Part shown: positions 1 through 64,000 of the stretch, one piece after another
How the letters are laid out: each line of letters starts with the position of its first letter
Numbering within the stretch: the first letter of the stretch is position 1
IMG/VR virus record: IMGVR_UViG_3300010149_005285
Span: 1 to 64,000 of that record
DNA from: a virus
Reading direction: 5' to 3' (one strand)
Length of the DNA: 64,000 nt
The notes under the pieces: generated by a model
Databases searched by the model: none
Told to the model about the DNA's origin: nothing
What the model saw: the letters and a program-made list of their open reading frames with translations, nothing else
Position numbers and translations under genes: made by a program

Positions 1-1
1 A

Positions 2-163
2 GTTTATGCATGTGACCACAATTTTGTAGAACATGGTGATACAGTAAAAGTAGAAGAATGTGTACCATATGAAGATACAGATATTGAAACTGGTGAAGAA
101 ATGTTAAATTATGAAGATCCAGACTGGACTTCAGATGAATATAGATGGAAAAAGGAAATATAA
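2..163 (+). CDS. Hypothetical protein, C-terminal part only
   Basis: The reading frame is open from the window edge and ends in TAA at 161-163, giving 53 residues of a protein whose start lies outside. The sequence is acidic, rich in Glu and Asp, and ends with a basic WKKEI tail. I do not recognise a family. The next gene starts two bases after the stop, so the two are probably cotranscribed. Confidence 0.6.
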   Translation, partial: VYACDHNFVEHGDTVKVEECVPYEDTDIETGEEMLNYEDPDWTSDEYRWKKEI

Positions 164-164
164 T

Positions 165-344
165 ATGAAAACATTCACATTTGAAAATCATTTAGGTGAC
201 ACGTTTGTAGCTAAAGCAGAAAACGGTCTTGATATAATGGAAGATGCAAACCGTAAAATTTTGTGGCCAAACTGGAAAGACGGAATGTGGCAACAAGTAA
301 GTGATACAAAGTTTGTTTGGGTGTTGGGTAACTTTTTTGACTAA
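165..344 (+). CDS. Small hypothetical protein (59 aa)
   Basis: I chose ATG 165 over an in-frame ATG at 111 because the segment before 165 overlaps the upstream gene in another frame and its codons look unnatural. The product is small and rich in aromatic residues (five Trp in the second half). No signal peptide or membrane segment is visible. Function unknown. Confidence 0.6.
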   Translation: MKTFTFENHLGDTFVAKAENGLDIMEDANRKILWPNWKDGMWQQVSDTKFVWVLGNFFD

Positions 345-349
345 AAAGG

Positions 350-378
350 TTGACAAGCAAGAAGTCTTACTGTATACT
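350..378 (+). promoter_or_regulatory. Sigma70-like promoter
   Basis: TTGACA (350-355) is followed after 17 bases by TATACT (373-378), which fits the host sigma70 consensus. It lies just after a stop codon and about 35 bases before ATG 413, which has a good AGGAGA ribosome site. Confidence 0.85.
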
Positions 379-412
379 GTAAGTATAGTTAATAAAAAAC
401 AAGGAGAAATAA

Positions 413-757
413 ATGCTAGACTATGATGTAAATGAAATTAAATCAATACTTGCTAAAGCTAAAACTGCGGCGGCAAATGCTTCTCAAGAATACTTTACTG
501 AAAAGATGAATAGTGAAGATAATTATCCATGTGGATTTGCTTGGGTTAACATTTATGGTATTAAAGGTAATACTAAATTAGGTAGGGCTATGAAAGCCGC
601 TGGTATTGAAAAAGACTATAGCGGTGCTTATAAAATTTGGAATCCAGGTGAGATGTTTGTTCAAAACGTTGATATCAAAGAAGCAGGTGCAGAAGCGGCG
701 GCAGATGTATTTGAATCTTTTGGATTTAAAGCCTATGCTAATTCAAGGTTAGACTAA
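413..757 (+). CDS. Conserved hypothetical protein (114 aa)
   Basis: The first gene of a short operon behind a strong sigma70-like promoter, with an AAGGAG ribosome site. The soluble product has an alanine-rich helix near residues 15-25 and a second one near 85-100. Strong host-type promoters suggest early or middle expression. I do not recognise a family; a small regulatory or host-takeover role is only a guess from position. Confidence 0.7.
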   Translation: MLDYDVNEIKSILAKAKTAAANASQEYFTEKMNSEDNYPCGFAWVNIYGIKGNTKLGRAMKAAGIEKDYSGAYKIWNPGEMFVQNVDIKEAGAEAAADVFESFGFKAYANSRLD

Positions 758-915
758 TGGAAAAAATGGACGAAGCTACAATTAAGTTGTACGAACGCAG
801 AATAGATGCTTGCGTTCGTACTGCTAAACAAGCTGAAAAAGGCAGTTGGGCAGAAAAATTTTGGATGCAAACTGCAAACACAATTCTTAAAAAACTACGT
901 AGGAATTCTTTATGA
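757..915 (+). CDS. Small basic hypothetical protein (52 aa)
   Basis: The stop of the previous gene overlaps this ATG (TAATG), and its own TGA overlaps the ATG of the ligase gene (ATGA). This coupling supports a real small gene. The product is helical and lysine/arginine-rich, with two Trp near the middle and a basic C-terminus. No family recognised. Confidence 0.6.
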   Translation: MEKMDEATIKLYERRIDACVRTAKQAEKGSWAEKFWMQTANTILKKLRRNSL

Positions 916-2024
916 AAAATATTGTAACACTAAAAACTCTTTATAAAAGAGATACAACAGGCAAAGTCCGTATGTGGCAAGTTGAATACGGTGAATCAGA
1001 TAACTTAGCTGGTACACGTACTATTAGTGGATTAGTTGACGGACAAAAAGTTACTAGCGAATGGAATATGAGTTCTCCAAAGAACGTTGGTAAAGTAAAT
1101 GAAACAACAAGTTTAAGTCAAGCAATGGCAGAAGCCCAAGCATTATGGGTAAAACGTTCGGATAAAGAGTATTTTGAAAATGTAGACAGCATTGACTCTT
1201 ACGAAAAATTCAAGCCAATGCTTGCACACGATTATACTAAACGACCACAAGACTCGGGTTGGAGTCAACCTAAGCTAGATGGTATTCGTTGTGTAGTTGA
1301 TAAAAATGGCATGTGGACACGTGCTGGTAAACCTATCACAAGTTGCCCACATATTTGGGAATCACTTAAAGGTTATATGGAACAAAATCCACACTTTGTA
1401 CTTGATGGTGAACTTTACAATCACGAATTGAAAGCAGACTTTAATAAAATTACAAGTTTGGTTCGTAAGTTAAAAAGCACACCTGCTGATATTGAAGAAG
1501 CAAAAAGTCTTGTACAATATCATGTGTATGATATGTTTGACAATGTAGTACCTGATATGAAGTTTACAAATCGTATAAAACAAGCATATTGGGCTAACAA
1601 TGAATATGTTAAAATTGTACCTACTGAGTATTGTGAGAACCAAGCACAATTAGATGAGATGTATAGTGGTTATATGCAAGCTGGGTATGAAGGTCAAATG
1701 GTACGTAATGATGCAAGTTACGATCATAAACGTAGTAAGAATCTTTTAAAACGTAAAGAATTTAAAACAGAAGAATTTACAGTAATTCAAATGCTTGAAG
1801 GACAAGGAAACTGGTCTGGGCATGCAAAACGTTTTATTTTACGTGACAAAGAAGGTAAAGAATTTGGTAGTGGCATTAGAGGACAACAAGCAGAATTAGC
1901 AAAATTGTGGGAATCTCAAAACGCACCAAATTGGGCTACATGTAGATACTTTGAATTAACACCCGATGGGGTTCCACGTTTTCCTGTTATTGTGGATTAT
2001 GGACATGGAAAACGAGAAGATTAA
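912..2024 (+). CDS. ATP-dependent DNA ligase with N-terminal WGR-like domain
   Basis: Seals nicks in duplex DNA using ATP. The order of motifs is typical: a WGR-like N-terminal region (residues 1-90), motif I KLDGIR with the catalytic Lys121, motif III around DGELYN, motif IV YEGQMVRN, and motif V LLKRKEF followed by a short OB-like tail. At 370 residues it is of the compact phage type rather than the 487-residue T4 gp30 type. It is cotranscribed with two small genes from the promoter at 350 and ends at a clear terminator. The window also holds a second, degenerate T4-type ligase (14099), so this is probably the working enzyme for replication and repair. Confidence 0.92.
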   Translation: MKNIVTLKTLYKRDTTGKVRMWQVEYGESDNLAGTRTISGLVDGQKVTSEWNMSSPKNVGKVNETTSLSQAMAEAQALWVKRSDKEYFENVDSIDSYEKFKPMLAHDYTKRPQDSGWSQPKLDGIRCVVDKNGMWTRAGKPITSCPHIWESLKGYMEQNPHFVLDGELYNHELKADFNKITSLVRKLKSTPADIEEAKSLVQYHVYDMFDNVVPDMKFTNRIKQAYWANNEYVKIVPTEYCENQAQLDEMYSGYMQAGYEGQMVRNDASYDHKRSKNLLKRKEFKTEEFTVIQMLEGQGNWSGHAKRFILRDKEGKEFGSGIRGQQAELAKLWESQNAPNWATCRYFELTPDGVPRFPVIVDYGHGKRED

Positions 2025-2050
2025 TAAAAAAAAATTAAAAAAAATTAAAA

Positions 2051-2074
2051 GCCCTTGTTTTATAAGGGTTTTTT
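2051..2074 (+). terminator. Rho-independent terminator after DNA ligase
   Basis: A CCCTT/AAGGG stem (2052-2056 with 2064-2068) is followed at once by a run of T. It closes the operon that begins at the promoter near 350. Confidence 0.75.
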
Positions 2075-2088
2075 AATGCATTATTTGG

Positions 2089-2117
2089 TTGACATTAGCA
2101 CCAAGATGTCTTATTAT
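2089..2117 (+). promoter_or_regulatory. Sigma70-like promoter
   Basis: TTGACA (2089-2094), 17-base spacer, TATTAT (2112-2117). Its spacer (CAAGATGTCTTAT) is very like that of the promoter at 28152, so a promoter cassette seems to have been copied within the genome. It drives the gene at 2150, which has an AAAGGAG ribosome site. Confidence 0.85.
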
Positions 2118-2149
2118 ATATGTATAGTTAGAAACAAAGGAGTTAAAAA

Positions 2150-2500
2150 ATGCAAACACAAATAGAAACATTAAAAGCTAAGATTAAAGCAGACTACATT
2201 AATTGGACTACTAGGGGTGGTACAAAAGAATTGTCAGGTTACTTTAAAGAAACTGTTGATAATTTTGATAATAGTATTACTGTTAAAGCCGGTAAGAAAT
2301 ATACAAAAATCATTAGAGATAATGGTGTTTGGGGTTTTATTGTTAATGACGATTTTGTAACGTCAAATGGTAAAACATTTAAAAAAGGTGATATTCTTAA
2401 AGCGGCAGGTTGGCAAGCACCAGCACTAAACAGTGCAAGGGGTAACATTTTTGATAGTGACTACTCTATTGCTTGGACTGGTCCTCATTATTTGAAATAG
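2150..2500 (+). CDS. Conserved hypothetical protein (116 aa)
   Basis: Soluble, mixed alpha/beta, with several glycines and no transmembrane segment. It begins a new transcription unit behind a strong host-type promoter and is followed within nine bases by the HD-domain gene. The central segment (KTFKKGDILKAAGW) looks like part of a small beta-barrel, but I cannot name a family. Confidence 0.7.
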   Translation: MQTQIETLKAKIKADYINWTTRGGTKELSGYFKETVDNFDNSITVKAGKKYTKIIRDNGVWGFIVNDDFVTSNGKTFKKGDILKAAGWQAPALNSARGNIFDSDYSIAWTGPHYLK

Positions 2501-2508
2501 GAAACAAA

Positions 2509-3024
2509 ATGGACATCATTCAAAAAGCAAAACTTTTCGCAACTGTGGCTCACGCCGCAGTTGGTCAGAAGAGAAAATATAGTGGAGACGATTACATCGT
2601 ACATCCAATCAGAGTTGCTAAACTTGTTAAAGAGAATGGCGGAACTGATGAAATGATTGCGGCGGCATTGCTACATGATGTTATTGAAGATACTCATGTA
2701 TCACCGGCAATGATTGCTGAAGAATTTGGTTGGGTAGTATTCAAGTATGTTCTTGAACTAACTGATACAAGTAAACCAGAAGATGGAAATCGTGCAGTAC
2801 GTAAAGGTATCGATGCTCAAAGACTTGGACTAGCAAGTAAAGAAGCACAGATCATTAAGTTAGCTGATCTAATTGATAACAGTGCTGACATAGAAGCAAA
2901 TGATCCTAAGTTTGCCGTAGTTTTCTTAAAAGAAAAGGCAAATCTTTTGGATATAATGACTAAAGTACATACTCACCCGTTGCATACAATTGCAGTAGGA
3001 GTAGTACATCAAATGGAAGGATAA
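2509..3024 (+). CDS. HD-domain (p)ppGpp hydrolase-like protein (SpoT/MESH1 type)
   Basis: Probably hydrolyses the alarmone (p)ppGpp or a related nucleotide, keeping the host in a growth-like state. Key residues of the small SpoT/MESH1 family are visible: RKYSGDDYIVHP with His32, the HD pair His56-Asp57 followed by IEDT, and KLADLIDN with Asp120. There is no synthetase or TGS domain, and the 171-residue length fits a free-standing hydrolase. I placed the start at ATG 2509, after the stop of the previous gene, rather than at an in-frame ATG inside it. Substrate is inferred from the family; other HD phosphohydrolases remain possible. Confidence 0.82.
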   Translation: MDIIQKAKLFATVAHAAVGQKRKYSGDDYIVHPIRVAKLVKENGGTDEMIAAALLHDVIEDTHVSPAMIAEEFGWVVFKYVLELTDTSKPEDGNRAVRKGIDAQRLGLASKEAQIIKLADLIDNSADIEANDPKFAVVFLKEKANLLDIMTKVHTHPLHTIAVGVVHQMEG

Positions 3025-3026
3025 AT

Positions 3027-3242
3027 ATGTTTATGGATATAGAACTAACTTTAATAATATGTGGTTTTGTAATCGCTTGTGCATATTTTAATTACAAGAG
3101 CGGTTATAAAGAAGGTGTGTTAAATGGCATGGAGAATACCTTAAAACTTCTTGAAGCTGGTGGATATATCAAAGTAATTGAAGATCAATCTACAGGTATG
3201 CAAGAAATACAAAAGGTGCCTGATGTCAAGTCAAACACATAA
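3027..3242 (+). CDS. Small membrane-anchored protein (71 aa)
   Basis: One N-terminal transmembrane segment (about residues 5-22) is followed by a soluble helical tail, so the protein should sit in the inner membrane with its C-terminus outside the bilayer. The ribosome site is GGAAGG. The last 20 bases overlap the next gene in another frame. Function unknown. Confidence 0.65.
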   Translation: MFMDIELTLIICGFVIACAYFNYKSGYKEGVLNGMENTLKLLEAGGYIKVIEDQSTGMQEIQKVPDVKSNT

Positions 3243-4086
3243 ACTTTTTACATACGACGAATTAAAAAATTATCAGCAGGATGGCAAATGGCCACTTGCT
3301 GATTCTACATTGTTATCTACAAAATATGCAGATAGATGGCAAATGGCAGAAAAGTTGTCTAATACAGTTGACGTAGAATTCTTTAAAAAGTATAATAACG
3401 ATTATAATATAAAAGAATGGAACGAAGAATCTATTCCAAATAAAAGTTATTCGTATTTGTATTCAGGTGATGTGTTTAGTATGGATCAAGATATAATGAG
3501 TGGTCCTACTGCATGGGAATTACCCAACGAAGCTGGCAAACAAGATGAGACTGTAAATAGAACAAAGATTTACTTTTTTAATTGGACAGCAGACAACCTA
3601 GAAAAAGATGTTAAATACAATGCACCAGAAGAGTTTAAATATTTTGTAGAAATGCAAAAAGATTTTCAACCAGTACTAGAGCATTATTTGTATCAAAATT
3701 ATGCAGATCAAATGCAATTATGGGAAGATTTAATTCTTTACAAACTTATGATAATCAAGTATAATACTCCTAGTGCTACAGAAAAAAATCGTACAGAACA
3801 TAGAAAACATAATTCTATACGATTTGGAGATGATCACTGTGATGAGACATTGGGTGGATTACACTTAGGTGAAAACTACTCAGAGTTTTGGGCAAAGAAT
3901 ACTAAAACAAATGAAAGAAATATGATTACTGAATTAGCTGATAATAAGATGTTATGGATGCATGGAGAACATGCAGAGCAAAGTGGGTGGATTCCAACCT
4001 ACCATGGAATGCAACATAACCCAAAAAATGAGCTAGGTGACAGATACAGTATAATCATGGATTTACAAGTAAGATATAAACAATAG
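3223..4086 (+). CDS. Putative 2OG-Fe(II) oxygenase
   Basis: The C-terminal third carries the pattern of the 2-oxoglutarate and iron dependent oxygenases: an HxD pair (His205-x-Asp207), a later His (261 or 265), and an Arg in GDRYSI (Arg274) placed where the family binds the 2OG carboxylate. The N-terminal 180 residues are unassigned. I started at ATG 3223, not at an in-frame ATG inside the previous gene, because the shorter form has an AAGGTG ribosome site. Substrate is unknown; such phage enzymes may hydroxylate proteins or bases. A second 2OG candidate lies at 56231. Confidence 0.6.
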
Positions 4087-4094
4087 GAGATAAT

Positions 4095-4682
4095 ATGTTA
4101 ATACCAACAGTAATCGAGCAAACCGGTCGCGGCGAACGTGCATACGATATTTACAGTCGTTTGCTTAAAGATCGAATTGTAATGCTTAACGGAGAAGTTA
4201 ACGACCATAGTGCAAATCTAGTAGTTGCACAAATGCTATTTTTAGAATCGCAAAATAATGCAGAAGATATTAACTTTTATATTAATAGTCCAGGTGGTGC
4301 AGTAACCGCAGGACTTGGAATTTATGATACGATGCAGTTTATTAAATCTCCAGTAAGTACAATTGTAATGGGCCAAGCATGTAGTATGGGTAGTTTCCTT
4401 GCTATGGCAGGAGAGCCTGGTAAACGTTTTGTATTACCAAATAGTAGAACAATGATCCATCAACCAAGTGGTGGTGCAGGTGGACAAGCAACTGATATGG
4501 AAATTCAAGTAAAAGAAATTATGAAGATGAAAGAAAATCTTACTAAAATTTACGAAAAACATAACAGTGCAGGTAAAACTTACGACCAGTTAAAAGAAGC
4601 TATGGAACGTGATAACTTTATGTCGGCAGAAGAAGCAGTATCTTTTGGTCTTGCAGACAAAGTAGTTGTGCGTAAATCATAG
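4095..4682 (+). CDS. clpP: ClpP, ATP-dependent Clp protease proteolytic subunit
   Basis: A serine protease that forms the double-ring chamber of ClpXP and ClpAP. The catalytic triad is complete: Ser97 in MGQACSMGS, His122 in MIHQPSGG and Asp173 in ERDNF. The length (195 aa) and [14 protein letters not shown] start match bacterial ClpP closely. The ribosome site AGGAGA sits six bases before ATG. The matching unfoldases ClpX (7961) and ClpA (32146) and the adaptor ClpS (10496) are all in this window, and both unfoldases keep the ClpP-docking loop. The enzyme should therefore be functional with phage partners, though it could also mix with host subunits. Confidence 0.97.
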
Positions 4683-4712
4683 GCACATAGTATATAATTT
4701 GTTTCTTAAATA

Positions 4713-4720
4713 GCTAAATA
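4713..4720 (+). promoter_or_regulatory. T4-type late promoter box, leaderless
   Basis: GCTAAATA followed by exactly five bases (CTAAT) and then ATG 4726. No purine-rich ribosome site lies between box and start. In T4, late transcription begins about six bases after the box, so the mRNA should begin at the start codon. Confidence 0.7.
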
Positions 4721-4725
4721 CTAAT

Positions 4726-5415
4726 ATGAAAATACATGATATATTAGAACAAGAACAGATATTAGAAGGTCCAAATGATCCTCATATATTTAAAGCAGTA
4801 TTTCTTGCAGGCGGACCTGGTTCTGGAAAGAGTTATGTCGCAGGCAAGTTGCTTAGTGGCTCAGGTTTAAAGCCAATTAATAGTGATGATGTTTACGAAT
4901 ATCTTGCTCGAAAAAATAATGTAGATTTAGGAAACCCAGACGCAGTAGCAAGTGATCAAGGACAAGAAATCCGTAACCGTGCAAAAGAAATTACTAAAAC
5001 AAGAGAAGACTTATATTTAGATGGTCGTATTGGATTAGTTATTGATGGAACAGGTAAAGATATTATGAAAGTGTCACAAGCTAAAGATAGACTGAACTCA
5101 ATAGGATATGATACTATGATGTTGTTTGTTAACACTAGTGAAGATATAGCACAAGAACGTAATCAACAACGTCAAAGAAAATTACCTACTGACATGGTAA
5201 AAATGATGTGGAATAAAGTTCAGCAAAATATTATGAAGTTTCAACAAGTATTTGGAGCCGCTCGTTTTCATGTAATTGACAACAGTGGAGGACTGGAAGA
5301 TCCAGATCGTAAAGAAAATTTTGACAAAGTATACAAAGAAGTAGCTAGATTTCTTAGTGAGCCACCGTCAAAAAGACAAGCAAAACAATGGCTTGCTAAC
5401 TATAGCAAAACATAG
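4726..5415 (+). CDS. Leader-tagged P-loop kinase (zeta-toxin/PNK-like)
   Basis: A P-loop kinase with Walker A GGPGSGKS (residues 29-36), a DGTGKD segment near residue 108 and a helical lid with Arg residues (QERNQQRQRK). It resembles zeta-toxin and polynucleotide-kinase-like ATPases that phosphorylate a nucleotide or sugar. The first ten residues (MKIHDILEQE) match the short N-terminus shared by many late genes here and by T4 internal head proteins. A late box lies five bases before ATG. I infer a late protein, possibly packaged and delivered with the DNA. The substrate cannot be read from the sequence. Confidence 0.75.
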   Translation: MKIHDILEQEQILEGPNDPHIFKAVFLAGGPGSGKSYVAGKLLSGSGLKPINSDDVYEYLARKNNVDLGNPDAVASDQGQEIRNRAKEITKTREDLYLDGRIGLVIDGTGKDIMKVSQAKDRLNSIGYDTMMLFVNTSEDIAQERNQQRQRKLPTDMVKMMWNKVQQNIMKFQQVFGAARFHVIDNSGGLEDPDRKENFDKVYKEVARFLSEPPSKRQAKQWLANYSKT

Positions 5416-5438
5416 TATATTAACAAACAGATATATTA

Positions 5439-5445
5439 CTAAATA
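5439..5445 (+). promoter_or_regulatory. Possible late promoter box
   Basis: CTAAATA 46 bases before ATG 5491. Between them an ACAGTT/AACTGT hairpin (5450-5468) is followed by TT, which could be a weak terminator or a leader structure. The match is weaker than the leaderless examples. Confidence 0.4.
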
Positions 5446-5490
5446 TATTACAGTTCAAATGTAACTGTTTAAATTATGTGAAAGACTTAT

Positions 5491-5844
5491 ATGTATACAT
5501 ACAACGCAAAATTAATTAGAGTTATAAACGGTGATACTTTGGATTTAGAAATAGATTTAGGGTTTGATCTAAATATCAAACAACGTCTAAAGCTATATGG
5601 AGTAGATACTCCTGATAGCAGATCTAGTGACATAACAGTCAAACAAAAAGGATTAGACGCTAAACAACGACTAATAGAACTATTACCTAAACAGTTTGAA
5701 GTTACTACTATCCTTAACAAACGAGGAAAGTACGGTCGTATTCTTGGAACAATCAAGATCCGAGATGAAAAAAATAATGAAATTAATATAAATGAATTAT
5801 TGGTTAACGAAGGACACGCGATTCGTTACAATATAGGGAAATAA
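5491..5844 (+). CDS. Staphylococcal nuclease-like (SNase/thermonuclease) protein
   Basis: A small OB-fold endonuclease family member. The family pattern runs through the whole protein: RVINGDTLDLEIDLGF at the start, an Arg-containing strand leading to YGVDTP (residues 36-41), KYGRILGTI near residue 80, and NELLVNEGHA near the end. The length (117 aa) is that of the single domain with no signal peptide, so it should act inside the cell or virion. A role in host DNA or RNA breakdown is inferred. Confidence 0.85.
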   Translation: MYTYNAKLIRVINGDTLDLEIDLGFDLNIKQRLKLYGVDTPDSRSSDITVKQKGLDAKQRLIELLPKQFEVTTILNKRGKYGRILGTIKIRDEKNNEININELLVNEGHAIRYNIGK

Positions 5845-5845
5845 T

Positions 5846-7525
5846 ATGAGGTATTTTGGTTATTGGACAATTCTAGTAGCATTATCTATCAGTGCAGTAG
5901 CGGCCTACTACAGTATTGTTGGTCTTGTTGCTATTTTTGCCAGTGCAATGATACCTATTATTATCATGGGTTCCGTACTAGAAATTGGTAAACTTACGTC
6001 AGCAGTGTGGTTACATTTACATTGGCGACAGGCACCCATTCTTATTAAGACATATCTCTCAGTGGCAGTATTGTTACTCATGTTTATTACAAGTATGGGT
6101 ATCTTTGGATTTCTTTCGAAAGCACATATTGAACAAACAAGCCTTGCCACTGAGAATATTGCTCTTATAGAACGTATAGATGAAGATATAACTAGAACAA
6201 AACTTATTATACAAAAAGCTGATGATAAAATTATTAAACTTGAAACTTTAGATACATCTAAAGATGAAGAAATACAACAAAAAATAATACAAGAAACCGA
6301 AAGAGTTAATAATGCATATGCAGGTGTACAACCTTCTATAGATGAACAAAATGAAATAATTAATGCATATAATCAAGATCAGAAAGATAAAGAAGAACCA
6401 TTTGTAAGACAAATTGAAGATATAGATAACCAGTTAAAATTAATTGAGCAGTATATTGCAGACAATGAAATTAAAAAACTACAAGGTATGATTGGTGCTT
6501 CACAAGATGGAAGTTATGGTTCTAGAACTGCAAAAGCAGTTAAAGAGTTTAGAGAGACTAAAAATAAAGAAAGACAAATAGCAGTCTTTCAATTAAATAA
6601 AATTAGAGATCAAAAAGATGAACAAGTTATCAAAGATGCTAGAGAAGAAATTAAAAGATTACGAGGATTAGCAGAACAACAAATTGCTGACTCTAATGAA
6701 TTAATTACTAGATTAAGAGCACAACTTGGACAAGGACAGCAAGTAGATAGTACAGAACAAATACTAGTACAACGTGGAATTGTTACAGATGCATCTACAA
6801 ACTTAGATAGTTTATATGAAGAAAAATTTAAACTAGAAGGTGAAAGTAGAGCATTAGAAGCAGAAGTTGGTCCTGTAAAATATATTGCTGAATTAATTTA
6901 TGGTAGCGATCCTACACGAAGCATGTTAGAAGATGCCGTTAGGTTTGTTATATTGATACTTGTTTTAGTGTTTGACCCACTAGCTGTCGTACTTGTTATA
7001 TCAGGTATAACGTTAGTAGAAAGGTTTCCCAGGCCTAGCAAGACAGAAATAAATACAATATATGAAAAAAAAGATGAATTGGGAAACACTAAAGACGAAC
7101 CCATCGTTGAAGAAAATGATTCTAGTGATAAAGAAAACCAAGAGACTATCTCCGAGCCTGTTGTACAAGATGAAGTTCCTGAAGAAATTCACGTAGACGA
7201 GCAAGGAAAAGAATACACAATTGATACCTCTACTGGATTAAGAAAATATCTACTAGAACCACAACAATACGAATTAAATGAAACATCAAGAAAAACTATT
7301 AAAAAAGAAAAAAAAGAATTAGTAAATAAAATAGTAGCAGAAATGCGTAGTACAGGTAGTTGGCCAGGAGCTGGTTATTTAGAAAATGAAGGTGTTATTA
7401 AAAAGAAGATCGAAGACATTTTTGCAGATGATGCATCATTAGAATTAAAAGAATTAATATCAAGAGCTGATTCCTCAGTTCTAAACGAAGTTTACAAAGA
7501 AATTATAAAAGATACTAAAGCATGA
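5846..7525 (+). CDS. Membrane protein with long coiled coil
   Basis: Three transmembrane segments near the N-terminus (about residues 5-24, 27-48, 68-92), then a charged coiled coil (about 100-340), a fourth membrane segment (about 362-390) and an acidic cytoplasmic tail. Inside the coil, residues 212-245 (QDGSYGSRTAKAVKEF) resemble the repeat of peptidoglycan-binding domain 1. The layout suggests an inner-membrane protein with a large periplasmic loop. Similar proteins are common in marine T4-like phages without known function. It overlaps the next gene by four bases. Confidence 0.75.
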   Translation: MRYFGYWTILVALSISAVAAYYSIVGLVAIFASAMIPIIIMGSVLEIGKLTSAVWLHLHWRQAPILIKTYLSVAVLLLMFITSMGIFGFLSKAHIEQTSLATENIALIERIDEDITRTKLIIQKADDKIIKLETLDTSKDEEIQQKIIQETERVNNAYAGVQPSIDEQNEIINAYNQDQKDKEEPFVRQIEDIDNQLKLIEQYIADNEIKKLQGMIGASQDGSYGSRTAKAVKEFRETKNKERQIAVFQLNKIRDQKDEQVIKDAREEIKRLRGLAEQQIADSNELITRLRAQLGQGQQVDSTEQILVQRGIVTDASTNLDSLYEEKFKLEGESRALEAEVGPVKYIAELIYGSDPTRSMLEDAVRFVILILVLVFDPLAVVLVISGITLVERFPRPSKTEINTIYEKKDELGNTKDEPIVEENDSSDKENQETISEPVVQDEVPEEIHVDEQGKEYTIDTSTGLRKYLLEPQQYELNETSRKTIKKEKKELVNKIVAEMRSTGSWPGAGYLENEGVIKKKIEDIFADDASLELKELISRADSSVLNEVYKEIIKDTKA

Positions 7526-7971
7526 CAATTGACAACGATAGTTACACAGTAACAGCCCCAGATTTAATGTTAACCGAACATGGAATTGGAATATTCATTT
7601 CTAGTACCAATGAAATATTGATTACAGAAATAAAAGAATTATTTGAAAAATATATTGCCACAAGTGTAGTATTTTTTGTTCAGAATAAAAAAACTACTTC
7701 ATCTACTTTACCGTGGGTATGGAATGTAACAAAAACATCAGACTTTATGATTGTTGATGTAGATACATGTGCATGGGAAGATATAATGGCAGCACTTTTA
7801 AAATCAAAAGAAACTGAAAATACAGTTCTATTTTATAGTGATAAGTACAAGAGAAGAGAAACTGTAAAATTAATAAATGCTACAGGAACTAACTTAGTTG
7901 TACGGTCAGTACAAGATATAAATAATTTTGTAAGGTTACAAATGAATCCAGAGTTTTTCGATGAAATCTAA
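7522..7971 (+). CDS. Conserved hypothetical protein (149 aa)
   Basis: Sits between the coiled-coil membrane protein and ClpX, overlapping both (4 and 11 bases), so it is translated as part of the same operon. It reads as an alternating alpha/beta soluble protein with no membrane segment. A role as a Clp adaptor is suggested only by position. Confidence 0.7.
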   Translation: MTIDNDSYTVTAPDLMLTEHGIGIFISSTNEILITEIKELFEKYIATSVVFFVQNKKTTSSTLPWVWNVTKTSDFMIVDVDTCAWEDIMAALLKSKETENTVLFYSDKYKRRETVKLINATGTNLVVRSVQDINNFVRLQMNPEFFDEI

Positions 7972-9178
7972 TTTACCACATTGTAATTTCTGTGGTAAAG
8001 ATACATCTCAGATAAGCAAACTATTAGCAGGTGAAAACAACATACACATATGTAATACATGTGTAGAGTTTTGTTATGGCATAGTAAAAAATGACAAAAT
8101 TAAAGTTGCAGACGCATTACAAAAATCTAAAAAAACAGTAGTGCCAACACCACGTGCAATACATAAATTTTTAAACGAACATGTTATTAGTCAAGATCAT
8201 GCAAAGAAAACTTTAAGTGTAGCAGTATATAATCATTATAAAAGAATTACATCTAAAACAAAAACTAAACTACAAAAGAGTAACGTATTGATTGCAGGGC
8301 CAACTGGTACAGGTAAAACATTAATGGCACAAACACTTGCTAAATTGTTGAATGTTCCAATGGTAGTAACTGATGCAACCACTATAACAGAAAGTGGATA
8401 TGCTGGTGATGACTCAGAGGTTTTAATACATAAACTATTTCAAGCCGCTGATTACGATATAGAAAAAACTCAGCAAGGTATTATATATGTTGACGAGATA
8501 GATAAGAAAGCTAAACGTAATGACTATGTTAGTTTGAGTAGAGACGTTTCTGGAGAAGGTGTACAACAGAGCCTTTTAAAGCTCATGGAAGGTACAGTAG
8601 TAACGGTTCCGAACAAACCGCAACATAACCCGGAGAAAGTGGATATTGACACCAGTGAGATACTATTTGTAGTAGGTGGTGCCTTTGTTGGTCTACAAGA
8701 TGTTGTGGTAAATCGCCTTGGTAAGTCGAAGATAGGATTTAACGACGGTTTAGACGCCTTTATAGATAATTGGGAAACACATTTACAAACACGTGATTTA
8801 GTAAAATATGGGCTTATACCTGAATTTGTGGGTAGATTACCGTCTGTAAACGTGCTAAACCCCCTAAATAAGCAAGATCTTGTAAAAATACTAACTGAAC
8901 CCACAGATAGTATAATAGAGCAAATAAAAGAGCTTTTTGAGCTTGACAAAATAAAAATAGAGTTTACAATAAAAGCATTAGAAGAAGTAGCAGATATAGC
9001 TATAAAAGAAGAGATAGGAGCAAGAGGGTTACGTAAGATACTTGATTCATCTTTACTTGAAATACAATATAAGCTACCAGAATTATATGACCAAGGGGTA
9101 AGAAAAATTATTATTAATGAACAAGTTATTTCTAGAAACGCACAGCCACAATTTATTAAAGGTGAGAATGCAGAATAG
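7961..9178 (+). CDS. clpX: ClpX, ATP-dependent Clp protease unfoldase
   Basis: A AAA+ unfoldase that recognises tagged proteins and feeds them to ClpP. The N-terminal zinc domain has Cys8, Cys11, Cys31 and Cys34. Walker A is GPTGTGKT (113-120), Walker B IIYVDEID, and a sensor segment GARGLRKIL lies near the end. The ClpP-docking loop is present as SKIGFNDG. The 405-residue length is that of bacterial ClpX. It is followed by infC with overlap, so ClpX and IF-3 are made from one message. The zinc domain is the part that binds ssrA adaptors in bacteria, which fits the phage tmRNA at 17276. Confidence 0.97.
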   Translation: MKSNLPHCNFCGKDTSQISKLLAGENNIHICNTCVEFCYGIVKNDKIKVADALQKSKKTVVPTPRAIHKFLNEHVISQDHAKKTLSVAVYNHYKRITSKTKTKLQKSNVLIAGPTGTGKTLMAQTLAKLLNVPMVVTDATTITESGYAGDDSEVLIHKLFQAADYDIEKTQQGIIYVDEIDKKAKRNDYVSLSRDVSGEGVQQSLLKLMEGTVVTVPNKPQHNPEKVDIDTSEILFVVGGAFVGLQDVVVNRLGKSKIGFNDGLDAFIDNWETHLQTRDLVKYGLIPEFVGRLPSVNVLNPLNKQDLVKILTEPTDSIIEQIKELFELDKIKIEFTIKALEEVADIAIKEEIGARGLRKILDSSLLEIQYKLPELYDQGVRKIIINEQVISRNAQPQFIKGENAE

Positions 9179-9689
9179 AAATTTTAAAAAAAGAGACGAT
9201 AGACCTTTTGTTATTGCTAATGAAAAGATACGTCATAAAGAAATTAGAGTATCTAAAGAAGACGGTGAAAGCCAGATCATGTTTACTGTAGATGCTTTAA
9301 GAGAAGCACAAGGCTTGGATTTAGATCTAATTCTAATAGCGGATAAAGCAAATCCGCCTGTATGTAGAATTATGGATCTTAACAAGCATTTGTATTCTTT
9401 AAAACAAAAAGCAAAGCTGGCTAAGAAAAAGCAACGTGAAAGCGTTGTTGAGACCAAAGAAATACGTATGGGACTAAATATTGATACACACGATTTAGAA
9501 ACCAAAGCTAAACAAGCTCGTAAGTTTTTGGATAAACACAATAAACTAATGGTTACAGTTATATTGCGAGGTAGAGAACGTGGCAAACAAGATATGGCAA
9601 AAGAGTTGCTAAATACGTTTGCTTATTTGTTAGGAGTAAAGTACGAACAAATAAGTTCACAAAATAATAGAGTAACCGGGAAAATATAA
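9168..9689 (+). CDS. infC: Translation initiation factor IF-3
   Basis: Binds the 30S subunit and checks the start codon and initiator tRNA. Both domains are present: the N-terminal ANEKIRHKEIRV part with LNKHLYSLKQKAKLAKKKQ as the linker, and the C-terminal domain with MVTVILRGRERG. The 173 residues compare with 180 in E. coli, so it is full length. I started at ATG 9168 (GGTGAGA ribosome site), overlapping the clpX stop. Together with bS21 directly downstream it gives the phage control over initiation. It may bear on the leaderless late genes and on the AUU start proposed at 22684. Confidence 0.95.
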   Translation: MQNRNFKKRDDRPFVIANEKIRHKEIRVSKEDGESQIMFTVDALREAQGLDLDLILIADKANPPVCRIMDLNKHLYSLKQKAKLAKKKQRESVVETKEIRMGLNIDTHDLETKAKQARKFLDKHNKLMVTVILRGRERGKQDMAKELLNTFAYLLGVKYEQISSQNNRVTGKI

Positions 9690-9696
9690 AAACATT

Positions 9697-9936
9697 ATGG
9701 GAAATAATCATAGAGACAGAAAAGGCGGCAACGGTTTAACCGTAGAAGTGCGTAATAATAACGTTGAACAAGCAATTAGAAAACTTAAAAAAATGATTGC
9801 TAAAGATGGAATTATGCAAGAAGTCCGTGAGCGTAGACACTTTGTAAGTAATACAGAAAAACGACTTAAAGCAGAAGCAGCAGGCCGTGCTAGACATCGT
9901 AGACGTATTGCTAAAGATAAGTTTACTAACAACTAA
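9697..9936 (+). CDS. rpsU: Ribosomal protein bS21
   Basis: A small subunit protein placed near the anti-Shine-Dalgarno end of 16S rRNA. The family core is clear: EVRNNNVEQAIRKLKKMI, then FVSNTEKRLKAEAAGRARHRRR with the typical basic C-terminus. Length 79 aa fits. bS21 is easily exchanged on ribosomes, and marine phages are known to encode it, so the phage copy can replace the host copy and alter message choice. It follows infC by seven bases. Confidence 0.95.
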   Translation: MGNNHRDRKGGNGLTVEVRNNNVEQAIRKLKKMIAKDGIMQEVRERRHFVSNTEKRLKAEAAGRARHRRRIAKDKFTNN

Positions 9937-9949
9937 TTTACAGAATTTG

Positions 9950-9964
9950 TCCACATAATGTGGA
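9950..9964. repeat. Palindrome overlapping a late promoter box
   Basis: A perfect inverted repeat TCCACAT-A-ATGTGGA directly after the rpsU stop. Its right end overlaps the late box GATAAATA (9963-9970). It may be the hairpin of a weak terminator or a protein-binding site. Confidence 0.55.
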
Positions 9965-9970
9965 TAAATA
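9963..9970 (+). promoter_or_regulatory. T4-type late promoter box before hsp20
   Basis: GATAAATA, the most common late box in this window. Transcription from it would give a leader of about 82 bases before ATG 10058. Confidence 0.6.
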
Positions 9971-9975
9971 ATAAT

Positions 9976-10057
9976 GTATACAACAGGACTGATTCCTACC
10001 GTATACATGGAATGCCGAAAGGGTTCCAAAAATCTTGCTTAACAAAGGAGAACAATT
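9976..10057 (+). promoter_or_regulatory. Possible ROSE-like RNA thermometer in hsp20 leader
   Basis: The leader ends with TTGCT (10035-10039) and an AGGAG ribosome site (10046-10050) in a small hairpin. Pairing UGCU with AGGA through a G-G mismatch is the hallmark of ROSE thermometers, which precede small heat-shock genes in alphaproteobacteria. A second hairpin (GGAA/TTCC, about 10010-10026) lies upstream. This is read by eye, not folded by a program. Confidence 0.4.
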
Positions 10058-10483
10058 ATGACAAGACTAACAACACTAAACCTTCCAGACTTTTATAAAG
10101 CTACTATTGGCTTCGATAGAATGTTTGATGATATGCAGAATGCATTTACAACAAACGCAACAGGCGGTTATCCACCTTACAATATTGTAAAGGAAAGCGA
10201 TACTAGCTACACTATCAGCCTAGCAGTTGCAGGGTTTGATAAGGAAGAACTAACAATAGAACAAGACGGTAACACATTATCAATTTCAGCAGAAAAGAAA
10301 GAAGCTGATGATAAAGTTGAATACTTGCATAAAGGCATTGGAACTAGAAGCTTTAATAGAGAATTTAGTTTAGCTGATTATGTAGAAGTAACATCGTCTA
10401 AATTAGATAATGGTATTCTAATCGTTACATTGGAACAAAATATTCCAGACGAAAAGAAACCAAGAACAATTAACATTGATTAA
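10058..10483 (+). CDS. Hsp20 small heat-shock protein
   Basis: An alpha-crystallin type holdase that keeps unfolded proteins soluble. The crystallin domain spans about residues 30-130, with the typical YTISLAVAGFDKEELTI and GTRSFNREFSLADYV strands and LDNGILIVTLE near the end. T4-like marine phages often carry Hsp20, thought to protect virion proteins during assembly. Here it stands between rpsU and clpS, so it is part of a protein-quality block. Confidence 0.93.
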   Translation: MTRLTTLNLPDFYKATIGFDRMFDDMQNAFTTNATGGYPPYNIVKESDTSYTISLAVAGFDKEELTIEQDGNTLSISAEKKEADDKVEYLHKGIGTRSFNREFSLADYVEVTSSKLDNGILIVTLEQNIPDEKKPRTINID

Positions 10484-10495
10484 TAGGTAAAATAA

Positions 10496-10798
10496 ATGGC
10501 TCAAGTATCACAAGAAGAAGTTGCAGAAATCACTAAATTAAGTTCACCACCAAAGTTTAATGTGATTATACTTAATGACGAAAGCACTCCTCAAGACTTT
10601 GTAGTTAATATTTTACAAGTTATTTTTAACAAAACTATTGACGATGCACAGTCTGTGATGCTTGAAGTCCATGAAAAGGGCAGAGGAATTGCAGGAACAT
10701 ATAGTTATGAGGTAGCTGAACAAAAATGTGTTGAGACTATCACTGACGCAAGACGCAATGGATTTCCATTAGACGTCACTTTAGAAAAGACAGAATAA
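10496..10798 (+). CDS. clpS: ClpS, ATP-dependent protease adaptor
   Basis: Binds the N-domain of ClpA and brings in proteins with bulky hydrophobic N-terminal residues (the N-end rule). The family core is visible: PKFNVIILNDESTPQDFVV with the NDE stretch, then VMLEVHEKGRGIAGTYSYEVAE and the terminal PLDVTLEK. Length 100 aa is normal. A phage ClpA at 32146 provides the matching unfoldase. In bacteria ClpS also turns ClpA away from ssrA-tagged substrates, which would leave those to ClpX. Confidence 0.95.
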   Translation: MAQVSQEEVAEITKLSSPPKFNVIILNDESTPQDFVVNILQVIFNKTIDDAQSVMLEVHEKGRGIAGTYSYEVAEQKCVETITDARRNGFPLDVTLEKTE

Positions 10799-10806
10799 AT
10801 TAATAA

Positions 10807-11376
10807 ATGAAAATAGCAATCACGCAACGTGTGATTGACTTTCGAAACGGTCCATACGACAGCTTAGACCATGGGTTCTATGATATGTTTTCGGGACACA
10901 AATTACGACCAATTCCAAATAACTTAGAACATTATCAAACTGATATTATAGTTAAAAGTGATTTAGTTGTGTTTACTGGTGGTAATAGTATGGTGCCTGG
11001 AAATTGGCAATATAATGAAAACCGTTTAAGAGTAGAGAAACACACGTTAGATCTAGCCAAACTTTATAATAAACCAATACTAGGTATTAGTCGAGGATGC
11101 CAATTCTTAAATGTAAGTTTTGGTGGAAAATTACGATTTAGTGATAGACATAAACAAGATCATAGTGTATATTATAAAGGAAGTGAAGTTATAGTTCACA
11201 GCCGTCATGAAGAAATTCTAAGTACTATACCTGTTGGTGCAACATGTTTAGCAACTGATAAAGAAGGTTTTTGTGAGAGTTGGAAACTAGATAATATTAT
11301 TACAGTATTATGGCATCCAGAACGGATGAGAACACATTGGTTACCATATGAAGCATATGGAATATTAGGCTTATAA
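10807..11376 (+). CDS. Class I glutamine amidotransferase-like protein with Cys-to-Ser change
   Basis: A class I GATase fold, with MKIAITQRV at the start, FTGGN near residue 57, and LWHPERM near the end giving the His and Glu of the triad. At the nucleophile elbow the sequence is LGISRGCQ, so residue 95 is Ser where the family has Cys. Cys98 is nearby but out of position. The paralogue at 39064 has Cys at the matching place. Bacterial relatives hydrolyse gamma-glutamyl conjugates, including gamma-glutamyl-CDP-amidate in capsule synthesis, which would fit the cytidylyltransferase next door. Activity here is uncertain. Confidence 0.75.
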   Translation: MKIAITQRVIDFRNGPYDSLDHGFYDMFSGHKLRPIPNNLEHYQTDIIVKSDLVVFTGGNSMVPGNWQYNENRLRVEKHTLDLAKLYNKPILGISRGCQFLNVSFGGKLRFSDRHKQDHSVYYKGSEVIVHSRHEEILSTIPVGATCLATDKEGFCESWKLDNIITVLWHPERMRTHWLPYEAYGILGL

Positions 11377-11387
11377 GGATTAATGAT

Positions 11388-11804
11388 ATGAAAATAGGAT
11401 TTACATGCAGTACTTTTGATTTACTCCATGCTGGACATATTGGCATGTTAAGAGAAGCAAAAGCACATTGCGATTATTTAATTGTAGGATTACAAAGCGA
11501 TCCAACATTAGACAGACCAGATACAAAAAACAAACCAATTCAAACAATGGTAGAACGTTATGCACAACTTAACGCATTAAAGTTAGTTGACGAAATTGTT
11601 CCTTACCAAACAGAACAGGATTTAATTGACATACTAGAGTTATTTCAATTAGATGTTAGATTCTTAGGTGAAGAATATAGAGAAAAAGAATTTACAGGAA
11701 AAGATATATGTCGCAAACGTGGCATTGATCTACATTTTAACAAACGAGACCATAGGTTTAGTACAACAGATTTAAGAAAAAGGGTATGTAACAATGAGAA
11801 TTGA
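11388..11804 (+). CDS. Cytidylyltransferase-like nucleotidyltransferase (TagD/GCT type)
   Basis: Transfers CMP or a related nucleotide to a phosphorylated alcohol. The HxGH signature is His14-Ala-Gly-His17 in FDLLHAGH, and the C-terminal [11 protein letters not shown] matches the family STT-x-LR segment. 138 residues is the usual length of glycerol-3-phosphate cytidylyltransferase. It lies between the amidotransferase and GMP reductase (11-base overlap), so the three may serve one small-molecule or surface-polymer pathway. Substrate is inferred only. Confidence 0.85.
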
Positions 11805-12918
11805 AAACGAAGTAAAACTTGATTATAGTGATGTTCTTATTAGACCAAAACGTAGTACGTTACAAAGTCGTAAACAAGTAAGACTTGAACGTAAATTTGA
11901 ATATAGGAATAGTAAGGAAACTTACGAAGGTATTCCTATTATGGCAAGTAACATGGATGGTGTTGGTACATTTGAAATGGCAGACAAACTTGCTGAAAAT
12001 AATATCTTTACATGTCTAGTTAAAACATATACAGTAGATCAACTTGTAGAATACTTTAATAGTGATAATCCAAAACGTACAGAAAATGTTGCAATGAGTA
12101 TTGGCACAAGTGATGCTGACTTTTTAAAGTTAGTTGATGTACAATCAAAAGTTAAAAGTAATTTGAAATATGTATGTATGGATATTGCAAATGGTTACAG
12201 TGATCACTTTGCGGCAAGAGTGCGTAAGGTACGTGATCAGTTTTCAAATATTGTAATTATAGCAGGTAACGTAGTTACTGGAGAAATGACAGAGGAGTTA
12301 ATTTTAAGTGGAGCTGATATTGTTAAAGTGGGCATTGGTCCCGGGTCTGTTTGCACTACTAGGATTCAAACTGGTGTTGGATATCCGCAGTTATCGGCAG
12401 TTATCGAATGTGCAGATGCCGCCCATGGACTTGGGGGTCACATTATTGCTGACGGCGGGTGTACTTGCCCTGGAGATGTCGCTAAGGCCTTTGCAGGTGG
12501 AGCAGATTTTGTTATGCTTGGTGGCATGCTTGCTGGGCACGATCAAGGCGGCGGCAAAGTAATTACTAAATTTTATACAACAAATGAATTAGAATATGAA
12601 GTAGGCGAGCATTTAAATAATCGCAAACAAAAGATAGAAGAAAAACATTTTGTGCAATTCTACGGTATGAGTAGTGATGCGGCAAACACTAAACACTTTG
12701 GTGGACTAAAAGATTATCGTAGTAGTGAAGGACGTGAAGTACTTGTACCATATCGTGGTGAAGTTGCTAATACACTTCAGGATATACTAGGTGGGTTACG
12801 CAGTACATGCACATATGCAGGTGCATTAAAGTTAAAACAACTTAGTAAGTGTACAACATTTGTAATGGTAAACAATCAATATAATCGTACATACGAAGGC
12901 ACAACAACAAAACTATAG
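11794..12918 (+). CDS. guaC: GMP reductase / IMP dehydrogenase family protein
   Basis: A TIM-barrel enzyme that, in GMP reductase, converts GMP to IMP with NADPH. The active-site loop GPGSVCTTR carries the catalytic Cys, [16 protein letters not shown] and [16 protein letters not shown] form the phosphate-binding region, and the N-terminus [15 protein letters not shown] is typical. There is no CBS insert, and the 374-residue length favours GuaC over IMP dehydrogenase. A role in shifting purine pools for viral DNA is plausible. Confidence 0.9.
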
Positions 12919-12998
12919 TACTGTAAAGGTATGCAACTAACGCAAATCGTATTTGCAAATAGTGCAATACTACTTACTTAATTTTTTTAACCTTCTTA

Positions 12999-13006
12999 GA
13001 TAAATA
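12999..13006 (+). promoter_or_regulatory. T4-type late promoter box
   Basis: GATAAATA about 200 bases before the next gene. Transcription from here would produce the structured RNA region that follows. Confidence 0.6.
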
Positions 13007-13011
13007 GAGTT

Positions 13012-13209
13012 GTAATAAAAACGTTACAACAACAAAAGCGACCTCAGCTTAGAAAAAATGAGTGGCACTCGGGAAAGACCAGGGCATAACCCATGCCTTA
13101 CAAGTTGGCGCAGTCGAAAGATAGGCGCTGTAGGTGGCAGCCTGGATAGACAGGCAAAAAAAATGGATGCTTTCCCAAAAACATCCACACATATAACGGA
13201 GAATATAAA
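13012..13209 (+). ncRNA. Structured RNA region: long leader or noncoding RNA
   Basis: About 200 bases without a convincing reading frame but full of short inverted repeats: GTTGTAA/TTACAAC (7 bp), GAGTG/CACTC, GGCAT/ATGCC, GCCTG/CAGGC and GGATG/CATCC. The region is richer in G and C than its surroundings, as folded RNAs in AT-rich genomes are. It ends at an ACGGAGAA ribosome site for the gene at 13210. It does not match a tRNA, tmRNA or any riboswitch I know. It may be a free RNA or a leader that controls the small-protein operon. Confidence 0.5.
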
Positions 13210-13407
13210 ATGACAAAACACTTTTTTAGTGCATGGTCATGGATATTTGGCGGCTCACCGCGAAGTGTGGCCTACGAAAAAAATCTAATGACTTTTGCCA
13301 AAACTGAATACGGCAAAGACTGGCAATTTGCTTATAACTTTATGCTAGAAAACGATGGCAGAGCTCCATCATACAGAGAGAACAAAAACCTTAAAGGATG
13401 GATATAA
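13210..13407 (+). CDS. Small hypothetical protein (65 aa)
   Basis: The first of five small genes behind the structured leader, with a CGGAGAA ribosome site. It has an aromatic N-terminus (FFSAWSWIFGG) and a basic C-terminus. Its TAA overlaps the next ATG. Function unknown. Confidence 0.65.
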   Translation: MTKHFFSAWSWIFGGSPRSVAYEKNLMTFAKTEYGKDWQFAYNFMLENDGRAPSYRENKNLKGWI

Positions 13408-13625
13408 TGTCAACATTAACAATTTATAGAACAACATGTAACATTTGTGACGCAATAGCAAATGTAACAAAAAGAGTATTCGCAAGAATGATAGAGATGG
13501 GTGAAACAGCAGGAAGATCAAAAGCTGCTTCAGAACTTGCTCGTCAAGGATACTATAAAGAAGCACAAGCATTAATGATGGAAATTAAATCTTTACGTAA
13601 AGAAATAGAGGAAGAATCAAAATGA
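13407..13625 (+). CDS. Small DUF1127-like protein (72 aa)
   Basis: ATG 13407 overlaps the stop of the previous gene. The N-terminus (MSTLTIYRTTCNICDAI) is similar to that of the next gene, and the middle (RSKAASELARQGYYKEAQALMMEI) resembles the helical arginine-rich part of DUF1127 proteins. The C-terminus is a short charged helix. Some DUF1127 proteins of alphaproteobacteria bind RNA and affect small-RNA maturation; that role is only suggested here. Confidence 0.6.
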   Translation: MSTLTIYRTTCNICDAIANVTKRVFARMIEMGETAGRSKAASELARQGYYKEAQALMMEIKSLRKEIEEESK

Positions 13626-13837
13626 CAACATTAACAGCAACTTATTGTACTATCTGTGAAAAGGTAAATACTTTTTTCAAAGGGATCAAAGAAGCACATG
13701 ATAAACGTCAATCACGTAGATCGACATACAAAGCATTAAGCTCTTTATCAGATGCTGAATTGAATGACATTGGAATCTGCCGTGGTGATATTAATCATAT
13801 TGCTAATGGTGGTGAAGTCTATAGAAGGACTTATTAA
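13622..13837 (+). CDS. DUF1127-domain small protein (71 aa)
   Basis: The C-terminal half carries the DUF1127 signature: YKALSSLSDAELNDIGICRGDI, with basic residues before it (KRQSRRS). These proteins are found mostly in proteobacteria, especially alphaproteobacteria, where some act in RNA turnover and phosphate or stress responses. Its start overlaps the previous gene by four bases. It resembles the upstream protein at the N-terminus, so the pair may come from a duplication. It could be a viral copy of a host regulator. Confidence 0.75.
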   Translation: MTTLTATYCTICEKVNTFFKGIKEAHDKRQSRRSTYKALSSLSDAELNDIGICRGDINHIANGGEVYRRTY

Positions 13838-13900
13838 ATGTGGCCTTATACAGATGATGAATTGGATTTCATAAATGGTACAACCAAACACAAACTTTAA
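13838..13900 (+). CDS. Candidate microprotein (20 aa)
   Basis: ATG directly follows the TAA of the DUF1127 gene and opens 20 codons (MWPYTDDELDFIN...). The acidic, aromatic peptide overlaps the start of the next gene in another frame. Tight stop-start coupling supports translation, but the length makes this tentative. Confidence 0.4.
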   Translation: MWPYTDDELDFINGTTKHKL

Positions 13901-14063
13901 TCTAAACGTAAAAGATTTAGAAACAATCGAAACAGCATTACGTCTTTTACAGACCAATGCTAATGACACTGCTAAGAGCAGAGAAATTATTGACTTACTT
14001 GCAAGGCTATATCATCAAAAAGTATGGTATAGACCTGCAAGTGACACATATGTAGGTGGTTAA
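13875..14063 (+). CDS. Small hypothetical protein (62 aa)
   Basis: Mostly helical (LKDLETIETALRLLQ pattern of spaced leucines from residue 12 on), with a basic, aromatic C-terminus. It closes the small-gene operon before the late box at 14086. No family recognised. Confidence 0.6.
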   Translation: MVQPNTNFNLNVKDLETIETALRLLQTNANDTAKSREIIDLLARLYHQKVWYRPASDTYVGG

Positions 14064-14085
14064 TAATTTAGTATAGTTTTAACGG

Positions 14086-14093
14086 CATAAATA
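14086..14093 (+). promoter_or_regulatory. T4-type late promoter box, leaderless
   Basis: CATAAATA, then five bases (GTTGT) and ATG 14099. No ribosome site is present. The same 13 bases plus ATG recur before the gene at 46163. Confidence 0.75.
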
Positions 14094-14098
14094 GTTGT

Positions 14099-15070
14099 AT
14101 GAGTAAAGTACATCTATTATCAAAAATTATAGAAGATCTCAAAGTTTCTCCTACACAGGAATCGAAACTAGAAATTCTACAACAATACAATAAAGAACTT
14201 ATATTAAGAAGAATCATAAGTATTTCTTATAATCCATGGCTTGATTTAGGAATGCCTGACTTTAATCCAAAAAGAATGGGTAAAAAGTTTGGAATGGGAA
14301 TTGCAAAATTTACACACATCATAGATGATATTATACAAAAGAAGTATTCTGATAAAGAAAAGTATTTTTCGTGTAATATGGCAATGCAACATATTAATCA
14401 ATATGATGCTCCAATATTTGTAGAAGTAATTAGACAAACATTAGATTTAGGACTTGAAGTAGATACTATTAATAAAGTATGGCCAGGTCTTATAATGAGC
14501 TATCCAATAAGCATGCCATCAACTAATGATTATAAAACATTTGATAAATTTCCAGCCGCGGTTCAACCTATTAGTAAAGGACTTAGAGTTAATATTATCA
14601 TTGATGAGAATAAAGTAACATATAAGGACAAAGTAGGACAAGACATACTAGGTTGGGAAATATATGACGAACAGTTCTTAAATTTAGCTCAAGGTAATAG
14701 TACAGTTTATGATGGGCATGCAGTAGTAGCAAACGGTACTGAGATATCTGAAACAGATAATGAAAAAGTATTAGAAGCAGATCCAGAAAATATTAGATTT
14801 ATATTATGGGATGTAATACGTTATGATGGATTTATTGAAGGTAGAGATACACGTATGGGTTATAACTGGCGTTACAATGGACTAGAACACATGTGTATAC
14901 TAGCTGTTGATAAAAACAAGCAACCTTGTTATAGTGTTTCTAAAGCTGAACTAGTTGGTTCTCTTGAACAGTTAGAACTTACAATTAGTAAACTTGGTAA
15001 ATGTGTTATTAAAAGTTTAGAAGGTACATGGAAACACGGTATAGATGATACTCAAATTATTTACGAGTAG
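14099..15070 (+). CDS. Degenerate T4 gp30-type DNA ligase homologue, probably inactive
   Basis: The N-terminal 150 residues match the DNA-binding domain of T4 DNA ligase, including INKVWPGLI and the KFPA segment just before motif I. In ungapped alignment recalled from memory, T4 motif I QLKADGAR becomes QPISKGLR here: the catalytic Lys is Ile158 and the motif Asp is Lys160. Motif III is also changed (YDGHAVV for IDGEL), and the protein stops at residue 323, without motif V or the OB domain of the 487-residue T4 enzyme. It cannot form the enzyme-AMP bond in the normal way. A retained DNA-binding or structural role is inferred, because the frame is intact and preceded by a late box. Confidence 0.75.
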   Translation: MSKVHLLSKIIEDLKVSPTQESKLEILQQYNKELILRRIISISYNPWLDLGMPDFNPKRMGKKFGMGIAKFTHIIDDIIQKKYSDKEKYFSCNMAMQHINQYDAPIFVEVIRQTLDLGLEVDTINKVWPGLIMSYPISMPSTNDYKTFDKFPAAVQPISKGLRVNIIIDENKVTYKDKVGQDILGWEIYDEQFLNLAQGNSTVYDGHAVVANGTEISETDNEKVLEADPENIRFILWDVIRYDGFIEGRDTRMGYNWRYNGLEHMCILAVDKNKQPCYSVSKAELVGSLEQLELTISKLGKCVIKSLEGTWKHGIDDTQIIYE

Positions 15071-15809
15071 TAATTTTTTTAATATAATGAGCACCTAAGT
15101 GATCATATAAACTATCAAACAATTCAAATTTACTCCAAGCTCTAATTCTTCCTCTTAACTTATCTCCAAGTCTTTGTAACCAGCTCATATCATTTCTAAT
15201 CTTATTAGCATATGACATATAGTACAGTTGTCCAATATGACTATAATATCCAAAAGGTGGAACTTGGCATACAATATCATTATTGTTAACAAAACGATAT
15301 GCTTCTATATCATCAAATTGTTTACCCCATTCTCTATTTCCTACTCTAGGGCAACCATATGTATATAATACTTGATCAGCACCTAATGCATGAAATCTAC
15401 TAGTGCATATAGTTGCCATTGCAGCTCCTAAACTATGCCCGGTAATTACAAGTCTTTTAGTTTTTACAGTTTTACCTAACCATTTAATTATATTAGGGTA
15501 AAGTTTATCTAATTCACCTTTGAATCCAGAATGTACATGTCCAATTGTATCTGCATCTGCTGGCCATGCTTTAATATCAGCAACAATATCGCTGAATTGT
15601 GTTGGTTCTGTTCCTCTAAATGCAATTATAGTATAATCGTGCATTTTGATTCCATATGCTTGTGCATTATCTACTTCAAAGAATTTTAAATCTGTGTGTT
15701 TTAGTTTACGTTCTTTAAGAAACTCTTTCATCTTTGCTTTATCTTCATATGCATATTCACATATAAAAGCACAAAGTTCTGCTAAGTTCCAATTTATATT
15801 ATTTTTCAC
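15057..15809 (-). CDS. Class 3 lipase-like alpha/beta hydrolase
   Basis: A serine hydrolase of the lipase class 3 family. It has the AFRGTEPT oxyanion region (residues 63-70), the nucleophile elbow GHSLGAA with Ser126, YGCPRVGN after it, and a candidate Asp (NNNDIV) and His (YSHIG). There is no signal peptide, so it would act inside the cell, perhaps on host lipids late in infection. It starts with GTG at 15809, with a GGAG ribosome site, and overlaps the upstream reverse gene by 11 bases. Confidence 0.88.
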   Translation of the reverse strand: MKNNINWNLAELCAFICEYAYEDKAKMKEFLKERKLKHTDLKFFEVDNAQAYGIKMHDYTIIAFRGTEPTQFSDIVADIKAWPADADTIGHVHSGFKGELDKLYPNIIKWLGKTVKTKRLVITGHSLGAAMATICTSRFHALGADQVLYTYGCPRVGNREWGKQFDDIEAYRFVNNNDIVCQVPPFGYYSHIGQLYYMSYANKIRNDMSWLQRLGDKLRGRIRAWSKFELFDSLYDHLGAHYIKKITTRK

Positions 15810-16110
15810 GAATCAATTTCTCCAGTCTATGTGTAGGTATACGAGTATTATATATGTATCTCCATACTTTTCCTCTACCATTATCTACCTCAAATATTGT
15901 TTCTCTATAGCCTATGCTAATGATAGTAGCTTTTTCTCCATCAAGAAATACTTCATCTCCTGGCTCAAACCCTGGCTTCATTTTCCATCTAAGACTAGCT
16001 ACTAAGTCACCTACAAGATCTTTTATCCAAAGAGCTACTATACCTGTAACAACTAGTCCTATTATAGGTTGTATAAATTGTTGAAAATGTAATACTTCTG
16101 ATTCTAACAT
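15799..16110 (-). CDS. Small membrane protein with MscS-like beta domain
   Basis: One transmembrane segment (about residues 13-35 from ATG 16110) is followed by a segment like the MscS beta domain: PGDEVFLDGEKATIISIGYRETIFEV. It is far shorter than a full MscS channel, holding only one helix plus the beta domain. I prefer ATG 16110 to an ATG further upstream because a late box lies just before it. Channel function is doubtful; it may modify host membrane tension sensing. Confidence 0.6.
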   Translation of the reverse strand: MLESEVLHFQQFIQPIIGLVVTGIVALWIKDLVGDLVASLRWKMKPGFEPGDEVFLDGEKATIISIGYRETIFEVDNGRGKVWRYIYNTRIPTHRLEKLIREK

Positions 16111-16118
16111 ACTATAAC

Positions 16119-16126
16119 TATTTATT
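16119..16126 (-). promoter_or_regulatory. Late promoter box on the reverse strand
   Basis: Read on the minus strand, AATAAATA lies eight bases before ATG 16110. No ribosome site lies between, so the transcript would have almost no leader. It drives the MscS-like and lipase pair. Confidence 0.5.
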
Positions 16127-16145
16127 AAAAAACAAGAAAAAATGC

Positions 16146-16174
16146 TTGACATAATTAAAAAAAACCCATATAAT
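16146..16174 (+). promoter_or_regulatory. Sigma70-like promoter
   Basis: TTGACA (16146-16151), 17 bases, TATAAT (16169-16174). It is a perfect consensus match ahead of the peroxiredoxin gene, whose ribosome site is AGGAGA. Confidence 0.88.
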
Positions 16175-16206
16175 CTAACATATTATTGACAACACAGGAG
16201 AAAATA

Positions 16207-16740
16207 ATGACCGAAAATAATACAGTACCGTCAGCTTCATTTAGAGTTAGAGTGCCTGATGAGAATGCTGAATCTAATAACTGTGAAATCGTGCCTTCAA
16301 CATGGGCAGATTTAACAACCGAAGAGATTTTTAATAACAAGAAAGTTATTGTGTTTAGTTTGCCAGGCGCATTTACACCTACTTGCTCTACATTTCAACT
16401 TCCAGGATTTGAACTAGATGCACAAAAGTTTTATGATAAAGGCGTAGATGATATTTACTGTATCAGCGTTAACGATGCCTTTGTAATGAATGCATGGCGT
16501 GATGCACAAAATCTAAAAAATGTTAAAGTTATTCCAGACGGAAATGGCGATTTTACCAAAGGTATGAATATGGATGTTACATTTAATAATCGTGGATTTG
16601 GTATGCGTAGCTGGCGTTATGCAATGATTGTTGATAACGGAACAATTACAAAAATGTTTGTAGAACCGGGCAAGGCAATGGATTCAGATCCTGATCCTTA
16701 CGGTGAGACTTCACCAGATAACGTATTTGCGTCTTTATAG
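16207..16740 (+). CDS. Peroxiredoxin, Prx5 type
   Basis: Reduces hydrogen peroxide or organic peroxides with a cysteine. The active site PGAFTPTCS holds the peroxidatic Cys in the standard PxxxTxxC pattern, followed by CISVNDAFVMNAW, which is typical of the Prx5 subgroup (usually served by glutathione or glutaredoxin). The conserved Arg is in MRSWRYAMIV. Start 16207 follows an AGGAGA site; an in-frame ATG at 16186 lies before it and is less likely. Expressed from a consensus host promoter, so probably early defence against oxidative stress. Confidence 0.93.
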   Translation: MTENNTVPSASFRVRVPDENAESNNCEIVPSTWADLTTEEIFNNKKVIVFSLPGAFTPTCSTFQLPGFELDAQKFYDKGVDDIYCISVNDAFVMNAWRDAQNLKNVKVIPDGNGDFTKGMNMDVTFNNRGFGMRSWRYAMIVDNGTITKMFVEPGKAMDSDPDPYGETSPDNVFASL

Positions 16741-16746
16741 GAGTAC

Positions 16747-17244
16747 TTGTTGAAAGTAATCAGAGATTCAATTGATAACTTTTTTAAATGGGTATCATCT
16801 AGCGAATTAGTTGAACTAACAAATATTGATGTTTCAGAAGATCCAGTAAGGCCTAATTTGGATCTAGAGTTTAGAACAACTTGGGGCAGACAAATATTTG
16901 GACTAAAGCATAACGATGAAATACATGGAATTATATGTATAGCATATTGTAATGATGTACCCCAAAGCGAAAGAGAACTAAGTCTAATAAGTCAGAATGC
17001 TAACTTACGTGATAATGCTAGTATAGCGATAGCATACACAGTATGGTCACGTAAGAAAGGCGCTGGCAGAGAAATTGTAGCAAAATTAAAAGATTACTAC
17101 CAATCAAATAGTAAAATTGAAAGATTAATTACATTATCTCCATTAACACCAGTAGCAACACATTTCCATATTAGTAATGGAGCAAAGTTGTTGCAACATA
17201 ACCATAATACACAAAATTTTGAATATACACTAAAAAAAGGTTGA
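16747..17244 (+). CDS. GNAT-like acetyltransferase
   Basis: The second half fits the GNAT fold: IAYTVWSRKKGAGREIVAKL contains a variant of the acetyl-CoA binding loop (RKKGAGRE), followed by THFHISNGAKLL as the last strands. It starts with TTG (16747 or 16750) behind a GGAG site within the end of the peroxiredoxin gene, so the two are coupled. The acceptor is unknown. Confidence 0.7.
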   Translation: MLKVIRDSIDNFFKWVSSSELVELTNIDVSEDPVRPNLDLEFRTTWGRQIFGLKHNDEIHGIICIAYCNDVPQSERELSLISQNANLRDNASIAIAYTVWSRKKGAGREIVAKLKDYYQSNSKIERLITLSPLTPVATHFHISNGAKLLQHNHNTQNFEYTLKKG

Positions 17245-17269
17245 CAGTAACAACCTTAGAGTGTATAAA
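17241..17269 (+). promoter_or_regulatory. Sigma70-like promoter of tmRNA
   Basis: TTGACA (17241-17246), 17 bases, TATAAA (17264-17269). The -10 region is also part of a TATAAATA late box, so the tmRNA may be transcribed both early and late. Confidence 0.85.
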
Positions 17270-17275
17270 TAGTAA

Positions 17276-17590
17276 CTGCAACGTTGAAGCAATTTGACGA
17301 CTAGCCAGGACCTCGGGGCAGTACCGAGCAGCTCCACCATATACGTTTCAAGAAAGTGCCCGATCTAAAGGGCGTGAAGTGTAGGAACGTATTTGATGGG
17401 GCTGAACTAGGATCGACTGATAGGATAGAAAAGTGGAGTTGCCCGGATCTAAGCTCGGTTAACGCGAAGAAAAACTATAATTGCAAACGACAATTATCAG
17501 CCAGAAATGGCATTAGCGGCTTAGTTAAACTAAGCACGTAGGGGTGGGTACTACCTGGCAACAGAAGTGCCTCCAAATAATAGAATTTGG
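17276..17590 (+). ncRNA. ssrA: Circularly permuted two-piece tmRNA
   Basis: Rescues stalled ribosomes and tags their products. The acceptor piece comes first: a T-arm-like CTCGG/CCGAG hairpin and AGCTCCACCA ending at 17339. A 58-base spacer follows (17340-17397), closed by ATACGTT/AACGTAT. The coding piece then begins with GGGGCTGAACTAGGATCGAC at 17398. Its GGGGCT pairs with AGCTCC of the acceptor piece, forming the acceptor stem. The tag frame runs 17483-17524 and encodes ANDNYQPEMALAA. GCCAGG (17304-17309) and CCTGGC (17554-17559) can pair across the break. Permuted tmRNA is the alphaproteobacterial form. The 3' end is approximate; a CCAAAT/ATTTGG hairpin ends at 17590. Confidence 0.92.
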
Positions 17591-17616
17591 GATCATTTAT
17601 AAATTAAGGAACATTT

Positions 17617-18213
17617 ATGAAAAATACAATCATTACAGCGGCATTGGTCGCCATGATATCATCTGTGAGTTTTGCAGACGATTATGATAACACTTCAGTA
17701 ACCATAGCCGCAGAAGGCCCTGCTTACGGTGTTGAGTTATCAACAAACGACACTACTAGAATGGTAAGTGTATATAATACTAATGGTGCATTAGACTTAG
17801 GCGTACAGCTACTAGATAACGGTACGAACAGAGACTATAACGTATCTGTTAGCAAAACCATCGACATGCCAATTGGCTCAGCAGAATCAACAGTAGCTAC
17901 AGTTTATGTATCTGGTGAAGCTGAATATAATTGGGGCGATAGTTTTACTAAAAGCGAATTGCATTTAACACCAAAAGTTGGTGCTAAAACAGCTATTGGT
18001 AATTTTACTCCATTTGGTGAGTTAGGATATGGTATGAAGTCACTTGAAGGCGACTATACTGATATCGATAGAGATACTCCGTTTGCAGAAGTAGGTTCTT
18101 CTTTTAAGTTGACCGATAACACTTCTCTAAGAGCATCTGTACTACAGTCTATGGACACAGATTGGAATAAAACTGATCGTGAATTAGGCTTAAAGCTGAC
18201 TGTTCAGTTTTAA
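17617..18213 (+). CDS. Outer-membrane beta-barrel protein with signal peptide
   Basis: A clear signal peptide (basic MKNT, then a hydrophobic stretch, cut near SFA-DD at residue 20-21) is followed by about 175 residues of alternating short beta strands ending in a C-terminal Phe (LKLTVQF), the classic outer-membrane barrel end. The size suggests an 8-strand barrel. It stands alone behind the tmRNA with an AAGGAA ribosome site and its own terminator. A phage-made outer-membrane protein could block superinfection or change permeability; this is inference. Confidence 0.8.
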   Translation: MKNTIITAALVAMISSVSFADDYDNTSVTIAAEGPAYGVELSTNDTTRMVSVYNTNGALDLGVQLLDNGTNRDYNVSVSKTIDMPIGSAESTVATVYVSGEAEYNWGDSFTKSELHLTPKVGAKTAIGNFTPFGELGYGMKSLEGDYTDIDRDTPFAEVGSSFKLTDNTSLRASVLQSMDTDWNKTDRELGLKLTVQF

Positions 18214-18224
18214 TTAAACAGGTT

Positions 18225-18256
18225 TTGCGGGTATCCTTAACAAAAACCCGCAATTT
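18225..18256 (+). terminator. Rho-independent terminator
   Basis: A perfect 8-bp stem TTGCGGGT (18225-18232) with ACCCGCAA (18246-18253), followed by TTT, directly after the outer-membrane protein gene. Confidence 0.8.
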
Positions 18257-18273
18257 CACACACTTATAAAAGG

Positions 18274-18301
18274 TTGACTTTTAGTCTCATTATGTTATTA
18301 T
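18274..18301 (+). promoter_or_regulatory. Sigma70-like promoter of tRNA-Arg
   Basis: TTGACT (18274-18279) and TATTAT (18296-18301), 16-base spacer, seven bases before the tRNA. Confidence 0.7.
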
Positions 18302-18307
18302 GTAATT

Positions 18308-18384
18308 GGACCATTAGCTCAGCTGGATAGAGCGCCTGTCTACGGAACAGGAGGCCAGGAGTTCGAATCTCTTATGGTCCGCCA
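18308..18384 (+). tRNA. tRNA-Arg (ACG)
   Basis: A full cloverleaf with acceptor GGACCAT/ATGGTCC, D-arm GCTC/GAGC, anticodon stem CCTGT/ACAGG with loop CTACGGA (anticodon ACG at 18342-18344), T-loop TTCGAAT and an encoded CCA. It reads CGN codons after deamination of A34. Confidence 0.95.
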
Positions 18385-18389
18385 AAATA

Positions 18390-18397
18390 TATAAATA
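18390..18397 (+). promoter_or_regulatory. T4-consensus late promoter box, leaderless GTG gene
   Basis: TATAAATA, identical to the T4 late consensus, is followed by five bases (TACTT) and then GTG 18403. The box lies just after the tRNA. There is no ribosome site, so the message should begin at GTG. Confidence 0.75.
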
Positions 18398-18402
18398 TAC
18401 TT

Positions 18403-18789
18403 GTGACACAGCTCGTACACAAGCACATTATAATTAGAGCGGAAGTGCTTAATCCGCCACGTGACGAACAACACACTAGCAACCAAGTAAAAACTCTGAT
18501 CGAAGATATAGGTATGAAGATACTTATGGGACCATTCGCAAAATATGTAGATATGGTAGGTAATAGAGGACTTACAGTTGCAACAATAATTGAAACTTCG
18601 CATATAGTAATACATACGTGGGACGAATGTGATCCTGCATTAGTTCAGTTGGATGTTTATACATGTGGACCATTTGATCCAGAAATAGTATTTAATTGGC
18701 TTAAACAATATGATCCAATTAAAATTGATTACAAATATATTGATAGGGAATTTGGTTTAGAATTCTTGCCAAGGAAACAACTTCTTTAA
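18403..18789 (+). CDS. speD: S-adenosylmethionine decarboxylase homologue (SpeD-like)
   Basis: Pyruvoyl enzymes of this family cut themselves at a Glu-Ser bond and decarboxylate AdoMet for spermidine synthesis. Here the site reads IIETSHIVIHTW: Ser66 is kept, as are His67, His71 and the Cys of DVYTCG (Cys88), but the residue before Ser is Thr instead of Glu. Length 128 aa fits the small bacterial class. SpeD relatives that decarboxylate ornithine or arginine are known, so the substrate is open. It starts with GTG five bases after a late box and runs 33 bases into the convergent gene. Confidence 0.8.
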   Translation: MTQLVHKHIIIRAEVLNPPRDEQHTSNQVKTLIEDIGMKILMGPFAKYVDMVGNRGLTVATIIETSHIVIHTWDECDPALVQLDVYTCGPFDPEIVFNWLKQYDPIKIDYKYIDREFGLEFLPRKQLL

Positions 18790-20115
18790 CCAAGGACACT
18801 TTGAATTTTCTTTTATTTCCATAATATCAAATCCTTTGTAAATAATTCTTCCATTATTAAATTTAAAAAATTCTAACATATCTCTTTCGCATTTTAATCT
18901 TACGTTTTGACTATATAACGTAGCATTAAGTTCGTAGTTATATGCATTACTACTATCTATAAAAACTTTTTCATCGGGTTGTAATTTATTAACTGACTCT
19001 TCTAAGAAGTGTTGTACTCTATTAATGTTCATTAAATCTAAACGTTCAAATCTAACATTAAATGATTGTGCTTCTTTTCTCCACCAATCTACAAAAGGCT
19101 GTCCTAGCTCTTTTAAATAGTTGTCAACTTTATGTAATTGTTTAGGACTTGTAAAATACATAGATAAGAAATGATTTTCCATTGCATATTCTTTTACAAA
19201 TTGCTCCCAATTAGTTCCATCCCAATTCTTAAACACATGTGTTTGCATATGTAATGCAAGAACATCATTGTCGTAGCAAATTAAATCTCCACCTGGTTTT
19301 AAATTTTGAATATAAGCATTTGCAATAGGACTTAATCCACCACATGTACTATAAACTGCACTAATTTTTTGATCTAAAACTTTTGTATCTAAATCTTCTG
19401 TATTAGCAGAATACCATCTAACAGCCCAAAGCTCTTTGCCAATGTAATTAATCTTTTCATAATAATCATTCATTTCACCATATACATATTCTTTACCTGC
19501 TCTTAAATTCTTATCCCATACTGCAACTTTTCTATTATCTTTTAGTGCAGAATTTAATAAATTCCAACCAGTACGTTGTCCTTTAGCAGTTACAGTTTCT
19601 TCTGTAGCTTTAATCCAAGTTGGATTATATGTTTGCCAATCGCTTAATGTATCTGTAGATCTTTCAACTTTTGTAGCAGTCCATTCTATATCATCTAATC
19701 TTTCACCAAAGAACGGCTTACCTGCTTTTTCCCACCATACTAAATCTATCCACATACATTGTGGATGTAATTGCCACCATGCTTCTTCTCTATCTAATAT
19801 GTGTCCTACAATTACACAATCTTTATATTGATCTTCCCAATATGGTTGAGTTCTTTCTATAAAATCTTGCATTACTATACCTTGTTTCATTATGAGAATA
19901 CTGGTATAGCCTTTATCTAATCCTAAGTTGCATAGTTCAACAAAATCATATGAAGATACTTGCGGTATTCTTCTATATTTTATACTATAAAAATCTAAAC
20001 AATTTCTTGTTGTACCATCTAATGTGATATCTTTTATTTTGTCATTAAGTAACCACCCTATTCCACAATTTTCTGGTAGTTTGTCGGGGGTGTGTTCGAA
20101 GCGAAAGTTTTTCAT
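18757..20115 (-). CDS. Large hypothetical protein (452 aa)
   Basis: Reverse strand, with an AAGGA ribosome site before ATG 20115. The protein is unusually rich in Trp and Tyr and shows alternating alpha/beta segments: ILIMKQGIVMQDF near residue 95 and a second half with GGDLICYDNDVLALHMQ that could be a methyltransferase- or glycosyltransferase-like Rossmann fold. I cannot name the family. It converges on speD with a short overlap, so the two messages are antisense at their ends. Confidence 0.7.
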   Translation of the reverse strand: MKNFRFEHTPDKLPENCGIGWLLNDKIKDITLDGTTRNCLDFYSIKYRRIPQVSSYDFVELCNLGLDKGYTSILIMKQGIVMQDFIERTQPYWEDQYKDCVIVGHILDREEAWWQLHPQCMWIDLVWWEKAGKPFFGERLDDIEWTATKVERSTDTLSDWQTYNPTWIKATEETVTAKGQRTGWNLLNSALKDNRKVAVWDKNLRAGKEYVYGEMNDYYEKINYIGKELWAVRWYSANTEDLDTKVLDQKISAVYSTCGGLSPIANAYIQNLKPGGDLICYDNDVLALHMQTHVFKNWDGTNWEQFVKEYAMENHFLSMYFTSPKQLHKVDNYLKELGQPFVDWWRKEAQSFNVRFERLDLMNINRVQHFLEESVNKLQPDEKVFIDSSNAYNYELNATLYSQNVRLKCERDMLEFFKFNNGRIIYKGFDIMEIKENSKCPWLKKLFPWQEF

Positions 20116-20133
20116 TTTTTTCCTTATATGGTG

Positions 20134-20162
20134 TTGACTTTGTTTTTACAGTGTTGTATAAT
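20134..20162 (+). promoter_or_regulatory. Sigma70-like promoter
   Basis: TTGACT (20134-20139), 17 bases, TATAAT (20157-20162). It points away from the reverse gene that starts at 20115. Confidence 0.8.
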
Positions 20163-20230
20163 GTAATCATTAACAAAGTATATTACTATTTACCTTCTGT
20201 AATAAAGTAGTAAATAAGATAAAAAAAGAG

Positions 20231-20259
20231 TTGACATGAAAGTAAATTGATGTTATATT
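20231..20259 (+). promoter_or_regulatory. Second sigma70-like promoter in tandem
   Basis: TTGACA (20231-20236), 17 bases, TATATT (20254-20259), just before the gene at 20288. The stretch between the tandem promoters contains a TATTTAC/GTAAATA inverted repeat (about 20187-20217). Confidence 0.8.
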
Positions 20260-20287
20260 AATAACATAATTAGAAGGAAGAACGGAT

Positions 20288-20512
20288 ATGATTAGTAGCA
20301 GACAAATTGTAGAAATCATCAATGATGAGATAAGCAAAGATAAAAACGAATCAGTTCGTAAGGCACTAACAAAAGTTAAGGATAGAATTGAGATTCTTGA
20401 AGAAATTGAATACGTTAATATGTACAAACAACCTGTATACGATGAACAAGAGTCAAAAAAAAGCAAAACTAAGCAAAAGGCAGCAGAAGAATTTGAAAAG
20501 TTTTTTAAATGA
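20288..20512 (+). CDS. Small helical hypothetical protein (74 aa)
   Basis: Charged and wholly helical by pattern, with a lysine-rich C-terminus. AGAAGGAAG precedes ATG. Two tandem host promoters suggest strong early expression of this three-gene operon. Function unknown. Confidence 0.65.
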   Translation: MISSRQIVEIINDEISKDKNESVRKALTKVKDRIEILEEIEYVNMYKQPVYDEQESKKSKTKQKAAEEFEKFFK

Positions 20513-20688
20513 TTGTAAACTATAGCGAAGTTGTTAACAAAATTGAAGTACTTACGGAAACAGTAGAAGTGATCCGGAGTCGTATACAAGAACACGACAC
20601 CGGACACTTATACACAACAATAAGTACACTAGAAGAATATATAGAAGAACTTAACAAGCAATTAAAAACCCTCGAACCAGCAGAGTAA
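20509..20688 (+). CDS. Small coiled-coil hypothetical protein (59 aa)
   Basis: Start overlaps the previous stop (ATGA). The product is acidic with heptad-like spacing of Ile, Val and Leu across most of its length, so it probably forms a coiled-coil dimer. No family recognised. Confidence 0.6.
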   Translation: MIVNYSEVVNKIEVLTETVEVIRSRIQEHDTGHLYTTISTLEEYIEELNKQLKTLEPAE

Positions 20689-20690
20689 AC

Positions 20691-20978
20691 ATGAAACTCA
20701 AAGATCTCAAAATGGTGAAAACCAAATTTCCTAATGGCGTACAAGCACTTGTACAATTTGGACCTCACTACGAACTAAGTATCGTTAAGAACGATATATC
20801 CTATGGTGGTAAAATGGGACTGTATGAAGTTGGCGTCTTTTTAGATGACGAGATGATTGCACTACCTACTATCACTGAAACAGGTGACACTGTTAAAGGA
20901 TACCTCACAGAAGAAAACGTGGACAGCATTATTAAGTCCATGACAGACCTTACAAAGAGAGAACCCACACAAACATAA
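20691..20978 (+). CDS. Conserved hypothetical protein (95 aa)
   Basis: Two bases after the previous stop. A soluble protein with beta strands in the first half (VQALVQFGPHYELSIV) and a helical end. It begins MKLKDLK, close to the leader-type N-terminus of late genes, but it is expressed from the tandem host promoters. Function unknown. Confidence 0.65.
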   Translation: MKLKDLKMVKTKFPNGVQALVQFGPHYELSIVKNDISYGGKMGLYEVGVFLDDEMIALPTITETGDTVKGYLTEENVDSIIKSMTDLTKREPTQT

Positions 20979-20986
20979 ACATTTAT

Positions 20987-21063
20987 CCGCTCTTAGCTCA
21001 GCTGGATAGAGCAACTGCCTTCTAAGCAGTAGGTCACAGGTTCGAATCCTGTAGAGCGGGCCA
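20987..21063 (+). tRNA. tRNA-Arg (TCT)
   Basis: Acceptor CCGCTCT/AGAGCGG, anticodon stem ACTGC/GCAGT with loop CTTCTAA (anticodon TCT at 21021-21023), T-loop TTCGAAT, CCA encoded. Reads AGA and AGG, codons used heavily by this AT-rich phage. Confidence 0.95.
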
Positions 21064-21068
21064 ATTCA

Positions 21069-21153
21069 GCCTCCTTGATGGAATAGGTAGACATAACAGA
21101 CTTAAAATCTGTGGCCATATGGCGTCCCGGTTCGAGTCCGGGAGGAGGCACCA
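21069..21153 (+). tRNA. tRNA-Leu (TAA)
   Basis: A class II tRNA of 85 bases with a long variable arm, acceptor GCCTCCT/AGGAGGC, loop CTTAAAA (anticodon TAA at 21103-21105) and encoded CCA. Reads UUA, the commonest Leu codon here. Confidence 0.95.
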
Positions 21154-21158
21154 AACAT

Positions 21159-21235
21159 ACTCTTGTAGCATAGCGGTCTAATGCCACCCGCTCATAACGG
21201 GTCGATCACAGGTTCGAATCCTGTCGGGAGTACCA
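21159..21235 (+). tRNA. tRNA-Met or tRNA-Ile2 (CAT)
   Basis: Anticodon stem ACCCG/CGGGT with loop CTCATAA (CAT at 21193-21195), T-loop TTCGAAT, CCA encoded. The acceptor stem contains two G-T pairs. It lacks the GGG/CCC anticodon stem of initiator tRNA. Elongator Met and Ile (with lysidine at C34) cannot be told apart by eye. Confidence 0.88.
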
Positions 21236-21245
21236 AAAACATTAA

Positions 21246-21321
21246 GGGCCCTTAGCTCAGTTGGTAGAGCAACTGACTTTTAATCAGTAGGTCGATGGTT
21301 CGAACCCATCAGGGCTCACCA
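21246..21321 (+). tRNA. tRNA-Lys (TTT)
   Basis: Acceptor GGGCCCT/AGGGCTC with one G-T pair, anticodon loop CTTTTAA (TTT at 21279-21281), T-loop TTCGAAC, CCA encoded. Reads AAA and AAG, which are very common in this window. Confidence 0.95.
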
Positions 21322-21351
21322 ACAAAAGTAATATTTAGAAAGGTAATATCA

Positions 21352-21645
21352 ATGAGAGAATTTATTTACAACAGTTGGAATGTAGTTATGGATCACAAAA
21401 AGAATCCACTAAGCAACATTCCAGATTTTAGTACACGACATATGATTATGCAGGTATTAGCATGGATGTGGTGTATTGTATTCGCTATTATTGTAGGTAG
21501 CATGTGGGCAGGAGTGTTTAGTATGATGCTACATACACTACTGCTTGGTGCAGTCGCAATTACAGTAGCAACATTTGAAACAGCAAAACGCAAGCCGCAA
21601 TACTTTGGTAGCTTTGGCCGCGGCTCAGGTGGAGAACATGAATAA
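21352..21645 (+). CDS. Membrane protein with two transmembrane helices (97 aa)
   Basis: I started at ATG 21352 after AAAGGT; an in-frame ATG further upstream would lie inside the tRNA-Lys gene. Two hydrophobic helices (about residues 31-52 and 56-74) are followed by a basic, glycine-rich tail. Cotranscription with the tRNAs is likely. Function unknown. Confidence 0.65.
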   Translation: MREFIYNSWNVVMDHKKNPLSNIPDFSTRHMIMQVLAWMWCIVFAIIVGSMWAGVFSMMLHTLLLGAVAITVATFETAKRKPQYFGSFGRGSGGEHE

Positions 21646-21727
21646 ACAGGTTGTGTTAGTACTAGGAATATTAATAGTAACAATTTTTGTAATATATGCT
21701 AATTGTTCGCAGTGTCAATTCTATTAG
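21638..21727 (+). CDS. Single-span membrane peptide (29 aa)
   Basis: ATG lies inside the end of the previous gene behind GGAGAA. The 29 residues are a short basic start, one hydrophobic helix (VVLVLGILIVTIFVIY) and a Cys-rich end (NCSQCQ). Typical of phage membrane micropeptides; function unknown. Confidence 0.5.
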   Translation: MNKQVVLVLGILIVTIFVIYANCSQCQFY

Positions 21728-21729
21728 TA

Positions 21730-21737
21730 GATAAATA
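21730..21737 (+). promoter_or_regulatory. T4-type late promoter box
   Basis: GATAAATA 45 bases before ATG 21782, which has a GGAGC ribosome site. Confidence 0.55.
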
Positions 21738-21781
21738 ACTATCAAAAAAGATTGCATTAGCAGTTTCAACAATGGAGCGTT

Positions 21782-21925
21782 ATGAAATTATACAAAAATT
21801 TTGTAGCACACGAAACACAACCAAAAAAAACAAGCATAGGAAACAACCATTCAAGAACTAAATTTAGTTCTATGAACAAAAGTAAAAAACGTTCATATAA
21901 GAAGTACAAAGGACAAGGCAAGTAA
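21782..21925 (+). CDS. Small basic late protein (47 aa)
   Basis: Behind a late box. The N-terminus MKLYKNFVAHE resembles the leader shared with T4 internal head proteins, and the rest is very basic (KKRSYKKYKGQGK at the end). A small basic protein of late class is likely to bind DNA in the head. Its stop overlaps the next ATG. Confidence 0.65.
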   Translation: MKLYKNFVAHETQPKKTSIGNNHSRTKFSSMNKSKKRSYKKYKGQGK

Positions 21926-22137
21926 TGGCTGGATTTAAACCTCAGACTATAACGCCTAAGTCTAATAACTGGAAACGTTACATAGGCGAGCATGAAATTA
22001 AACCAACAATGTTCTACGGTGCTAAAGGTAAACTACTATGTGGATCAGTAAACGGCGAAATAGTAATGGATGAAAATAATCAACCTATACCTTTTCGTTC
22101 TATCAAACATACTTCTATTGCTGTTGCTAGTAAATAA
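21925..22137 (+). CDS. Conserved hypothetical protein (70 aa)
   Basis: TAATG overlap with the basic late protein. Soluble, with short beta strands (GKLLCGSVNGEIVMD) and a proline-rich N-terminus. Probably late and possibly virion-associated by position. Between here and the reverse gene (22138-22204) I see nothing more than AT-rich spacer. Confidence 0.6.
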   Translation: MAGFKPQTITPKSNNWKRYIGEHEIKPTMFYGAKGKLLCGSVNGEIVMDENNQPIPFRSIKHTSIAVASK

Positions 22138-22204
22138 ATTAGTAATTGTATATAACTGTATTGTCTGTATTGATTCTTATTGGCTATCTGTTGCTGATTA
22201 GCAA

Positions 22205-22684
22205 CTATATTTTACCAGTTGCATGTAGTCCATAAAATATTCCTACACTAATTAATACTATCACTGTAAATAATACAATAATTGCAACAGTATCTAATAT
22301 TACTCTTCTTTTTTCTTCTTGTTTATAAAGCGTAGCTTCTCTTTCAGCTTTTATCTTTCTTCTAAGCTCAATGAGTTCCTTCCAAGTTCCAAACCCGTAT
22401 CTCCAATTTAGCAGAGTTTCAAGTTCTTTTTCTTGCTCTCTAATAGCTTTATCGTGCATTAATAGTTGTAATGCTTCTTCTTCGATGCTACCTGCGGCAA
22501 ATAATTTTTTAAATATAGGGGGGTTTTTATTATTTTGTTGACATTTACGTATGTCGCTTACTGCTCCATACCATTTAGACATACTTCCAACTACATTTTC
22601 TAGGTCTTTACCGACGCTGACTGCCGACTTAACAGCCTTAAATGCCATAGTAGCGGCAGAGAATGCGGTTACTGGGTCTATAAT
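22205..22684 (-). CDS. Tail-anchored membrane protein with probable AUU start
   Basis: The frame continues upstream of ATG 22648 through codons for IIDPVTAFSAAT, and IDPVTA-type N-termini are common in this marine phage family. An in-frame TAA stands six codons before, and no ATG, GTG or TTG lies between. AAGGAG on the minus strand ends eight bases before an ATT codon at 22684-22682, so translation probably begins at AUU. The body is a charged helix with one C-terminal transmembrane segment (about residues 133-155). Function unknown. The rare start is notable because the phage encodes IF-3. Confidence 0.6.
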   Translation of the reverse strand: MIDPVTAFSAATMAFKAVKSAVSVGKDLENVVGSMSKWYGAVSDIRKCQQNNKNPPIFKKLFAAGSIEEEALQLLMHDKAIREQEKELETLLNWRYGFGTWKELIELRRKIKAEREATLYKQEEKRRVILDTVAIIVLFTVIVLISVGIFYGLHATGKI

Positions 22685-22760
22685 TGGGTTGTCTCCTTAA
22701 CTAACTTATTGTATTTAATATGGTTTTTGTGCAATTAACGACATATTTAACCATTTTAGG

Positions 22761-22794
22761 TTGACTTTACATTATTATTGTATTAAACTAAATA
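22761..22794 (+). promoter_or_regulatory. Promoter region before the small lysis-side genes
   Basis: TTGACT (22761-22766) with TAAACT (22784-22789) at 17 bases, and an overlapping late-like CTAAATA (22788-22794). Either or both could drive the genes from 22826. Confidence 0.5.
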
Positions 22795-22825
22795 CTAATA
22801 GTAAAAATTTATGGAGGATGAAAGA

Positions 22826-23005
22826 ATGTCATTTAGACACTCAACAGAAGACATAAAGAACAAAGTCAAGGTAATCCTTGACAAATTGGAATTTCTTTCC
22901 GAAGCAGAAGTATTGCCTGAAACAGACAATGGAACTAAACAATACCTAATCGACGACATTAGAGCTTTGGCGAGGGACATTGCTAACGATTCCGAGAATA
23001 ATTAA
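22826..23005 (+). CDS. Small helical hypothetical protein (59 aa)
   Basis: I placed the start at ATG 22826, eight bases after GGAGG; an in-frame ATG at 22811 overlaps that ribosome site. The product is acidic and helical. It precedes a small membrane protein and the endolysin, so it may be linked to lysis timing. No family recognised. Confidence 0.6.
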   Translation: MSFRHSTEDIKNKVKVILDKLEFLSEAEVLPETDNGTKQYLIDDIRALARDIANDSENN

Positions 23006-23036
23006 GTTAGCAAACTATTATAAAAAGGAGATCATT

Positions 23037-23204
23037 ATGATTGAATGGATTAAAGATAGACTAAGCGAGCGTACATCATGGGATGGCGGAGCATTAATTG
23101 CAGTAGGTGTTATTACACTTTTCTTCAGTGCTCTTATTCCTGTTAATATGCTAGCATGGGCAGCTATAATTTATGGCGCCTGGACACTTCTAAAGAGTGA
23201 GTAA
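23037..23204 (+). CDS. Small two-helix membrane protein, holin candidate (55 aa)
   Basis: Strong AAGGAG site. The protein has a charged N-terminus (MIEWIKDRLSERTSW) and two closely spaced hydrophobic helices (about residues 18-32 and 36-52) ending in a charged KSE. It lies six bases before the endolysin gene, the usual place of a holin. Holins share no sequence motif, so this is by size, topology and position. Confidence 0.55.
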   Translation: MIEWIKDRLSERTSWDGGALIAVGVITLFFSALIPVNMLAWAAIIYGAWTLLKSE

Positions 23205-23210
23205 TTATAC

Positions 23211-24038
23211 ATGCAATTTGATTTTAAAGTAGAACATGTAGCAGAGCTCCTTCCACGTGTTGATGCTAGTGAATGGCACAACGCGATGGTTAGAGTCCTG
23301 CCAAAATGGAACATTGATACCGTAGATAGAGTAGCTGGGTTTATTGCTCAGACAGCTCATGAATCTGCTGGTTACACTGTTTTATCTGAAAATCTTAACT
23401 ATAGTTCAGACGCATTAGATAAGATTTTTCCAAAGTACTTTAAGCGAGCTGGAAGAGATGCTCGCGATTACCACAGACAACCTGAAAAAATTGCAAACGT
23501 AATTTATGCAAATAGAATGGAAAATGGTGATACAGAAAGTGGAGATGGCTGGCGTTTTAGAGGCGGCGGTATTCTTCAACTAACTGGTAGACACAACTAT
23601 TCTATGTTTGGTGAAGCTGAAGGTATGACTCCCAATGAAGCAACAGAATTTGTTCGTACACCTATTGGTGCATTAGCAAGTGCTTGTTGGTTTTGGGATA
23701 GTAACAACATTAATCGTTATTGCGACAATCAAGACATTGTTGGAATGACTAAACGTATTAATGGTGGTACAATTGGACTTGAAGATCGAAAGCATCATTA
23801 TGCTCATGCGTTAGAGGTGCTTGGTGGTCATTATGAACCACGAGAAACATATGAAACTGTACGTAAAGGTAGCAGAGGAAATACTGTAAGAAAATTACAG
23901 GAAGCCTTAGGTACTGGTGCAGATGGCATATTTGGTTCTGGAACGGAAGTAAAGTTAAAGGAATGGCAACAAGCAAACGGTCTGGTAGCAGACGGTATTG
24001 CTGGTCCTAACACTTTAGCAAAACTACTTGGCTCATAA
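23211..24038 (+). CDS. Endolysin: GH19 chitinase-like lysozyme with peptidoglycan-binding domain
   Basis: Cuts the glycan strands of the cell wall for lysis. The N-terminal catalytic domain (about residues 1-195) has the GH19-type AQTAHESAGY with the catalytic Glu and FRGGGILQLTGRHNY. The C-terminal part (205-275) is a peptidoglycan-binding domain 1 repeat (VRKLQEALGTGADGIFGSGT... KLKEWQ). No signal peptide, so a holin is needed; a candidate is just upstream. The spanin genes are separate at 30721. Confidence 0.93.
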   Translation: MQFDFKVEHVAELLPRVDASEWHNAMVRVLPKWNIDTVDRVAGFIAQTAHESAGYTVLSENLNYSSDALDKIFPKYFKRAGRDARDYHRQPEKIANVIYANRMENGDTESGDGWRFRGGGILQLTGRHNYSMFGEAEGMTPNEATEFVRTPIGALASACWFWDSNNINRYCDNQDIVGMTKRINGGTIGLEDRKHHYAHALEVLGGHYEPRETYETVRKGSRGNTVRKLQEALGTGADGIFGSGTEVKLKEWQQANGLVADGIAGPNTLAKLLGS

Positions 24039-24056
24039 CTTACTACTAAGGGTTTA

Positions 24057-25298
24057 TTGGACGTGAAAGACGATAATGATTTGCAACGAGAACAAGGAAT
24101 CTATAAAGAGTATTCTAAAGTAGAACATGGCAAAGCATGGTGTCCTATACCTTTTAACGCTATAAGTTTTCACCCAACAGGTGTATTAACCCGTTGTATG
24201 ATGAGTGATGTACCTATGGGTGAAGACTTTGATAGTGAAGAAATGCAAAAACTTCGTACTGATATGCTTAACGGCATTTGGGATAAAGAAGGTTGCATTA
24301 ATTGCCTTAAGAAAGAAGAACAAGGCAACATAAGTCAAAGACAAAAATGGTTACAACGTAACCCACAAGATTTCAAAAACACAGATGGATATATAAATCC
24401 AAAAGTAACAGGTAATCCTGTTAATCATATGTTTATCAACTACAGTAATATTTGTAATTTTAAATGTAGAATGTGTAGCCCAGGATATAGTAATAGTCTT
24501 ATTCCAGAGCATAAACATCTAAATACACTTGGACTAGGTAGAAAAGTTAAACCAGAAATTATCAAAAATAGAAATTTCATTAATACATACTTAAAAGAGA
24601 ATCCAGAAAAATTAGATAGTTTGTCAAGTATATGGATTACAGGCGGCGAACCGTTTATGGATGATAATTGTTTTGAGCTTATGGACATATTAAATGAATA
24701 TGATAAGTCATTTGATATGGATGTTGTAATTACTACAAATGGATCTAAAGTAGATCTTAATAAATTACAAAAGTTTGAGAATTTAAAATGGTTTGAACTT
24801 GATTTAAGTATTGATGCACCAAGCAAGATGTTTGAATATATGCGTAGTGATGGGTTATGGAAATGGGAACAGATGCGTAGCTTAATAGATGATCTAATGC
24901 ATTTTAAAAAACAGAATGACAGTTGGTTCAATATGTGCTATAATTCTAGCATTCAAGCATATAATTTTGACACAGTAGTTGAATTTAACGAATTATGCAA
25001 AGAAGCAGGTGCATTAAACAATACAAGGATGTTAATATTTCCTGAACATTTAAGATTAAATGTACTACCGTTAGATATTCGTATGCAAGAATATGAAAAA
25101 ATAAAAGATTATAAAGTGGTAAATGACCCAAGGTTTCAAAGAACATTTGATGATGTACTTAAAAACTTACAGGCACCGCAAGCAAGAAAAGAAATGGTAG
25201 ACAAGTTTAAAATATTTACAAAAGCACAAGATAAATACAGAAACAAAACAATGCTTGATTATCACAAAACATTAGGTAACTTTATATATAATGAATAA
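24057..25298 (+). CDS. Radical SAM protein with N-terminal twitch/SPASM-like cysteines
   Basis: A [4Fe-4S] enzyme that generates radicals from AdoMet. The cluster motif CxxxCxxC is at Cys133, Cys137 and Cys140 (NICNFKCRMC), followed by a GGEPF motif near residue 198. Before the barrel lie Cys29, Cys47, Cys80 and Cys83, which may hold an extra cluster, in the reverse of the usual SPASM order. Start is TTG 24057 or GTG 24063, both after AAGGG. It is about as long as, and clearly paralogous to, the next gene. Substrate unknown. Confidence 0.85.
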   Translation: MDVKDDNDLQREQGIYKEYSKVEHGKAWCPIPFNAISFHPTGVLTRCMMSDVPMGEDFDSEEMQKLRTDMLNGIWDKEGCINCLKKEEQGNISQRQKWLQRNPQDFKNTDGYINPKVTGNPVNHMFINYSNICNFKCRMCSPGYSNSLIPEHKHLNTLGLGRKVKPEIIKNRNFINTYLKENPEKLDSLSSIWITGGEPFMDDNCFELMDILNEYDKSFDMDVVITTNGSKVDLNKLQKFENLKWFELDLSIDAPSKMFEYMRSDGLWKWEQMRSLIDDLMHFKKQNDSWFNMCYNSSIQAYNFDTVVEFNELCKEAGALNNTRMLIFPEHLRLNVLPLDIRMQEYEKIKDYKVVNDPRFQRTFDDVLKNLQAPQARKEMVDKFKIFTKAQDKYRNKTMLDYHKTLGNFIYNE

Positions 25299-26583
25299 CC
25301 CAACAGATATAAACAAAGATAAATTTATTATACCTGCAGAAGACATTGTTACTAAAGTAGTAGAAGATGATAACTGGAAAAACCTTCATAGTAAGAGTTG
25401 GTGTCCAGTTCCTTTTAATACTATTAGTTGGCATCCGTCTGGCGTAGTAAGTCGTTGTATGATGAGCGATGACGATATGGGAGAAAGCCACGACAGTAAA
25501 GAAATGCAATCATTACGTCAAAATATGCTTGACGGTAAATGGGATACTTATGGATGTACCAACTGTTTAAATAGAGAAAAGAATGGACAAAAAAGTCAAC
25601 GTATGAATTGGCTTGGAAAAAGTATGATGGATCAGCTAGGAAATCCTGAACCATATCGTACTCCACAATTAAAAGGAAATAAAATAAGTCACTTATTTGT
25701 AAACTTCAGTAACGTATGTAATTTTAAATGTAGAATGTGTAGTCCAAATTATAGTAATAGTTTGATACCTGAAGCTAAACATATGAATAGTAAGTTTCCT
25801 AGAGAATACAAAAAGTTTCAATGGGCTAATCCAAAAAACTTTAATAGTATTATTCCTTACTTAGAAAACAATCCAAAAGTATTAAAAGGTATTAGAAGTA
25901 TTTGGATGACAGGTGGTGAGCCATTTATGGATGATAGTCCATACAGATTAATGGAACTTATTGAAGAATTTGGACATCCAGAAAAAATTAAAATGGTTAT
26001 TACTACTAATGGATCTAAACTAGATGTAAGTAGATTAGGTGCATTTGAAAAATTAAAAAAACTTACACTTGATATTAGCATCGATGCCGCAGGACCTATG
26101 TTTGAATATATGCGTAGTAATAGAGTATTTACATGGAGTCAAATGGAAGAACAATGTGGGAAATTATCTAAGTTCTCACAAGAGAACAAATGGTTTGGAA
26201 TACAAATTAATGCCAGCTATCAAATATTTAATTATGACAATACACTAGACTTTTTAGATTTTGTATATGATCATAAAGCTGATAGTAATTTAAGATTAGT
26301 TGTGTTTCCAAAACATCTAAGAGCAGGTAACTTACCAGATTCGTATAAAAAAGATGCACATAACATTATTAATAAAGCAGAATTAAGATATCACAATAAA
26401 GATGTACACAATATTAGAACACTTAATGATATGCGAAGAGCCCTTGATACTAAAGAACATCACTTAACAGTATTTCAAGAGTTAGTACGTGAACAAGATA
26501 AATTTAGAGAAATATATTTACATGAATATCATGAGGTATTAGCAGAAATAATTTACGGACCAAAACAACCATGCCTGTTTTAG
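25291..26583 (+). CDS. Radical SAM protein, paralogue of the upstream gene
   Basis: Overlaps the previous gene by eight bases and repeats its layout: SWCPVPFNTISWHPSGVVSRC near residues 37-56, CTNC near 89-92, cluster motif Cys143, Cys147, Cys150 (NVCNFKCRMC), and TGGEPFMDD. The pair arose by tandem duplication and is cotranscribed, so the two may work together or on related targets. Target unknown; peptide or protein modification is usual for SPASM/twitch enzymes. Confidence 0.85.
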   Translation: MNNPTDINKDKFIIPAEDIVTKVVEDDNWKNLHSKSWCPVPFNTISWHPSGVVSRCMMSDDDMGESHDSKEMQSLRQNMLDGKWDTYGCTNCLNREKNGQKSQRMNWLGKSMMDQLGNPEPYRTPQLKGNKISHLFVNFSNVCNFKCRMCSPNYSNSLIPEAKHMNSKFPREYKKFQWANPKNFNSIIPYLENNPKVLKGIRSIWMTGGEPFMDDSPYRLMELIEEFGHPEKIKMVITTNGSKLDVSRLGAFEKLKKLTLDISIDAAGPMFEYMRSNRVFTWSQMEEQCGKLSKFSQENKWFGIQINASYQIFNYDNTLDFLDFVYDHKADSNLRLVVFPKHLRAGNLPDSYKKDAHNIINKAELRYHNKDVHNIRTLNDMRRALDTKEHHLTVFQELVREQDKFREIYLHEYHEVLAEIIYGPKQPCLF

Positions 26584-27308
26584 AAAGACCAAAACCAGAA
26601 GCTTACTCATTAATATATCCATCTGGATTACCAGGAGAATTTATTTCATGGCTTATTCAATGTCATGAAGGATTTCCACGTATTCCTGATATGGATTTAA
26701 GAAAAGATAATCCTACTGGCACAGATGCACTAGGACATCAAGGAAGAAGTTGGCGTCCAGAAACTTTTCATTGTGAAAATAGATTTGGTGATAAATGGAC
26801 AAATGAAGCACACCCATTTGATGATCAAATAGAAGCAGCATTAAGACAAGGAATAGGTGATTTTACAAAGATTGTTTTTAAACTTAATCCATATCATTAT
26901 TTAAATTATGCATTATCTAGATTTGATTTAATACATACAGAAGATACAAATATAAAAGCACATATAGTACTTGATTGTGATCAGGAAGATTTAGCAGATA
27001 TGTTTGCAGTATGTGTAGGAGTCCGAGATGACTTACCTTATCAAAGGTCAATTGCGCCAGATACATGGCATCTTGCACAACCTTTAAAATTTAAAGACCA
27101 TTATGAAGAATATGTACATTATAAGATGGAATTTGAAGCAAAAGGTATAGCGGTACATAAAATTGACGTAGGACAAATATTTAGACAGAAGCCAATGGAA
27201 TATTACAGATTATGTGATATTATTGGATCACCGCCATTACCTGATTGGAGAAAAAAGGTACAGATTTATTCAGATATGCTATTTGATGGAATACAAATTC
27301 CTGATTGA
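26571..27308 (+). CDS. Hypothetical protein, possibly sulfotransferase-like
   Basis: Overlaps the radical-SAM gene by 13 bases. The N-terminal SLIYPSGLPGEFISWLI resembles the PAPS-binding loop of sulfotransferases, and the length (245 aa) fits, but I cannot confirm the fold. The conserved-looking C-terminal YYRLCDIIGSPPLPDWRK also recalls sulfotransferase ends. Cotranscription with two radical-SAM enzymes suggests a shared modification pathway. Confidence 0.5.
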   Translation: MPVLERPKPEAYSLIYPSGLPGEFISWLIQCHEGFPRIPDMDLRKDNPTGTDALGHQGRSWRPETFHCENRFGDKWTNEAHPFDDQIEAALRQGIGDFTKIVFKLNPYHYLNYALSRFDLIHTEDTNIKAHIVLDCDQEDLADMFAVCVGVRDDLPYQRSIAPDTWHLAQPLKFKDHYEEYVHYKMEFEAKGIAVHKIDVGQIFRQKPMEYYRLCDIIGSPPLPDWRKKVQIYSDMLFDGIQIPD

Positions 27309-27333
27309 CAAATAGGTAAATTTACGCTATACT
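27305..27333 (+). promoter_or_regulatory. Sigma70-like promoter
   Basis: TTGACA (27305-27310) begins within the stop region of the previous gene; after 17 bases comes TATACT (27328-27333). It drives the genes at 27367 and 27807. Confidence 0.85.
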
Positions 27334-27366
27334 GTAAGAACAATTAATTTACTTTGGAGCGTAAAT

Positions 27367-27807
27367 ATGAGTATGCATCTTGTTGGTCCATATATGACCA
27401 CAACAAATTATAATCGTAAGAAAAAGCAGAAAAAATTATCTGCATCGCAAGAAGAAAAACTAAAAATACAATGGCGACAACATAATAAAGATTGTCGTAA
27501 AAGACATATTCATTCAGCACAGTTTGAGAAATTTGAAGACTTTGTTGCGTATGTTAATGGTACATACAAAGCACCAAAACGAGATTACAAACCTACTTCA
27601 TACGAACCACCAAAACTTAATAGAGAAACACCTAACTATCCTAGTCTTAGTAATAATATAGGTGGTTCAACTGCAAAGAAAGAATCTATGAAATACACAG
27701 GTGAGCGTAAACTTGTAGGCATTGCTACAATGCATAAGAGTAACATGGTTCCTATTTTTGAAGATAACAAAGAAGAAGCAATTGAGATTGCTAGAATGAG
27801 GCGTTAA
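27367..27807 (+). CDS. Conserved T4-like marine phage protein (146 aa)
   Basis: Begins MSMHLVGPYMTTTNYNRKKKQKK, a start I associate with a conserved protein of T4-like cyanophages. Basic N-terminus, disordered proline-rich middle (about residues 65-90), and a short C-terminal domain. Expressed from a consensus host promoter. Function unknown. Confidence 0.7.
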   Translation: MSMHLVGPYMTTTNYNRKKKQKKLSASQEEKLKIQWRQHNKDCRKRHIHSAQFEKFEDFVAYVNGTYKAPKRDYKPTSYEPPKLNRETPNYPSLSNNIGGSTAKKESMKYTGERKLVGIATMHKSNMVPIFEDNKEEAIEIARMRR

Positions 27808-28115
27808 TGGAACATGTATGGTCAGTAACTATTAAAGGCAAAAATGATTGTGTTGTATTAACTGAATTTGAAGCAATGCAAGTGAAGATGAAGTTTATGC
27901 CAGATATTGAAATGTTTAATATGACTGAAAGGCATGGATTAAAGCCCGAATTTTTACACAAAGAAGAACGTCAGCAATACTATCCACAAGAACATGAAAA
28001 TTGGATATGGAATGGTCCATTGCCACAACCTCCTTATCAAAAAGGGGTAGGACCAGGACAATTTGGTGGAGCCGCTAAAATGGTATGGAATTTTGACGAT
28101 TTAATGGCAATGTAG
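27807..28115 (+). CDS. Conserved hypothetical protein (102 aa)
   Basis: TAATG overlap with the upstream gene. Beta-rich first half, then a proline- and glycine-rich tail (PLPQPPYQKGVGPGQFGG). Not recognised. Confidence 0.65.
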   Translation: MEHVWSVTIKGKNDCVVLTEFEAMQVKMKFMPDIEMFNMTERHGLKPEFLHKEERQQYYPQEHENWIWNGPLPQPPYQKGVGPGQFGGAAKMVWNFDDLMAM

Positions 28116-28151
28116 TTATAAAATAAATCCACAAAAAAATGCAATTTATGG

Positions 28152-28180
28152 TTGACTTCTTAACCAAGATGTCTTATAAT
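28152..28180 (+). promoter_or_regulatory. Sigma70-like promoter
   Basis: TTGACT (28152-28157), 17 bases, TATAAT (28175-28180). The CCAAGATGTCTTAT spacer is nearly the same as in the promoter at 2089. Confidence 0.85.
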
Positions 28181-28212
28181 ATATACATAATCAGAAACAA
28201 AGTAGAGATAGA

Positions 28213-28794
28213 ATGAATAATAAGATAATTTTGACCGATGCAGATGGTGTACTTCTCGATTGGGAAACAGACTTTAATAAATGGATGGCTACACAGGGCT
28301 ATAGTAAAAAAGTTGACAATGTATACGAAATGGAAATAGCATACGGAATGAGTAAGTTCCGATGTAAAAAACTTGTAAAACAATTTAATAGTAGTGCTTG
28401 GGTACGATACTTACAACCTTTTCGAGATGCACGAAGCGGTGTAGCACATTTAGTAGAAGCTGGATATAAGTTTCATTGCATTACATCATTGAGCTTAGAT
28501 AAAAATGCCGCTAAACTACGAAAGCGAAATTTAGAAGCTATTTTTGGTAAAGATGTATTTGAAGAAGTTATTTGTTTAGATACAGGTGCTGATAAAGATG
28601 ATGCACTTGCAGAATATAAAAATAGTGAATTATATTGGATTGAAGATAAAACAGTTAATGCTAACTTAGGAGCTAAGTTAGGTCTAAAAAGTTTGCTCAT
28701 TAATCATACTCATAATGAGACACAAGATACGGTAGACGGTGTTGTGCGAGTAGGCAATTGGGCACAGATAGTTGACATTATTGTCAACGATTAA
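28213..28794 (+). CDS. HAD-superfamily hydrolase
   Basis: A phosphatase-type HAD fold: motif I TDADGVLLDW (Asp9, Asp11), motif II in CITSLSLD, and an acidic motif near LYWIEDKTVN. A small helical cap lies between. Expressed alone from a host-type promoter. Possible roles include nucleotide or sugar-phosphate dephosphorylation. A second HAD-like phosphatase with a leader N-terminus is at 52618. Confidence 0.85.
   Translation: MNNKIILTDADGVLLDWETDFNKWMATQGYSKKVDNVYEMEIAYGMSKFRCKKLVKQFNSSAWVRYLQPFRDARSGVAHLVEAGYKFHCITSLSLDKNAAKLRKRNLEAIFGKDVFEEVICLDTGADKDDALAEYKNSELYWIEDKTVNANLGAKLGLKSLLINHTHNETQDTVDGVVRVGNWAQIVDIIVND
28771..28788. terminator. Inverted repeat between convergent genes
   Basis: GTTGACA (28771-28777) and TGTCAAC (28782-28788) form a perfect 7-bp hairpin at the end of the HAD gene, seven bases before the end of reverse-strand phoH. 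It may terminate in both directions, though a T run is short. Confidence 0.45.
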
Positions 28795-29538
28795 TTAGTC
28801 TTCGTCACCGTAAATTGTAAGAACTTCAGTAACAGCAATATGTCTTTCGACGTCTGTTTTTGAGAAACTAACAACGCCAATAATATTACTACCTTTTTGT
28901 TCTAGTAATTTTACGAAATTTTTAAGACCGTTGTCTTCGAAACCACGGTCATGTTGTGCTAAGTCTCCTGTTACAATAATTTTTGAATTCTCGCCAATAC
29001 GAGTAAGTAACATCTTCATTTGAGATGGTGTCGCATTTTGCATTTCGTCTGCTATAATCCAAGAATTCTTAAAAGTTCTACCACGCATATAAGCTAGTGG
29101 TGCAATTTCGATTACATTATCTGCAATCATTCCTTCAATGGTTTGTGGTGACCAGTATTCTTCCATTACGTCGAATATAGGTCTTGTCCAAGGTGCCATT
29201 TTTTCTACTAAGGTTCCAGGTAAGAAACCGTGTTGTTCATCAACTGATACAGCTGGTCTTGTAATAACAATTTTTTCGCATAAGCCAGTATTGAACGCAT
29301 CAATGGCAGCCAGTACACCAAGTAATGTTTTACCTGTACCTGCTGGTCCCATTGCAAAGACAATATTTTTTTTGTTATCGTCTAATAATTCGCAGTAATC
29401 TTCTTGTGCTATATTACGTGGCACAATTGTTACATGCTTTTTACGTTGTCTGTGTGTGTTTACGTGAATTACATTACTGTGATCGTTGTAATGTTGTTGA
29501 TGTTGTTGTTTTTTTGTTTTTCGAGCTCGTTTAGCCAT
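28795..29538 (-). CDS. phoH: PhoH-like ATPase
   Basis: A P-loop ATPase widespread in marine phages. Walker A is AMGPAGTGKT (about residues 77-86) and Walker B WIIADEMQNATPSQM, followed by TGDLAQHD. Bacterial PhoH2-type proteins unwind and cut RNA, so a role in RNA turnover is possible. Start ATG 29538 has an AGGAGT site; a longer form from 29604 would need an unnatural N-terminus. The N-terminal 45 residues are basic and His/Gln-rich. Confidence 0.93.
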   Translation of the reverse strand: MAKRARKTKKQQHQQHYNDHSNVIHVNTHRQRKKHVTIVPRNIAQEDYCELLDDNKKNIVFAMGPAGTGKTLLGVLAAIDAFNTGLCEKIVITRPAVSVDEQHGFLPGTLVEKMAPWTRPIFDVMEEYWSPQTIEGMIADNVIEIAPLAYMRGRTFKNSWIIADEMQNATPSQMKMLLTRIGENSKIIVTGDLAQHDRGFEDNGLKNFVKLLEQKGSNIIGVVSFSKTDVERHIAVTEVLTIYGDED

Positions 29539-29626
29539 TATAACTCCTATTTGGGTAAGAGGCCCATTTGCCTGCTCAAAAGTATTTAACAAAAAGTAGT
29601 ACATATTAACGCAGTAGATAACAAAC

Positions 29627-29655
29627 TTGACATGAAGATATATCTGTCATAAATA
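29627..29655 (+). promoter_or_regulatory. Sigma70-like promoter with late-like -10
   Basis: TTGACA (29627-29632), 17 bases, TAAATA (29650-29655). The -10 also reads CATAAATA, so both polymerase forms might use it. Confidence 0.7.
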
Positions 29656-29681
29656 AGTATAAGACAAAGGAATAATTAATT

Positions 29682-30200
29682 ATGGATCAAAATTATATAT
29701 TAGATACACTAAAAGCAAACGCTAATAGAGACAGTGCCTTAGAAACTCTTATGGATATGGAACGTGTTATTGACACTTCCAATATATATGCGTATAAAAA
29801 CTGGATTGAAGGTGAAATTGTTGAAGGACCTCATATTGATAGATATTGGGCAACAATTACACTAATGTATCCACGTGATATGATGCCAGATCCGTCAGGT
29901 GCTGAAAGATTAATTAAGAATGGCTGCAAAGTGTATTATGCAGAAGACAAATTAATATCAGCGGCAAAAATTAAATCACCAGATGATATTGAACAAACAG
30001 ATGGTGCAGATGGTAAAAGACCTGGACAAACACGTGCTAAAAAAGTTATCAAACCAATTTGGCTAGTTACTTTAGTTATTCCAAGAAAACACATGGAAGA
30101 CATTGAATCAAGTAAATTACGTGTTGATGACCAAAATATCAATAGTGATGCAGTAGAACAAGCGGCTGCTGAAGAAAATAATGATGTTCAACCAGAATAA
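29682..30200 (+). CDS. Conserved hypothetical protein (172 aa)
   Basis: Soluble, with a helical N-terminus, a beta-rich middle (YWATITLMYPRDMMPDP, IKPIWLVTLVIPRKHM) and a disordered acidic tail. Such proteins stand near structural genes in marine T4-like phages. Function unknown. Confidence 0.7.
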   Translation: MDQNYILDTLKANANRDSALETLMDMERVIDTSNIYAYKNWIEGEIVEGPHIDRYWATITLMYPRDMMPDPSGAERLIKNGCKVYYAEDKLISAAKIKSPDDIEQTDGADGKRPGQTRAKKVIKPIWLVTLVIPRKHMEDIESSKLRVDDQNINSDAVEQAAAEENNDVQPE

Positions 30201-30221
30201 AAAATTTATAAGGAATAGAAA

Positions 30222-30689
30222 ATGAGTATACAAAATAATGATCTTGAAGATTTAGTTTTAACTACGTTTAGCATTGACCAATATAAAAGTAAAGTTGGAA
30301 AAGATGAAAATATTGTAGTTGTTGCTTTTGATGTCAAAGATGCAGACCCTGCAAAAGATCTAAGTCAGTTTATTGAAACAGGACATGAAGCAATTGATGT
30401 AGACTCATCTACTGGACCTGATAAAAGTGGAAACTATAAAGTGTATGTCGAGCTAGAAAGAAATAGTAAACTGTTTGACGCAGTTGATAAAATTTTAAAA
30501 GATATTACTAGAGTTGACAATACTGCCAGTAGTTTTAGGTTTATAGCTTATAAAGCTGATACACCAGCAGAGTGGAATAAAGAGAATTTCGAAAAGAGTG
30601 TTTATTCGAGTAGTTACGATTATACACTTGCTACTAATCCAGAAGCACGTCAAATTTCTGAAAGAATGAAATTCTTAAACAAATACTAG
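30222..30689 (+). CDS. Conserved hypothetical protein (155 aa)
   Basis: Follows the previous gene with an AAGGAA site. Alpha/beta protein (ENIVVVAFDVKDADP, NYKVYVELERN), no membrane segment. Its neighbours suggest cotranscription with the spanins, but function is unknown. Confidence 0.7.
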   Translation: MSIQNNDLEDLVLTTFSIDQYKSKVGKDENIVVVAFDVKDADPAKDLSQFIETGHEAIDVDSSTGPDKSGNYKVYVELERNSKLFDAVDKILKDITRVDNTASSFRFIAYKADTPAEWNKENFEKSVYSSSYDYTLATNPEARQISERMKFLNKY

Positions 30690-30720
30690 AATTGTCAAAT
30701 TTAAAGGTATAAGTAATATT

Positions 30721-31197
30721 ATGTTTACAAAATTAAAAGTCTATATTATAATGTTTGCAGCATTCGCAATGTTTGCTGGAATAGCTTATTGGTATTATCA
30801 AGATACACAAAAAGCCTTAATGCAGTACGCTCAAAATCAAGCTAAACTTGAAACTAGTTTAACTATACAAAAGTCAGCTACAGAAAGTTTACAAAATAGT
30901 TTAAAAGTTATGAGCGAAACAATTACGCAGTTAAACAAAGACTTTGCAGAAAGTAGACAAAAAACAAAAGAGTTAGAAACAATGTTCAACCAAGATAAAC
31001 AAGGAAACAAACGAGACTTTGGAGAACTTACAATAGAAGCACCAGAATATATTGAAGGACAAATTAATAAAGGATCAAATGAAGTGTTTAGATGTGTTGA
31101 ACTTTTAAGTGGACAAGAGGCCAAAGAAGGAGAAGCAGATGACAAAGAATATATTGATTGCATTACTAGCGGCAATGGCACTGACAGCATGCAGTAG
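30721..31197 (+). CDS. Inner-membrane spanin subunit (i-spanin)
   Basis: One N-terminal transmembrane helix (about residues 7-26) followed by a periplasmic coiled coil (about 30-100), the layout of Rz-type i-spanins. The o-spanin lipoprotein gene starts inside its 3' end in another frame, as in classic Rz/Rz1 pairs. Together they fuse inner and outer membranes in the last step of lysis. Assignment rests on topology and arrangement, not on sequence identity. Confidence 0.78.
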   Translation: MFTKLKVYIIMFAAFAMFAGIAYWYYQDTQKALMQYAQNQAKLETSLTIQKSATESLQNSLKVMSETITQLNKDFAESRQKTKELETMFNQDKQGNKRDFGELTIEAPEYIEGQINKGSNEVFRCVELLSGQEAKEGEADDKEYIDCITSGNGTDSMQ

Positions 31198-31492
31198 TAT
31201 ACCGCAAGCTATTAAAATTGACACTGCTCCTGTAGAGAAGCCAAAGTTAATAGTACCTAAAGTTGACAAGTATGTAGCAAGACCAATTGAATGGATAGTT
31301 ATTACTCCAGAGAATGTTGATGAAGTATTCAACAAACTTAAAGATAATAAAACTGATCTTGTACTTTATGCAGTAGTTGATGATGGGTATCAAAACCTAA
31401 CATTAAATATGGCTGATATTCTCAAGTTGCTAAAACAACAACAATCTATTATAGCGGCATATCAAAAGTACAACAATGAAGACGTTCAATAA
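31139..31492 (+). CDS. Outer-membrane spanin lipoprotein (o-spanin)
   Basis: A lipoprotein signal with lipobox LTAC (Cys18) follows a hydrophobic stretch. Start ATG 31139 has AAGGAG and lies inside the i-spanin gene, with 59 bases shared. The mature part (about 100 residues) is longer than lambda Rz1, with a C-terminal helical segment. The nested arrangement with a coiled-coil membrane protein is the strongest evidence. Confidence 0.8.
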   Translation: MTKNILIALLAAMALTACSSIPQAIKIDTAPVEKPKLIVPKVDKYVARPIEWIVITPENVDEVFNKLKDNKTDLVLYAVVDDGYQNLTLNMADILKLLKQQQSIIAAYQKYNNEDVQ

Positions 31493-32159
31493 CCCTTGGT
31501 TTATTCTAGGAGTAGAGCCAAACGCTTCTCTTAGAGAAATAAAGCAAGCATACAAAAGGTTAGCATTAAAAAATCATCCAGACAAAGGCGGAACAATTGC
31601 TGAATGGTTAAATATAAGTAAAGCATACGAAACAATCACACAACAAAAACATGTACCAATCATAAAAGCATCAGATACTAAAATGTTTAATATAGCTCTA
31701 TCTTTAAAACAACAAATAGAAGGTTTAAATGATTATATTCAAGTTGAAGATGAAGAAGAATTATTCATAAAAGTTAGCATTCCGCCTGGTGCATTAGCTG
31801 GTGATAAGTTTAAAGTTACTAATAAAGGCAAAAAATATATAATAAATGTTAAAGAATTGGCAGATAAGGTCTTTACAAGAAACGGAAATAATATTATAAT
31901 GTATAAAACATTAGATATAATTGACGTATTGAAATGTAACACATTTATTATTTTAACTCCTATGGGCGACTATTGCGAAATAGATATTCCACCAGGAACA
32001 GAAACAGGAAGTATTATCAGTGTCAAAGAGCAAGGATTATATAACCGAAAAACAAAAAAGAGAGGAAGTTTAAGAATTAATATAAAAGTAAATATTCCAC
32101 ATATAACTGACTCTAATATTAATGAATTTATAAAAAGGCTTAAAGATGACAGACATTGA
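31476..32159 (+). CDS. J-domain co-chaperone (DnaJ-like)
   Basis: The J domain occupies about residues 7-60, with the HPD motif at 34-36, and should stimulate host DnaK. The rest resembles the C-terminal substrate-binding domains of DnaJ/CbpA (FIKVSIPPGALAGDKFKVTNKG and CEIDIPPGTETGSIISVKEQG), without the zinc-finger region. It overlaps the spanin gene before it and clpA after it, joining chaperone and protease functions in one operon. Confidence 0.88.
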   Translation: MKTFNNPWFILGVEPNASLREIKQAYKRLALKNHPDKGGTIAEWLNISKAYETITQQKHVPIIKASDTKMFNIALSLKQQIEGLNDYIQVEDEEELFIKVSIPPGALAGDKFKVTNKGKKYIINVKELADKVFTRNGNNIIMYKTLDIIDVLKCNTFIILTPMGDYCEIDIPPGTETGSIISVKEQGLYNRKTKKRGSLRINIKVNIPHITDSNINEFIKRLKDDRH

Positions 32160-34407
32160 AAAAATTGTAATAACTGCTATTAACTTGGCTAAAAAGTTTA
32201 AACACGAATATGTTACTATTGAACATTTGGCAGCGGTTATTTTAGATGATCCACAAGTAATAGCTATGTGTTACGAGATTAATGCAGATGCAGAAAGTTT
32301 GCAAATAGCATTAATTGAATATCTAGAAAAAGAATGTAGTGAATTAGTATCAAATACTAAAGAAGAACCAAACCCTGCTAAAACACAAATGCTTGAACGT
32401 GTATTTAATAGAGCATTGACACAAGCCTTATTTCAAGGCAAGAAAGCAATTAATCAATTAGACTTAGTGTTAAGTATACTAGGTGAAGAACACAGTGTAT
32501 CAGCAAAATATGCAGAGCAGTTAGGTCTAAACAAAAACAAAGTAATGAGTTGGATGCAAGATACTGCCGCAATGAAAGATGAACAAATTTTTGGTCCTAT
32601 GGATGGCTTTGCACCGGGCGTAGGCGGACATGCTCAAAGACAACCTACACCACGTGAAGTATTAGTACAGTATTGTAATAATATGAATGAAGCAAGTCAA
32701 GATTATGATGATGTTGTTGGTCGTAGATCAGAATTAAAAGATTTAGTACAAACAGTAGCACGTAAGAAAAAGTCTAATGCTATTTTAACAGGTGGCAGTG
32801 GCGTTGGTAAAACAGCTATTGTACAAGGATTAGCAAAACTTATTGTAGAAGGACAAGTTCCAGATTTAATTAAAGACAAAGTAGTATGGGAACTAGATAT
32901 GACAAAACTAGTTGCTGGTACAAAATATAGAGGTGACTTTGAAGAACGTATGAAACAATTAGGTGAGGCGTTAATTAAAGAACCTAATATTATTTTGTTT
33001 ATTGATGAAATACATCAAATAATTGGAGCAGGTAGTACAAACGGTACTATGGATGCTGGTAATATGTTAAAACCTGCATTAAGCAGTGGACAGTTAAAAG
33101 TCATTGGTGCTACAACAGATGAAGAATATAGAAAAGTATTTGAAAAAGAAAGTGCGTTAGCACGTAGGTTTACAAAGATTGTAGTTGATGAACCTAATTT
33201 ACAAGATGCAAAAGAAGTATTAAAAAATACACTTATATCATATGAAGATTATCATAATGTAACAATTGATCCATCAGCAGCTGATCTTGCAGTTGATTTA
33301 AGTGATCAATATATTTTTAATAAGAAACTTCCAGATAAAGCATTTGATATCATTGATAGAGCATGTGCTTTTAATAGAATATTACCAGAAACAGATCGTG
33401 TAACAATTATTGGAGACAATGAAATAAGATCAGAAGTAGCACGGTTAACTGGAATACCAAAAGAGCATTTAGGAACAGCAGAAGATAAAGAAACTGCTAC
33501 AAAACATACAGAAGTAAAAGCATTTTTAGAAAGTACAGTATTTGGACAACAACAAGCAATTGATCGTGTGGTAGATAGTATTACAGTAAGTATGGCAGGA
33601 TTAAAAGATCCTATCAAGCCTATTGCAAGCTATTTGTTTACAGGACCAACTGGTGTTGGTAAAACTGAACTTGCAAAACGTTTATCACAAACAATGAGTA
33701 TGAAACTTGTACGGTATGATATGGCAGAATATCAAGAACGTCATACAGTATCAAAACTTATTGGATCGCCTCCAGGTTATGTAGGACACGGTGATGGTAA
33801 AGCAGGTGATGGATTATTAATTAGTCAATTAGAAGACAATCCAAATTGTGTACTACTACTAGATGAAGTTGAAAAAGCACACCCAGATTTAATGAGTGTA
33901 CTATTGAGTCTATTAGACGAAGGTACACTTACAAGTAGTACAGGTAAAGTTGTAAGTGCAAAAAATTCAATTATTATTATGACAAGTAATTTAGGTGCAA
34001 AAGATGCATCAATTAAAACAATAGGATTTAACGAAGAAACGTTTAATCATAAAGCAGTAGATGATGCAGTTAAGAATTTCTTTGCCCCAGAATTCCGTAA
34101 CAGGTTAGACGGCATTGTTAAGTTTAATGCATTAGCAAGAAATGATATGAAACGTATTGTTGTTAAATTCTTAGGCGAACTAGAAACATATGTAGATTCT
34201 AGGCATATTGTTATTAATTGGGGACCTGAATTATTGGCTATGCTTGAAGATAAAGGATACGACCCTACTATGGGTGCTAGACCTTTAGCACGATTAATTA
34301 ATGAAGAAGTAAAACTACCATTAGCAAAATATCTTCTAGATCATGACGGCCAATACACATTGGATATTGACTATAAGAAAGATAAGTTGCTGATTAATGG
34401 AAAATAA
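32146..34407 (+). CDS. clpA: ClpA, ATP-dependent Clp protease unfoldase
   Basis: A two-ring AAA+ unfoldase. It has the N-domain repeat (about residues 1-140) that binds ClpS, Walker A1 GGSGVGKT (about 218) with FIDEIHQIIGAG, and Walker A2 GPTGVGKT (about 500) with LLLDEVEKAHPD. There is no ClpB-type middle coiled coil. The ClpP-docking loop is present as KTIGFNEE (about residue 624), at the place of the IGL loop in E. coli ClpA. Length 753 aa matches ClpA (758). With ClpP and ClpS also encoded, a complete phage ClpAPS system can be assembled. Confidence 0.95.
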   Translation: MTDIEKIVITAINLAKKFKHEYVTIEHLAAVILDDPQVIAMCYEINADAESLQIALIEYLEKECSELVSNTKEEPNPAKTQMLERVFNRALTQALFQGKKAINQLDLVLSILGEEHSVSAKYAEQLGLNKNKVMSWMQDTAAMKDEQIFGPMDGFAPGVGGHAQRQPTPREVLVQYCNNMNEASQDYDDVVGRRSELKDLVQTVARKKKSNAILTGGSGVGKTAIVQGLAKLIVEGQVPDLIKDKVVWELDMTKLVAGTKYRGDFEERMKQLGEALIKEPNIILFIDEIHQIIGAGSTNGTMDAGNMLKPALSSGQLKVIGATTDEEYRKVFEKESALARRFTKIVVDEPNLQDAKEVLKNTLISYEDYHNVTIDPSAADLAVDLSDQYIFNKKLPDKAFDIIDRACAFNRILPETDRVTIIGDNEIRSEVARLTGIPKEHLGTAEDKETATKHTEVKAFLESTVFGQQQAIDRVVDSITVSMAGLKDPIKPIASYLFTGPTGVGKTELAKRLSQTMSMKLVRYDMAEYQERHTVSKLIGSPPGYVGHGDGKAGDGLLISQLEDNPNCVLLLDEVEKAHPDLMSVLLSLLDEGTLTSSTGKVVSAKNSIIIMTSNLGAKDASIKTIGFNEETFNHKAVDDAVKNFFAPEFRNRLDGIVKFNALARNDMKRIVVKFLGELETYVDSRHIVINWGPELLAMLEDKGYDPTMGARPLARLINEEVKLPLAKYLLDHDGQYTLDIDYKKDKLLINGK

Positions 34408-35017
34408 TTTACATCCTACACAATCGTTATATTATAGACAATTTGATACATGTATCAGATTTAAAGATCTGCCATCTAATTTTACATTTAATTATAATAG
34501 AATGAATCAAGATGGATCACAAATATGGCGTGGTGTAAGAAAAACAAACAGACTTTCCAGACAATCTGAAAGAACATATAATTACAATTTATATACATCA
34601 GATCAAAGTTTAGTATCCCAAATAAAAGCTGATTCTTTTTTATCTAATAAAATAGAAAAAATGTTTGTTCCAGTAAGCGAAGCACATCGTAAAATATTAT
34701 ATGAAAAAGACAGAAGTATTATCTTACGTGAAAAATTATGGTATCATACTTACAAGCATAAATTAGTTACCTGGCCAAAGTTAAGGTTTACAGAAAATTC
34801 TAAATCTGTAGAGTCTACTATTAAATGGATATATGATAATTTTAATATAGATGATAGAAGAATCGTACATAATAGCAGTTGGTTCTTTAGACATGAAAGT
34901 GTTCCAATTGTGTTTTGTAATAGTGAAGAAACTATGATGTTATACAAGCTAGCATGGAGTAACGATTACGAGATAAGAATTGAGACAGTTATCCCTTATA
35001 AAGAATTGCGAAATTGA
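34397..35017 (+). CDS. Hypothetical protein (206 aa)
   Basis: Overlaps clpA by 11 bases. Soluble and basic, with many aromatic residues and no recognisable motif. A late box follows in the gap before the next gene. Confidence 0.65.
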   Translation: MENNLHPTQSLYYRQFDTCIRFKDLPSNFTFNYNRMNQDGSQIWRGVRKTNRLSRQSERTYNYNLYTSDQSLVSQIKADSFLSNKIEKMFVPVSEAHRKILYEKDRSIILREKLWYHTYKHKLVTWPKLRFTENSKSVESTIKWIYDNFNIDDRRIVHNSSWFFRHESVPIVFCNSEETMMLYKLAWSNDYEIRIETVIPYKELRN

Positions 35018-35025
35018 TAAATACT

Positions 35026-35033
35026 TGTAAGAT
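35026..35033 (+). promoter_or_regulatory. T4-type late promoter box
   Basis: GATAAATA, then CTTGTA. Unlike the leaderless cases, an AAGGAGA ribosome site follows before ATG 35049, giving a leader of about 10 bases. Confidence 0.7.
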
Positions 35034-35048
35034 TGAAGGAGAATATAT

Positions 35049-35420
35049 ATGTCTGGATCTATTATAGTTCTAACAAATAAAAACGAACTTGATTACACAA
35101 GTGAAATGGTTAAAGGCGATGGCTACTATGGCTTTGCTGATGGTCTGCATACTATGAGTTTTCATGTGGTAAACTTTACTGGCAGAATACATCTAGAAGC
35201 AACAATTGTAGAAAACCCTAGTGCTAATGACTGGTTTCCTATTGAGCTAGATACTATTACTCCATATTTACAGTTTACAGCTGAAACAGCTACCAAAGGT
35301 ACTAGTTTTGAAGGTAACTTTGTCTATCTACGTGCAAAAGTTGATAGAGCGTATTTAGGGGCTAACGCATATGACCCTGCATTACATGGTGTAGTTGATA
35401 AAGTAGTAATTCTAATTTAA
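35049..35420 (+). CDS. Putative virion structural protein (123 aa)
   Basis: Late box and strong ribosome site upstream, tail-fibre-like gene downstream. The protein is beta-rich (GSIIVLTNKNELDY, YLRAKVDRAYLGAN) with no membrane segment, as expected for a tail or baseplate component. No family named. Confidence 0.6.
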   Translation: MSGSIIVLTNKNELDYTSEMVKGDGYYGFADGLHTMSFHVVNFTGRIHLEATIVENPSANDWFPIELDTITPYLQFTAETATKGTSFEGNFVYLRAKVDRAYLGANAYDPALHGVVDKVVILI

Positions 35421-35432
35421 GGGGAAATTAAC

Positions 35433-37673
35433 TTGGCAATTAAAGCATTTAGTGGAGCAGTATCAACACAACCATTACCAGATTTTAATTTAAATAATAT
35501 AGCTGATGGTGATATATTAATCTATGACGTAACCAGTAAAGCGTTTATTAACAGTAATGGTAGTTTTGCAACCTTAGCAGAAGTTAATCAATTGATTGCT
35601 AACATTAACAGTGGCGGCAATGTTGATTTAAGCCTATATCATACAATAGCAGATTTTAATACTTCAAAAACAGCAATTGATGCAGCAATAGCACTTAAAG
35701 CAGATAAGACCTATGTAGACGCTCAAATAGCGGGTATAAGCACAGGTAATGTTGATTTAAGCAATTATGTAACCACGACAGCATTAAACGGTGCATTAGC
35801 TAATTATAGCACTAGTACAGAAACTACAGGCGAAATTAATACAGCCATTGCTAACGCTACATTCTTTGATGGCGACTATAACAATTTACATAATACACCT
35901 ACTATTCCAAGTTTAACAGGTTATGCCACTCAGTTATGGGTTCAGCAACAAATTAATGCATTAGGCAATAGTGGAAATGTTGACTTATCAAATTATGTAA
36001 CTACAACAGCATTAAACACAGCATTAGCAAATTTAACTATACCAACTGATGTAAGTGACTTAACTGATACTACTAATTTATTAAGTGGTGCAGGTGGTGG
36101 TGGTATTAGTACAACACAACTAAATGCAGCCATTGCAGTTGAAGAAACTCGTGCATTAACAGCCGAAGCAAATTTACAATCACAAATTAATAATAAAGCA
36201 ACAGTAGCATATGTTGATCAACAAATTGCTAACGTTGCAAGTGGAGGTAGTGTTGATTTAAGTAGCTATGTAACTGAAACAGAATTAGCAACAGAATTAG
36301 CAAATTACCAACCAACAATAGATTTATCAAATTATTATACTAAAACACAAGTTGATGGATTAATTCCAACACCATTTAGTGGTGACTATAATGATTTAAC
36401 AAATAAACCAACTATACCTACAGCGTTTAGTGGTGACTATAATGATTTAACAAATAAACCAACTATACCAGATGTATCTACTTTTATTAGCGAAACAGAA
36501 ATAGATAGCAAAATAGCAAGTGCAGTAACAGGCGGAACAGTGGATTTAAGTAACTATGTTACAGATACAGAACTTGCTACAGCAATTAGTAATGCAACAC
36601 TAGGCGGCGGTGTAACTACAATAGGTGCATTAACTGATGTTGCAATAGATGGAACTGAAACAACTAACCATGTATTAATGTACAACGCAGTTAATAGTTT
36701 ATGGGAAAATGTTGACCTAGATGAAACATTTGCAACAAAACAATATGTAACAGATGAGCTAGTGCAAGCAGTATCTAACGGTACAGTTGACTTAGCAGGC
36801 TATGCGTCAGAAGCATGGGTTACACAAAAATTAGTTGAACGTGGAGATCACTTCAGCGGTAATTATAACGATTTAACAAATACACCTGTATTATTTTCAG
36901 GTGATTACACTGACTTACTTAATAAACCAGCATCAAATGCAGATTTAAGTTTACAACTTATAGGACAAGACCTACAACTTTTAAACATTGAACCTGATCC
37001 AGATACTGTTATTAGCACAGTAAGTTTATCTTCGTTAGGTGATGCAATTGCGTCAAACATAGATTACGCAGACTTGCAAAATTTACCTAACTTGTTTAGC
37101 GGTGATTATAATGACTTAGTAAATAGACCGAATCTATTCTCAGGTAATTATAATGATTTAGCTAACAAACCTTATATACCTAGTATAGCAGGATTAGCTA
37201 CTGAAACTTATGTAAATGATAAATGGGCAGAACCAGAAATTACTGGTGACAGATTTTTTACGCATAATGTAAATCAAGTAGCAAAAGTATCTAATGTAGT
37301 AGCGGCAACGGCAGAGAATTATGTTATGTCTATTATTACTACAGATGCTACACCAACAGAAGCTCTTTTAACTACCGGAAACAGAATTGTTATTGATGAT
37401 AATAGTACTGTTATGTACAAAGTACACATTGTAGGCAGTGATGGAACAGATCATTGCGGGTTTAAATTACAAGGAATTATTAATAAAACTAGTGGAACAT
37501 TAGCATTAGTAGGTAGTCCAAGTAAAGAAACACTAGAAGATACTACACAAATATGGACAGGATCTGTTGAAGCAGATATTACAAATAGCAGTTTAAAGGT
37601 ACTTGTTACTGGAGATACTGCAAAAACTGTACAATGGACTATATTTGTTGAACAAAACGCAGTCAAAAGATAA
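35433..37673 (+). CDS. Tail fibre or baseplate adhesin-type protein
   Basis: A 746-residue repetitive protein starting at TTG (35433) behind AAGGGGA. It is built from repeats of VDLSNYVTTTAL and FSGDYNDLTNKPTIP type, common in long trimeric phage fibres, where DYNDLTNKP units form a shaft. The final 130 residues are non-repetitive and probably form the receptor-binding or trimerising tip. It is low in Cys and charged residues. No chaperone or protease domain is visible. Confidence 0.85.
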   Translation: MAIKAFSGAVSTQPLPDFNLNNIADGDILIYDVTSKAFINSNGSFATLAEVNQLIANINSGGNVDLSLYHTIADFNTSKTAIDAAIALKADKTYVDAQIAGISTGNVDLSNYVTTTALNGALANYSTSTETTGEINTAIANATFFDGDYNNLHNTPTIPSLTGYATQLWVQQQINALGNSGNVDLSNYVTTTALNTALANLTIPTDVSDLTDTTNLLSGAGGGGISTTQLNAAIAVEETRALTAEANLQSQINNKATVAYVDQQIANVASGGSVDLSSYVTETELATELANYQPTIDLSNYYTKTQVDGLIPTPFSGDYNDLTNKPTIPTAFSGDYNDLTNKPTIPDVSTFISETEIDSKIASAVTGGTVDLSNYVTDTELATAISNATLGGGVTTIGALTDVAIDGTETTNHVLMYNAVNSLWENVDLDETFATKQYVTDELVQAVSNGTVDLAGYASEAWVTQKLVERGDHFSGNYNDLTNTPVLFSGDYTDLLNKPASNADLSLQLIGQDLQLLNIEPDPDTVISTVSLSSLGDAIASNIDYADLQNLPNLFSGDYNDLVNRPNLFSGNYNDLANKPYIPSIAGLATETYVNDKWAEPEITGDRFFTHNVNQVAKVSNVVAATAENYVMSIITTDATPTEALLTTGNRIVIDDNSTVMYKVHIVGSDGTDHCGFKLQGIINKTSGTLALVGSPSKETLEDTTQIWTGSVEADITNSSLKVLVTGDTAKTVQWTIFVEQNAVKR
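36374..36475 (+). repeat. Tandem 51-bp repeat within the fibre gene
   Basis: Two nearly identical 51-base units encode FSGDYNDLTNKPTIP plus a linker of two residues. More diverged copies of the same unit occur at about 35868, 36852, 36894, 37092 and 37134. Recombination here could change fibre length. Confidence 0.85.
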
Positions 37674-37679
37674 CTTTTT

Positions 37680-37687
37680 GATAAATA
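37680..37687 (+). promoter_or_regulatory. T4-type late promoter box
   Basis: GATAAATA 57 bases before ATG 37745, which has an AGGAGAAAATAAA ribosome site. Confidence 0.7.
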
Positions 37688-37744
37688 AGTATAGTAGCAA
37701 AAGCTACAGAACATTAAATTGAACATTTTTTAGGAGAAAATAAA

Positions 37745-38050
37745 ATGGCAACAAGAAATCCAGCAAACGTAATTGAGTTTGGTAAAGTTAACTTCGGTGC
37801 TCCAATCTCAGTATTCGCAGTAGCAGGCGCAACAGGCGTTGACGCTAAAGTAGCTCCAGGTGAAGACCTAGAGAAAGCAATTGAAGCAGCATCTCAAAAA
37901 GGTACAGTAATTGGCCTAGGCGCTGAATCAGGTGGTGCATTTAACCTATACATGGAGAACTCTTCATGGACAGCAGCTGACTTAGAATCAGCAGTACAAG
38001 CTGCAGGTGGTGTATTTGCAGCAGCAACAGTAACAGACGGCGGACTATAA
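37745..38050 (+). CDS. Small abundant virion-type protein (101 aa)
   Basis: Alanine- and glycine-rich, soluble, with its own late promoter and a very strong terminator, so it is a single-gene unit. Codon use is less AT-biased than in its neighbours (many GCA, GGT, TTC and GTA codons), as in highly expressed late genes. A head decoration or tail tube-side protein is plausible, but no family is recognised. Confidence 0.65.
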   Translation: MATRNPANVIEFGKVNFGAPISVFAVAGATGVDAKVAPGEDLEKAIEAASQKGTVIGLGAESGGAFNLYMENSSWTAADLESAVQAAGGVFAAATVTDGGL

Positions 38051-38087
38051 GTCTTAAAGTTTTTTACTTAGCTTAGTAAAGAAATCC

Positions 38088-38127
38088 AAAAGCCCAGTAT
38101 ATTTAATTATGTACTGGGCTTTTTTTT
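38088..38127 (+). terminator. Strong Rho-independent terminator
   Basis: AAAGCCCAGTA pairs with TACTGGGCTTT (11 bp) around a short loop, followed by a run of eight T. It is the best terminator in the window. Confidence 0.92.
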
Positions 38128-38168
38128 GGCGAAAAAAATCTATTTTAGCTAGAAAACAATTTTAAGAT

Positions 38169-38176
38169 GATAAATA
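38169..38176 (+). promoter_or_regulatory. T4-type late promoter box
   Basis: GATAAATA followed by an AATATG. It would give a leader of about 170 bases before ATG 38351. Confidence 0.7.
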
Positions 38177-38182
38177 AATATG

Positions 38183-38350
38183 TAACAAAGAGTTTTGTTA
38201 CTTCATCGATGATGATTACACGTTTATAACTGAGCAGTTATATTATCTAAAGTGTAACTCATTTATTCCCTTTACATAAAAGTGTAATGAATGTTTTATT
38301 TTTCAATTAGTTCACATAAGTGAACGACAAGTCAATAGGAGAATATTACA
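38183..38350 (+). promoter_or_regulatory. Long structured 5' leader
   Basis: No reading frame. Three clean inverted repeats stand in a row: GTAACAAA/TTTGTTAC (38182-38201), ATAACTG/CAGTTAT (38226-38241) and GTTCAC/GTGAAC (38310-38325). They are followed by AGGAGAAT before ATG. It may stabilise the message or control its translation. Confidence 0.55.
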
Positions 38351-39052
38351 ATGACTACAGGAAAACAATTCGTAGAACAACTACGTAAAGACAACGAAGC
38401 TCTTTTCACAGCTTCAAAAATGAACGTTAAAGCATACTTCGAGTCAAAAGACAATTCAATGGAAGCTCTAGTTGAGCATTTCACTGGACGTATGGTTAAC
38501 GAGAGAATGAACATGGTTGAAATCTCTAAAAAAGTAGCTTCAATGCCAGCAGACGCTGATCCAATGGAACTACAAAATCTTTCAAAACAAGCTATGGACG
38601 AAGCAATTCACTTCAGAATGGTTAAAGAGTGTATTGAAAAGATTACTGGTGAAGAATTAGACGTAGACGCAGCTATGGCAGCTGAAGCGGCTAAACCACA
38701 AGCTAAAGGTGCAGACCTTTTAGAAGCTTATGAAGCATCATCAGACGATGCGGCTCTAGCAGTATACCAAATGGTTGCTGAAGGTCGTGCAGCAGCAGTA
38801 TGGTCACAAATGGCTGAAACAATCGAAGATTCTTTCATTGCTAAATCATACGCTAAAATTGCGAAAGACGAAGGTTTCCACTCAACAATTGGTGAGATGA
38901 AACTAGAAGAAATCGCAACTGACGAAGCAACTCAAGCACGTGTATTAGACATCGTTAACGGTATGAGAAAAGACCTTTTCGAAGTTTCATGTGCAAACAC
39001 AGTTGAAGCAGCTGGATCACGTGCTCTTGTAAACGAAGCATACGGTTGGTAA
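38351..39052 (+). CDS. Ferritin-like diiron protein (233 aa)
   Basis: An all-helical protein with the paired metal-binding pattern of ferritin-like enzymes: Glu51 and Glu84-x-x-His87 in the first half (DEAIHF), then Glu144 and Glu174-x-x-His177 in the second (KDEGFH). This would form a carboxylate-bridged diiron centre used for oxidation or iron storage. The C-terminus is unassigned. Codon use is richer in C-ending codons than in the neighbours, and the gene has its own late promoter and long leader, which suggest abundant late expression. The reaction is unknown; ferritin, oxygenase and structural roles are open. Confidence 0.65.
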   Translation: MTTGKQFVEQLRKDNEALFTASKMNVKAYFESKDNSMEALVEHFTGRMVNERMNMVEISKKVASMPADADPMELQNLSKQAMDEAIHFRMVKECIEKITGEELDVDAAMAAEAAKPQAKGADLLEAYEASSDDAALAVYQMVAEGRAAAVWSQMAETIEDSFIAKSYAKIAKDEGFHSTIGEMKLEEIATDEATQARVLDIVNGMRKDLFEVSCANTVEAAGSRALVNEAYGW

Positions 39053-39063
39053 GCTAAATTGTA

Positions 39064-39618
39064 ATGAATATTGGGTTAACACAACGCATATTCAATCACA
39101 ATAACTTTGTGTATGACTGTCTAGAACATGGTTGGCAACAACTACTAGGCGGTCATACGCTCACACCAATAGCTAATAACAAAGAACAAGACTTTGAGCA
39201 ATTAGTTAAAAATCTAGACATTATAATTTTTACAGGTGGTGATGCAAGTCCACAAAGACTTGTCACTGAAATACGTTTACTCACAGAATGTTATAAACAA
39301 AACAAGCCTATGATAGGGGTTTGTCATGGCGCTTTTTTTATTAATCAAATGGAAGAAGGAGTAAACGAAGAATGTGAAGGTCATCATAATACCGAACATA
39401 ATGTTATAATGCACGATAAAATATACAAGGTAAATAGTTTCCATACAAACAAAATAACAAGTTTGGGTAAAGGTTACGACATTGTTGCTACAACTGAAGA
39501 AGGCGACATAGAAGCATTTAAACACAATACTAGAAATATATGGGGTATTGTGTGGCACCCAGAACGTATGGAAAAGACTGTTCTACCACAAGATGTAGAA
39601 AGACTTTTAAATGTTTAA
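39064..39618 (+). CDS. Class I glutamine amidotransferase-like protein
   Basis: A paralogue of the gene at 10807, with the same start (MNIGLTQRIF...), FTGGD near residue 57 and VWHPERM near the end. Here the nucleophile is present: Cys87 in GVCHGA. The triad Cys-His-Glu is therefore complete. Relatives hydrolyse gamma-glutamyl amides or donate ammonia. The four-base spacing of genes suggests coupling to the next small gene. Confidence 0.82.
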   Translation: MNIGLTQRIFNHNNFVYDCLEHGWQQLLGGHTLTPIANNKEQDFEQLVKNLDIIIFTGGDASPQRLVTEIRLLTECYKQNKPMIGVCHGAFFINQMEEGVNEECEGHHNTEHNVIMHDKIYKVNSFHTNKITSLGKGYDIVATTEEGDIEAFKHNTRNIWGIVWHPERMEKTVLPQDVERLLNV

Positions 39619-39754
39619 AAAAATATGGGAATGGATCAAAGCAGGTTATAAATGGTTAGTTAAACTAAATTATGATACTTGCGAGTATGGTGCACAATGG
39701 GATGCCGCTAATGAAAGATTCCAAAAGAAAAATAAAAATAAAAATAAACCTTAA
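39611..39754 (+). CDS. Small basic hypothetical protein (47 aa)
   Basis: Overlaps the previous gene by eight bases. It begins with an amphipathic, Trp-rich helix (MFKKIWEWIKAGYKWLVKL) and ends with a Lys/Asn repeat. The helix could lie on the membrane. Function unknown. Confidence 0.55.
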   Translation: MFKKIWEWIKAGYKWLVKLNYDTCEYGAQWDAANERFQKKNKNKNKP

Positions 39755-39766
39755 GGGAAAATAAAG

Positions 39767-40819
39767 ATGATCAAAAAATTATTAATAGCAATAGCACTAA
39801 CTATGTCAACAACATTTGCATATGCAGATGTAACTTTAGTAGTGCCGCAAAAAGTAGGAGCAGGCACAAGTGTATGGGCACAAATTGTGGCAATTGAGTT
39901 AGAAAAATTCTTGCCAGGAGAACGTGTTATAGTTAAACATATACCAGGAGCAAAAGGATTACCTGGCTTTAATAAATTCCATAATGAATTACAAAACGAT
40001 GATGAGGTACTAATGGTATCAAATGGATCTAATGCAGTTAGTTTCTTAACTGAGCAAGTTGATTATAACTATGCTGAGTACGATAGTATTGGACTTATGA
40101 ATTTAAATATTATTACAGGACGTCTAATAGGTGCAGATATGAATGCAATAAAGTTTCACAGTTACGGTGGACGCCAACCAGAAGTTATGGCAATGTCTAT
40201 GTTAGTTTGTGGACCTAGTATTGATCCTGTTAAATGCTTTGAAGAAAATATAGAATGGCTTCCAGGTTTTAGTCAAGGAGAAGGTAGACTAGCATTTAAA
40301 CGTGGTGAACTAAATGTAACACGTGAGAATCCAGCCGCTTTTATTAAACACATTCAACCTTTTGTTGATAATGGACAAGCAGAAGTATGGTTCACACATG
40401 GAATATTACAAGCTGATGGTTCACATGCAGATGATCCTAATTATCCAGGAATGCAATTTGAAATACTTTATAAAGAAGTATGGGGTGTAGAACCTAGTGG
40501 AAACTTTTATGATGCTTATAAATTAGCAAAAAGTTTTAGAGATGGGCTACAAAAAGCAATTTGGATCCGTAAAGATAATCCAAACCGAGATAGAATTATA
40601 ACGGCTATGACTAAAATGGCAAATAACCCAGAATCAGTAGCTAACATAAAAGCAAAAGTTGGTAATTATGAATGGTTAATTGGTATAGACGGTGATGCTC
40701 ATAGAGATACATTAATGACATTTATTACTGAAGATGCTCTTAAAACATTGGTTAACTTTACAGCCGAATCACTTAAACTAGAAGCAGAATATAAGCCTAA
40801 TCTTGTAAGCAAACAATAG
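39767..40819 (+). CDS. Periplasmic solute-binding protein, TctC/Bug type
   Basis: A signal peptide (basic MIKK, hydrophobic core, cut near TFAYA-DV at residue 21) is followed by a 330-residue binding-protein fold. VTLVVPQKVGAGTSVWAQIVAIELEK and IVKHIPGAKGLPGFNKF are close to the start of tripartite tricarboxylate transporter receptors, which catch organic acids. Such receptors are unusual on phage genomes. It may boost host uptake, or be exported for another purpose. No transporter membrane genes are nearby. Confidence 0.75.
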   Translation: MIKKLLIAIALTMSTTFAYADVTLVVPQKVGAGTSVWAQIVAIELEKFLPGERVIVKHIPGAKGLPGFNKFHNELQNDDEVLMVSNGSNAVSFLTEQVDYNYAEYDSIGLMNLNIITGRLIGADMNAIKFHSYGGRQPEVMAMSMLVCGPSIDPVKCFEENIEWLPGFSQGEGRLAFKRGELNVTRENPAAFIKHIQPFVDNGQAEVWFTHGILQADGSHADDPNYPGMQFEILYKEVWGVEPSGNFYDAYKLAKSFRDGLQKAIWIRKDNPNRDRIITAMTKMANNPESVANIKAKVGNYEWLIGIDGDAHRDTLMTFITEDALKTLVNFTAESLKLEAEYKPNLVSKQ

Positions 40820-40826
40820 CTCCTTA

Positions 40827-40834
40827 GATAAATA
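40827..40834 (+). promoter_or_regulatory. T4-type late promoter box
   Basis: GATAAATA, 27 bases before ATG 40862, with an AAGGAGA ribosome site between. Confidence 0.7.
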
Positions 40835-40861
40835 CTATTAGTTTACACAAGGAGACTAATA

Positions 40862-41224
40862 ATGCCAAATAATACAGATTTAAATAATGACGGTAAAATA
40901 TCATGGATGGAAGCATTTCCATACTGGTTTGATAGATTACGTTTATTTCCCAGAGCATTTATCAGTATGTATATTTACTTACTATACCAAGTAACAGAAT
41001 GGTTTATGAAGCTACCAGACCCAAATATGGCACAAGCAGGCTTAGTTAGTGTTGTGGTAGGAGCAGGTGCAGCATGGTTTGGACTTTATGTAAATAGCAC
41101 CAGTGAAAACAGTGGTAAAATTGTAGTACAAACTGACACTTCAGCTACTGGAACACGTGGTAGTTATAGTGGAGCAGCAAGCAACAGAGCAGACTATAAA
41201 GAACCGATAAAGTCAAGATATTAA
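40862..41224 (+). CDS. Membrane protein with EF-hand loop (120 aa)
   Basis: The N-terminus contains a full EF-hand calcium loop (DLNNDGKISWME, residues 6-17). Two hydrophobic segments follow (about 33-50 and 58-80), then a Ser/Thr-rich tail. Late promoter and ribosome site are clear. Related small membrane proteins occur in marine T4-like phages. It may be a holin-like or virion-associated protein. Confidence 0.65.
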   Translation: MPNNTDLNNDGKISWMEAFPYWFDRLRLFPRAFISMYIYLLYQVTEWFMKLPDPNMAQAGLVSVVVGAGAAWFGLYVNSTSENSGKIVVQTDTSATGTRGSYSGAASNRADYKEPIKSRY

Positions 41225-41234
41225 GGAAATACAC

Positions 41235-41786
41235 ATGTATCAGCATCATATAATATTAAAAACACAACACCAATTAGATTCGGAAACAGCAAAAGACTGG
41301 TTAGGTATTTGCAAACGTTTTTCACCTGATGGCGTTGTTTTTTCATATCAACATGGTGATCATGAAGTAGCTATGGAATACGGTGTAAGCGATGGTGATG
41401 ATTTACCACATGCTTACACTATACCATTAACTAGAGATCTTACCGCAGATGAAGCAGCAATAGTTGTTGCGGCATGGGATTATAAATTTATTCCAGACTT
41501 TAATATTGAAATATCAAATATGTATGATGTAATGCAAGATGTAGAACTTGATATTGATCCGGAAGTAGTAGAAAGTGCTACACTAGATTTAAACAAATGG
41601 CATCATAATAGATGGCGTGATGAAATGATAAAAGAAGGTTGGCACTACGGTTTATACTTTAGTGAAGCAAACAAATCACATCCAGCATTAAGAGATTGGG
41701 ATAGCTTACCTGAGTCACACAGAAGAAGTCCTATATTTAAAGATACAGAAATTTTAGAATGGCTACGTAAAAACGGCGTCAGATAA
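41235..41786 (+). CDS. Conserved hypothetical protein (183 aa)
   Basis: Soluble, acidic and rich in Trp and His. AAGGAAA precedes ATG. It ends one base into the next start (ATAATG). It could assist the radical-SAM enzyme downstream, but I recognise no domain. Confidence 0.65.
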   Translation: MYQHHIILKTQHQLDSETAKDWLGICKRFSPDGVVFSYQHGDHEVAMEYGVSDGDDLPHAYTIPLTRDLTADEAAIVVAAWDYKFIPDFNIEISNMYDVMQDVELDIDPEVVESATLDLNKWHHNRWRDEMIKEGWHYGLYFSEANKSHPALRDWDSLPESHRRSPIFKDTEILEWLRKNGVR

Positions 41787-42697
41787 TGAACCTACAACAC
41801 AATAGTTTTGTTGTGCTAACACACGATAACAAAATTAAATATTCAGAAACAGATTACTTAATTAAAAATAACCTTATAGGTTTTTTAACATGGCATTGCG
41901 AAGTTTTTGATCATACAACAAATATCAATTCACAAAATAAAAAAGTAGGATTTACAGCCTGCAGAAATAAGTCTAGGACTTGTGCTATAACAAATTGTAC
42001 ATGTCCTACTGATATTGATTTGCCAAAAGCAAAATCAAAAGAAATACTAGAAAAATTTAGAAACATATTAGCTTCTGATTCTAATTTAGACATCAAAGGT
42101 TATAAACCAGAAGATGGAGAAATAGTAGCATGTGGATTATATAAATTATTAATTAATGAATCGTTTGTAGTTGATTGGAACTTATTAAGAAGATGTAATT
42201 TTAGTTGTACATATTGTGCCCCTGATATACATGATCTAACAAGTGAATATCCTAGCATGGAACAACTTCAGCAAGAGTTTAATAATATAAAAGTTCCAGA
42301 AGGAAGATCAGTACATTTTAATTTAAATGGCGGAGAACCAACAATACATCCGAACATACTTGATATAGTAAAAATGTGTCATAGTAGAGGCAGTGTTGAA
42401 TTATTATCAAATGGAACAGCTTCAGTTAAAAAATACAATGAATTACTAGACTATGCAAAGATTAACATAAGTTTACATCACGAACTTATAAATGAGAAAC
42501 ACATGAAAAAATTCGTAGAAATAGCAAAATTAAATAAAGGACAATTAATATTTAAATATTTTAACACATTTAACGAAGATAAATTTGCACATTACTTACA
42601 CACTCTTAACACATATGAACATGTAAATATTATTACAAATAAGCGGTTAATATTACGTAGAACTGGAAATTCCAAAAACAGAATATTTCAGACTTAA
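41786..42697 (+). CDS. Radical SAM protein (303 aa)
   Basis: Cluster motif Cys137, Cys141, Cys144 (RRCNFSCTYC), with LNGGEPTIH near residue 184. A Cys-rich segment lies before the barrel (HC, ACR, TCAITNCTC around residues 38-73), perhaps an extra cluster. It belongs to a different branch from the pair at 24057 and 25291. Substrate unknown. Confidence 0.85.
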   Translation: MNLQHNSFVVLTHDNKIKYSETDYLIKNNLIGFLTWHCEVFDHTTNINSQNKKVGFTACRNKSRTCAITNCTCPTDIDLPKAKSKEILEKFRNILASDSNLDIKGYKPEDGEIVACGLYKLLINESFVVDWNLLRRCNFSCTYCAPDIHDLTSEYPSMEQLQQEFNNIKVPEGRSVHFNLNGGEPTIHPNILDIVKMCHSRGSVELLSNGTASVKKYNELLDYAKINISLHHELINEKHMKKFVEIAKLNKGQLIFKYFNTFNEDKFAHYLHTLNTYEHVNIITNKRLILRRTGNSKNRIFQT

Positions 42698-42704
42698 ATA
42701 CTGG

Positions 42705-42733
42705 TTGACATTGCCATAAAAAGATGGTATAAT
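42705..42733 (+). promoter_or_regulatory. Sigma70-like promoter
   Basis: TTGACA (42705-42710), 17 bases, TATAAT (42728-42733). Perfect consensus; drives the UvdE gene. A TTAAATA late-like box lies just before it. Confidence 0.88.
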
Positions 42734-42761
42734 ATAGGCATGTTTATATATAGAGGTCCAT

Positions 42762-43790
42762 ATGTCATTAGGTAAGGTAGGTTTTGCATGCAAATTTTTG
42801 CATCATGATCAAACACAAAAAAAGAAGTTACTAGAAGAAATCCAGCGGCCTCTAACAGAAAAATGTACAACAGTACGTTGGCTTAATAATCAAGATAAGA
42901 ATGTAGCAGAACAAAGGTTGTGGGATATTATGGCTCACAATGCACAAGCAGTTTACAACCTTGTTGAATATGTAGGTAGCTTACCAGAACATCAACGTAT
43001 GGTTCGTTTAGGTAGTAATCAACTTCCTTGCTATACACAAGAAGATTGGCGTTACTTTTGGAAACAACAAGACGTTATTGACTATGCGGCTAAATATTAT
43101 GCAAGAGCAGGTGAACTTGCAAGGCAACTTGGTGTGCGTCTTAGTATGCATCCAGGTCAGTTTACAGTACTAGCAAGTGATACACCAGAAATAGTAGAAC
43201 GTAGTATAGAGGAGTTTGAATATCATGCGAATATCATCAGGTGGATGGGTTACGGTAAAAATTGGCAAGACTTCAAGTGTAACGTCCACATCTCAGGCAG
43301 ACAAGGTCCAGCCGGTATCAAAGCCGTCCTTCCAAGACTGTCTACAGAAGCACGAAACTGTATTACTATCGAAAACGACGAAAACTCGTGGGGCTTAGAT
43401 GCTTCATTAGAACTGGAGAAGGAGGTAGCACTCGTTGTCGACATACACCACCACTGGGTTCATAGTGCCGGAGAATATATTACTCCAAGTGACGATCGCA
43501 TCAAGCGGGTTATTGATAGCTGGCGTGGCGTTAGGCCTACTATGCATTATAGTGTTAGCCGTGAAGATCTACTCAAAGATCACCCGGTAGACATTAAACC
43601 AGATTACAAACAATTACTTGAACAGGGTTATAAAAAAGCTAAACTAAGAGCACACAGTGATTTCATGTGGAACACAGCCGTCAATGAATGGGCAGGTACT
43701 TTCCGTAATGATTTTGATATTATGGTAGAAGCAAAAATGAAGAACTTAGCAAGTATTCCATTTGAAGAGGCAACACATGAAAATAGTTAA
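42762..43790 (+). CDS. UV damage endonuclease (UvdE/UvsE type)
   Basis: A TIM-barrel endonuclease that nicks DNA 5' to pyrimidine dimers and other lesions. Signature segments include RLGSNQLPCY, RLSMHPGQFTVLAS with a metal-binding His, CNVHISGR, ITIENDENSW with the metal Glu, VVDIHHHW and MHYSVSRE near the end. 342 residues is normal. Useful for a phage in sunlit water; early expression from a host promoter fits repair on entry. Confidence 0.92.
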   Translation: MSLGKVGFACKFLHHDQTQKKKLLEEIQRPLTEKCTTVRWLNNQDKNVAEQRLWDIMAHNAQAVYNLVEYVGSLPEHQRMVRLGSNQLPCYTQEDWRYFWKQQDVIDYAAKYYARAGELARQLGVRLSMHPGQFTVLASDTPEIVERSIEEFEYHANIIRWMGYGKNWQDFKCNVHISGRQGPAGIKAVLPRLSTEARNCITIENDENSWGLDASLELEKEVALVVDIHHHWVHSAGEYITPSDDRIKRVIDSWRGVRPTMHYSVSREDLLKDHPVDIKPDYKQLLEQGYKKAKLRAHSDFMWNTAVNEWAGTFRNDFDIMVEAKMKNLASIPFEEATHENS

Positions 43791-44049
43791 TTTTTTTAAA
43801 GAAAGTTATAAAAGAGATAGAACTGCATTCTATGCAGAAATATTAGAAACTACACTTCTTATAGCCGCTAGTGCTATACTTAGTTTTACTATATTAGATC
43901 CAGCAACAGAAATATTTGTTCCACTATATTTACTAGGTAGTATATTAGCAGTATTCAGTACATATAGACGAGGTAGTAGTGCTATAGTGCTATGTTGTTG
44001 GTTTACACTAATGAACAGTTGGGCTTTTATACAATTGTTTATATTGTAG
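43777..44049 (+). CDS. Membrane protein with three hydrophobic segments (90 aa)
   Basis: I started at ATG 43777 with GAAGAGG before it, overlapping the UvdE end. A basic N-terminal stretch is followed by three hydrophobic segments (about residues 25-42, 46-62, 68-88). Function unknown. Confidence 0.65.
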   Translation: MKIVNFFKESYKRDRTAFYAEILETTLLIAASAILSFTILDPATEIFVPLYLLGSILAVFSTYRRGSSAIVLCCWFTLMNSWAFIQLFIL

Positions 44050-44066
44050 TTTAACTTCTGTTATTT

Positions 44067-44074
44067 GATAAATA
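44067..44074 (+). promoter_or_regulatory. T4-type late promoter box
   Basis: GATAAATA, 22 bases before ATG 44097, with ACAGGAGA between. Confidence 0.72.
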
Positions 44075-44096
44075 TAAGTAACAGGAGATTTATAAA

Positions 44097-45554
44097 ATGA
44101 GAGTACACAACTTATTTACAGAAACACAAGTAGAACAACCAGAACATGGTGACATTGTTGGATTTGAATTTGGTGATATATTAATTGAATCACGTGTTGT
44201 AGAACATTTAGATGACGGTATTGTTGTTGAAATGGACGAAAAAGGACAACAATATCTAACAGAATTACTTCCATTAATACCAGCAGGAATATGGGCCGCA
44301 GGTGCCGCATGGACTGCTTATGATACATGGAAAGCAGGCAAGCAATATAAAAATGGTGAAATTACTAAAGCAGAACTAGCTACAAGAGTTGGTACTGATG
44401 TAGCACTAAGTATTGCAGGCGGTGCAGTTGCTAAAGGCGCTATTAAAGGTGCTAAGTTTATTTGGAAGGGCGGAAAAAAGATTTTTGCTAAAGGTGCAGA
44501 CGATGCAGTTGATGCAGGATCAGATGCCGCTAAGTCAATAGCTAAAAAAGCTGATGCTCCTAAGCCAGATATTAGTTCTAAAGTTGCAAAAGATGCTCCA
44601 GTAAAAGTTAAAACTCCAGATGCACCTAAAACTCCAGATGCACCTAAAAAACCAAATTTAAAAGTTGTGGATCAACCAAAAATAGATCAACCACAAATTA
44701 AAGATCTAATGCCTACAAAAACTAAACCTACGTTTAAGTCTAAACCTAAACTAGCTACAGATAAAGGTAAAGTTGTAAAACCAAAAGATCCTTCAGCAAC
44801 TAAAGCACCAGTTATTGGTAAAATTGATGCACCCGATATGCCTAAAATACCATCGGCTCCAAAGATTGTAAAACCAAAAATTAATAAAGCACCAGCTAAC
44901 GTGCCACCACCTAAAGTTGTTAGCAAACCAAAAATTAATAAAGCACCACCTAAGAGTGTAAGCTCACCACCTAAAGTTGTTAGCAAACCAAAAATTAATA
45001 AAGCACCACCTCAAGTTAAAGTGGCGCCACCAGTAAAAGCACCACCAGTAAAACCACCTAAGGTTACTAAAACACCACCGGTAAAAACAGCGCCAGTAAA
45101 ACCACCTAAGGCTACTAAAACACCACCGGTAAAAACACCAGTGAAAAAAGCACCAGTGAAAAAGAGAAAAGGTTTTAAATTAAGAGGCCTTGGCGGATTA
45201 AGCGGTGACAGTGGAAGATTTGATACTAACTTTACAGGACTGTTTAACAGTTATGTTCCAGGCGGGCTAGAAGAACTTACTGAAGCGGAATATCAAGGAA
45301 GAACAGTTAAACTTAATAAGCCAACAAGAGGCGATGTTAAGAAGTTTAAAGTATATGTCAAGGACCCTAAGACTGGAAACGTTAAGAAAGTAAACTTTGG
45401 CCACGGCGGAACAAGTGCTAAATCAAAAGGTGAAAAGACTATGAAGATTAAGAAGTCTAACCCAGAACGTAGAAAATCATTTAGAGCAAGACATAACTGT
45501 GATAATCCAGGACCAAAAACAAAAGCACGTTATTGGTCATGTAGAGCATGGTAA
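44097..45554 (+). CDS. Leader-tagged late protein with Pro/Lys repeats and basic Cys tail
   Basis: Starts MRVHNLFTET, which fits the capsid-targeting-like leader with an F-T-E cleavage-type site. A hydrophobic glycine-rich segment (about residues 57-120) follows, then a long disordered Pro/Lys repeat (KVVSKPKINKAPP repeated, about 150-360). The C-terminal module is basic and ends ARHNCDNPGPKTKARYWSCRAW, a tail I associate with marine T4-like phage proteins. It is late, probably virion-associated and DNA-binding. Function unknown. Confidence 0.7.
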   Translation: MRVHNLFTETQVEQPEHGDIVGFEFGDILIESRVVEHLDDGIVVEMDEKGQQYLTELLPLIPAGIWAAGAAWTAYDTWKAGKQYKNGEITKAELATRVGTDVALSIAGGAVAKGAIKGAKFIWKGGKKIFAKGADDAVDAGSDAAKSIAKKADAPKPDISSKVAKDAPVKVKTPDAPKTPDAPKKPNLKVVDQPKIDQPQIKDLMPTKTKPTFKSKPKLATDKGKVVKPKDPSATKAPVIGKIDAPDMPKIPSAPKIVKPKINKAPANVPPPKVVSKPKINKAPPKSVSSPPKVVSKPKINKAPPQVKVAPPVKAPPVKPPKVTKTPPVKTAPVKPPKATKTPPVKTPVKKAPVKKRKGFKLRGLGGLSGDSGRFDTNFTGLFNSYVPGGLEELTEAEYQGRTVKLNKPTRGDVKKFKVYVKDPKTGNVKKVNFGHGGTSAKSKGEKTMKIKKSNPERRKSFRARHNCDNPGPKTKARYWSCRAW

Positions 45555-45555
45555 C

Positions 45556-45774
45556 ATGAATATAAATGAAATTACAAAATTAAAAGTACTTGCCGGTATA
45601 ATTGATAAAGAAGGCAATAGAGTTGACGGTGATGATGAAAGTAATATAAGTGTCACTGGTTCTGAAAAAGGACGACTTCAACGTGAAAAGAATATAAAAC
45701 CTGGAACGGAAGAATGGTTCAAACTGTGGTTTTCAAAGCCACATTTAACAGGTGAAAAACCAACTGGAAAATAA
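45556..45774 (+). CDS. Small leader-type protein (72 aa)
   Basis: ATG 45556 lies just after the previous stop; an upstream in-frame ATG lies within that gene. It begins MNINEITKLKVLAG, of the shared leader type. The rest is hydrophilic. Function unknown. Confidence 0.6.
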   Translation: MNINEITKLKVLAGIIDKEGNRVDGDDESNISVTGSEKGRLQREKNIKPGTEEWFKLWFSKPHLTGEKPTGK

Positions 45775-45776
45775 CA

Positions 45777-46136
45777 ATGGAATTAGAAACAATAATCTTG
45801 TTTGCTTTATTATGCAAACATGCAGTAGCAGATCTAGCGGTACAATCATTTAGAGTACCATCACAAAAACATTTATATTTTAATAAAGGACTACATTTAC
45901 ATTCGTTAGATCATAGTGTATTAGCATTTATAACTTTATTAATATTTGTTGATCCTATTACTGCATTAATGTTTTCTTTGCTTGATTATGTATGTCATTG
46001 GCATATTGATTATACAAAGTCTAATATACTTAAAAAATTTAACATATCTAGAGAAGGCCCTGCATTTTGGCGTTTACAAACATTTGATCAAATATTCCAT
46101 TATGCAACATATGCACTAATAGTGTTTTTAATATAA
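45777..46136 (+). CDS. DUF3307-like membrane protein (119 aa)
   Basis: Several hydrophobic helices. The [16 protein letters not shown] start, with His near the first helix, and later [13 protein letters not shown] resemble DUF3307 membrane proteins of phages and bacteria. Function of the family is unknown. Confidence 0.6.
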
Positions 46137-46149
46137 GGTATGCTTTTTG

Positions 46150-46157
46150 CATAAATA
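46150..46157 (+). promoter_or_regulatory. T4-type late promoter box, leaderless
   Basis: CATAAATA, five bases (GTTGT), then ATG 46163. Identical to the box and spacer at 14086. Confidence 0.75.
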
Positions 46158-46162
46158 GTTGT

Positions 46163-49100
46163 ATGAGAATATTTGAAGTAGATAGAAAATTATCGCAACA
46201 GGAACTGGATCAAATTGAAATTTTTGCAGATAGATTATTTGCGAAAATAGGTATTGATGTTGAATTTACACGACATTTTTTAGATAGATTAAACGATGAA
46301 CGTAATGTAAAACAAATTACGGCAAGTGAGCTAACTCGTTTATTTAAACAAGAATACAAATATTGGGGAAAACAAATTGCCCAACTTGGTCCAGATTCCG
46401 AAGCGGTTCTCAAAGATCTTGCGACAGATGTTAATATACCATTTGCTTTACGTTGGGATAATGCTAATAATGAACTAGATCTTATTGCAAAAACTGTAAT
46501 GCGTAAAAAAGATTTTAGAACATCTAATAAAGAATACGCAGTGTCGTCATATAATTATGATTTAGATAATAAACAAAACAAACAAATTTTTGAATCAATT
46601 AGGAATCTTATGGAAGGAATGCCAGCAGTTGATTTAACAAAACTTGATCCTGCACAATTCCAAAGTAAATATGGTGTATCAAAATCTACAATAACACAAG
46701 CACAAGGAAAAGTTATACAACTATTTCCAGAACCTCAAAAATCTAATCCTAGAATAAGAATTAGTGTAGGAAATTACTTAGTAAAAAATCCTGCATTAGC
46801 AAATCAAATTGCGGCCAATGACAATGTTAAGCCAGGATTTAAATGGAAGGACTTACCAAAATTAGGTATTAAAGCATTACCTAAAATAATTGGTGGTGTT
46901 ATTGCTGGAATATTAGCTCCTAGTGAATTAGGAGATGGTACACTTTCTATTGAACAAGAAATAGCATGGAAAATACATCAAGATTATCTAAGACAAAGTC
47001 CTTTAGATGCTATAAATTATATTAAAGAATGGTATAAAAAAAGTGGTGATCCAAATGGATATAAAAATGATGCTGATTATAAATCAGCCGTAGGATACCA
47101 TGCAGATAATGTGATTAGATCTTTAGAAGGTACAATAGATCCAAAATTACAAGCAGCAGCTGATAAACTTAAAAAAGCTATACAGGCTGCTAAAAGTGCT
47201 CAAGAGTTAGAAGATTTAATTGGTAAAGTAGATCCTGGATTACAAAAAGCAGTAAATGATGCTGCACCGGAAGTACAAAGTGTAGCACCTGATGCTTTAA
47301 TAAGTCCAGAAGTTAATCCTGAGGATTTAGGATTATTTAAAAATCCAGAAACAGATGATGGATTACGTGGAGGACTTCCACAGCCTAAACCACTTGAAGA
47401 ACCAGCACCAGAAGATGAACCTAAACCAGCAAATGATCCTTTACCTCCTAGGCCAAAGATCGTGCCTGATTCACCAGTGCAACCAGAAAACCCAAATCCA
47501 GATGCTGATCCAGATAAGCCAGCACCTGAAGAACCAGCGCCAGAGAGACCAAAAGTTATTCCGTTTCCTGGTCCAGGAAAACCAGATATTGAGCCGGACC
47601 CAGACACCAAGCCAGCTCCTAAACCAGATTTACCAAAACCTGAAGTAGATCCAACTTCACCAGATCAACCAGAAGAACCTGATGCTGATCCAAAACCAGA
47701 AGAACCTGCTCCGGAAGAACCAGCACCAGAACAACCTGATGCTGAACCAGAGAAGCCGGAACAACCTGATGCTGAACCAGAACCTAAACCCGATACTAAA
47801 CCAGCACCACAGCCAGGTCCAAAACCTGAAGTAGATCCAACTTCACCAGAACAACCACAGCCAGAACCAGATGCTGAACCACAGCCAGATGCTGAGCCAC
47901 AGCCAGAGCCAGATGCTGAACCTGAGCCACAGCCAGAACCACAGCCTGAGCCACAGCCAGACCCACAGCCTGAGCCAATGCCACAACCTGAGCCTATGCC
48001 TCAGCCACAGCCAGAACCTATGCCACAGCCAAATACTGAGCCAGCACCACAACCTGAGCCACAACCTGAGCCACAACCTGAGCCACAAACAGAACCACAA
48101 CCTGAGCCTATGCCAGAGCCGCAAACGGAACCACAACCACAACCACAACCACAACCACAACCAAGTCCAGCTCCTGCACCAGCTCCTGCGCCAGCACCGG
48201 CTCCTGCACCAGCTCCTAAGACACAACCTAAGCCACAGCCTAAACCACAACCTAAACCAAATCCTAGGCTAAGGGTAAATCCAAGACTAAGACCAGGCCG
48301 TGTTAGACCAAGACGTGATTGGGATTGGGGAGGTAGCAGTGACTTATATAAAACAAATTTATACAAATGGACACAAAAATATGGTACATTTGAAAATGAG
48401 AATTTAATTAAGAAGTACTTTACATTAAATGAAGGCGGAGCAATGCCTGGTGTAGGTGCTATACATATAGATGAAATAAATCCAACACTAGAACAATTAG
48501 AAAAATCACTAGACTTAGATTTAAAAAACTTTACATTAGGTAGTGTAGGTAAAAGACAATTTAGTGGCGATATAGATGTTGCATTAAACTTACCTCCAGA
48601 AGAGATTCCAGCATTTATAGAGAAACTTAAAAAGAATCCACTTATTAAAGATATAGCAAAATCAAGTGTTATAATGACAAAAGTACAAATTCAAAACTTT
48701 GATAAAACAAAAGAAGATGGAAGACCACGTACAGGTTTTGTACAAGTAGATTTTATGCCAGGTGATCCAGGCTGGATGAAAACTTATTATCATAGTCCAG
48801 GAGAAGATGAATCTAAATATAAAGGTGTATATCGTAACATTATGATTGCATCAATGGCGGCACACTTAGATAGACAAGTTAGTGATGCTAAATTAGAAGA
48901 TGGTCGTCCAATGGAAGAATTAAGATATATGTGGAGTCCAACTGAAGGATTAATTAGAGTTAAACGTACACCAGTTAGAAATAAAGCAGATACTGGTTAT
49001 ACAAAAAAGAATAATAATGAAACTATTGATGGTCCATATAAACAGGCAGACGAGATTGCTAAAATATTAAAATTAGATAGTGCAAAAGATTTGAATAGTT

Positions 49101-49222
49101 TTGAATCATTGCTTACAGCAATGCAAAAAAACTGGACAAAAGAAGGTCAACAAAATGTTATTCAAGCATTTAAAGACAACAGCGTTGTACAAGATATTGG
49201 AGTTCCGGAGGAGTTACAATAA
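46163..49222 (+). CDS. Giant multidomain late protein with Pro/Glu/Gln repeat linker and nucleotidyltransferase-like C-terminus
   Basis: 1019 residues. Residues 1-10 ([10 protein letters not shown]) are leader-like. Residues 30-130 ([15 protein letters not shown]... [11 protein letters not shown]) form a small domain widespread in marine phages that recalls RelE/barnase-like folds. Residues 235-256 are a glycine-rich hydrophobic helix. Residues 400-715 are a PEP/PQPEP low-complexity linker. The C-terminal domain has GS (about 793), SGDIDVAL (DxD near 804) and FVQVDFM (about 862), the metal-binding pattern of pol-beta-like nucleotidyltransferases. The layout resembles polymorphic toxins or ejected virion enzymes. 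The message appears leaderless. Confidence 0.7.
47380..48270 (+). repeat. Low-complexity Pro-Glu-Gln repeat tract
   Basis: Nearly 900 bases built from CCA-CAG-CCA-GAA and CCT-GAG-CCA type units. It encodes [13 protein letters not shown], then APAPAPA and KPQPKPQ blocks. The reverse strand is open over much of it, but only as a by-product of composition. Length variation by slippage is likely. Confidence 0.9.
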
Positions 49223-49485
49223 TGCTAATTAATGAAATAACTGAAGCATCACCTTGGACTAATATGATGAGAAGAATAAAGCCTGTTGTTAGTAGAGATA
49301 AGTATAGGCGTGTTGCAGAAAAATTACACAAGATATTATTACGTAAAGAAAAAGAAAATGGTGGTGTTTTTAGACATGCACTAGGTTGGTATACATATAA
49401 TATTGGTAATTCACATAAAGATATAGATCATCATGTACTAAAACAATTCTACTTAGATAATTTCGACCCTGTTATATCAGACTAA
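49222..49485 (+). CDS. Small leader-type protein (87 aa)
   Basis: TAATG overlap with the giant gene, GGAGGAG ribosome site. It begins [10 protein letters not shown], with an I-T-E site like that cut by T4 prohead protease. The rest is basic (RRIKPVVSRDKYRRVAEKLHK). Probably a packaged DNA-binding protein; function inferred. Confidence 0.65.
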   Translation: MLINEITEASPWTNMMRRIKPVVSRDKYRRVAEKLHKILLRKEKENGGVFRHALGWYTYNIGNSHKDIDHHVLKQFYLDNFDPVISD

Positions 49486-49491
49486 ATACAT

Positions 49492-49520
49492 TTGACATAT
49501 GCAAGTAAACCTTGTATAAT
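49492..49520 (+). promoter_or_regulatory. Sigma70-like promoter
   Basis: TTGACA (49492-49497), 17 bases, TATAAT (49515-49520). Drives the next two radical-SAM genes. Confidence 0.88.
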
Positions 49521-49540
49521 AGTTCAAATAAAGAGAATTC

Positions 49541-50719
49541 ATGACAGACAAATATTGTATATATACAAATAACTTTACATTCGTTGACAATGACGGGTAT
49601 GTAGCGTTATGTTGTAAAAACTTAAAAAACAAACTAGATCAATATCATATTAAAGATTATAAATTAAGTGATATTTGGAACAGTCCAGAAATGCATAGTG
49701 TTAGAGCAGAAATTGCCGACGGCGGTGAACCTATGGGTTGCTTTAAATGCTACGATCCAGAACGTGAAGGAGTACGTAGTTTTAGACAAAAAGCATTAGG
49801 AATGATTAATAAAGGTGTTCCATTTCAAGATGAAAAAATACATGCACTTGATTTAAGACTAGGTAATGTATGTAACTTAGCATGTGTAATGTGCTTTGCA
49901 GGTAACAGTAATAAAATATTACAAAATCATAAAACTATGGCAACACATTTTAATTGGAAAGAAGGCCGTTTAGAAAAAGAAGCAAAAAAATATCACAAAA
50001 GCAATTACGATTGGAGTGATGATCCAAGAGCGTGGGACAACATTATTAGTAGTGTTGACAAAGATTTAAAACATGTATACCTAGCAGGAGGTGAACCTTT
50101 TTATCTTAAAAACTTTCCAACAACAGTACAACGTTTAGGATCACTTGCACCCAATGCTCGTTTTGTTATTAATACAAATGGTACAAGACTACTAAGAGAA
50201 AAAGATTTAGAAAAGTTTAAAACTGTTGAAAATGTAAATTTAAGATTTAGTATTGACGGTTGGGGCAAAGCAAATGATTGGACTAGACAAGAAGATGTAT
50301 GGGAAGAAAAAATTGCAGTTATGGACCAATACTATAAAGAATTTAAATTGCGTATATGGGATATTACAGCCAACAGTTTAAGTGTAAGACATATTCCACA
50401 ACTAATAAAATACTTATGGGAACATTACCCAAATGCTAAAGTACAAATAAGACCGGTTATTAACAAAACTGAAGTTCTTATGGAAAACATTCCAGATAGA
50501 TTTAAAGCAGAATCATTAAAATTCTTCGAAGACAATAAACAAAAACTAGAAGGTGTTGATCATGTTATAAATGAAATGCGAAGACCTTTTAACAATGATC
50601 CAAAACGTAAAGCAACAGTTAAACAATTTGTTGAATATTACGATACCTACGGAGCAGTTACAATGGAAAGTTTTGATCCAGAGCTAGCTGATTGGATCTA
50701 TGGCGATGCAGAAGAATAG
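49541..50719 (+). CDS. Radical SAM protein with N-terminal SPASM-like cysteines (392 aa)
   Basis: Cluster motif Cys111, Cys115, Cys118 (NVCNLACVMC), with LAGGEPF near residue 187. The N-terminus has Cys6, Cys24, Cys25, Cys67 and Cys70 (CYIYTN..., LCCKN, CFKC), a SPASM/twitch-like set placed before the barrel. A host-type promoter points to early expression. It overlaps the next, paralogous gene. Target unknown. Confidence 0.85.
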   Translation: MTDKYCIYTNNFTFVDNDGYVALCCKNLKNKLDQYHIKDYKLSDIWNSPEMHSVRAEIADGGEPMGCFKCYDPEREGVRSFRQKALGMINKGVPFQDEKIHALDLRLGNVCNLACVMCFAGNSNKILQNHKTMATHFNWKEGRLEKEAKKYHKSNYDWSDDPRAWDNIISSVDKDLKHVYLAGGEPFYLKNFPTTVQRLGSLAPNARFVINTNGTRLLREKDLEKFKTVENVNLRFSIDGWGKANDWTRQEDVWEEKIAVMDQYYKEFKLRIWDITANSLSVRHIPQLIKYLWEHYPNAKVQIRPVINKTEVLMENIPDRFKAESLKFFEDNKQKLEGVDHVINEMRRPFNNDPKRKATVKQFVEYYDTYGAVTMESFDPELADWIYGDAEE

Positions 50720-51914
50720 TTTTTGTTCAATTCCTTGGATACACTCAGCAACTAAAACAAATGGTGCAAGCAGAGTATGTTGTTTAATGAGCAACTACGA
50801 CACCGGTAATGGTGGACAAACTGGTCATAATTTTAAAACTCACACAATAGAAGAAATACATAATAGTGAATTTACTCGTAAAATTCGTAAACAATTCTTA
50901 GCAGGAGAAAAACCTGTTGAATGTGCTACATGTTGGACAAAGGAAGCCAATGGCGGTAAAAGTAGACGTACATTTACAAATAATATGTATAAAGATATAA
51001 TTGATTATGATAAAGCAGTTAAGTTAACTACTCCTGATGGCAGTACAACACAAATGCCTATATATTGGGATTTGCGTTTTGGTAATTTATGTAATTTAAA
51101 ATGTGTAATGTGTGGACCACAAAGTAGTAGTATGTGGTATAAAGATTGGGCAAGTGTATATAACACTGACCATTTTTATGATAGTAATACAAAAATAGAA
51201 ATTAACAATAAAGATGATTCTAATTATGATTGGTGGAAAAGTGAACACTTCTGGCAACAATTAGAAAATAATATAGATCAATTACAACATGTATATCTAG
51301 TAGGTGGAGAACCTATGCTTATTGAAAATCATTATGTGTTTTTACAAAAGCTAATAGATAAAGGTGTAAGCAATAATGTTACATTAGAATATGATACAAA
51401 TATTACAAATGTACATCAACGTGCTATTGAGCAATGGAAACATTTTAAAAAACTAATGCTTAGAGTAAGTATAGATGATTTTGGAGAACAAAACGATTAT
51501 ATACGTTTTCCTAGTAAATGGTATAAGCTAGATGAAAATATAAAACGTATTGAGGCGTTATTACCAAACACACAAATAGAAATAAGTATTACATGGCAAG
51601 TACTTAATGCTTTTACATTTTTAAAATTGTTAGATCATTTTAAAAAGTATCACATTAATATAAGAATATTATCAGCACCACGTATGTTTGATTGTAAACA
51701 ATTATCTAAGCAATCAAAGCTAGATTTAATAAATATGTATGAGAATTCAGTACATAGACGTAAAATACAACACTTAATAAACTATCTTAGAATGACTATG
51801 GACTATGAAGGCAATATATACGAATGTGCTGATTTTTTGGAAAGATTAGATGTTTTGAGAAAAACAAGTTGGCAAAATACATTCAAAGACTTGTTTAAAT
51901 CGATAAATACTTAA
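50700..51914 (+). CDS. Radical SAM protein with N-terminal SPASM-like cysteines (404 aa)
   Basis: Paralogue of the upstream gene: Cys9, Cys27, Cys28, Cys75 and Cys78 precede the cluster motif Cys131, Cys135, Cys138 (NLCNLKCVMC), then LVGGEPM. The start is ATG 50700 or 50706, inside the end of the previous gene. The two enzymes may form a heterodimer or act in sequence. Confidence 0.85.
   Translation: MAMQKNSFCSIPWIHSATKTNGASRVCCLMSNYDTGNGGQTGHNFKTHTIEEIHNSEFTRKIRKQFLAGEKPVECATCWTKEANGGKSRRTFTNNMYKDIIDYDKAVKLTTPDGSTTQMPIYWDLRFGNLCNLKCVMCGPQSSSMWYKDWASVYNTDHFYDSNTKIEINNKDDSNYDWWKSEHFWQQLENNIDQLQHVYLVGGEPMLIENHYVFLQKLIDKGVSNNVTLEYDTNITNVHQRAIEQWKHFKKLMLRVSIDDFGEQNDYIRFPSKWYKLDENIKRIEALLPNTQIEISITWQVLNAFTFLKLLDHFKKYHINIRILSAPRMFDCKQLSKQSKLDLINMYENSVHRRKIQHLINYLRMTMDYEGNIYECADFLERLDVLRKTSWQNTFKDLFKSINT
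51902..51909 (+). promoter_or_regulatory. T4-type late promoter box
   Basis: GATAAATA within the last codons of the radical-SAM gene, 18 bases before ATG 51928 with AAAAGGA between. The late operon therefore begins inside an early gene. Confidence 0.68.
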
Positions 51915-51927
51915 AAGGATTACTATT

Positions 51928-52452
51928 ATGAAAATAAACGAAATAGATTGTTGGGATGGTTATAAGAAAAAAGGAACTAAACCCGGCACTGGTAAAAACA
52001 AAGGAAAACGTGTAAATAATTGCGTTAAAGAAGATGGTGTAATAGTTCCTGGTGTTAACACTACAGTAGACGTTAAACCTGGGCAAACTGAAAAAGAAGC
52101 AGCTAAATTCTTTGGCAAAGGTAAGCCTGCAGAACTACATGCAAAAGCACGTAAAAACAGTACACCGCATAACTTATATAACTTAGGGTTAACTGAATCA
52201 CAAGTTAAGTTAATGGAAGCGGTAATTAAACAATCACCAGTTATGGATGTGTTATATAACTTATCATCGAGAAAAGACAATAATCCTTTTCCAGTTAAGT
52301 TTTATAATGACTTAGTAATTAATGTAAAACCTTTAGAAGCAAAGAAAATAGTAATGCTATATTTAGATTCAGATGAAGAAAAGCAAAAAGAGATTGAACA
52401 ATACATTCATACAGTAAATGGATTTAAAGAATTATTACAAAGGATTAGATAA
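51928..52452 (+). CDS. Leader-tagged late protein (174 aa)
   Basis: MKINEIDCWDGYKKKGTKPG at the start joins the leader with a basic, Cys-containing module (CWDGYKK... GKRVNNCV) common in marine T4-like phages. The second half is helical. Late box upstream. Probably a packaged or virion protein. Confidence 0.68.
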   Translation: MKINEIDCWDGYKKKGTKPGTGKNKGKRVNNCVKEDGVIVPGVNTTVDVKPGQTEKEAAKFFGKGKPAELHAKARKNSTPHNLYNLGLTESQVKLMEAVIKQSPVMDVLYNLSSRKDNNPFPVKFYNDLVINVKPLEAKKIVMLYLDSDEEKQKEIEQYIHTVNGFKELLQRIR

Positions 52453-52631
52453 TGCTAATGACCCCAGAACAATTTGCTCATTATGTTGAAAAAATAAAAG
52501 AGCATGAAAAGAAACGTTTAAGTACAAATGAACGTCTGAAGTACTGGGCAAGATATTTTGGCACTTCTAAAGAAGCACTAGACACTGATGCTGGTTATGA
52601 TATGAATTGGTTTGCAGATGATCATAAATGA
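52452..52631 (+). CDS. Small hypothetical protein (59 aa)
   Basis: TAATG overlap with the previous gene, and its end overlaps the next start by 14 bases. Helical and basic in the first half, acidic at the end. Translational coupling supports it. Confidence 0.6.
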   Translation: MLMTPEQFAHYVEKIKEHEKKRLSTNERLKYWARYFGTSKEALDTDAGYDMNWFADDHK

Positions 52632-53187
52632 AATAGTTTCAACTCACCCAGGCCTAAGAGAAGCACTTAATGAAATAGGCAGTACTAGTCAAGTATATGT
52701 TGACATGGACGGTGTTCTTGCAGACTTTTTTGGCGAGTGGCAAAAGTTAATAGGTAGCAACTGGCGTAATGTTAAAAAGATAGAACCTGCATTACAGAAG
52801 ATCAGAGACAAAGATGACTTCTGGCTTACGTTACCTTTACTTCCTCAAGCAAAAAATCTATTAAATATTATTAAAAATGTTAAAGGTAGCTACAGTATTC
52901 TTAGTAGTCCATTACCAAACGATCCTAACTCAGAGCCACATAAGCGTGAATGGATTGAAAAGAATTTAAGTTTCTTTCCACCTGAGAATGTAATTATTAC
53001 TCACGATAAAGCAAAATATGCTACACAACAAGATGGTACTCCAAATATATTAATTGACGATTTTGGACAAAACATTTCAAAATGGGAAGCAGCTGGCGGT
53101 GAAGGATTTAAACACAAAGATCATAAATTTGAACGTACGGCAAAAGCAATCAAACAATACATGACTACGCCTGCAAAGGAGCAATAA
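52618..53187 (+). CDS. Leader-tagged HAD 5'-nucleotidase-like protein
   Basis: A 5'(3')-deoxyribonucleotidase-like HAD enzyme: VYVDMDGVLADFF has the nucleophile Asp29 and Asp31, SILSSPL gives motif II, and NILIDDFGQNI motif IV. I start at ATG 52618, giving MIINEIVSTH, matching the MLINEI-type leaders (an ATG two codons upstream is also in frame). About 25 residues precede the enzyme domain. A nucleotide-salvage enzyme with a packaging-type N-terminus is notable. Confidence 0.8.
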   Translation: MIINEIVSTHPGLREALNEIGSTSQVYVDMDGVLADFFGEWQKLIGSNWRNVKKIEPALQKIRDKDDFWLTLPLLPQAKNLLNIIKNVKGSYSILSSPLPNDPNSEPHKREWIEKNLSFFPPENVIITHDKAKYATQQDGTPNILIDDFGQNISKWEAAGGEGFKHKDHKFERTAKAIKQYMTTPAKEQ

Positions 53188-53188
53188 A

Positions 53189-54496
53189 ATGCTGATTAAT
53201 GAAGTCCTTGTATATGAAGAACGATTAAATGCAACGCCTATTATTAGTCCTGCTATAAAAACCCTTGATAAAGTATTTAAAGACAATAGACACGAAATGC
53301 GTATAGTTGGAGGAGCAGTACGAGATATTGCTTTAGGAAAATCACCAAAAGATATTGATTTTGCTACAGATGCTACTCCAGATGAAATGATGGCTATACT
53401 TGATAAAGCAGGCATAAGACATAAACCTACAGGATTAGAACACGGTACTATTACTGCTATCCTAGATAACGAACCATTTGAAATTACAACACTAAGAGCA
53501 GACAAAGAAACAGACGGCAGACATGCTGAAGTTGAGTTTGTTAAGAGTTGGGAAGAAGATGCTAAACGTAGAGATTTAACATACAATGCCATGAGTATGG
53601 ATATTGATGGAAATGTTTATGACTATTTTGGTGGAATGGATGATTTACAAGATAAAGTCAGTAAGTTTGTAGGTGATGCAGAAAAAAGAATTACTGAAGA
53701 TTATTTAAGAATATTACGTTACTTTCGTTTTCAAGGTAGACTATCAAAGCCTACTTGGGACAAAGATACACTAGAAGCAATTACAAAACATGCTAAAGGA
53801 CTATCCGGTATTAGTGCCGAGAGAATATGGCAAGAGATGAGCAAAGTACTTTCAGGACAAAATGTTGCAAGTGTAATATCTATGATAGAAAAAACGGGTG
53901 TAAGTAAAGTTATTGGATTATCTACTAACAATGCAAATAGTGTAAAAGATAAGAGCAACCCCGTCTTAGCGTTAGCACAATTGGATAATAGCGTAGATCT
54001 TGCTAAACGTTGGAAGTTAAGTAACAACGAAACAGAATTATTAAACTTTTTAGTTAAACACAAAAATGATCCACTTGATCAAAAGAAAGTAGAAGATATG
54101 ATTGCTGATGGAGTAAACAAAGACTTAATATCAGCACTAGCAACAATGCAAGGTAAAAGTGTAAACACTGATGCTAAAATACCAAACTTTCCATTAACAG
54201 GTGCAGACTTAATTGCTAAAGGTATGAAGCCTGGTCCAGAAATGGGTGCAACATTAAACAAATTAAAACAACAATGGAAAGCAAGTAACTTTAAAGCAAC
54301 TAAACAAGATTTATTAGGAGAAAACTTTGCAGATGGTAAAGTAAAAGGTAAAAGTAGACCAGGGCGTGTAAAACGTTCAGGTGCTAGTTGTAATGGCAGT
54401 GTAACAGAACTCAGAGCAAAAGCAAAAAAAGCCAGCGGTGAAAAAGCAAAAATGTACCATTGGTGTGCTAATATGAAATCAGGCAAGAAGAAATGA
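53189..54496 (+). CDS. Leader-tagged CCA-adding / poly(A) polymerase-type nucleotidyltransferase
   Basis: Class II tRNA nucleotidyltransferase head: MRIVGGAVRDIALGKSPKDIDFAT has GGAVRD (41-46) and the metal pair DID (55-57). RRDLTYNAMSMD, DYFGGMDDL and EDYLRILRYFRFQGR follow, all typical. The N-terminus MLINEVLVYE is leader-like. The C-terminal 60 residues are an added basic module with Cys (GASCNGSVTELRAKA... YHWCANM) found on other marine phage proteins. All five phage tRNAs and the tmRNA already encode CCA, so repair of cut tRNA ends seems more likely than maturation. Confidence 0.87.
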   Translation: MLINEVLVYEERLNATPIISPAIKTLDKVFKDNRHEMRIVGGAVRDIALGKSPKDIDFATDATPDEMMAILDKAGIRHKPTGLEHGTITAILDNEPFEITTLRADKETDGRHAEVEFVKSWEEDAKRRDLTYNAMSMDIDGNVYDYFGGMDDLQDKVSKFVGDAEKRITEDYLRILRYFRFQGRLSKPTWDKDTLEAITKHAKGLSGISAERIWQEMSKVLSGQNVASVISMIEKTGVSKVIGLSTNNANSVKDKSNPVLALAQLDNSVDLAKRWKLSNNETELLNFLVKHKNDPLDQKKVEDMIADGVNKDLISALATMQGKSVNTDAKIPNFPLTGADLIAKGMKPGPEMGATLNKLKQQWKASNFKATKQDLLGENFADGKVKGKSRPGRVKRSGASCNGSVTELRAKAKKASGEKAKMYHWCANMKSGKKK

Positions 54497-54500
54497 TTAT

Positions 54501-54794
54501 ATGGAAAAAATTTATCCAAAATGCGAAAATGCAGAACGTTTGTATGTTACATCAAATAGCCAGATAAGACCTTGTTGTTGGTTAGGTGAAGCAGGTTCAA
54601 TAAACAAAAGTCCTAAATGGAATTTAAATACTAATACAATTGAAAATATTCTTGACATTGAATTAAAAAAATATGTAGAGAATTTAAAAAAAGATCCTAA
54701 AACATGGGCACAAAAAGCATGTTGGAAACAATGTAGTAAACCATTTACTTCAGTAAACAGACCAACAGAAAATTGGGTATATGTAAATGAATAA
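54501..54794 (+). CDS. Stand-alone SPASM-like Cys protein (97 aa)
   Basis: Cys8, Cys25, Cys26, Cys74 and Cys78 are spaced like the N-terminal SPASM/twitch segments of the radical-SAM proteins at 49541 and 50700 (for example SNSQIRPCCWLG against GYVALCCKN). It lacks a CxxxCxxC motif and ends eight bases inside the next gene, which encodes a short radical-SAM core. The pair looks like a split enzyme. Confidence 0.65.
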   Translation: MEKIYPKCENAERLYVTSNSQIRPCCWLGEAGSINKSPKWNLNTNTIENILDIELKKYVENLKKDPKTWAQKACWKQCSKPFTSVNRPTENWVYVNE

Positions 54795-55416
54795 CGGTAT
54801 GTTACTTCATCTGGAAATGAGCAAGCGTTGTATACTTGAATGTCCAAAATGTCCTAGAACTATATACAAAGGTAGGTATGAAATAGATGATCTTAATATT
54901 GATCATGCAAAAGAATTAGTAATCAAAACTAAACCACGTGTAGTAAATATGTGTGGTAATTTAGGTGATCCAATATATCATCCTAGATTAATAGAATTTA
55001 TAACATGGTTAGAAAAAGAAAATTATCATTGGGATCTACATACAAATGGATCAGGTAAAAAAGAAAGTTGGTGGCAAGAATTATATGATTGTTATGAAAC
55101 TAAATACAATAAGATATGGTTCGGAGTTGATGGCTTAGCTGATACTGCTCACAATTATAGAGTTGGTATAAACTGGCAACAATCATTTGATGCTATGTGC
55201 TTAGGAGTAAAACAAGGAAAAGATATTTATTGGCAATGGATACCTTTTAGCTTTAATGAACATCAAATTGATGAGGCTAAAAAGTTAGCTACTGATAATG
55301 GAATTAATCTTGTCCTTAGACTAAGTGCTAGATGGGATGAAAACGATCCGTTAAAACCATCGCCAAAATGGCTTCCAACAGAAGGACATGATGGCAATAT
55401 AAAGGAAATATTATGA
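54787..55416 (+). CDS. Short radical SAM protein (209 aa)
   Basis: Cluster motif Cys15, Cys19, Cys22 (KRCILECPKC) stands almost at the N-terminus, and NMCGNLGDPIYHP replaces the usual GGEP. It has only the barrel, truncated compared with about 400 residues for its relatives. The Cys-rich module is encoded just upstream as a separate protein with an eight-base overlap. Confidence 0.75.
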   Translation: MNNGMLLHLEMSKRCILECPKCPRTIYKGRYEIDDLNIDHAKELVIKTKPRVVNMCGNLGDPIYHPRLIEFITWLEKENYHWDLHTNGSGKKESWWQELYDCYETKYNKIWFGVDGLADTAHNYRVGINWQQSFDAMCLGVKQGKDIYWQWIPFSFNEHQIDEAKKLATDNGINLVLRLSARWDENDPLKPSPKWLPTEGHDGNIKEIL

Positions 55417-55604
55417 AGGTAAGTGATATATTAAAACTACCCGACATTAAAATAGGTGACGAATTGTTAGTAGGAAAATTTAAAAACCGTAAAGCAGTTG
55501 TAACTGGTTTTGGAGTAGATGACAATAATCAACCTGTATTAAAAACTAATAAAGGTGACCAAAAATTATTCAAACCTAGAATAGTTAAATTAATGGACAA
55601 GTAA
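55413..55604 (+). CDS. Small leader-type protein (63 aa)
   Basis: ATGA overlap with the radical-SAM gene. Starts MKVSDILKLPD (leader type). The rest (VGKFKNRKAVVTGFG... KGDQKLFKPRI) is a small beta-rich domain I associate with marine T4-like phages. Function unknown. Confidence 0.65.
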   Translation: MKVSDILKLPDIKIGDELLVGKFKNRKAVVTGFGVDDNNQPVLKTNKGDQKLFKPRIVKLMDK

Positions 55605-55605
55605 A

Positions 55606-55986
55606 ATGAAAGTGAGTCTAATAAGACTTAAACCTAGAGATGCGATGCAGTTGCGTGGTATTATAGATGAAGATACTGCAATAAAGTGTTATTTGCAATG
55701 GCCCTTTACAAAAAAGGTTGCATTTTCTTTCATTTCACATTATAATACATGGGGTATATGGATTAATAATGGTATACTTGCAGGTGCAGTAGAAGTTAAA
55801 GAAGATTTTGAAACTGCATATTTTGTTGCTAAAAAGTATAGAAATCTAGGTATTGCTACTGAAGCAGTAATACAATGTAAAGATCGTTTTGCAAATAAAC
55901 AATTACATTGTATTATCAATCCAGATAATAAAGCAAGTTTAAGGGTAGCTAACAAAGCAAATTTAAGAGTAAATTTCTTTAGCTAA
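55606..55986 (+). CDS. GNAT acetyltransferase (126 aa)
   Basis: Short GNAT fold: the acetyl-CoA loop is in KKYRNLGIATEAVIQCK and the last strands in LHCIINPDNKASLRVANKANL. Slightly shorter than typical. The acceptor is unknown. Confidence 0.75.
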   Translation: MKVSLIRLKPRDAMQLRGIIDEDTAIKCYLQWPFTKKVAFSFISHYNTWGIWINNGILAGAVEVKEDFETAYFVAKKYRNLGIATEAVIQCKDRFANKQLHCIINPDNKASLRVANKANLRVNFFS

Positions 55987-55995
55987 TAAAGTGTT

Positions 55996-56229
55996 ATGTC
56001 AAACAAAAAAATTAAAAAAGACGATATTAAAGAAACACATGGACCAATGAATAGTGTAGCAAAAGAAGATGCATTAGTTTGGGCAGGTGCTCCAGATGTA
56101 AAACACTTGAGCAAATTAGAACCACACAAACGCAGAGAAGTTATTGCTAAAAAGAATAAAGCTAAACTTAGTAGTAAAAAACACGATAGAAATATAAGTA
56201 AAAGTATACTTAGAAATATAGAGGAGTAA
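55996..56229 (+). CDS. Small basic hypothetical protein (77 aa)
   Basis: Highly charged and lysine-rich throughout, with no hydrophobic core to speak of. Likely nucleic-acid binding or partly disordered. It ends two bases before the next start. Confidence 0.6.
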   Translation: MSNKKIKKDDIKETHGPMNSVAKEDALVWAGAPDVKHLSKLEPHKRREVIAKKNKAKLSSKKHDRNISKSILRNIEE

Positions 56230-56230
56230 T

Positions 56231-56989
56231 ATGGATTATTCAAAAGTAGATAAAGACGGCAAAGAACTTAATACAGTTCCAAAAGCCAATCAAGCTAAAC
56301 AAGCTGGTTATCACGAGAAGTGGTTAAATAACCCAGAAGAATGGGAACCAACAGCAGAAGATATTAAATGTGAACTTCAACTACAAGCATTAAGTGCAGT
56401 TGAGCCTTTAAAGTGGGAAATTGATTTAGGTTGGTTTAAAAAACAAATTAAAGAATATGAAGATAAATGGGTACCTTATCTTAGACGTGAAGGCGTAGTA
56501 AACAACAGAGAAGGGTTATGCTTAGTAGGATTACCAGGCGATGAACCTTGGGATAGTTTAAGCATGCCAGAAGCACGTAGACGTACAGGTCGTAAACTTA
56601 GCGAATTAGACTTTAATCAACCTACACAGTTATATAAAGATTTATCTAGTTTACATCCATTATTAGATTATTGGAAACCTTTAGGACGTACAATGATAGT
56701 TAATAGTGGAGCAGGAGGATGGTTCCCACCACACAAAGATCAGCCTATGTTAACAAGAGATACATTTAGAGTATGTGCATTTATATCAAATAATGTAACA
56801 CATGATGCTTATGAGTGGGAAATGGATGGACACAGATGGCCCATTAAAGCTGGTGGTGTATACTACATAGACACACGTAAAACGCACAGAACACACAGTT
56901 GGAAGGATAATAGTATGCATTTAGTAATGAATATTCCTAAAACATGGGAAAATGTTGTTAAGTTAATAAGTGCAACCCTTAATTATTAA
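56231..56989 (+). CDS. Putative 2OG-Fe(II) oxygenase / aspartyl hydroxylase-like protein
   Basis: The second half has the iron triad: PPHKD gives His168 and Asp170, and KTHRTHSW gives a later His (219 or 222). GAGGWFPPHKDQP and AGGVYYIDTRKTHRTHS resemble aspartyl/asparaginyl beta-hydroxylases. The N-terminal 60 residues are unassigned. GAGGAG precedes ATG. Protein hydroxylation is plausible; the target is unknown. Confidence 0.75.
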   Translation: MDYSKVDKDGKELNTVPKANQAKQAGYHEKWLNNPEEWEPTAEDIKCELQLQALSAVEPLKWEIDLGWFKKQIKEYEDKWVPYLRREGVVNNREGLCLVGLPGDEPWDSLSMPEARRRTGRKLSELDFNQPTQLYKDLSSLHPLLDYWKPLGRTMIVNSGAGGWFPPHKDQPMLTRDTFRVCAFISNNVTHDAYEWEMDGHRWPIKAGGVYYIDTRKTHRTHSWKDNSMHLVMNIPKTWENVVKLISATLNY

Positions 56990-57007
56990 ACCTTTTGGTA
57001 TTAATTA

Positions 57008-57015
57008 GATAAATA
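57008..57015 (+). promoter_or_regulatory. T4-type late promoter box, leaderless
   Basis: GATAAATA, five bases (CTTGT), then ATG 57021; no ribosome site. Box and spacer differ from those at 14086 and 46150 by only a few bases. Confidence 0.75.
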
Positions 57016-57020
57016 CTTGT

Positions 57021-57227
57021 ATGAAAATATGTGATATCATAACTGAAGATGCTGATGTAGGAAGTACAATGGCAGGCAATATTGCCAGCGTTTCGTTTCC
57101 TATGACGCCTGGAACTAAGAAAAAGGATGCTCGTAAAGCAGTTGATCCTAAAGGATACCTAGGTGACGGTAAACGTAAAAAGCAGAGTGTAGGTTATACA
57201 GAAGAAGTAAAGGTTATTAGAAGATGA
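57021..57227 (+). CDS. Small leader-type protein (68 aa)
   Basis: MKICDIITED fits the leader with an I-T-E cleavage-type site. Next comes VGSTMAGNIASVSFPM, a glycine/serine segment common in marine phage proteins of this class, and a basic tail. The message appears leaderless. Probably packaged. Confidence 0.68.
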   Translation: MKICDIITEDADVGSTMAGNIASVSFPMTPGTKKKDARKAVDPKGYLGDGKRKKQSVGYTEEVKVIRR

Positions 57228-57538
57228 GATTTTCGCAGTTAGATAATGCTAGTATAGAAGAAGAAATATACGACCGTAATCAAGAAGATCCAATGAATCC
57301 TGAAGTATTAATTCAAGGATACGGAAGACTTAATCTAAAAACTTTAGAAACTAAAGTAGAACGTATGTTTGCTGAATTAGCAGATATGGCAAAAGATGGT
57401 AACTGGAGTAATGTTGAATATAATCTTAATAAAGGTTTAGTACAATCATTTATTAAAGCTATCAATACCACATATGAACAACTAGAAGAAATCAGAAAAC
57501 GCGGCGGTAAGAACAGTCGTGGCATTGAAAAAAGGTAA
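57224..57538 (+). CDS. Helical late protein (104 aa)
   Basis: ATGA overlap with the previous gene. Helical, with a basic C-terminus (RKRGGKNSRGIEKR). It resembles small head-internal proteins in size and charge. Function unknown. Confidence 0.62.
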   Translation: MRFSQLDNASIEEEIYDRNQEDPMNPEVLIQGYGRLNLKTLETKVERMFAELADMAKDGNWSNVEYNLNKGLVQSFIKAINTTYEQLEEIRKRGGKNSRGIEKR

Positions 57539-57543
57539 CGACT

Positions 57544-58482
57544 ATGAACGAACAAAAAATTGATAACACATTTAATAGAGTCATGGAAGAAATTAACAGA
57601 CTCCAAAAGGCTTTCCAGCCCGGAAAAAATTTAGAAAAAGCTATTGCAGAAGTAGGTGGCGATATTGCATGGCTTAAAGATATTAACGAATCATTTGATA
57701 AACTATATGAAGCTCTTGAAGAAGGACACTATGGTGCAATTGCACATTTAGATATGAAAGAAGAGCTAAGTAAGAAGAAAAAAATTACACCAAGCACTCC
57801 AACAAATATGGTAGCAGAAGGCGTGTTAGACGCTGATGACGATGACGGGTTTATGGCTCGTTCACAATTATATTTCTTAGCACGTGATGCAATTACATTA
57901 CACAGCCAAATCAACGATCAAGATGATTTAGAGCCGTGGGTACAAAGTAAAATAGCTCAGTCAAGCAAAGACATTGATGCAGTTCGTCGTTACACTGAAT
58001 ACAATGCCATGAAAGCACAAGTTGAGCCAAGTGCAGAATTACCGCAAGAAGTACCAGGCGCTGGAGAAGAAATGCAAGTTCCAATGGAAGCAATTCCTTC
58101 AATAGACGAAAGTGGAGTAAAAAGACAATTAGAAGATGACGCTGAAAATTTAAGCAGAGATGAATTTATTGAAAAGCATGGAGATGCAGACTTTTACGAT
58201 AGTTACAATGGAGTAGAAGAAGCAATTGGTGCTACAACAGATAAAGAAAGATCAGAGCGTGATCACGATGCATTAGTAGTTACTGATGCTGACAAGGATA
58301 TGAACACACCAGCTTGGCAAAGATATAAAGCAGGTGATAACAGATATATCTACAAAACAAGAAAAGATTCTGAAATTACTGAAGGCATGAATTTTGATGA
58401 AAAGAGAAGCGACGAACTAAAAGTAGTTGCTAATGATTTATTTAAAAATGCGTTAAGTAAAGCAAAAGCAAAGGCGAAATAA
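57544..58482 (+). CDS. Conserved late helical protein (312 aa)
   Basis: Mostly helical and acidic. The middle segment (EGVLDADDDDGFMARSQLYFLARDAITLHSQI, about residues 92-123) is one I associate with marine T4-like phages. The C-terminus is lysine-rich. Cotranscribed with leader-type genes, so probably virion-associated. Function unknown. Confidence 0.68.
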   Translation: MNEQKIDNTFNRVMEEINRLQKAFQPGKNLEKAIAEVGGDIAWLKDINESFDKLYEALEEGHYGAIAHLDMKEELSKKKKITPSTPTNMVAEGVLDADDDDGFMARSQLYFLARDAITLHSQINDQDDLEPWVQSKIAQSSKDIDAVRRYTEYNAMKAQVEPSAELPQEVPGAGEEMQVPMEAIPSIDESGVKRQLEDDAENLSRDEFIEKHGDADFYDSYNGVEEAIGATTDKERSERDHDALVVTDADKDMNTPAWQRYKAGDNRYIYKTRKDSEITEGMNFDEKRSDELKVVANDLFKNALSKAKAKAK

Positions 58483-58484
58483 TT

Positions 58485-59513
58485 ATGTTTACAAAAGCTC
58501 AATTTCTAGATAATGAAGATAACAATTATCACACTGAAAATGGTATTGCGTTAGCAAACGAATTTGGTACTGAAGAAGAAAAAGAATTAATGGCACAAAT
58601 TCAAAAAGATCATTATGATCGTGGACATATTAATCCAGATGAAATTGAAGCACGTAACGCTATTGTTAAAAAATACTATCCAATGTTAGAAGACAATTCA
58701 GTAATTGAAGGTACTGAAATGGGATCAATTGGTGATGTTGATGTAAAGCAATTTGCAAGTAAAGATGGAACAGCAATACAACTTACTGGCTCTAATGGTT
58801 ATGTTCAGCTTTCTAGAGAAGAAGCAGCACAATTAGCAGCACGTCTAGCAAAATGGGCAGGATCTAAAGACATGGCGTATCCAGGTGAGTATGACGAATC
58901 TGATACAAATGAACATGATGCAACTGGTCTTAGAAAAATTTTATCTAAAACTCCATATATTGGTCATAAAATACATGGGCATGATCATATGCCAGCACCA
59001 GCAAAGAAAAAGCCAACTAAACAAAATAGGCCTACAGGACCACAAAAAGAAAGTACAATTAACGAATTAGATTTGCTTGCTCCTAACACAGATTATGTTA
59101 GAGCACCAAATGGTGAATACTTTAAAGTAAACTACAGAAACACAGGCACTGTAACAGGTGGTGGACATAAAAGAGGCGATAAAGCAGCTTTTACAAATGT
59201 AGAAAAAGCAACACCAAGAGAAGTTGAATTATTAGATTTAGATAGTAGATTAGATTACGACTACAGAGATGATAGCGGATATAAATCTAAAAAATCTAAT
59301 ACAATTCATACTGGACATGATCATCAAGGCGGAACTCCATTTAGCGATAAAGACATAAGCGTTTATGCTATGGATACTGAAGAATATGAAACTGGTATAC
59401 CAACTGGAGTTAAAACAGCATTGTTGAAACACATGACCCAAGAACAAGACAAAGTCACAAACGAAAATAGAAAAAGAGCTATTGCAGAGTGGCGTAAAAA
59501 ATATAAAAAATAA
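58485..59513 (+). CDS. Conserved late protein (342 aa)
   Basis: Two bases after the previous stop. Acidic N-terminus (DNEDNNYH), a helical region with repeated alanines (REEAAQLAARLAKWAG), a disordered Pro/Lys segment (about 170-190) and His/Asp-rich stretches (GHKIHGHDHM, GHDHQGG) that could bind metal. No family named. Confidence 0.65.
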   Translation: MFTKAQFLDNEDNNYHTENGIALANEFGTEEEKELMAQIQKDHYDRGHINPDEIEARNAIVKKYYPMLEDNSVIEGTEMGSIGDVDVKQFASKDGTAIQLTGSNGYVQLSREEAAQLAARLAKWAGSKDMAYPGEYDESDTNEHDATGLRKILSKTPYIGHKIHGHDHMPAPAKKKPTKQNRPTGPQKESTINELDLLAPNTDYVRAPNGEYFKVNYRNTGTVTGGGHKRGDKAAFTNVEKATPREVELLDLDSRLDYDYRDDSGYKSKKSNTIHTGHDHQGGTPFSDKDISVYAMDTEEYETGIPTGVKTALLKHMTQEQDKVTNENRKRAIAEWRKKYKK

Positions 59514-59524
59514 AAGGAAATACT

Positions 59525-59776
59525 ATGTTAAAATGGATTAAAAGCATTTTTGCTAAAGACGAACCATTAGTACTAACTAATGAAGTTAAAGAAGATGTAA
59601 AGAAAACAAAAACAAAACCACTAGTAGTAAAACCGTCATTTAAATCAAAAAAAGAATTATCATCAATGACAAAAGCTAAACTTGAAGAAGTTGGTAGAGT
59701 ATATGGCATTGAGTTAGATAAGAGACTTACCAAAGATAAATTAGTTACACAACTTTGGAAATCGATTAAAAAGTAG
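59525..59776 (+). CDS. Small protein with SAP-like domain (83 aa)
   Basis: The C-terminal 35 residues (MTKAKLEEVGRVYGIELDKRLTKDKLVTQL) fit the helix-extended-helix pattern of SAP/Rho-N domains, which bind nucleic acid. The N-terminus is a lysine-rich linker. The 97 bases after it hold only a weak 24-codon frame. Confidence 0.7.
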   Translation: MLKWIKSIFAKDEPLVLTNEVKEDVKKTKTKPLVVKPSFKSKKELSSMTKAKLEEVGRVYGIELDKRLTKDKLVTQLWKSIKK

Positions 59777-59873
59777 ACGAAAGTAAACTAGTAAATGGGA
59801 ACTAAAGAACTTTTAAGAATATTTCTAGTCGCAAACACACAACATCAGTTGAAGCTGGCGAAACTATAACCCT

Positions 59874-60080
59874 ATGCAATTCACAAGGAAAACTGCAGAA
59901 CACAATAACGGCTCTTGCCAGAACTGTGGTCGACCAAGTCATTGTGGAAGTGGACGTTGGGAAGAAGTACAAGACTATGTTGTAGACGGAGGAGAATTAC
60001 GTATGATAAAAGTATGTGATTCTTGCAGATGTCACAATTGCACTGGAAAAAACCATGAACGAACCAAAAAACGCAGATAG
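59874..60080 (+). CDS. Zinc-finger-like small protein (68 aa)
   Basis: Cysteine pairs CQNC (15-18), C24, CDSC (48-51) and CHNC (53-56) suggest one or two zinc sites, with a basic tail (HERTKKRR). No purine-rich site is strong before ATG. The end overlaps the next gene by 26 bases. A nucleic-acid or protein-binding role is likely. Confidence 0.6.
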   Translation: MQFTRKTAEHNNGSCQNCGRPSHCGSGRWEEVQDYVVDGGELRMIKVCDSCRCHNCTGKNHERTKKRR

Positions 60081-60699
60081 TTGGCAGGCTTATCCTGCTC
60101 TAAGATGGGTTTACAATAAACTAGATCTAAGTACAAAACTAGGATATAATTGTGGACCAGACACTGTTCCTGTACCAAGTACAGGAAAGTATGTTGAAAG
60201 ACCTATTATGAATTTAAGTAATATGGGAGTTTCGGCAAAGATAGTACAACTTAATGAAGGCGATACTATTAATACACCAGGACATTTTTGGTGTGAATAT
60301 TTTGAAGGTGATTTAGTTAGTGTGGATTATACCTTTCGTAAAGGAGAAATATATCCACAACAAGCAATGAAAGGCACACATCATTCAAGAAGTCTTTCAA
60401 CGTTTAATAAATGGGAAAAAGTAGAACCTTTTCCAGATTATGAGCTACCAGGCTTTGTTGATAAATTAAGTTCAGCTAAACATATCAACATTGATTTTAA
60501 GGGCGGTAAAATAATAGAAGTTCATTTAAGGCATAATATAGGTTATCCTAAATGGGCTAAAGAAGTAATACCTATATGGGCACACGAAGATCCACAAATG
60601 TTCGTTGAATATGAACAAATGGGCTATATATTTAAAAGTTCAGAAGATGATGCTAATGGAAATTTAGATAGCGGTCAAATTGGGTTTTATTATAAATAG
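60055..60699 (+). CDS. Hypothetical protein (214 aa)
   Basis: Start ATG 60055 lies inside the zinc-finger gene. Mixed alpha/beta, with GYNCGPDTVPVP and HFWCEYFEGDLVSVDYTF as the best-defined segments. I cannot assign a family. Confidence 0.62.
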   Translation: MNEPKNADSWQAYPALRWVYNKLDLSTKLGYNCGPDTVPVPSTGKYVERPIMNLSNMGVSAKIVQLNEGDTINTPGHFWCEYFEGDLVSVDYTFRKGEIYPQQAMKGTHHSRSLSTFNKWEKVEPFPDYELPGFVDKLSSAKHINIDFKGGKIIEVHLRHNIGYPKWAKEVIPIWAHEDPQMFVEYEQMGYIFKSSEDDANGNLDSGQIGFYYK

Positions 60700-60721
60700 T
60701 AGTATATAAAAGGAAAACAAT

Positions 60722-61792
60722 ATGAGATTAAGACATTTATTTGAATATGACGATTTAGACAAAGAAAAAGAAATCATTGTATCTAAAATTGCTGGCTTAC
60801 GTGCAGATAATGAAGAAGACGCTGCTCTACTAGACAGAATTTATAAACTACTTAATAGTGGTCAAATTGGTGACAATATTTCAAAGGGCTTTGCGGCACC
60901 ATTAGCAGATGAACCACTAAGTGATAAAGAAAAAACTTTAGTTATGCAAGACTTAACTAAAATTATTGCATCAGCTGACAGTGATTATAAATCAATGAAT
61001 GAAATGATTTCTCAGTTAGAAAAAGGTGGAGTAGTTGACGTAGCAAAACTTAACTCACCATTAGTTTCTTTTTCAGCAATATTTACACACCCGGCTGCTG
61101 TTAAGGTTTTTCATGAACTTAAAAATTATGGAACAGGTAAAAAACAAAAAGGACCAGGTGAATATGCACTCGCATGTTTAAGTAATAAAGTTAGACTAGC
61201 AACAGGCGAAGGCGACTTGGAAGTAGAAGGCATTGGTAAAGTAGAATTAAAATCAGCAGTATCAAGCACAGGTGGACGTATTGGATACGGTGGCGGGTCG
61301 CAAAAAGCCAAACGTGCAGTACTAGACAAGTATGCAGATAGAATTCCAACAGTTATGGCATCTATTGGCGGCAAGGGCGGCAGTTTGGGATTAGGTAAAT
61401 TCATTCCAGCTCTGGCACAAGATTTACCTTTGAACCAACCAGACAGTGTAAAAATTAGAACAGCAATTATGACAGAATTATTAAAAATGGATCTAGAAAG
61501 TTTTGCACAGCCAATTATACAAGCATTTGCTAAAACAGATAATCCAATTGAAATTGAAGATGCATACTTAAAAGCAAACTTCTTATGGTACAAAAATAGA
61601 GATGACTTTGATGCATTATTACTATGTAGTTTCCCTAATGAAAAATTTGCAATGATTAAAAATGAAAATGACTTAATTGCATTTAGAAGAGGTGGACATG
61701 CTCAATCGACTAGTATTAGTATTATTCCAACACAAGCTGGTGCAGGTAGAGAACAATGGGCACAGTTAACACTTAACAAGGCAAACGCTTAA
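60722..61792 (+). CDS. Leader-tagged protein with PD-(D/E)XK-like nuclease motif
   Basis: MRLRHLFEYD has a leader-type start with an L-F-E site. In the middle, GPGEYAL (Glu147), GEGDLEVEG (Asp165) and VELKSA (Glu175-x-Lys177) follow the PD-(D/E)XK pattern of Glu, Asp and E-x-K on a beta hairpin, with the glycine-rich GGRIGYGGGSQKAK after it. Similar proteins are conserved in marine T4-like phages. A nuclease carried in the head could attack host DNA or process viral ends; the motif match is by eye only. Confidence 0.6.
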   Translation: MRLRHLFEYDDLDKEKEIIVSKIAGLRADNEEDAALLDRIYKLLNSGQIGDNISKGFAAPLADEPLSDKEKTLVMQDLTKIIASADSDYKSMNEMISQLEKGGVVDVAKLNSPLVSFSAIFTHPAAVKVFHELKNYGTGKKQKGPGEYALACLSNKVRLATGEGDLEVEGIGKVELKSAVSSTGGRIGYGGGSQKAKRAVLDKYADRIPTVMASIGGKGGSLGLGKFIPALAQDLPLNQPDSVKIRTAIMTELLKMDLESFAQPIIQAFAKTDNPIEIEDAYLKANFLWYKNRDDFDALLLCSFPNEKFAMIKNENDLIAFRRGGHAQSTSISIIPTQAGAGREQWAQLTLNKANA

Positions 61793-61793
61793 T

Positions 61794-62075
61794 ATGTGGG
61801 ACATAATTGTACAAATGGTTACAGATAGATTGTGGATTTATACTGCAATAGTAGGTAGTATATTTGGTGCATTATTTGTTTATTGGATTAAAGATACATA
61901 CATTGCATTTTGGGCAATAAACAAATGGGAATCATTATTAGACTTCCTAGTTAATCGTTGGGGTTGGACATGGTTCAAACATAACCCAGATGCATGGAAA
62001 GCAGCCAATCCAAAACTTACAAAAAAAATTGAAGAATTAGAAAAACGTATTAAGTTCCTTGAAGGCAAACGTTAA
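61794..62075 (+). CDS. Single-span membrane protein (93 aa)
   Basis: One transmembrane helix (about residues 14-34), Trp-rich middle, and a short C-terminal coiled coil (KLTKKIEELEKRIKFLEGK). One base after the previous stop. Function unknown. Confidence 0.65.
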   Translation: MWDIIVQMVTDRLWIYTAIVGSIFGALFVYWIKDTYIAFWAINKWESLLDFLVNRWGWTWFKHNPDAWKAANPKLTKKIEELEKRIKFLEGKR

Positions 62076-62090
62076 AAGAAGATAACCAAT

Positions 62091-62942
62091 ATGATATACT
62101 TAGTATGCACCCGTAGTGCAATTTGTGCTAGTGCCTTAACTTATATAATTAATCAAAGTCCAAAGTGTTACAATTTAGTACACAATAATCTATATTTTAC
62201 AGAAAAAGGAAAGGCATTTAATGATGCCGTTACAATTAATGATTGGTGGAATATACCTGATACTTACTCGTCCGTTTATAATATTGATATAAGAAATAAT
62301 GAAAGAATGGATCCTGAATCATTAAAAAAATTACTTGCTGGTTGGGCAAAATTAGACACAGGAAAAAGTATAGCCTTGTTTACTCATGCTACTAATACTG
62401 CAGAACTTATTGAATATAAAAACACACATAAACTTCCTATAACAATTATTACAACAATAATGGGTGCTAATAGCTATCTTTATTTAGATTTATTTTTAAA
62501 ACGTGAATACAGTGATGAAATGAATCCATTTACTACTATTGACGATACATGGAAATATTTATATAATCAATATATAAATCAAGATACTAAATGGGCAGAA
62601 CATGCAGACATAGTATTAGAAATGGACGAATGGCTAGGAGACCCTACTAATACATATAATAAATTAAAAATATTTCATAACAACAATATCAAGCCTTGGG
62701 TACAAGAATACCTACAACGTAACTCATATAACGAATGGGATATTGGCGTAAACGACACAACAAATAAGTTAAAAGCAGTCAGCTACTTATTCCAACATAA
62801 CCAACATAAACTTCCAACCATACAAAGTAAAAAGCTACTAGCATTAGCATCATTAGAGTCAGTAAGACATCATGCTTCTACAGTAGATGAGGTTATTGAA
62901 AGAGCCTCAAATATACTCAGATATCAATTGACAACTTCATAA
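62091..62942 (+). CDS. Hypothetical protein, possibly sulfotransferase-like (283 aa)
   Basis: The start MIYLVCTRSAICASALTYII recalls the PAPS-binding loop of sulfotransferases (a strand, then a Ser/Thr-rich turn into a helix). The rest is alpha/beta. The match is weak. A similar weak case is at 26571. Confidence 0.5.
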   Translation: MIYLVCTRSAICASALTYIINQSPKCYNLVHNNLYFTEKGKAFNDAVTINDWWNIPDTYSSVYNIDIRNNERMDPESLKKLLAGWAKLDTGKSIALFTHATNTAELIEYKNTHKLPITIITTIMGANSYLYLDLFLKREYSDEMNPFTTIDDTWKYLYNQYINQDTKWAEHADIVLEMDEWLGDPTNTYNKLKIFHNNNIKPWVQEYLQRNSYNEWDIGVNDTTNKLKAVSYLFQHNQHKLPTIQSKKLLALASLESVRHHASTVDEVIERASNILRYQLTTS

Positions 62943-62956
62943 TTTGAGTGTATTAT
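62928..62956 (+). promoter_or_regulatory. Sigma70-like promoter
   Basis: TTGACA (62928-62933) begins inside the previous gene; 17 bases later TATTAT (62951-62956). It drives the DsbA-like gene, which has an AGGAGA ribosome site. Confidence 0.85.
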
Positions 62957-62984
62957 ATACGTTAAACAACACAGGAGAATATCT

Positions 62985-63242
62985 ATGAGCATTACATTTG
63001 GAACAGAAGACGTTGCCAAACTAAAAAACCTTATGCAAGAAGGCGTACAAGTTATGACTGAAGTTGAGACATTAAATGAAGGTCTTAAAGATACAGTAAA
63101 GCATATTGCAGAAGAAATGGGCATCAAACCAGCAGTACTAAACAAAGCAATTAAAATTGCACATAAAGCAGAGTTTCATAAACATAGAGATGATTTTGAT
63201 ACTCTTGAAACAATACTTGAGAGTGTCGGCAGAGCTGATTAG
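62985..63242 (+). CDS. dsbA: DsbA-like double-stranded DNA-binding protein
   Basis: An 85-residue helical protein resembling the T4 DsbA family: LNEGLKDTVKHIAEEMGIKPAVLNKAIKIAHKAEFHKHRDDFDTLETIL is close to the conserved core. T4 DsbA binds DNA and is linked to late promoters, which suits the many late boxes here. Expressed from a consensus host promoter, so made before the late phase. Confidence 0.8.
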   Translation: MSITFGTEDVAKLKNLMQEGVQVMTEVETLNEGLKDTVKHIAEEMGIKPAVLNKAIKIAHKAEFHKHRDDFDTLETILESVGRAD

Positions 63243-64000
63243 TGTTAGAAACAATTTATCAATTCTGGGGTATTAAACAAGAGCATATCTTTGACGATGT
63301 GTTTACAGGTTATGAAGACCTGTACCCAGAATTTGATAAGCATACGAAAGAGACATATGAAGCAAATCCTGAAAGAACTATTGATACTGTTTTTAATCTC
63401 TATCGTAATCGTGGGATTGTCCCTATTGTATATTACACCGAAAAAGGACTCAGAAATGAAATCAAAGGGTTTCGTTCCAAGTCATATAACGGTGTGCAAG
63501 CTGGAACCATTGGACTCGGAAACAACGCCGGCCAAACTATTAATAGATTCCTCTTTACCAACATGCAAACAGCTGAACCAAAAGGTAGAGGATCAAATTC
63601 ATTAAAGGATAGATTTTACGATGATGCTAAATTACGCAGGGCTATCAGAATATGCTTTGAGTTTCGCGATGGGAATCGCCTTGTATATCCTACTGCATTG
63701 CGCCGTTCATTGGAACTTGTCACAGGAGAAAACGTACAAAACTTTAAACCTCAACACGCAAGAGCTTTGGCAGAACGCTTATGTCCGGTATTGTGGGGTC
63801 GCATTTATGATTACTCTTGTGGTTATGGCGGGCGTCTCTTGGGTATTAGTAGTAGCAACCTAAACTATAAATACATAGGCACGGATCCAAACACAGAAAC
63901 AATTAAATATTTAAACTATTTAAATGAACTATTAGGAGCCGATGCTGAATTAATATGTTCTGGTTCTGAAGATTATCAGTGTGAAGATATTGATCTAGCA
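63242..64000 (+). CDS. DNA methyltransferase-like protein, 5' part
   Basis: Starts with GTG, overlapping the previous TAG by one base, and runs off the window at residue 253. The AdoMet-binding motif I is IYDYSCGYGGRLLG (about residues 191-204), followed by YIGTDPNTET, as in N6-adenine or cytosine methyltransferases. The N-terminal 180 residues, with KGRGSNSLKDRFYDD, may be the target-recognition part. It could protect phage DNA from restriction or modify its bases. The catalytic motif lies beyond the edge. Confidence 0.75.
   Translation, partial: MLETIYQFWGIKQEHIFDDVFTGYEDLYPEFDKHTKETYEANPERTIDTVFNLYRNRGIVPIVYYTEKGLRNEIKGFRSKSYNGVQAGTIGLGNNAGQTINRFLFTNMQTAEPKGRGSNSLKDRFYDDAKLRRAIRICFEFRDGNRLVYPTALRRSLELVTGENVQNFKPQHARALAERLCPVLWGRIYDYSCGYGGRLLGISSSNLNYKYIGTDPNTETIKYLNYLNELLGADAELICSGSEDYQCEDIDLA

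Follow-up and report, generated by a model that had tools for sequence, protein, structure and literature searches.

Why would a virus encode translation initiation factor IF-3, and why would it place the gene between those of ClpX and ribosomal protein bS21? The question is raised by a stretch of viral DNA of 64,000 nucleotides, referred to here as the window and taken from a virus record of 71.3 kb (IMG/VR IMGVR_UViG_3300010149_005285; all window features given below lie on the + strand).

Organization of the locus

The IF-3 gene, infC (9168-9689), starts with ATG at 9168, ends with TAA at 9687-9689 and encodes a protein of 173 amino acids. It follows clpX (7961-9178) and precedes rpsU (9697-9936), the gene of bS21. 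A preliminary description of the sequence had placed infC across the clpX stop, rpsU seven bases behind infC and all three genes in one operon. The coordinates bear this out, with an overlap of 11 nt between clpX and infC and a start of rpsU 7 nt past infC, and a single operon is likely; no other terminator-like site was found on the + strand between 3900 and 13000. A putative Shine-Dalgarno (SD) sequence of infC, AAAGGTG (9158-9164), is located within clpX.

The ClpX zinc finger and AAA_2 domains exceed their Pfam cut-offs; also kept are the zinc-finger cysteines, Walker A (113), GYAGDD in the pore loop and, in the ClpP-docking loop, IGF (258). bS21 (Ribosomal_S21, 50.7 bits, cut-off 27) is extended at its N-terminus by a basic stretch of about 14 residues. 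Downstream of rpsU follow a structured leader (9937-10057), the small heat-shock protein gene hsp20 (10058-10483; Pfam HSP20, 72.2 bits) and the gene of the adaptor ClpS (10496-10798; Pfam ClpS, 92.5 bits). The gene of the serine protease subunit ClpP (4095-4682; Pfam CLP_protease, 268.9 bits), whose GQACSMG, MIHQ and ERD stretches align to solved ClpP in the PDB alignment, sits 3.3 kb upstream of the clpX-infC-rpsU block, and a clpA-like gene for an unfoldase with two AAA domains is found at 32146-34407.

Several further genes were observed in the window. An IMP dehydrogenase/GMP reductase gene (11794-12918), kept in relatives, lies downstream of the block, and an HD-domain protein (HD_4; 2473-3024) resembles the hydrolase half of (p)ppGpp enzymes and might act on the stringent response. 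Radical-SAM-type regions extend over 24057-26583, 49541-51914 and 54787-55416. Pfam confirms two radical-SAM proteins, one at 24057 and one, which also has SPASM, at 49541; ORFs next to them have similar N-termini and look like more members, a number unusual for a phage.

Identity and origin of the viral IF-3

The infC product is a true two-domain IF-3. Both Pfam domains score above the curated cut-offs (IF3_N 76.5 bits, IF3_C 69 bits), the gene falls into PHROG 9787, and an AlphaFold2 model built from 47 sequences (pLDDT 86.6) has both domains as well as the linker helix and superimposes on 30S-bound IF-3 (5lmn_X) with TM scores of 0.78/0.80. Of the 86 positions of the IF3_C profile only 1-62 are matched, the final strand being divergent. 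The earlier term 'full-length' thus fits the fold, all IF-3 elements being present in the model, but not the C-terminal segment, which is shortened in a protein that ends at 173 amino acids. The gene is under purifying selection: comparison with relatives at 82-84% protein identity gave a dN/dS of about 0.12, a value that is approximate because dS is near 0.9. Judged from its sequence, the copy looks working.

This IF-3 is not host-identical: the best bacterial identity in the scan was 51%, and the phage proteins are split from the bacterial ones in a tree. In this tree of 97 rows, the phage sequences lie on one side of a branch and the bacteria on the other with an SH-aLRT support of 84, which is not strong, and 44 of the 47 phage sequences are split from bacteria plus Rhizobiales phages with a support of 97. 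The infC gene is therefore no recent host copy. In an alignment search of viral contigs, L009 alone as query returned only itself. Two records were left out as bacterial: CAKLQH020000014.1 (L015), filed as an Acinetobacter phage, has the genes in the bacterial chromosomal order thrS-infC-rpmI-rplT and is a contaminant or mislabelled, and in OR844993, filed as a phage record, infC and clpX are 4 kb apart.

Conservation of the block across viruses

Viral contigs were fetched by IF-3 and by ClpX and copies were removed. Among 60 distinct ClpX-bearing contigs, clpX, infC and rpsU are adjacent and in this order in 48, a repetition that argues against a chance arrangement; the proportion cannot be extended to phages at large, because the ClpX query came from the same family and the ClpX set comprised the best 80 of 270 matches. 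Within 5 kb downstream, the 48 block contigs carry clpS in 43 cases and hsp20 in 41, and clpP was found within 8 kb upstream in 26 of them, where the fragment reaches. The block members span a wide range, with identities down to 43% for ClpX and 24% for IF-3, and the proteins diverge together: Mantel correlations were 0.95 between ClpX and IF-3 distances and 0.91 between IF-3 and bS21 distances, values reached in 0 of 2000 permutations. Among 80 bacterial infC loci, none had ClpX, ClpS, ClpP or Hsp20 within about 4 kb and one had an S21 match. The infC gene is optional in the block, since L139 and L144 carry clpX-rpsU-clpS without it, and in the complete genome of Pseudomonas phage Paride rpsU directly follows clpX, hsp20 and clpS come further downstream and IF-3 is absent.

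The C-domain of IF-3 at the start codon

In Thermus thermophilus, Arg91, Arg123-Gly124-Arg125 and Arg159 of IF-3 have been placed at the start codon, where they touch A+1, U+2 and the tRNA stem (Hussain 2016, PMC5037330). By alignment these residues were taken as R99, R131-R133 and R168 in Escherichia coli numbering. The window IF-3 retains Y75, K110, R131, G132 and R133, while R99 is replaced by G and R168 by N, which is followed by an Arg that may stand in for R168. The start-codon-facing part of the C-domain, proposed earlier as the place to look for alterations, thus appears to be altered in some of its residues.

R99 is the residue usually cited for start-codon discrimination, and the infC362 allele is R99L. 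Of 29 alphaproteobacteria sampled, 28 have R at this position; it is S in 61 of 80 members of a Clostridia-rich bacterial sample and H, G or T in a second bacterial group (the phylum of G002, a record titled Ectothiorhodospiraceae with IF-3s that do not look proteobacterial). Because S, H or G are often found here outside the alphaproteobacteria, the loss of R99 alone says little, and it was rejected as sole proof of relaxed start selection.

At R168, 132 of 136 bacteria have R or K and 46 of 56 phage sequences have N. The stretch from R133 to M170, that is from the RGRE motif to strand 4, measures 37 residues in 133 of the 136 bacteria and 34 residues in 30 of the 56 phage sequences, including the clade of the window, a length seen in none of the bacteria; the alignment spreads the missing three residues over the helix-strand loop and the hairpin and singles out neither. 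The C-domain thus appears virus-specific at the sequence level, with R168 replaced and the RGRE-to-strand-4 segment shorter in the window's clade.

Start codons and Shine-Dalgarno use

Most of the bacterial infC examples listed offer AUU, AUC or AUA, together with an SD, at the matching place, the AUU-type start being a known self-limiting arrangement in bacteria. The phage infC genes start with ATG, GTG or TTG, mostly with an SD. The conserved genes of the window begin with ATG in 76 cases, GTG in 4 and TTG in 2, an ATG share of 93% that is somewhat inflated by a start picker favouring ATG, and an SD-like motif precedes 48 of these 82 genes compared with 70 of 447 internal ATGs. When conserved phage genes were screened for non-canonical starts, 35 ORFs were flagged and none was accepted by eye; nearly all were either conserved leaders in which a few codons precede an ATG, or shadow ORFs on the antisense strand. 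In its reliance on SD and AUG the phage resembles an ordinary user of the initiation machinery and gives no sign of needing relaxed starts, so that these data lend no support to the proposed preference for phage messages.

A structured leader upstream of hsp20

The region between rpsU and hsp20 (9937-10057) is conserved in L002 (6777-6888), L105 (from 2101) and L131 (from 7998). It is predicted to form three hairpins (fold z -4.7) followed by UCUUGCUU, which is able to pair with the hsp20 SD AAGGAGA, as is an invariant ATCTTGCTTAA held by the leader, and 7 of 13 consensus pairs show two-sided changes. The match to the ROSE RNA thermometer (RF02523) reaches 20.7 bits, below the cut-off of 43. 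The leader is thus ROSE-like and may still act as a thermometer via the anti-SD UUGCU hairpin before hsp20.

A linked tmRNA

The window also contains a two-piece (permuted) tmRNA of the alphaproteobacterial type (17237-17615; RF01849, 103.2 bits, cut-off 50) with the tag ANDNYQPEMALAA read by ARAGORN. It lies 8 kb downstream of the block, outside the operon; five tRNA genes (Arg twice, Leu, Met, Lys) are found near it, at 20987-21321 and 18308-18384. An alpha-type tmRNA above the Rfam cut-off is present in 15 of 28 records with the module, many of those lacking it being fragments. All 15 share the strand of infC and lie at a distance of 7-15 kb from it, some upstream and some downstream, and 14 give a readable tag, usually ANxNYxPEMALAA. 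Eleven tags end in ALAA, AMAA or KLAA, most of them with LAA, and two in IAA; a C-terminal LAA is a known ClpX signal. The tmRNA type points to Alphaproteobacteria as a possible host, but the phage Melnitz has an alphaproteobacterial-type tmRNA and infects another class.

Relation to known viral systems

A viral IF-3 had been thought rare or undescribed, which proved wrong: 97 phage records, including a few bacterial contigs filed as phage, match in tblastn searches, many jumbo phages are annotated with IF-3, and the factor is mentioned in the literature. IF1/IF3 and S21 are named as tools that redirect host translation in the huge-phage study (Al-Shayeb 2020, PMC7162821), a 2021 jumbo-phage survey mentions IF3, and clpX has been reported beside IF-3 in Sinorhizobium phage AP-J-162 (PMC11242549).

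Like the window, the jumbo phages Asteriusvirus 121Q, RaK2, GAP32, CBB, Vibrio phage 2.275.O, Atu_ph07 and Phosso encode a two-domain IF-3, but its RGRE-to-strand-4 segment lacks the three-residue shortening of the window's clade. Parts of the arrangement recur: in Vibrio phage 2.275.O, rpsU and a ClpS/L7-L12-like gene come after infC, in CBB clpS comes after infC, and in Atu_ph07 and Phosso infC comes after clpX. The whole order clpX-infC-rpsU-hsp20-clpS occurs in none of the inspected jumbo-phage isolate records. AP-J-162 belongs to a Rhizobiales jumbo phage lineage that is closer to bacterial IF-3 in the tree; S21 and L7/L12 are present in its genome, S21 not being adjacent to clpX and IF-3.

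Viral S21 proteins with basic N-terminal extensions, like that of the window, occur in the huge-phage set, for which a clpX operon or tmRNA linkage was not found in the passages covered (PMC7162821). For bS21 phages, Hsp20 and Clp genes have been described among the common bS21 neighbours, and bS21 of HTVC008M enters E. coli ribosomes (Chen 2022, PMC9723584; Mizuno 2019, PMC6375957). In the main clades of Chen 2022 (PMC9723584), bS21 is grouped with structural genes, on the opposite strand, and no mention of IF-3 was found. The aquatic phage Melnitz, one of the phages from which a two-piece tmRNA was already known, combines the alphaproteobacterial two-piece ssrA with bS21, and no mention of Clp or IF3 was found in that paper (PMC9004378). 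In the open-access literature, no description was found of a clpX-infC-rpsU phage operon, nor of the order clpX-infC-rpsU-(hsp20)-clpS, the co-divergence of ClpX and IF-3, the nearby tmRNA or the virus-specific C-domain.

Possible roles of the block

The reading that we favour, and to which we give an even chance, is that a virus-adapted IF-3 acts on the host 30S subunit and serves recycling and restart within a conserved phage block that takes over and polices translation. With gene identity, order and conservation observed, we infer all of its biochemical steps. The tmRNA would free ribosomes stalled on broken messages and attach an LAA-ending tag to the fragments, and phage ClpX or ClpA, with ClpP and ClpS, would clear the tagged and other host proteins. 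Phage IF-3, which would escape the AUU-type self-limitation of host infC because it is made from a canonical start codon, would hold the freed 30S away from the 50S, ready for initiation, and phage bS21 would refit that subunit's SD platform. With its changed C-domain, IF-3 would be expected to alter the duration or strictness of P-site inspection. This reading is supported by the conserved gene order, the co-divergence of ClpX and IF-3, the linked tmRNA and the retained ClpX and ClpP motifs, as well as by the canonical infC start, the low dN/dS and the fold match; it is weakened by the optional infC, by a tmRNA outside the operon and by the possibility that the adjacency of the genes reflects no more than timing.

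Simpler or more specific roles are conceivable. A passenger copy could merely lift the supply of IF-3 and bS21 in a slow host, with neither selectivity nor coupling to proteolysis; removal of self-limitation by the canonical start, retention of the IF-3 fold and of most 30S-facing residues and the members without infC would suit such a dosage effect, which we consider rather unlikely given an old, separate viral IF-3 clade with a changed C-domain, a fixed neighbourhood and co-divergence with clpX across a wide range. Slightly more doubtful is the model of the preliminary description, in which start selection is reprogrammed by IF-3 and bS21 to the advantage of phage over host messages. The replacements of R99 and R168, the 34-residue segment and the adjoining bS21 gene speak for it and are the sole positive evidence; the variability of R99 in bacteria, the Arg after N168 and the retained Y75, K110 and R131-G-R133 speak against it, and the benefit of a changed discrimination is obscure for a phage whose genes resemble those of the host in relying on SD and AUG. 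It is also imaginable that phage ClpXP or ClpAPS degrades host IF-3 or bS21 while the operon supplies the phage versions, a swap that would fit the translational coupling of clpX to infC, with rpsU next, and the direct joining of clpX to rpsU in Paride; nothing points to either host protein as a substrate, and this explanation seems very improbable.

Phage translation factors are usually listed singly, as loose takeover genes. Here IF-3 and bS21 are kept as a unit with ClpX, Hsp20 and ClpS in highly divergent viral contigs, and a viral tmRNA is often nearby, which suggests that translation restart and product removal are one viral task. In its broadest form, to which we give a rather low probability, the proposal is of a widespread and old operon in which ribosome rescue and proteolysis, by tmRNA, ClpX/P/A/S and Hsp20, are linked with the refitting of the 30S by bS21 and a phage-specific IF-3 with a shortened P-site segment. 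If this is true, host ribosomes would be stripped from host messages, their products cleared, and the ribosomes restarted under viral initiation rules. The virus-specific C-domain offers a natural set of variants for the old question of the role of IF-3 at the start codon.
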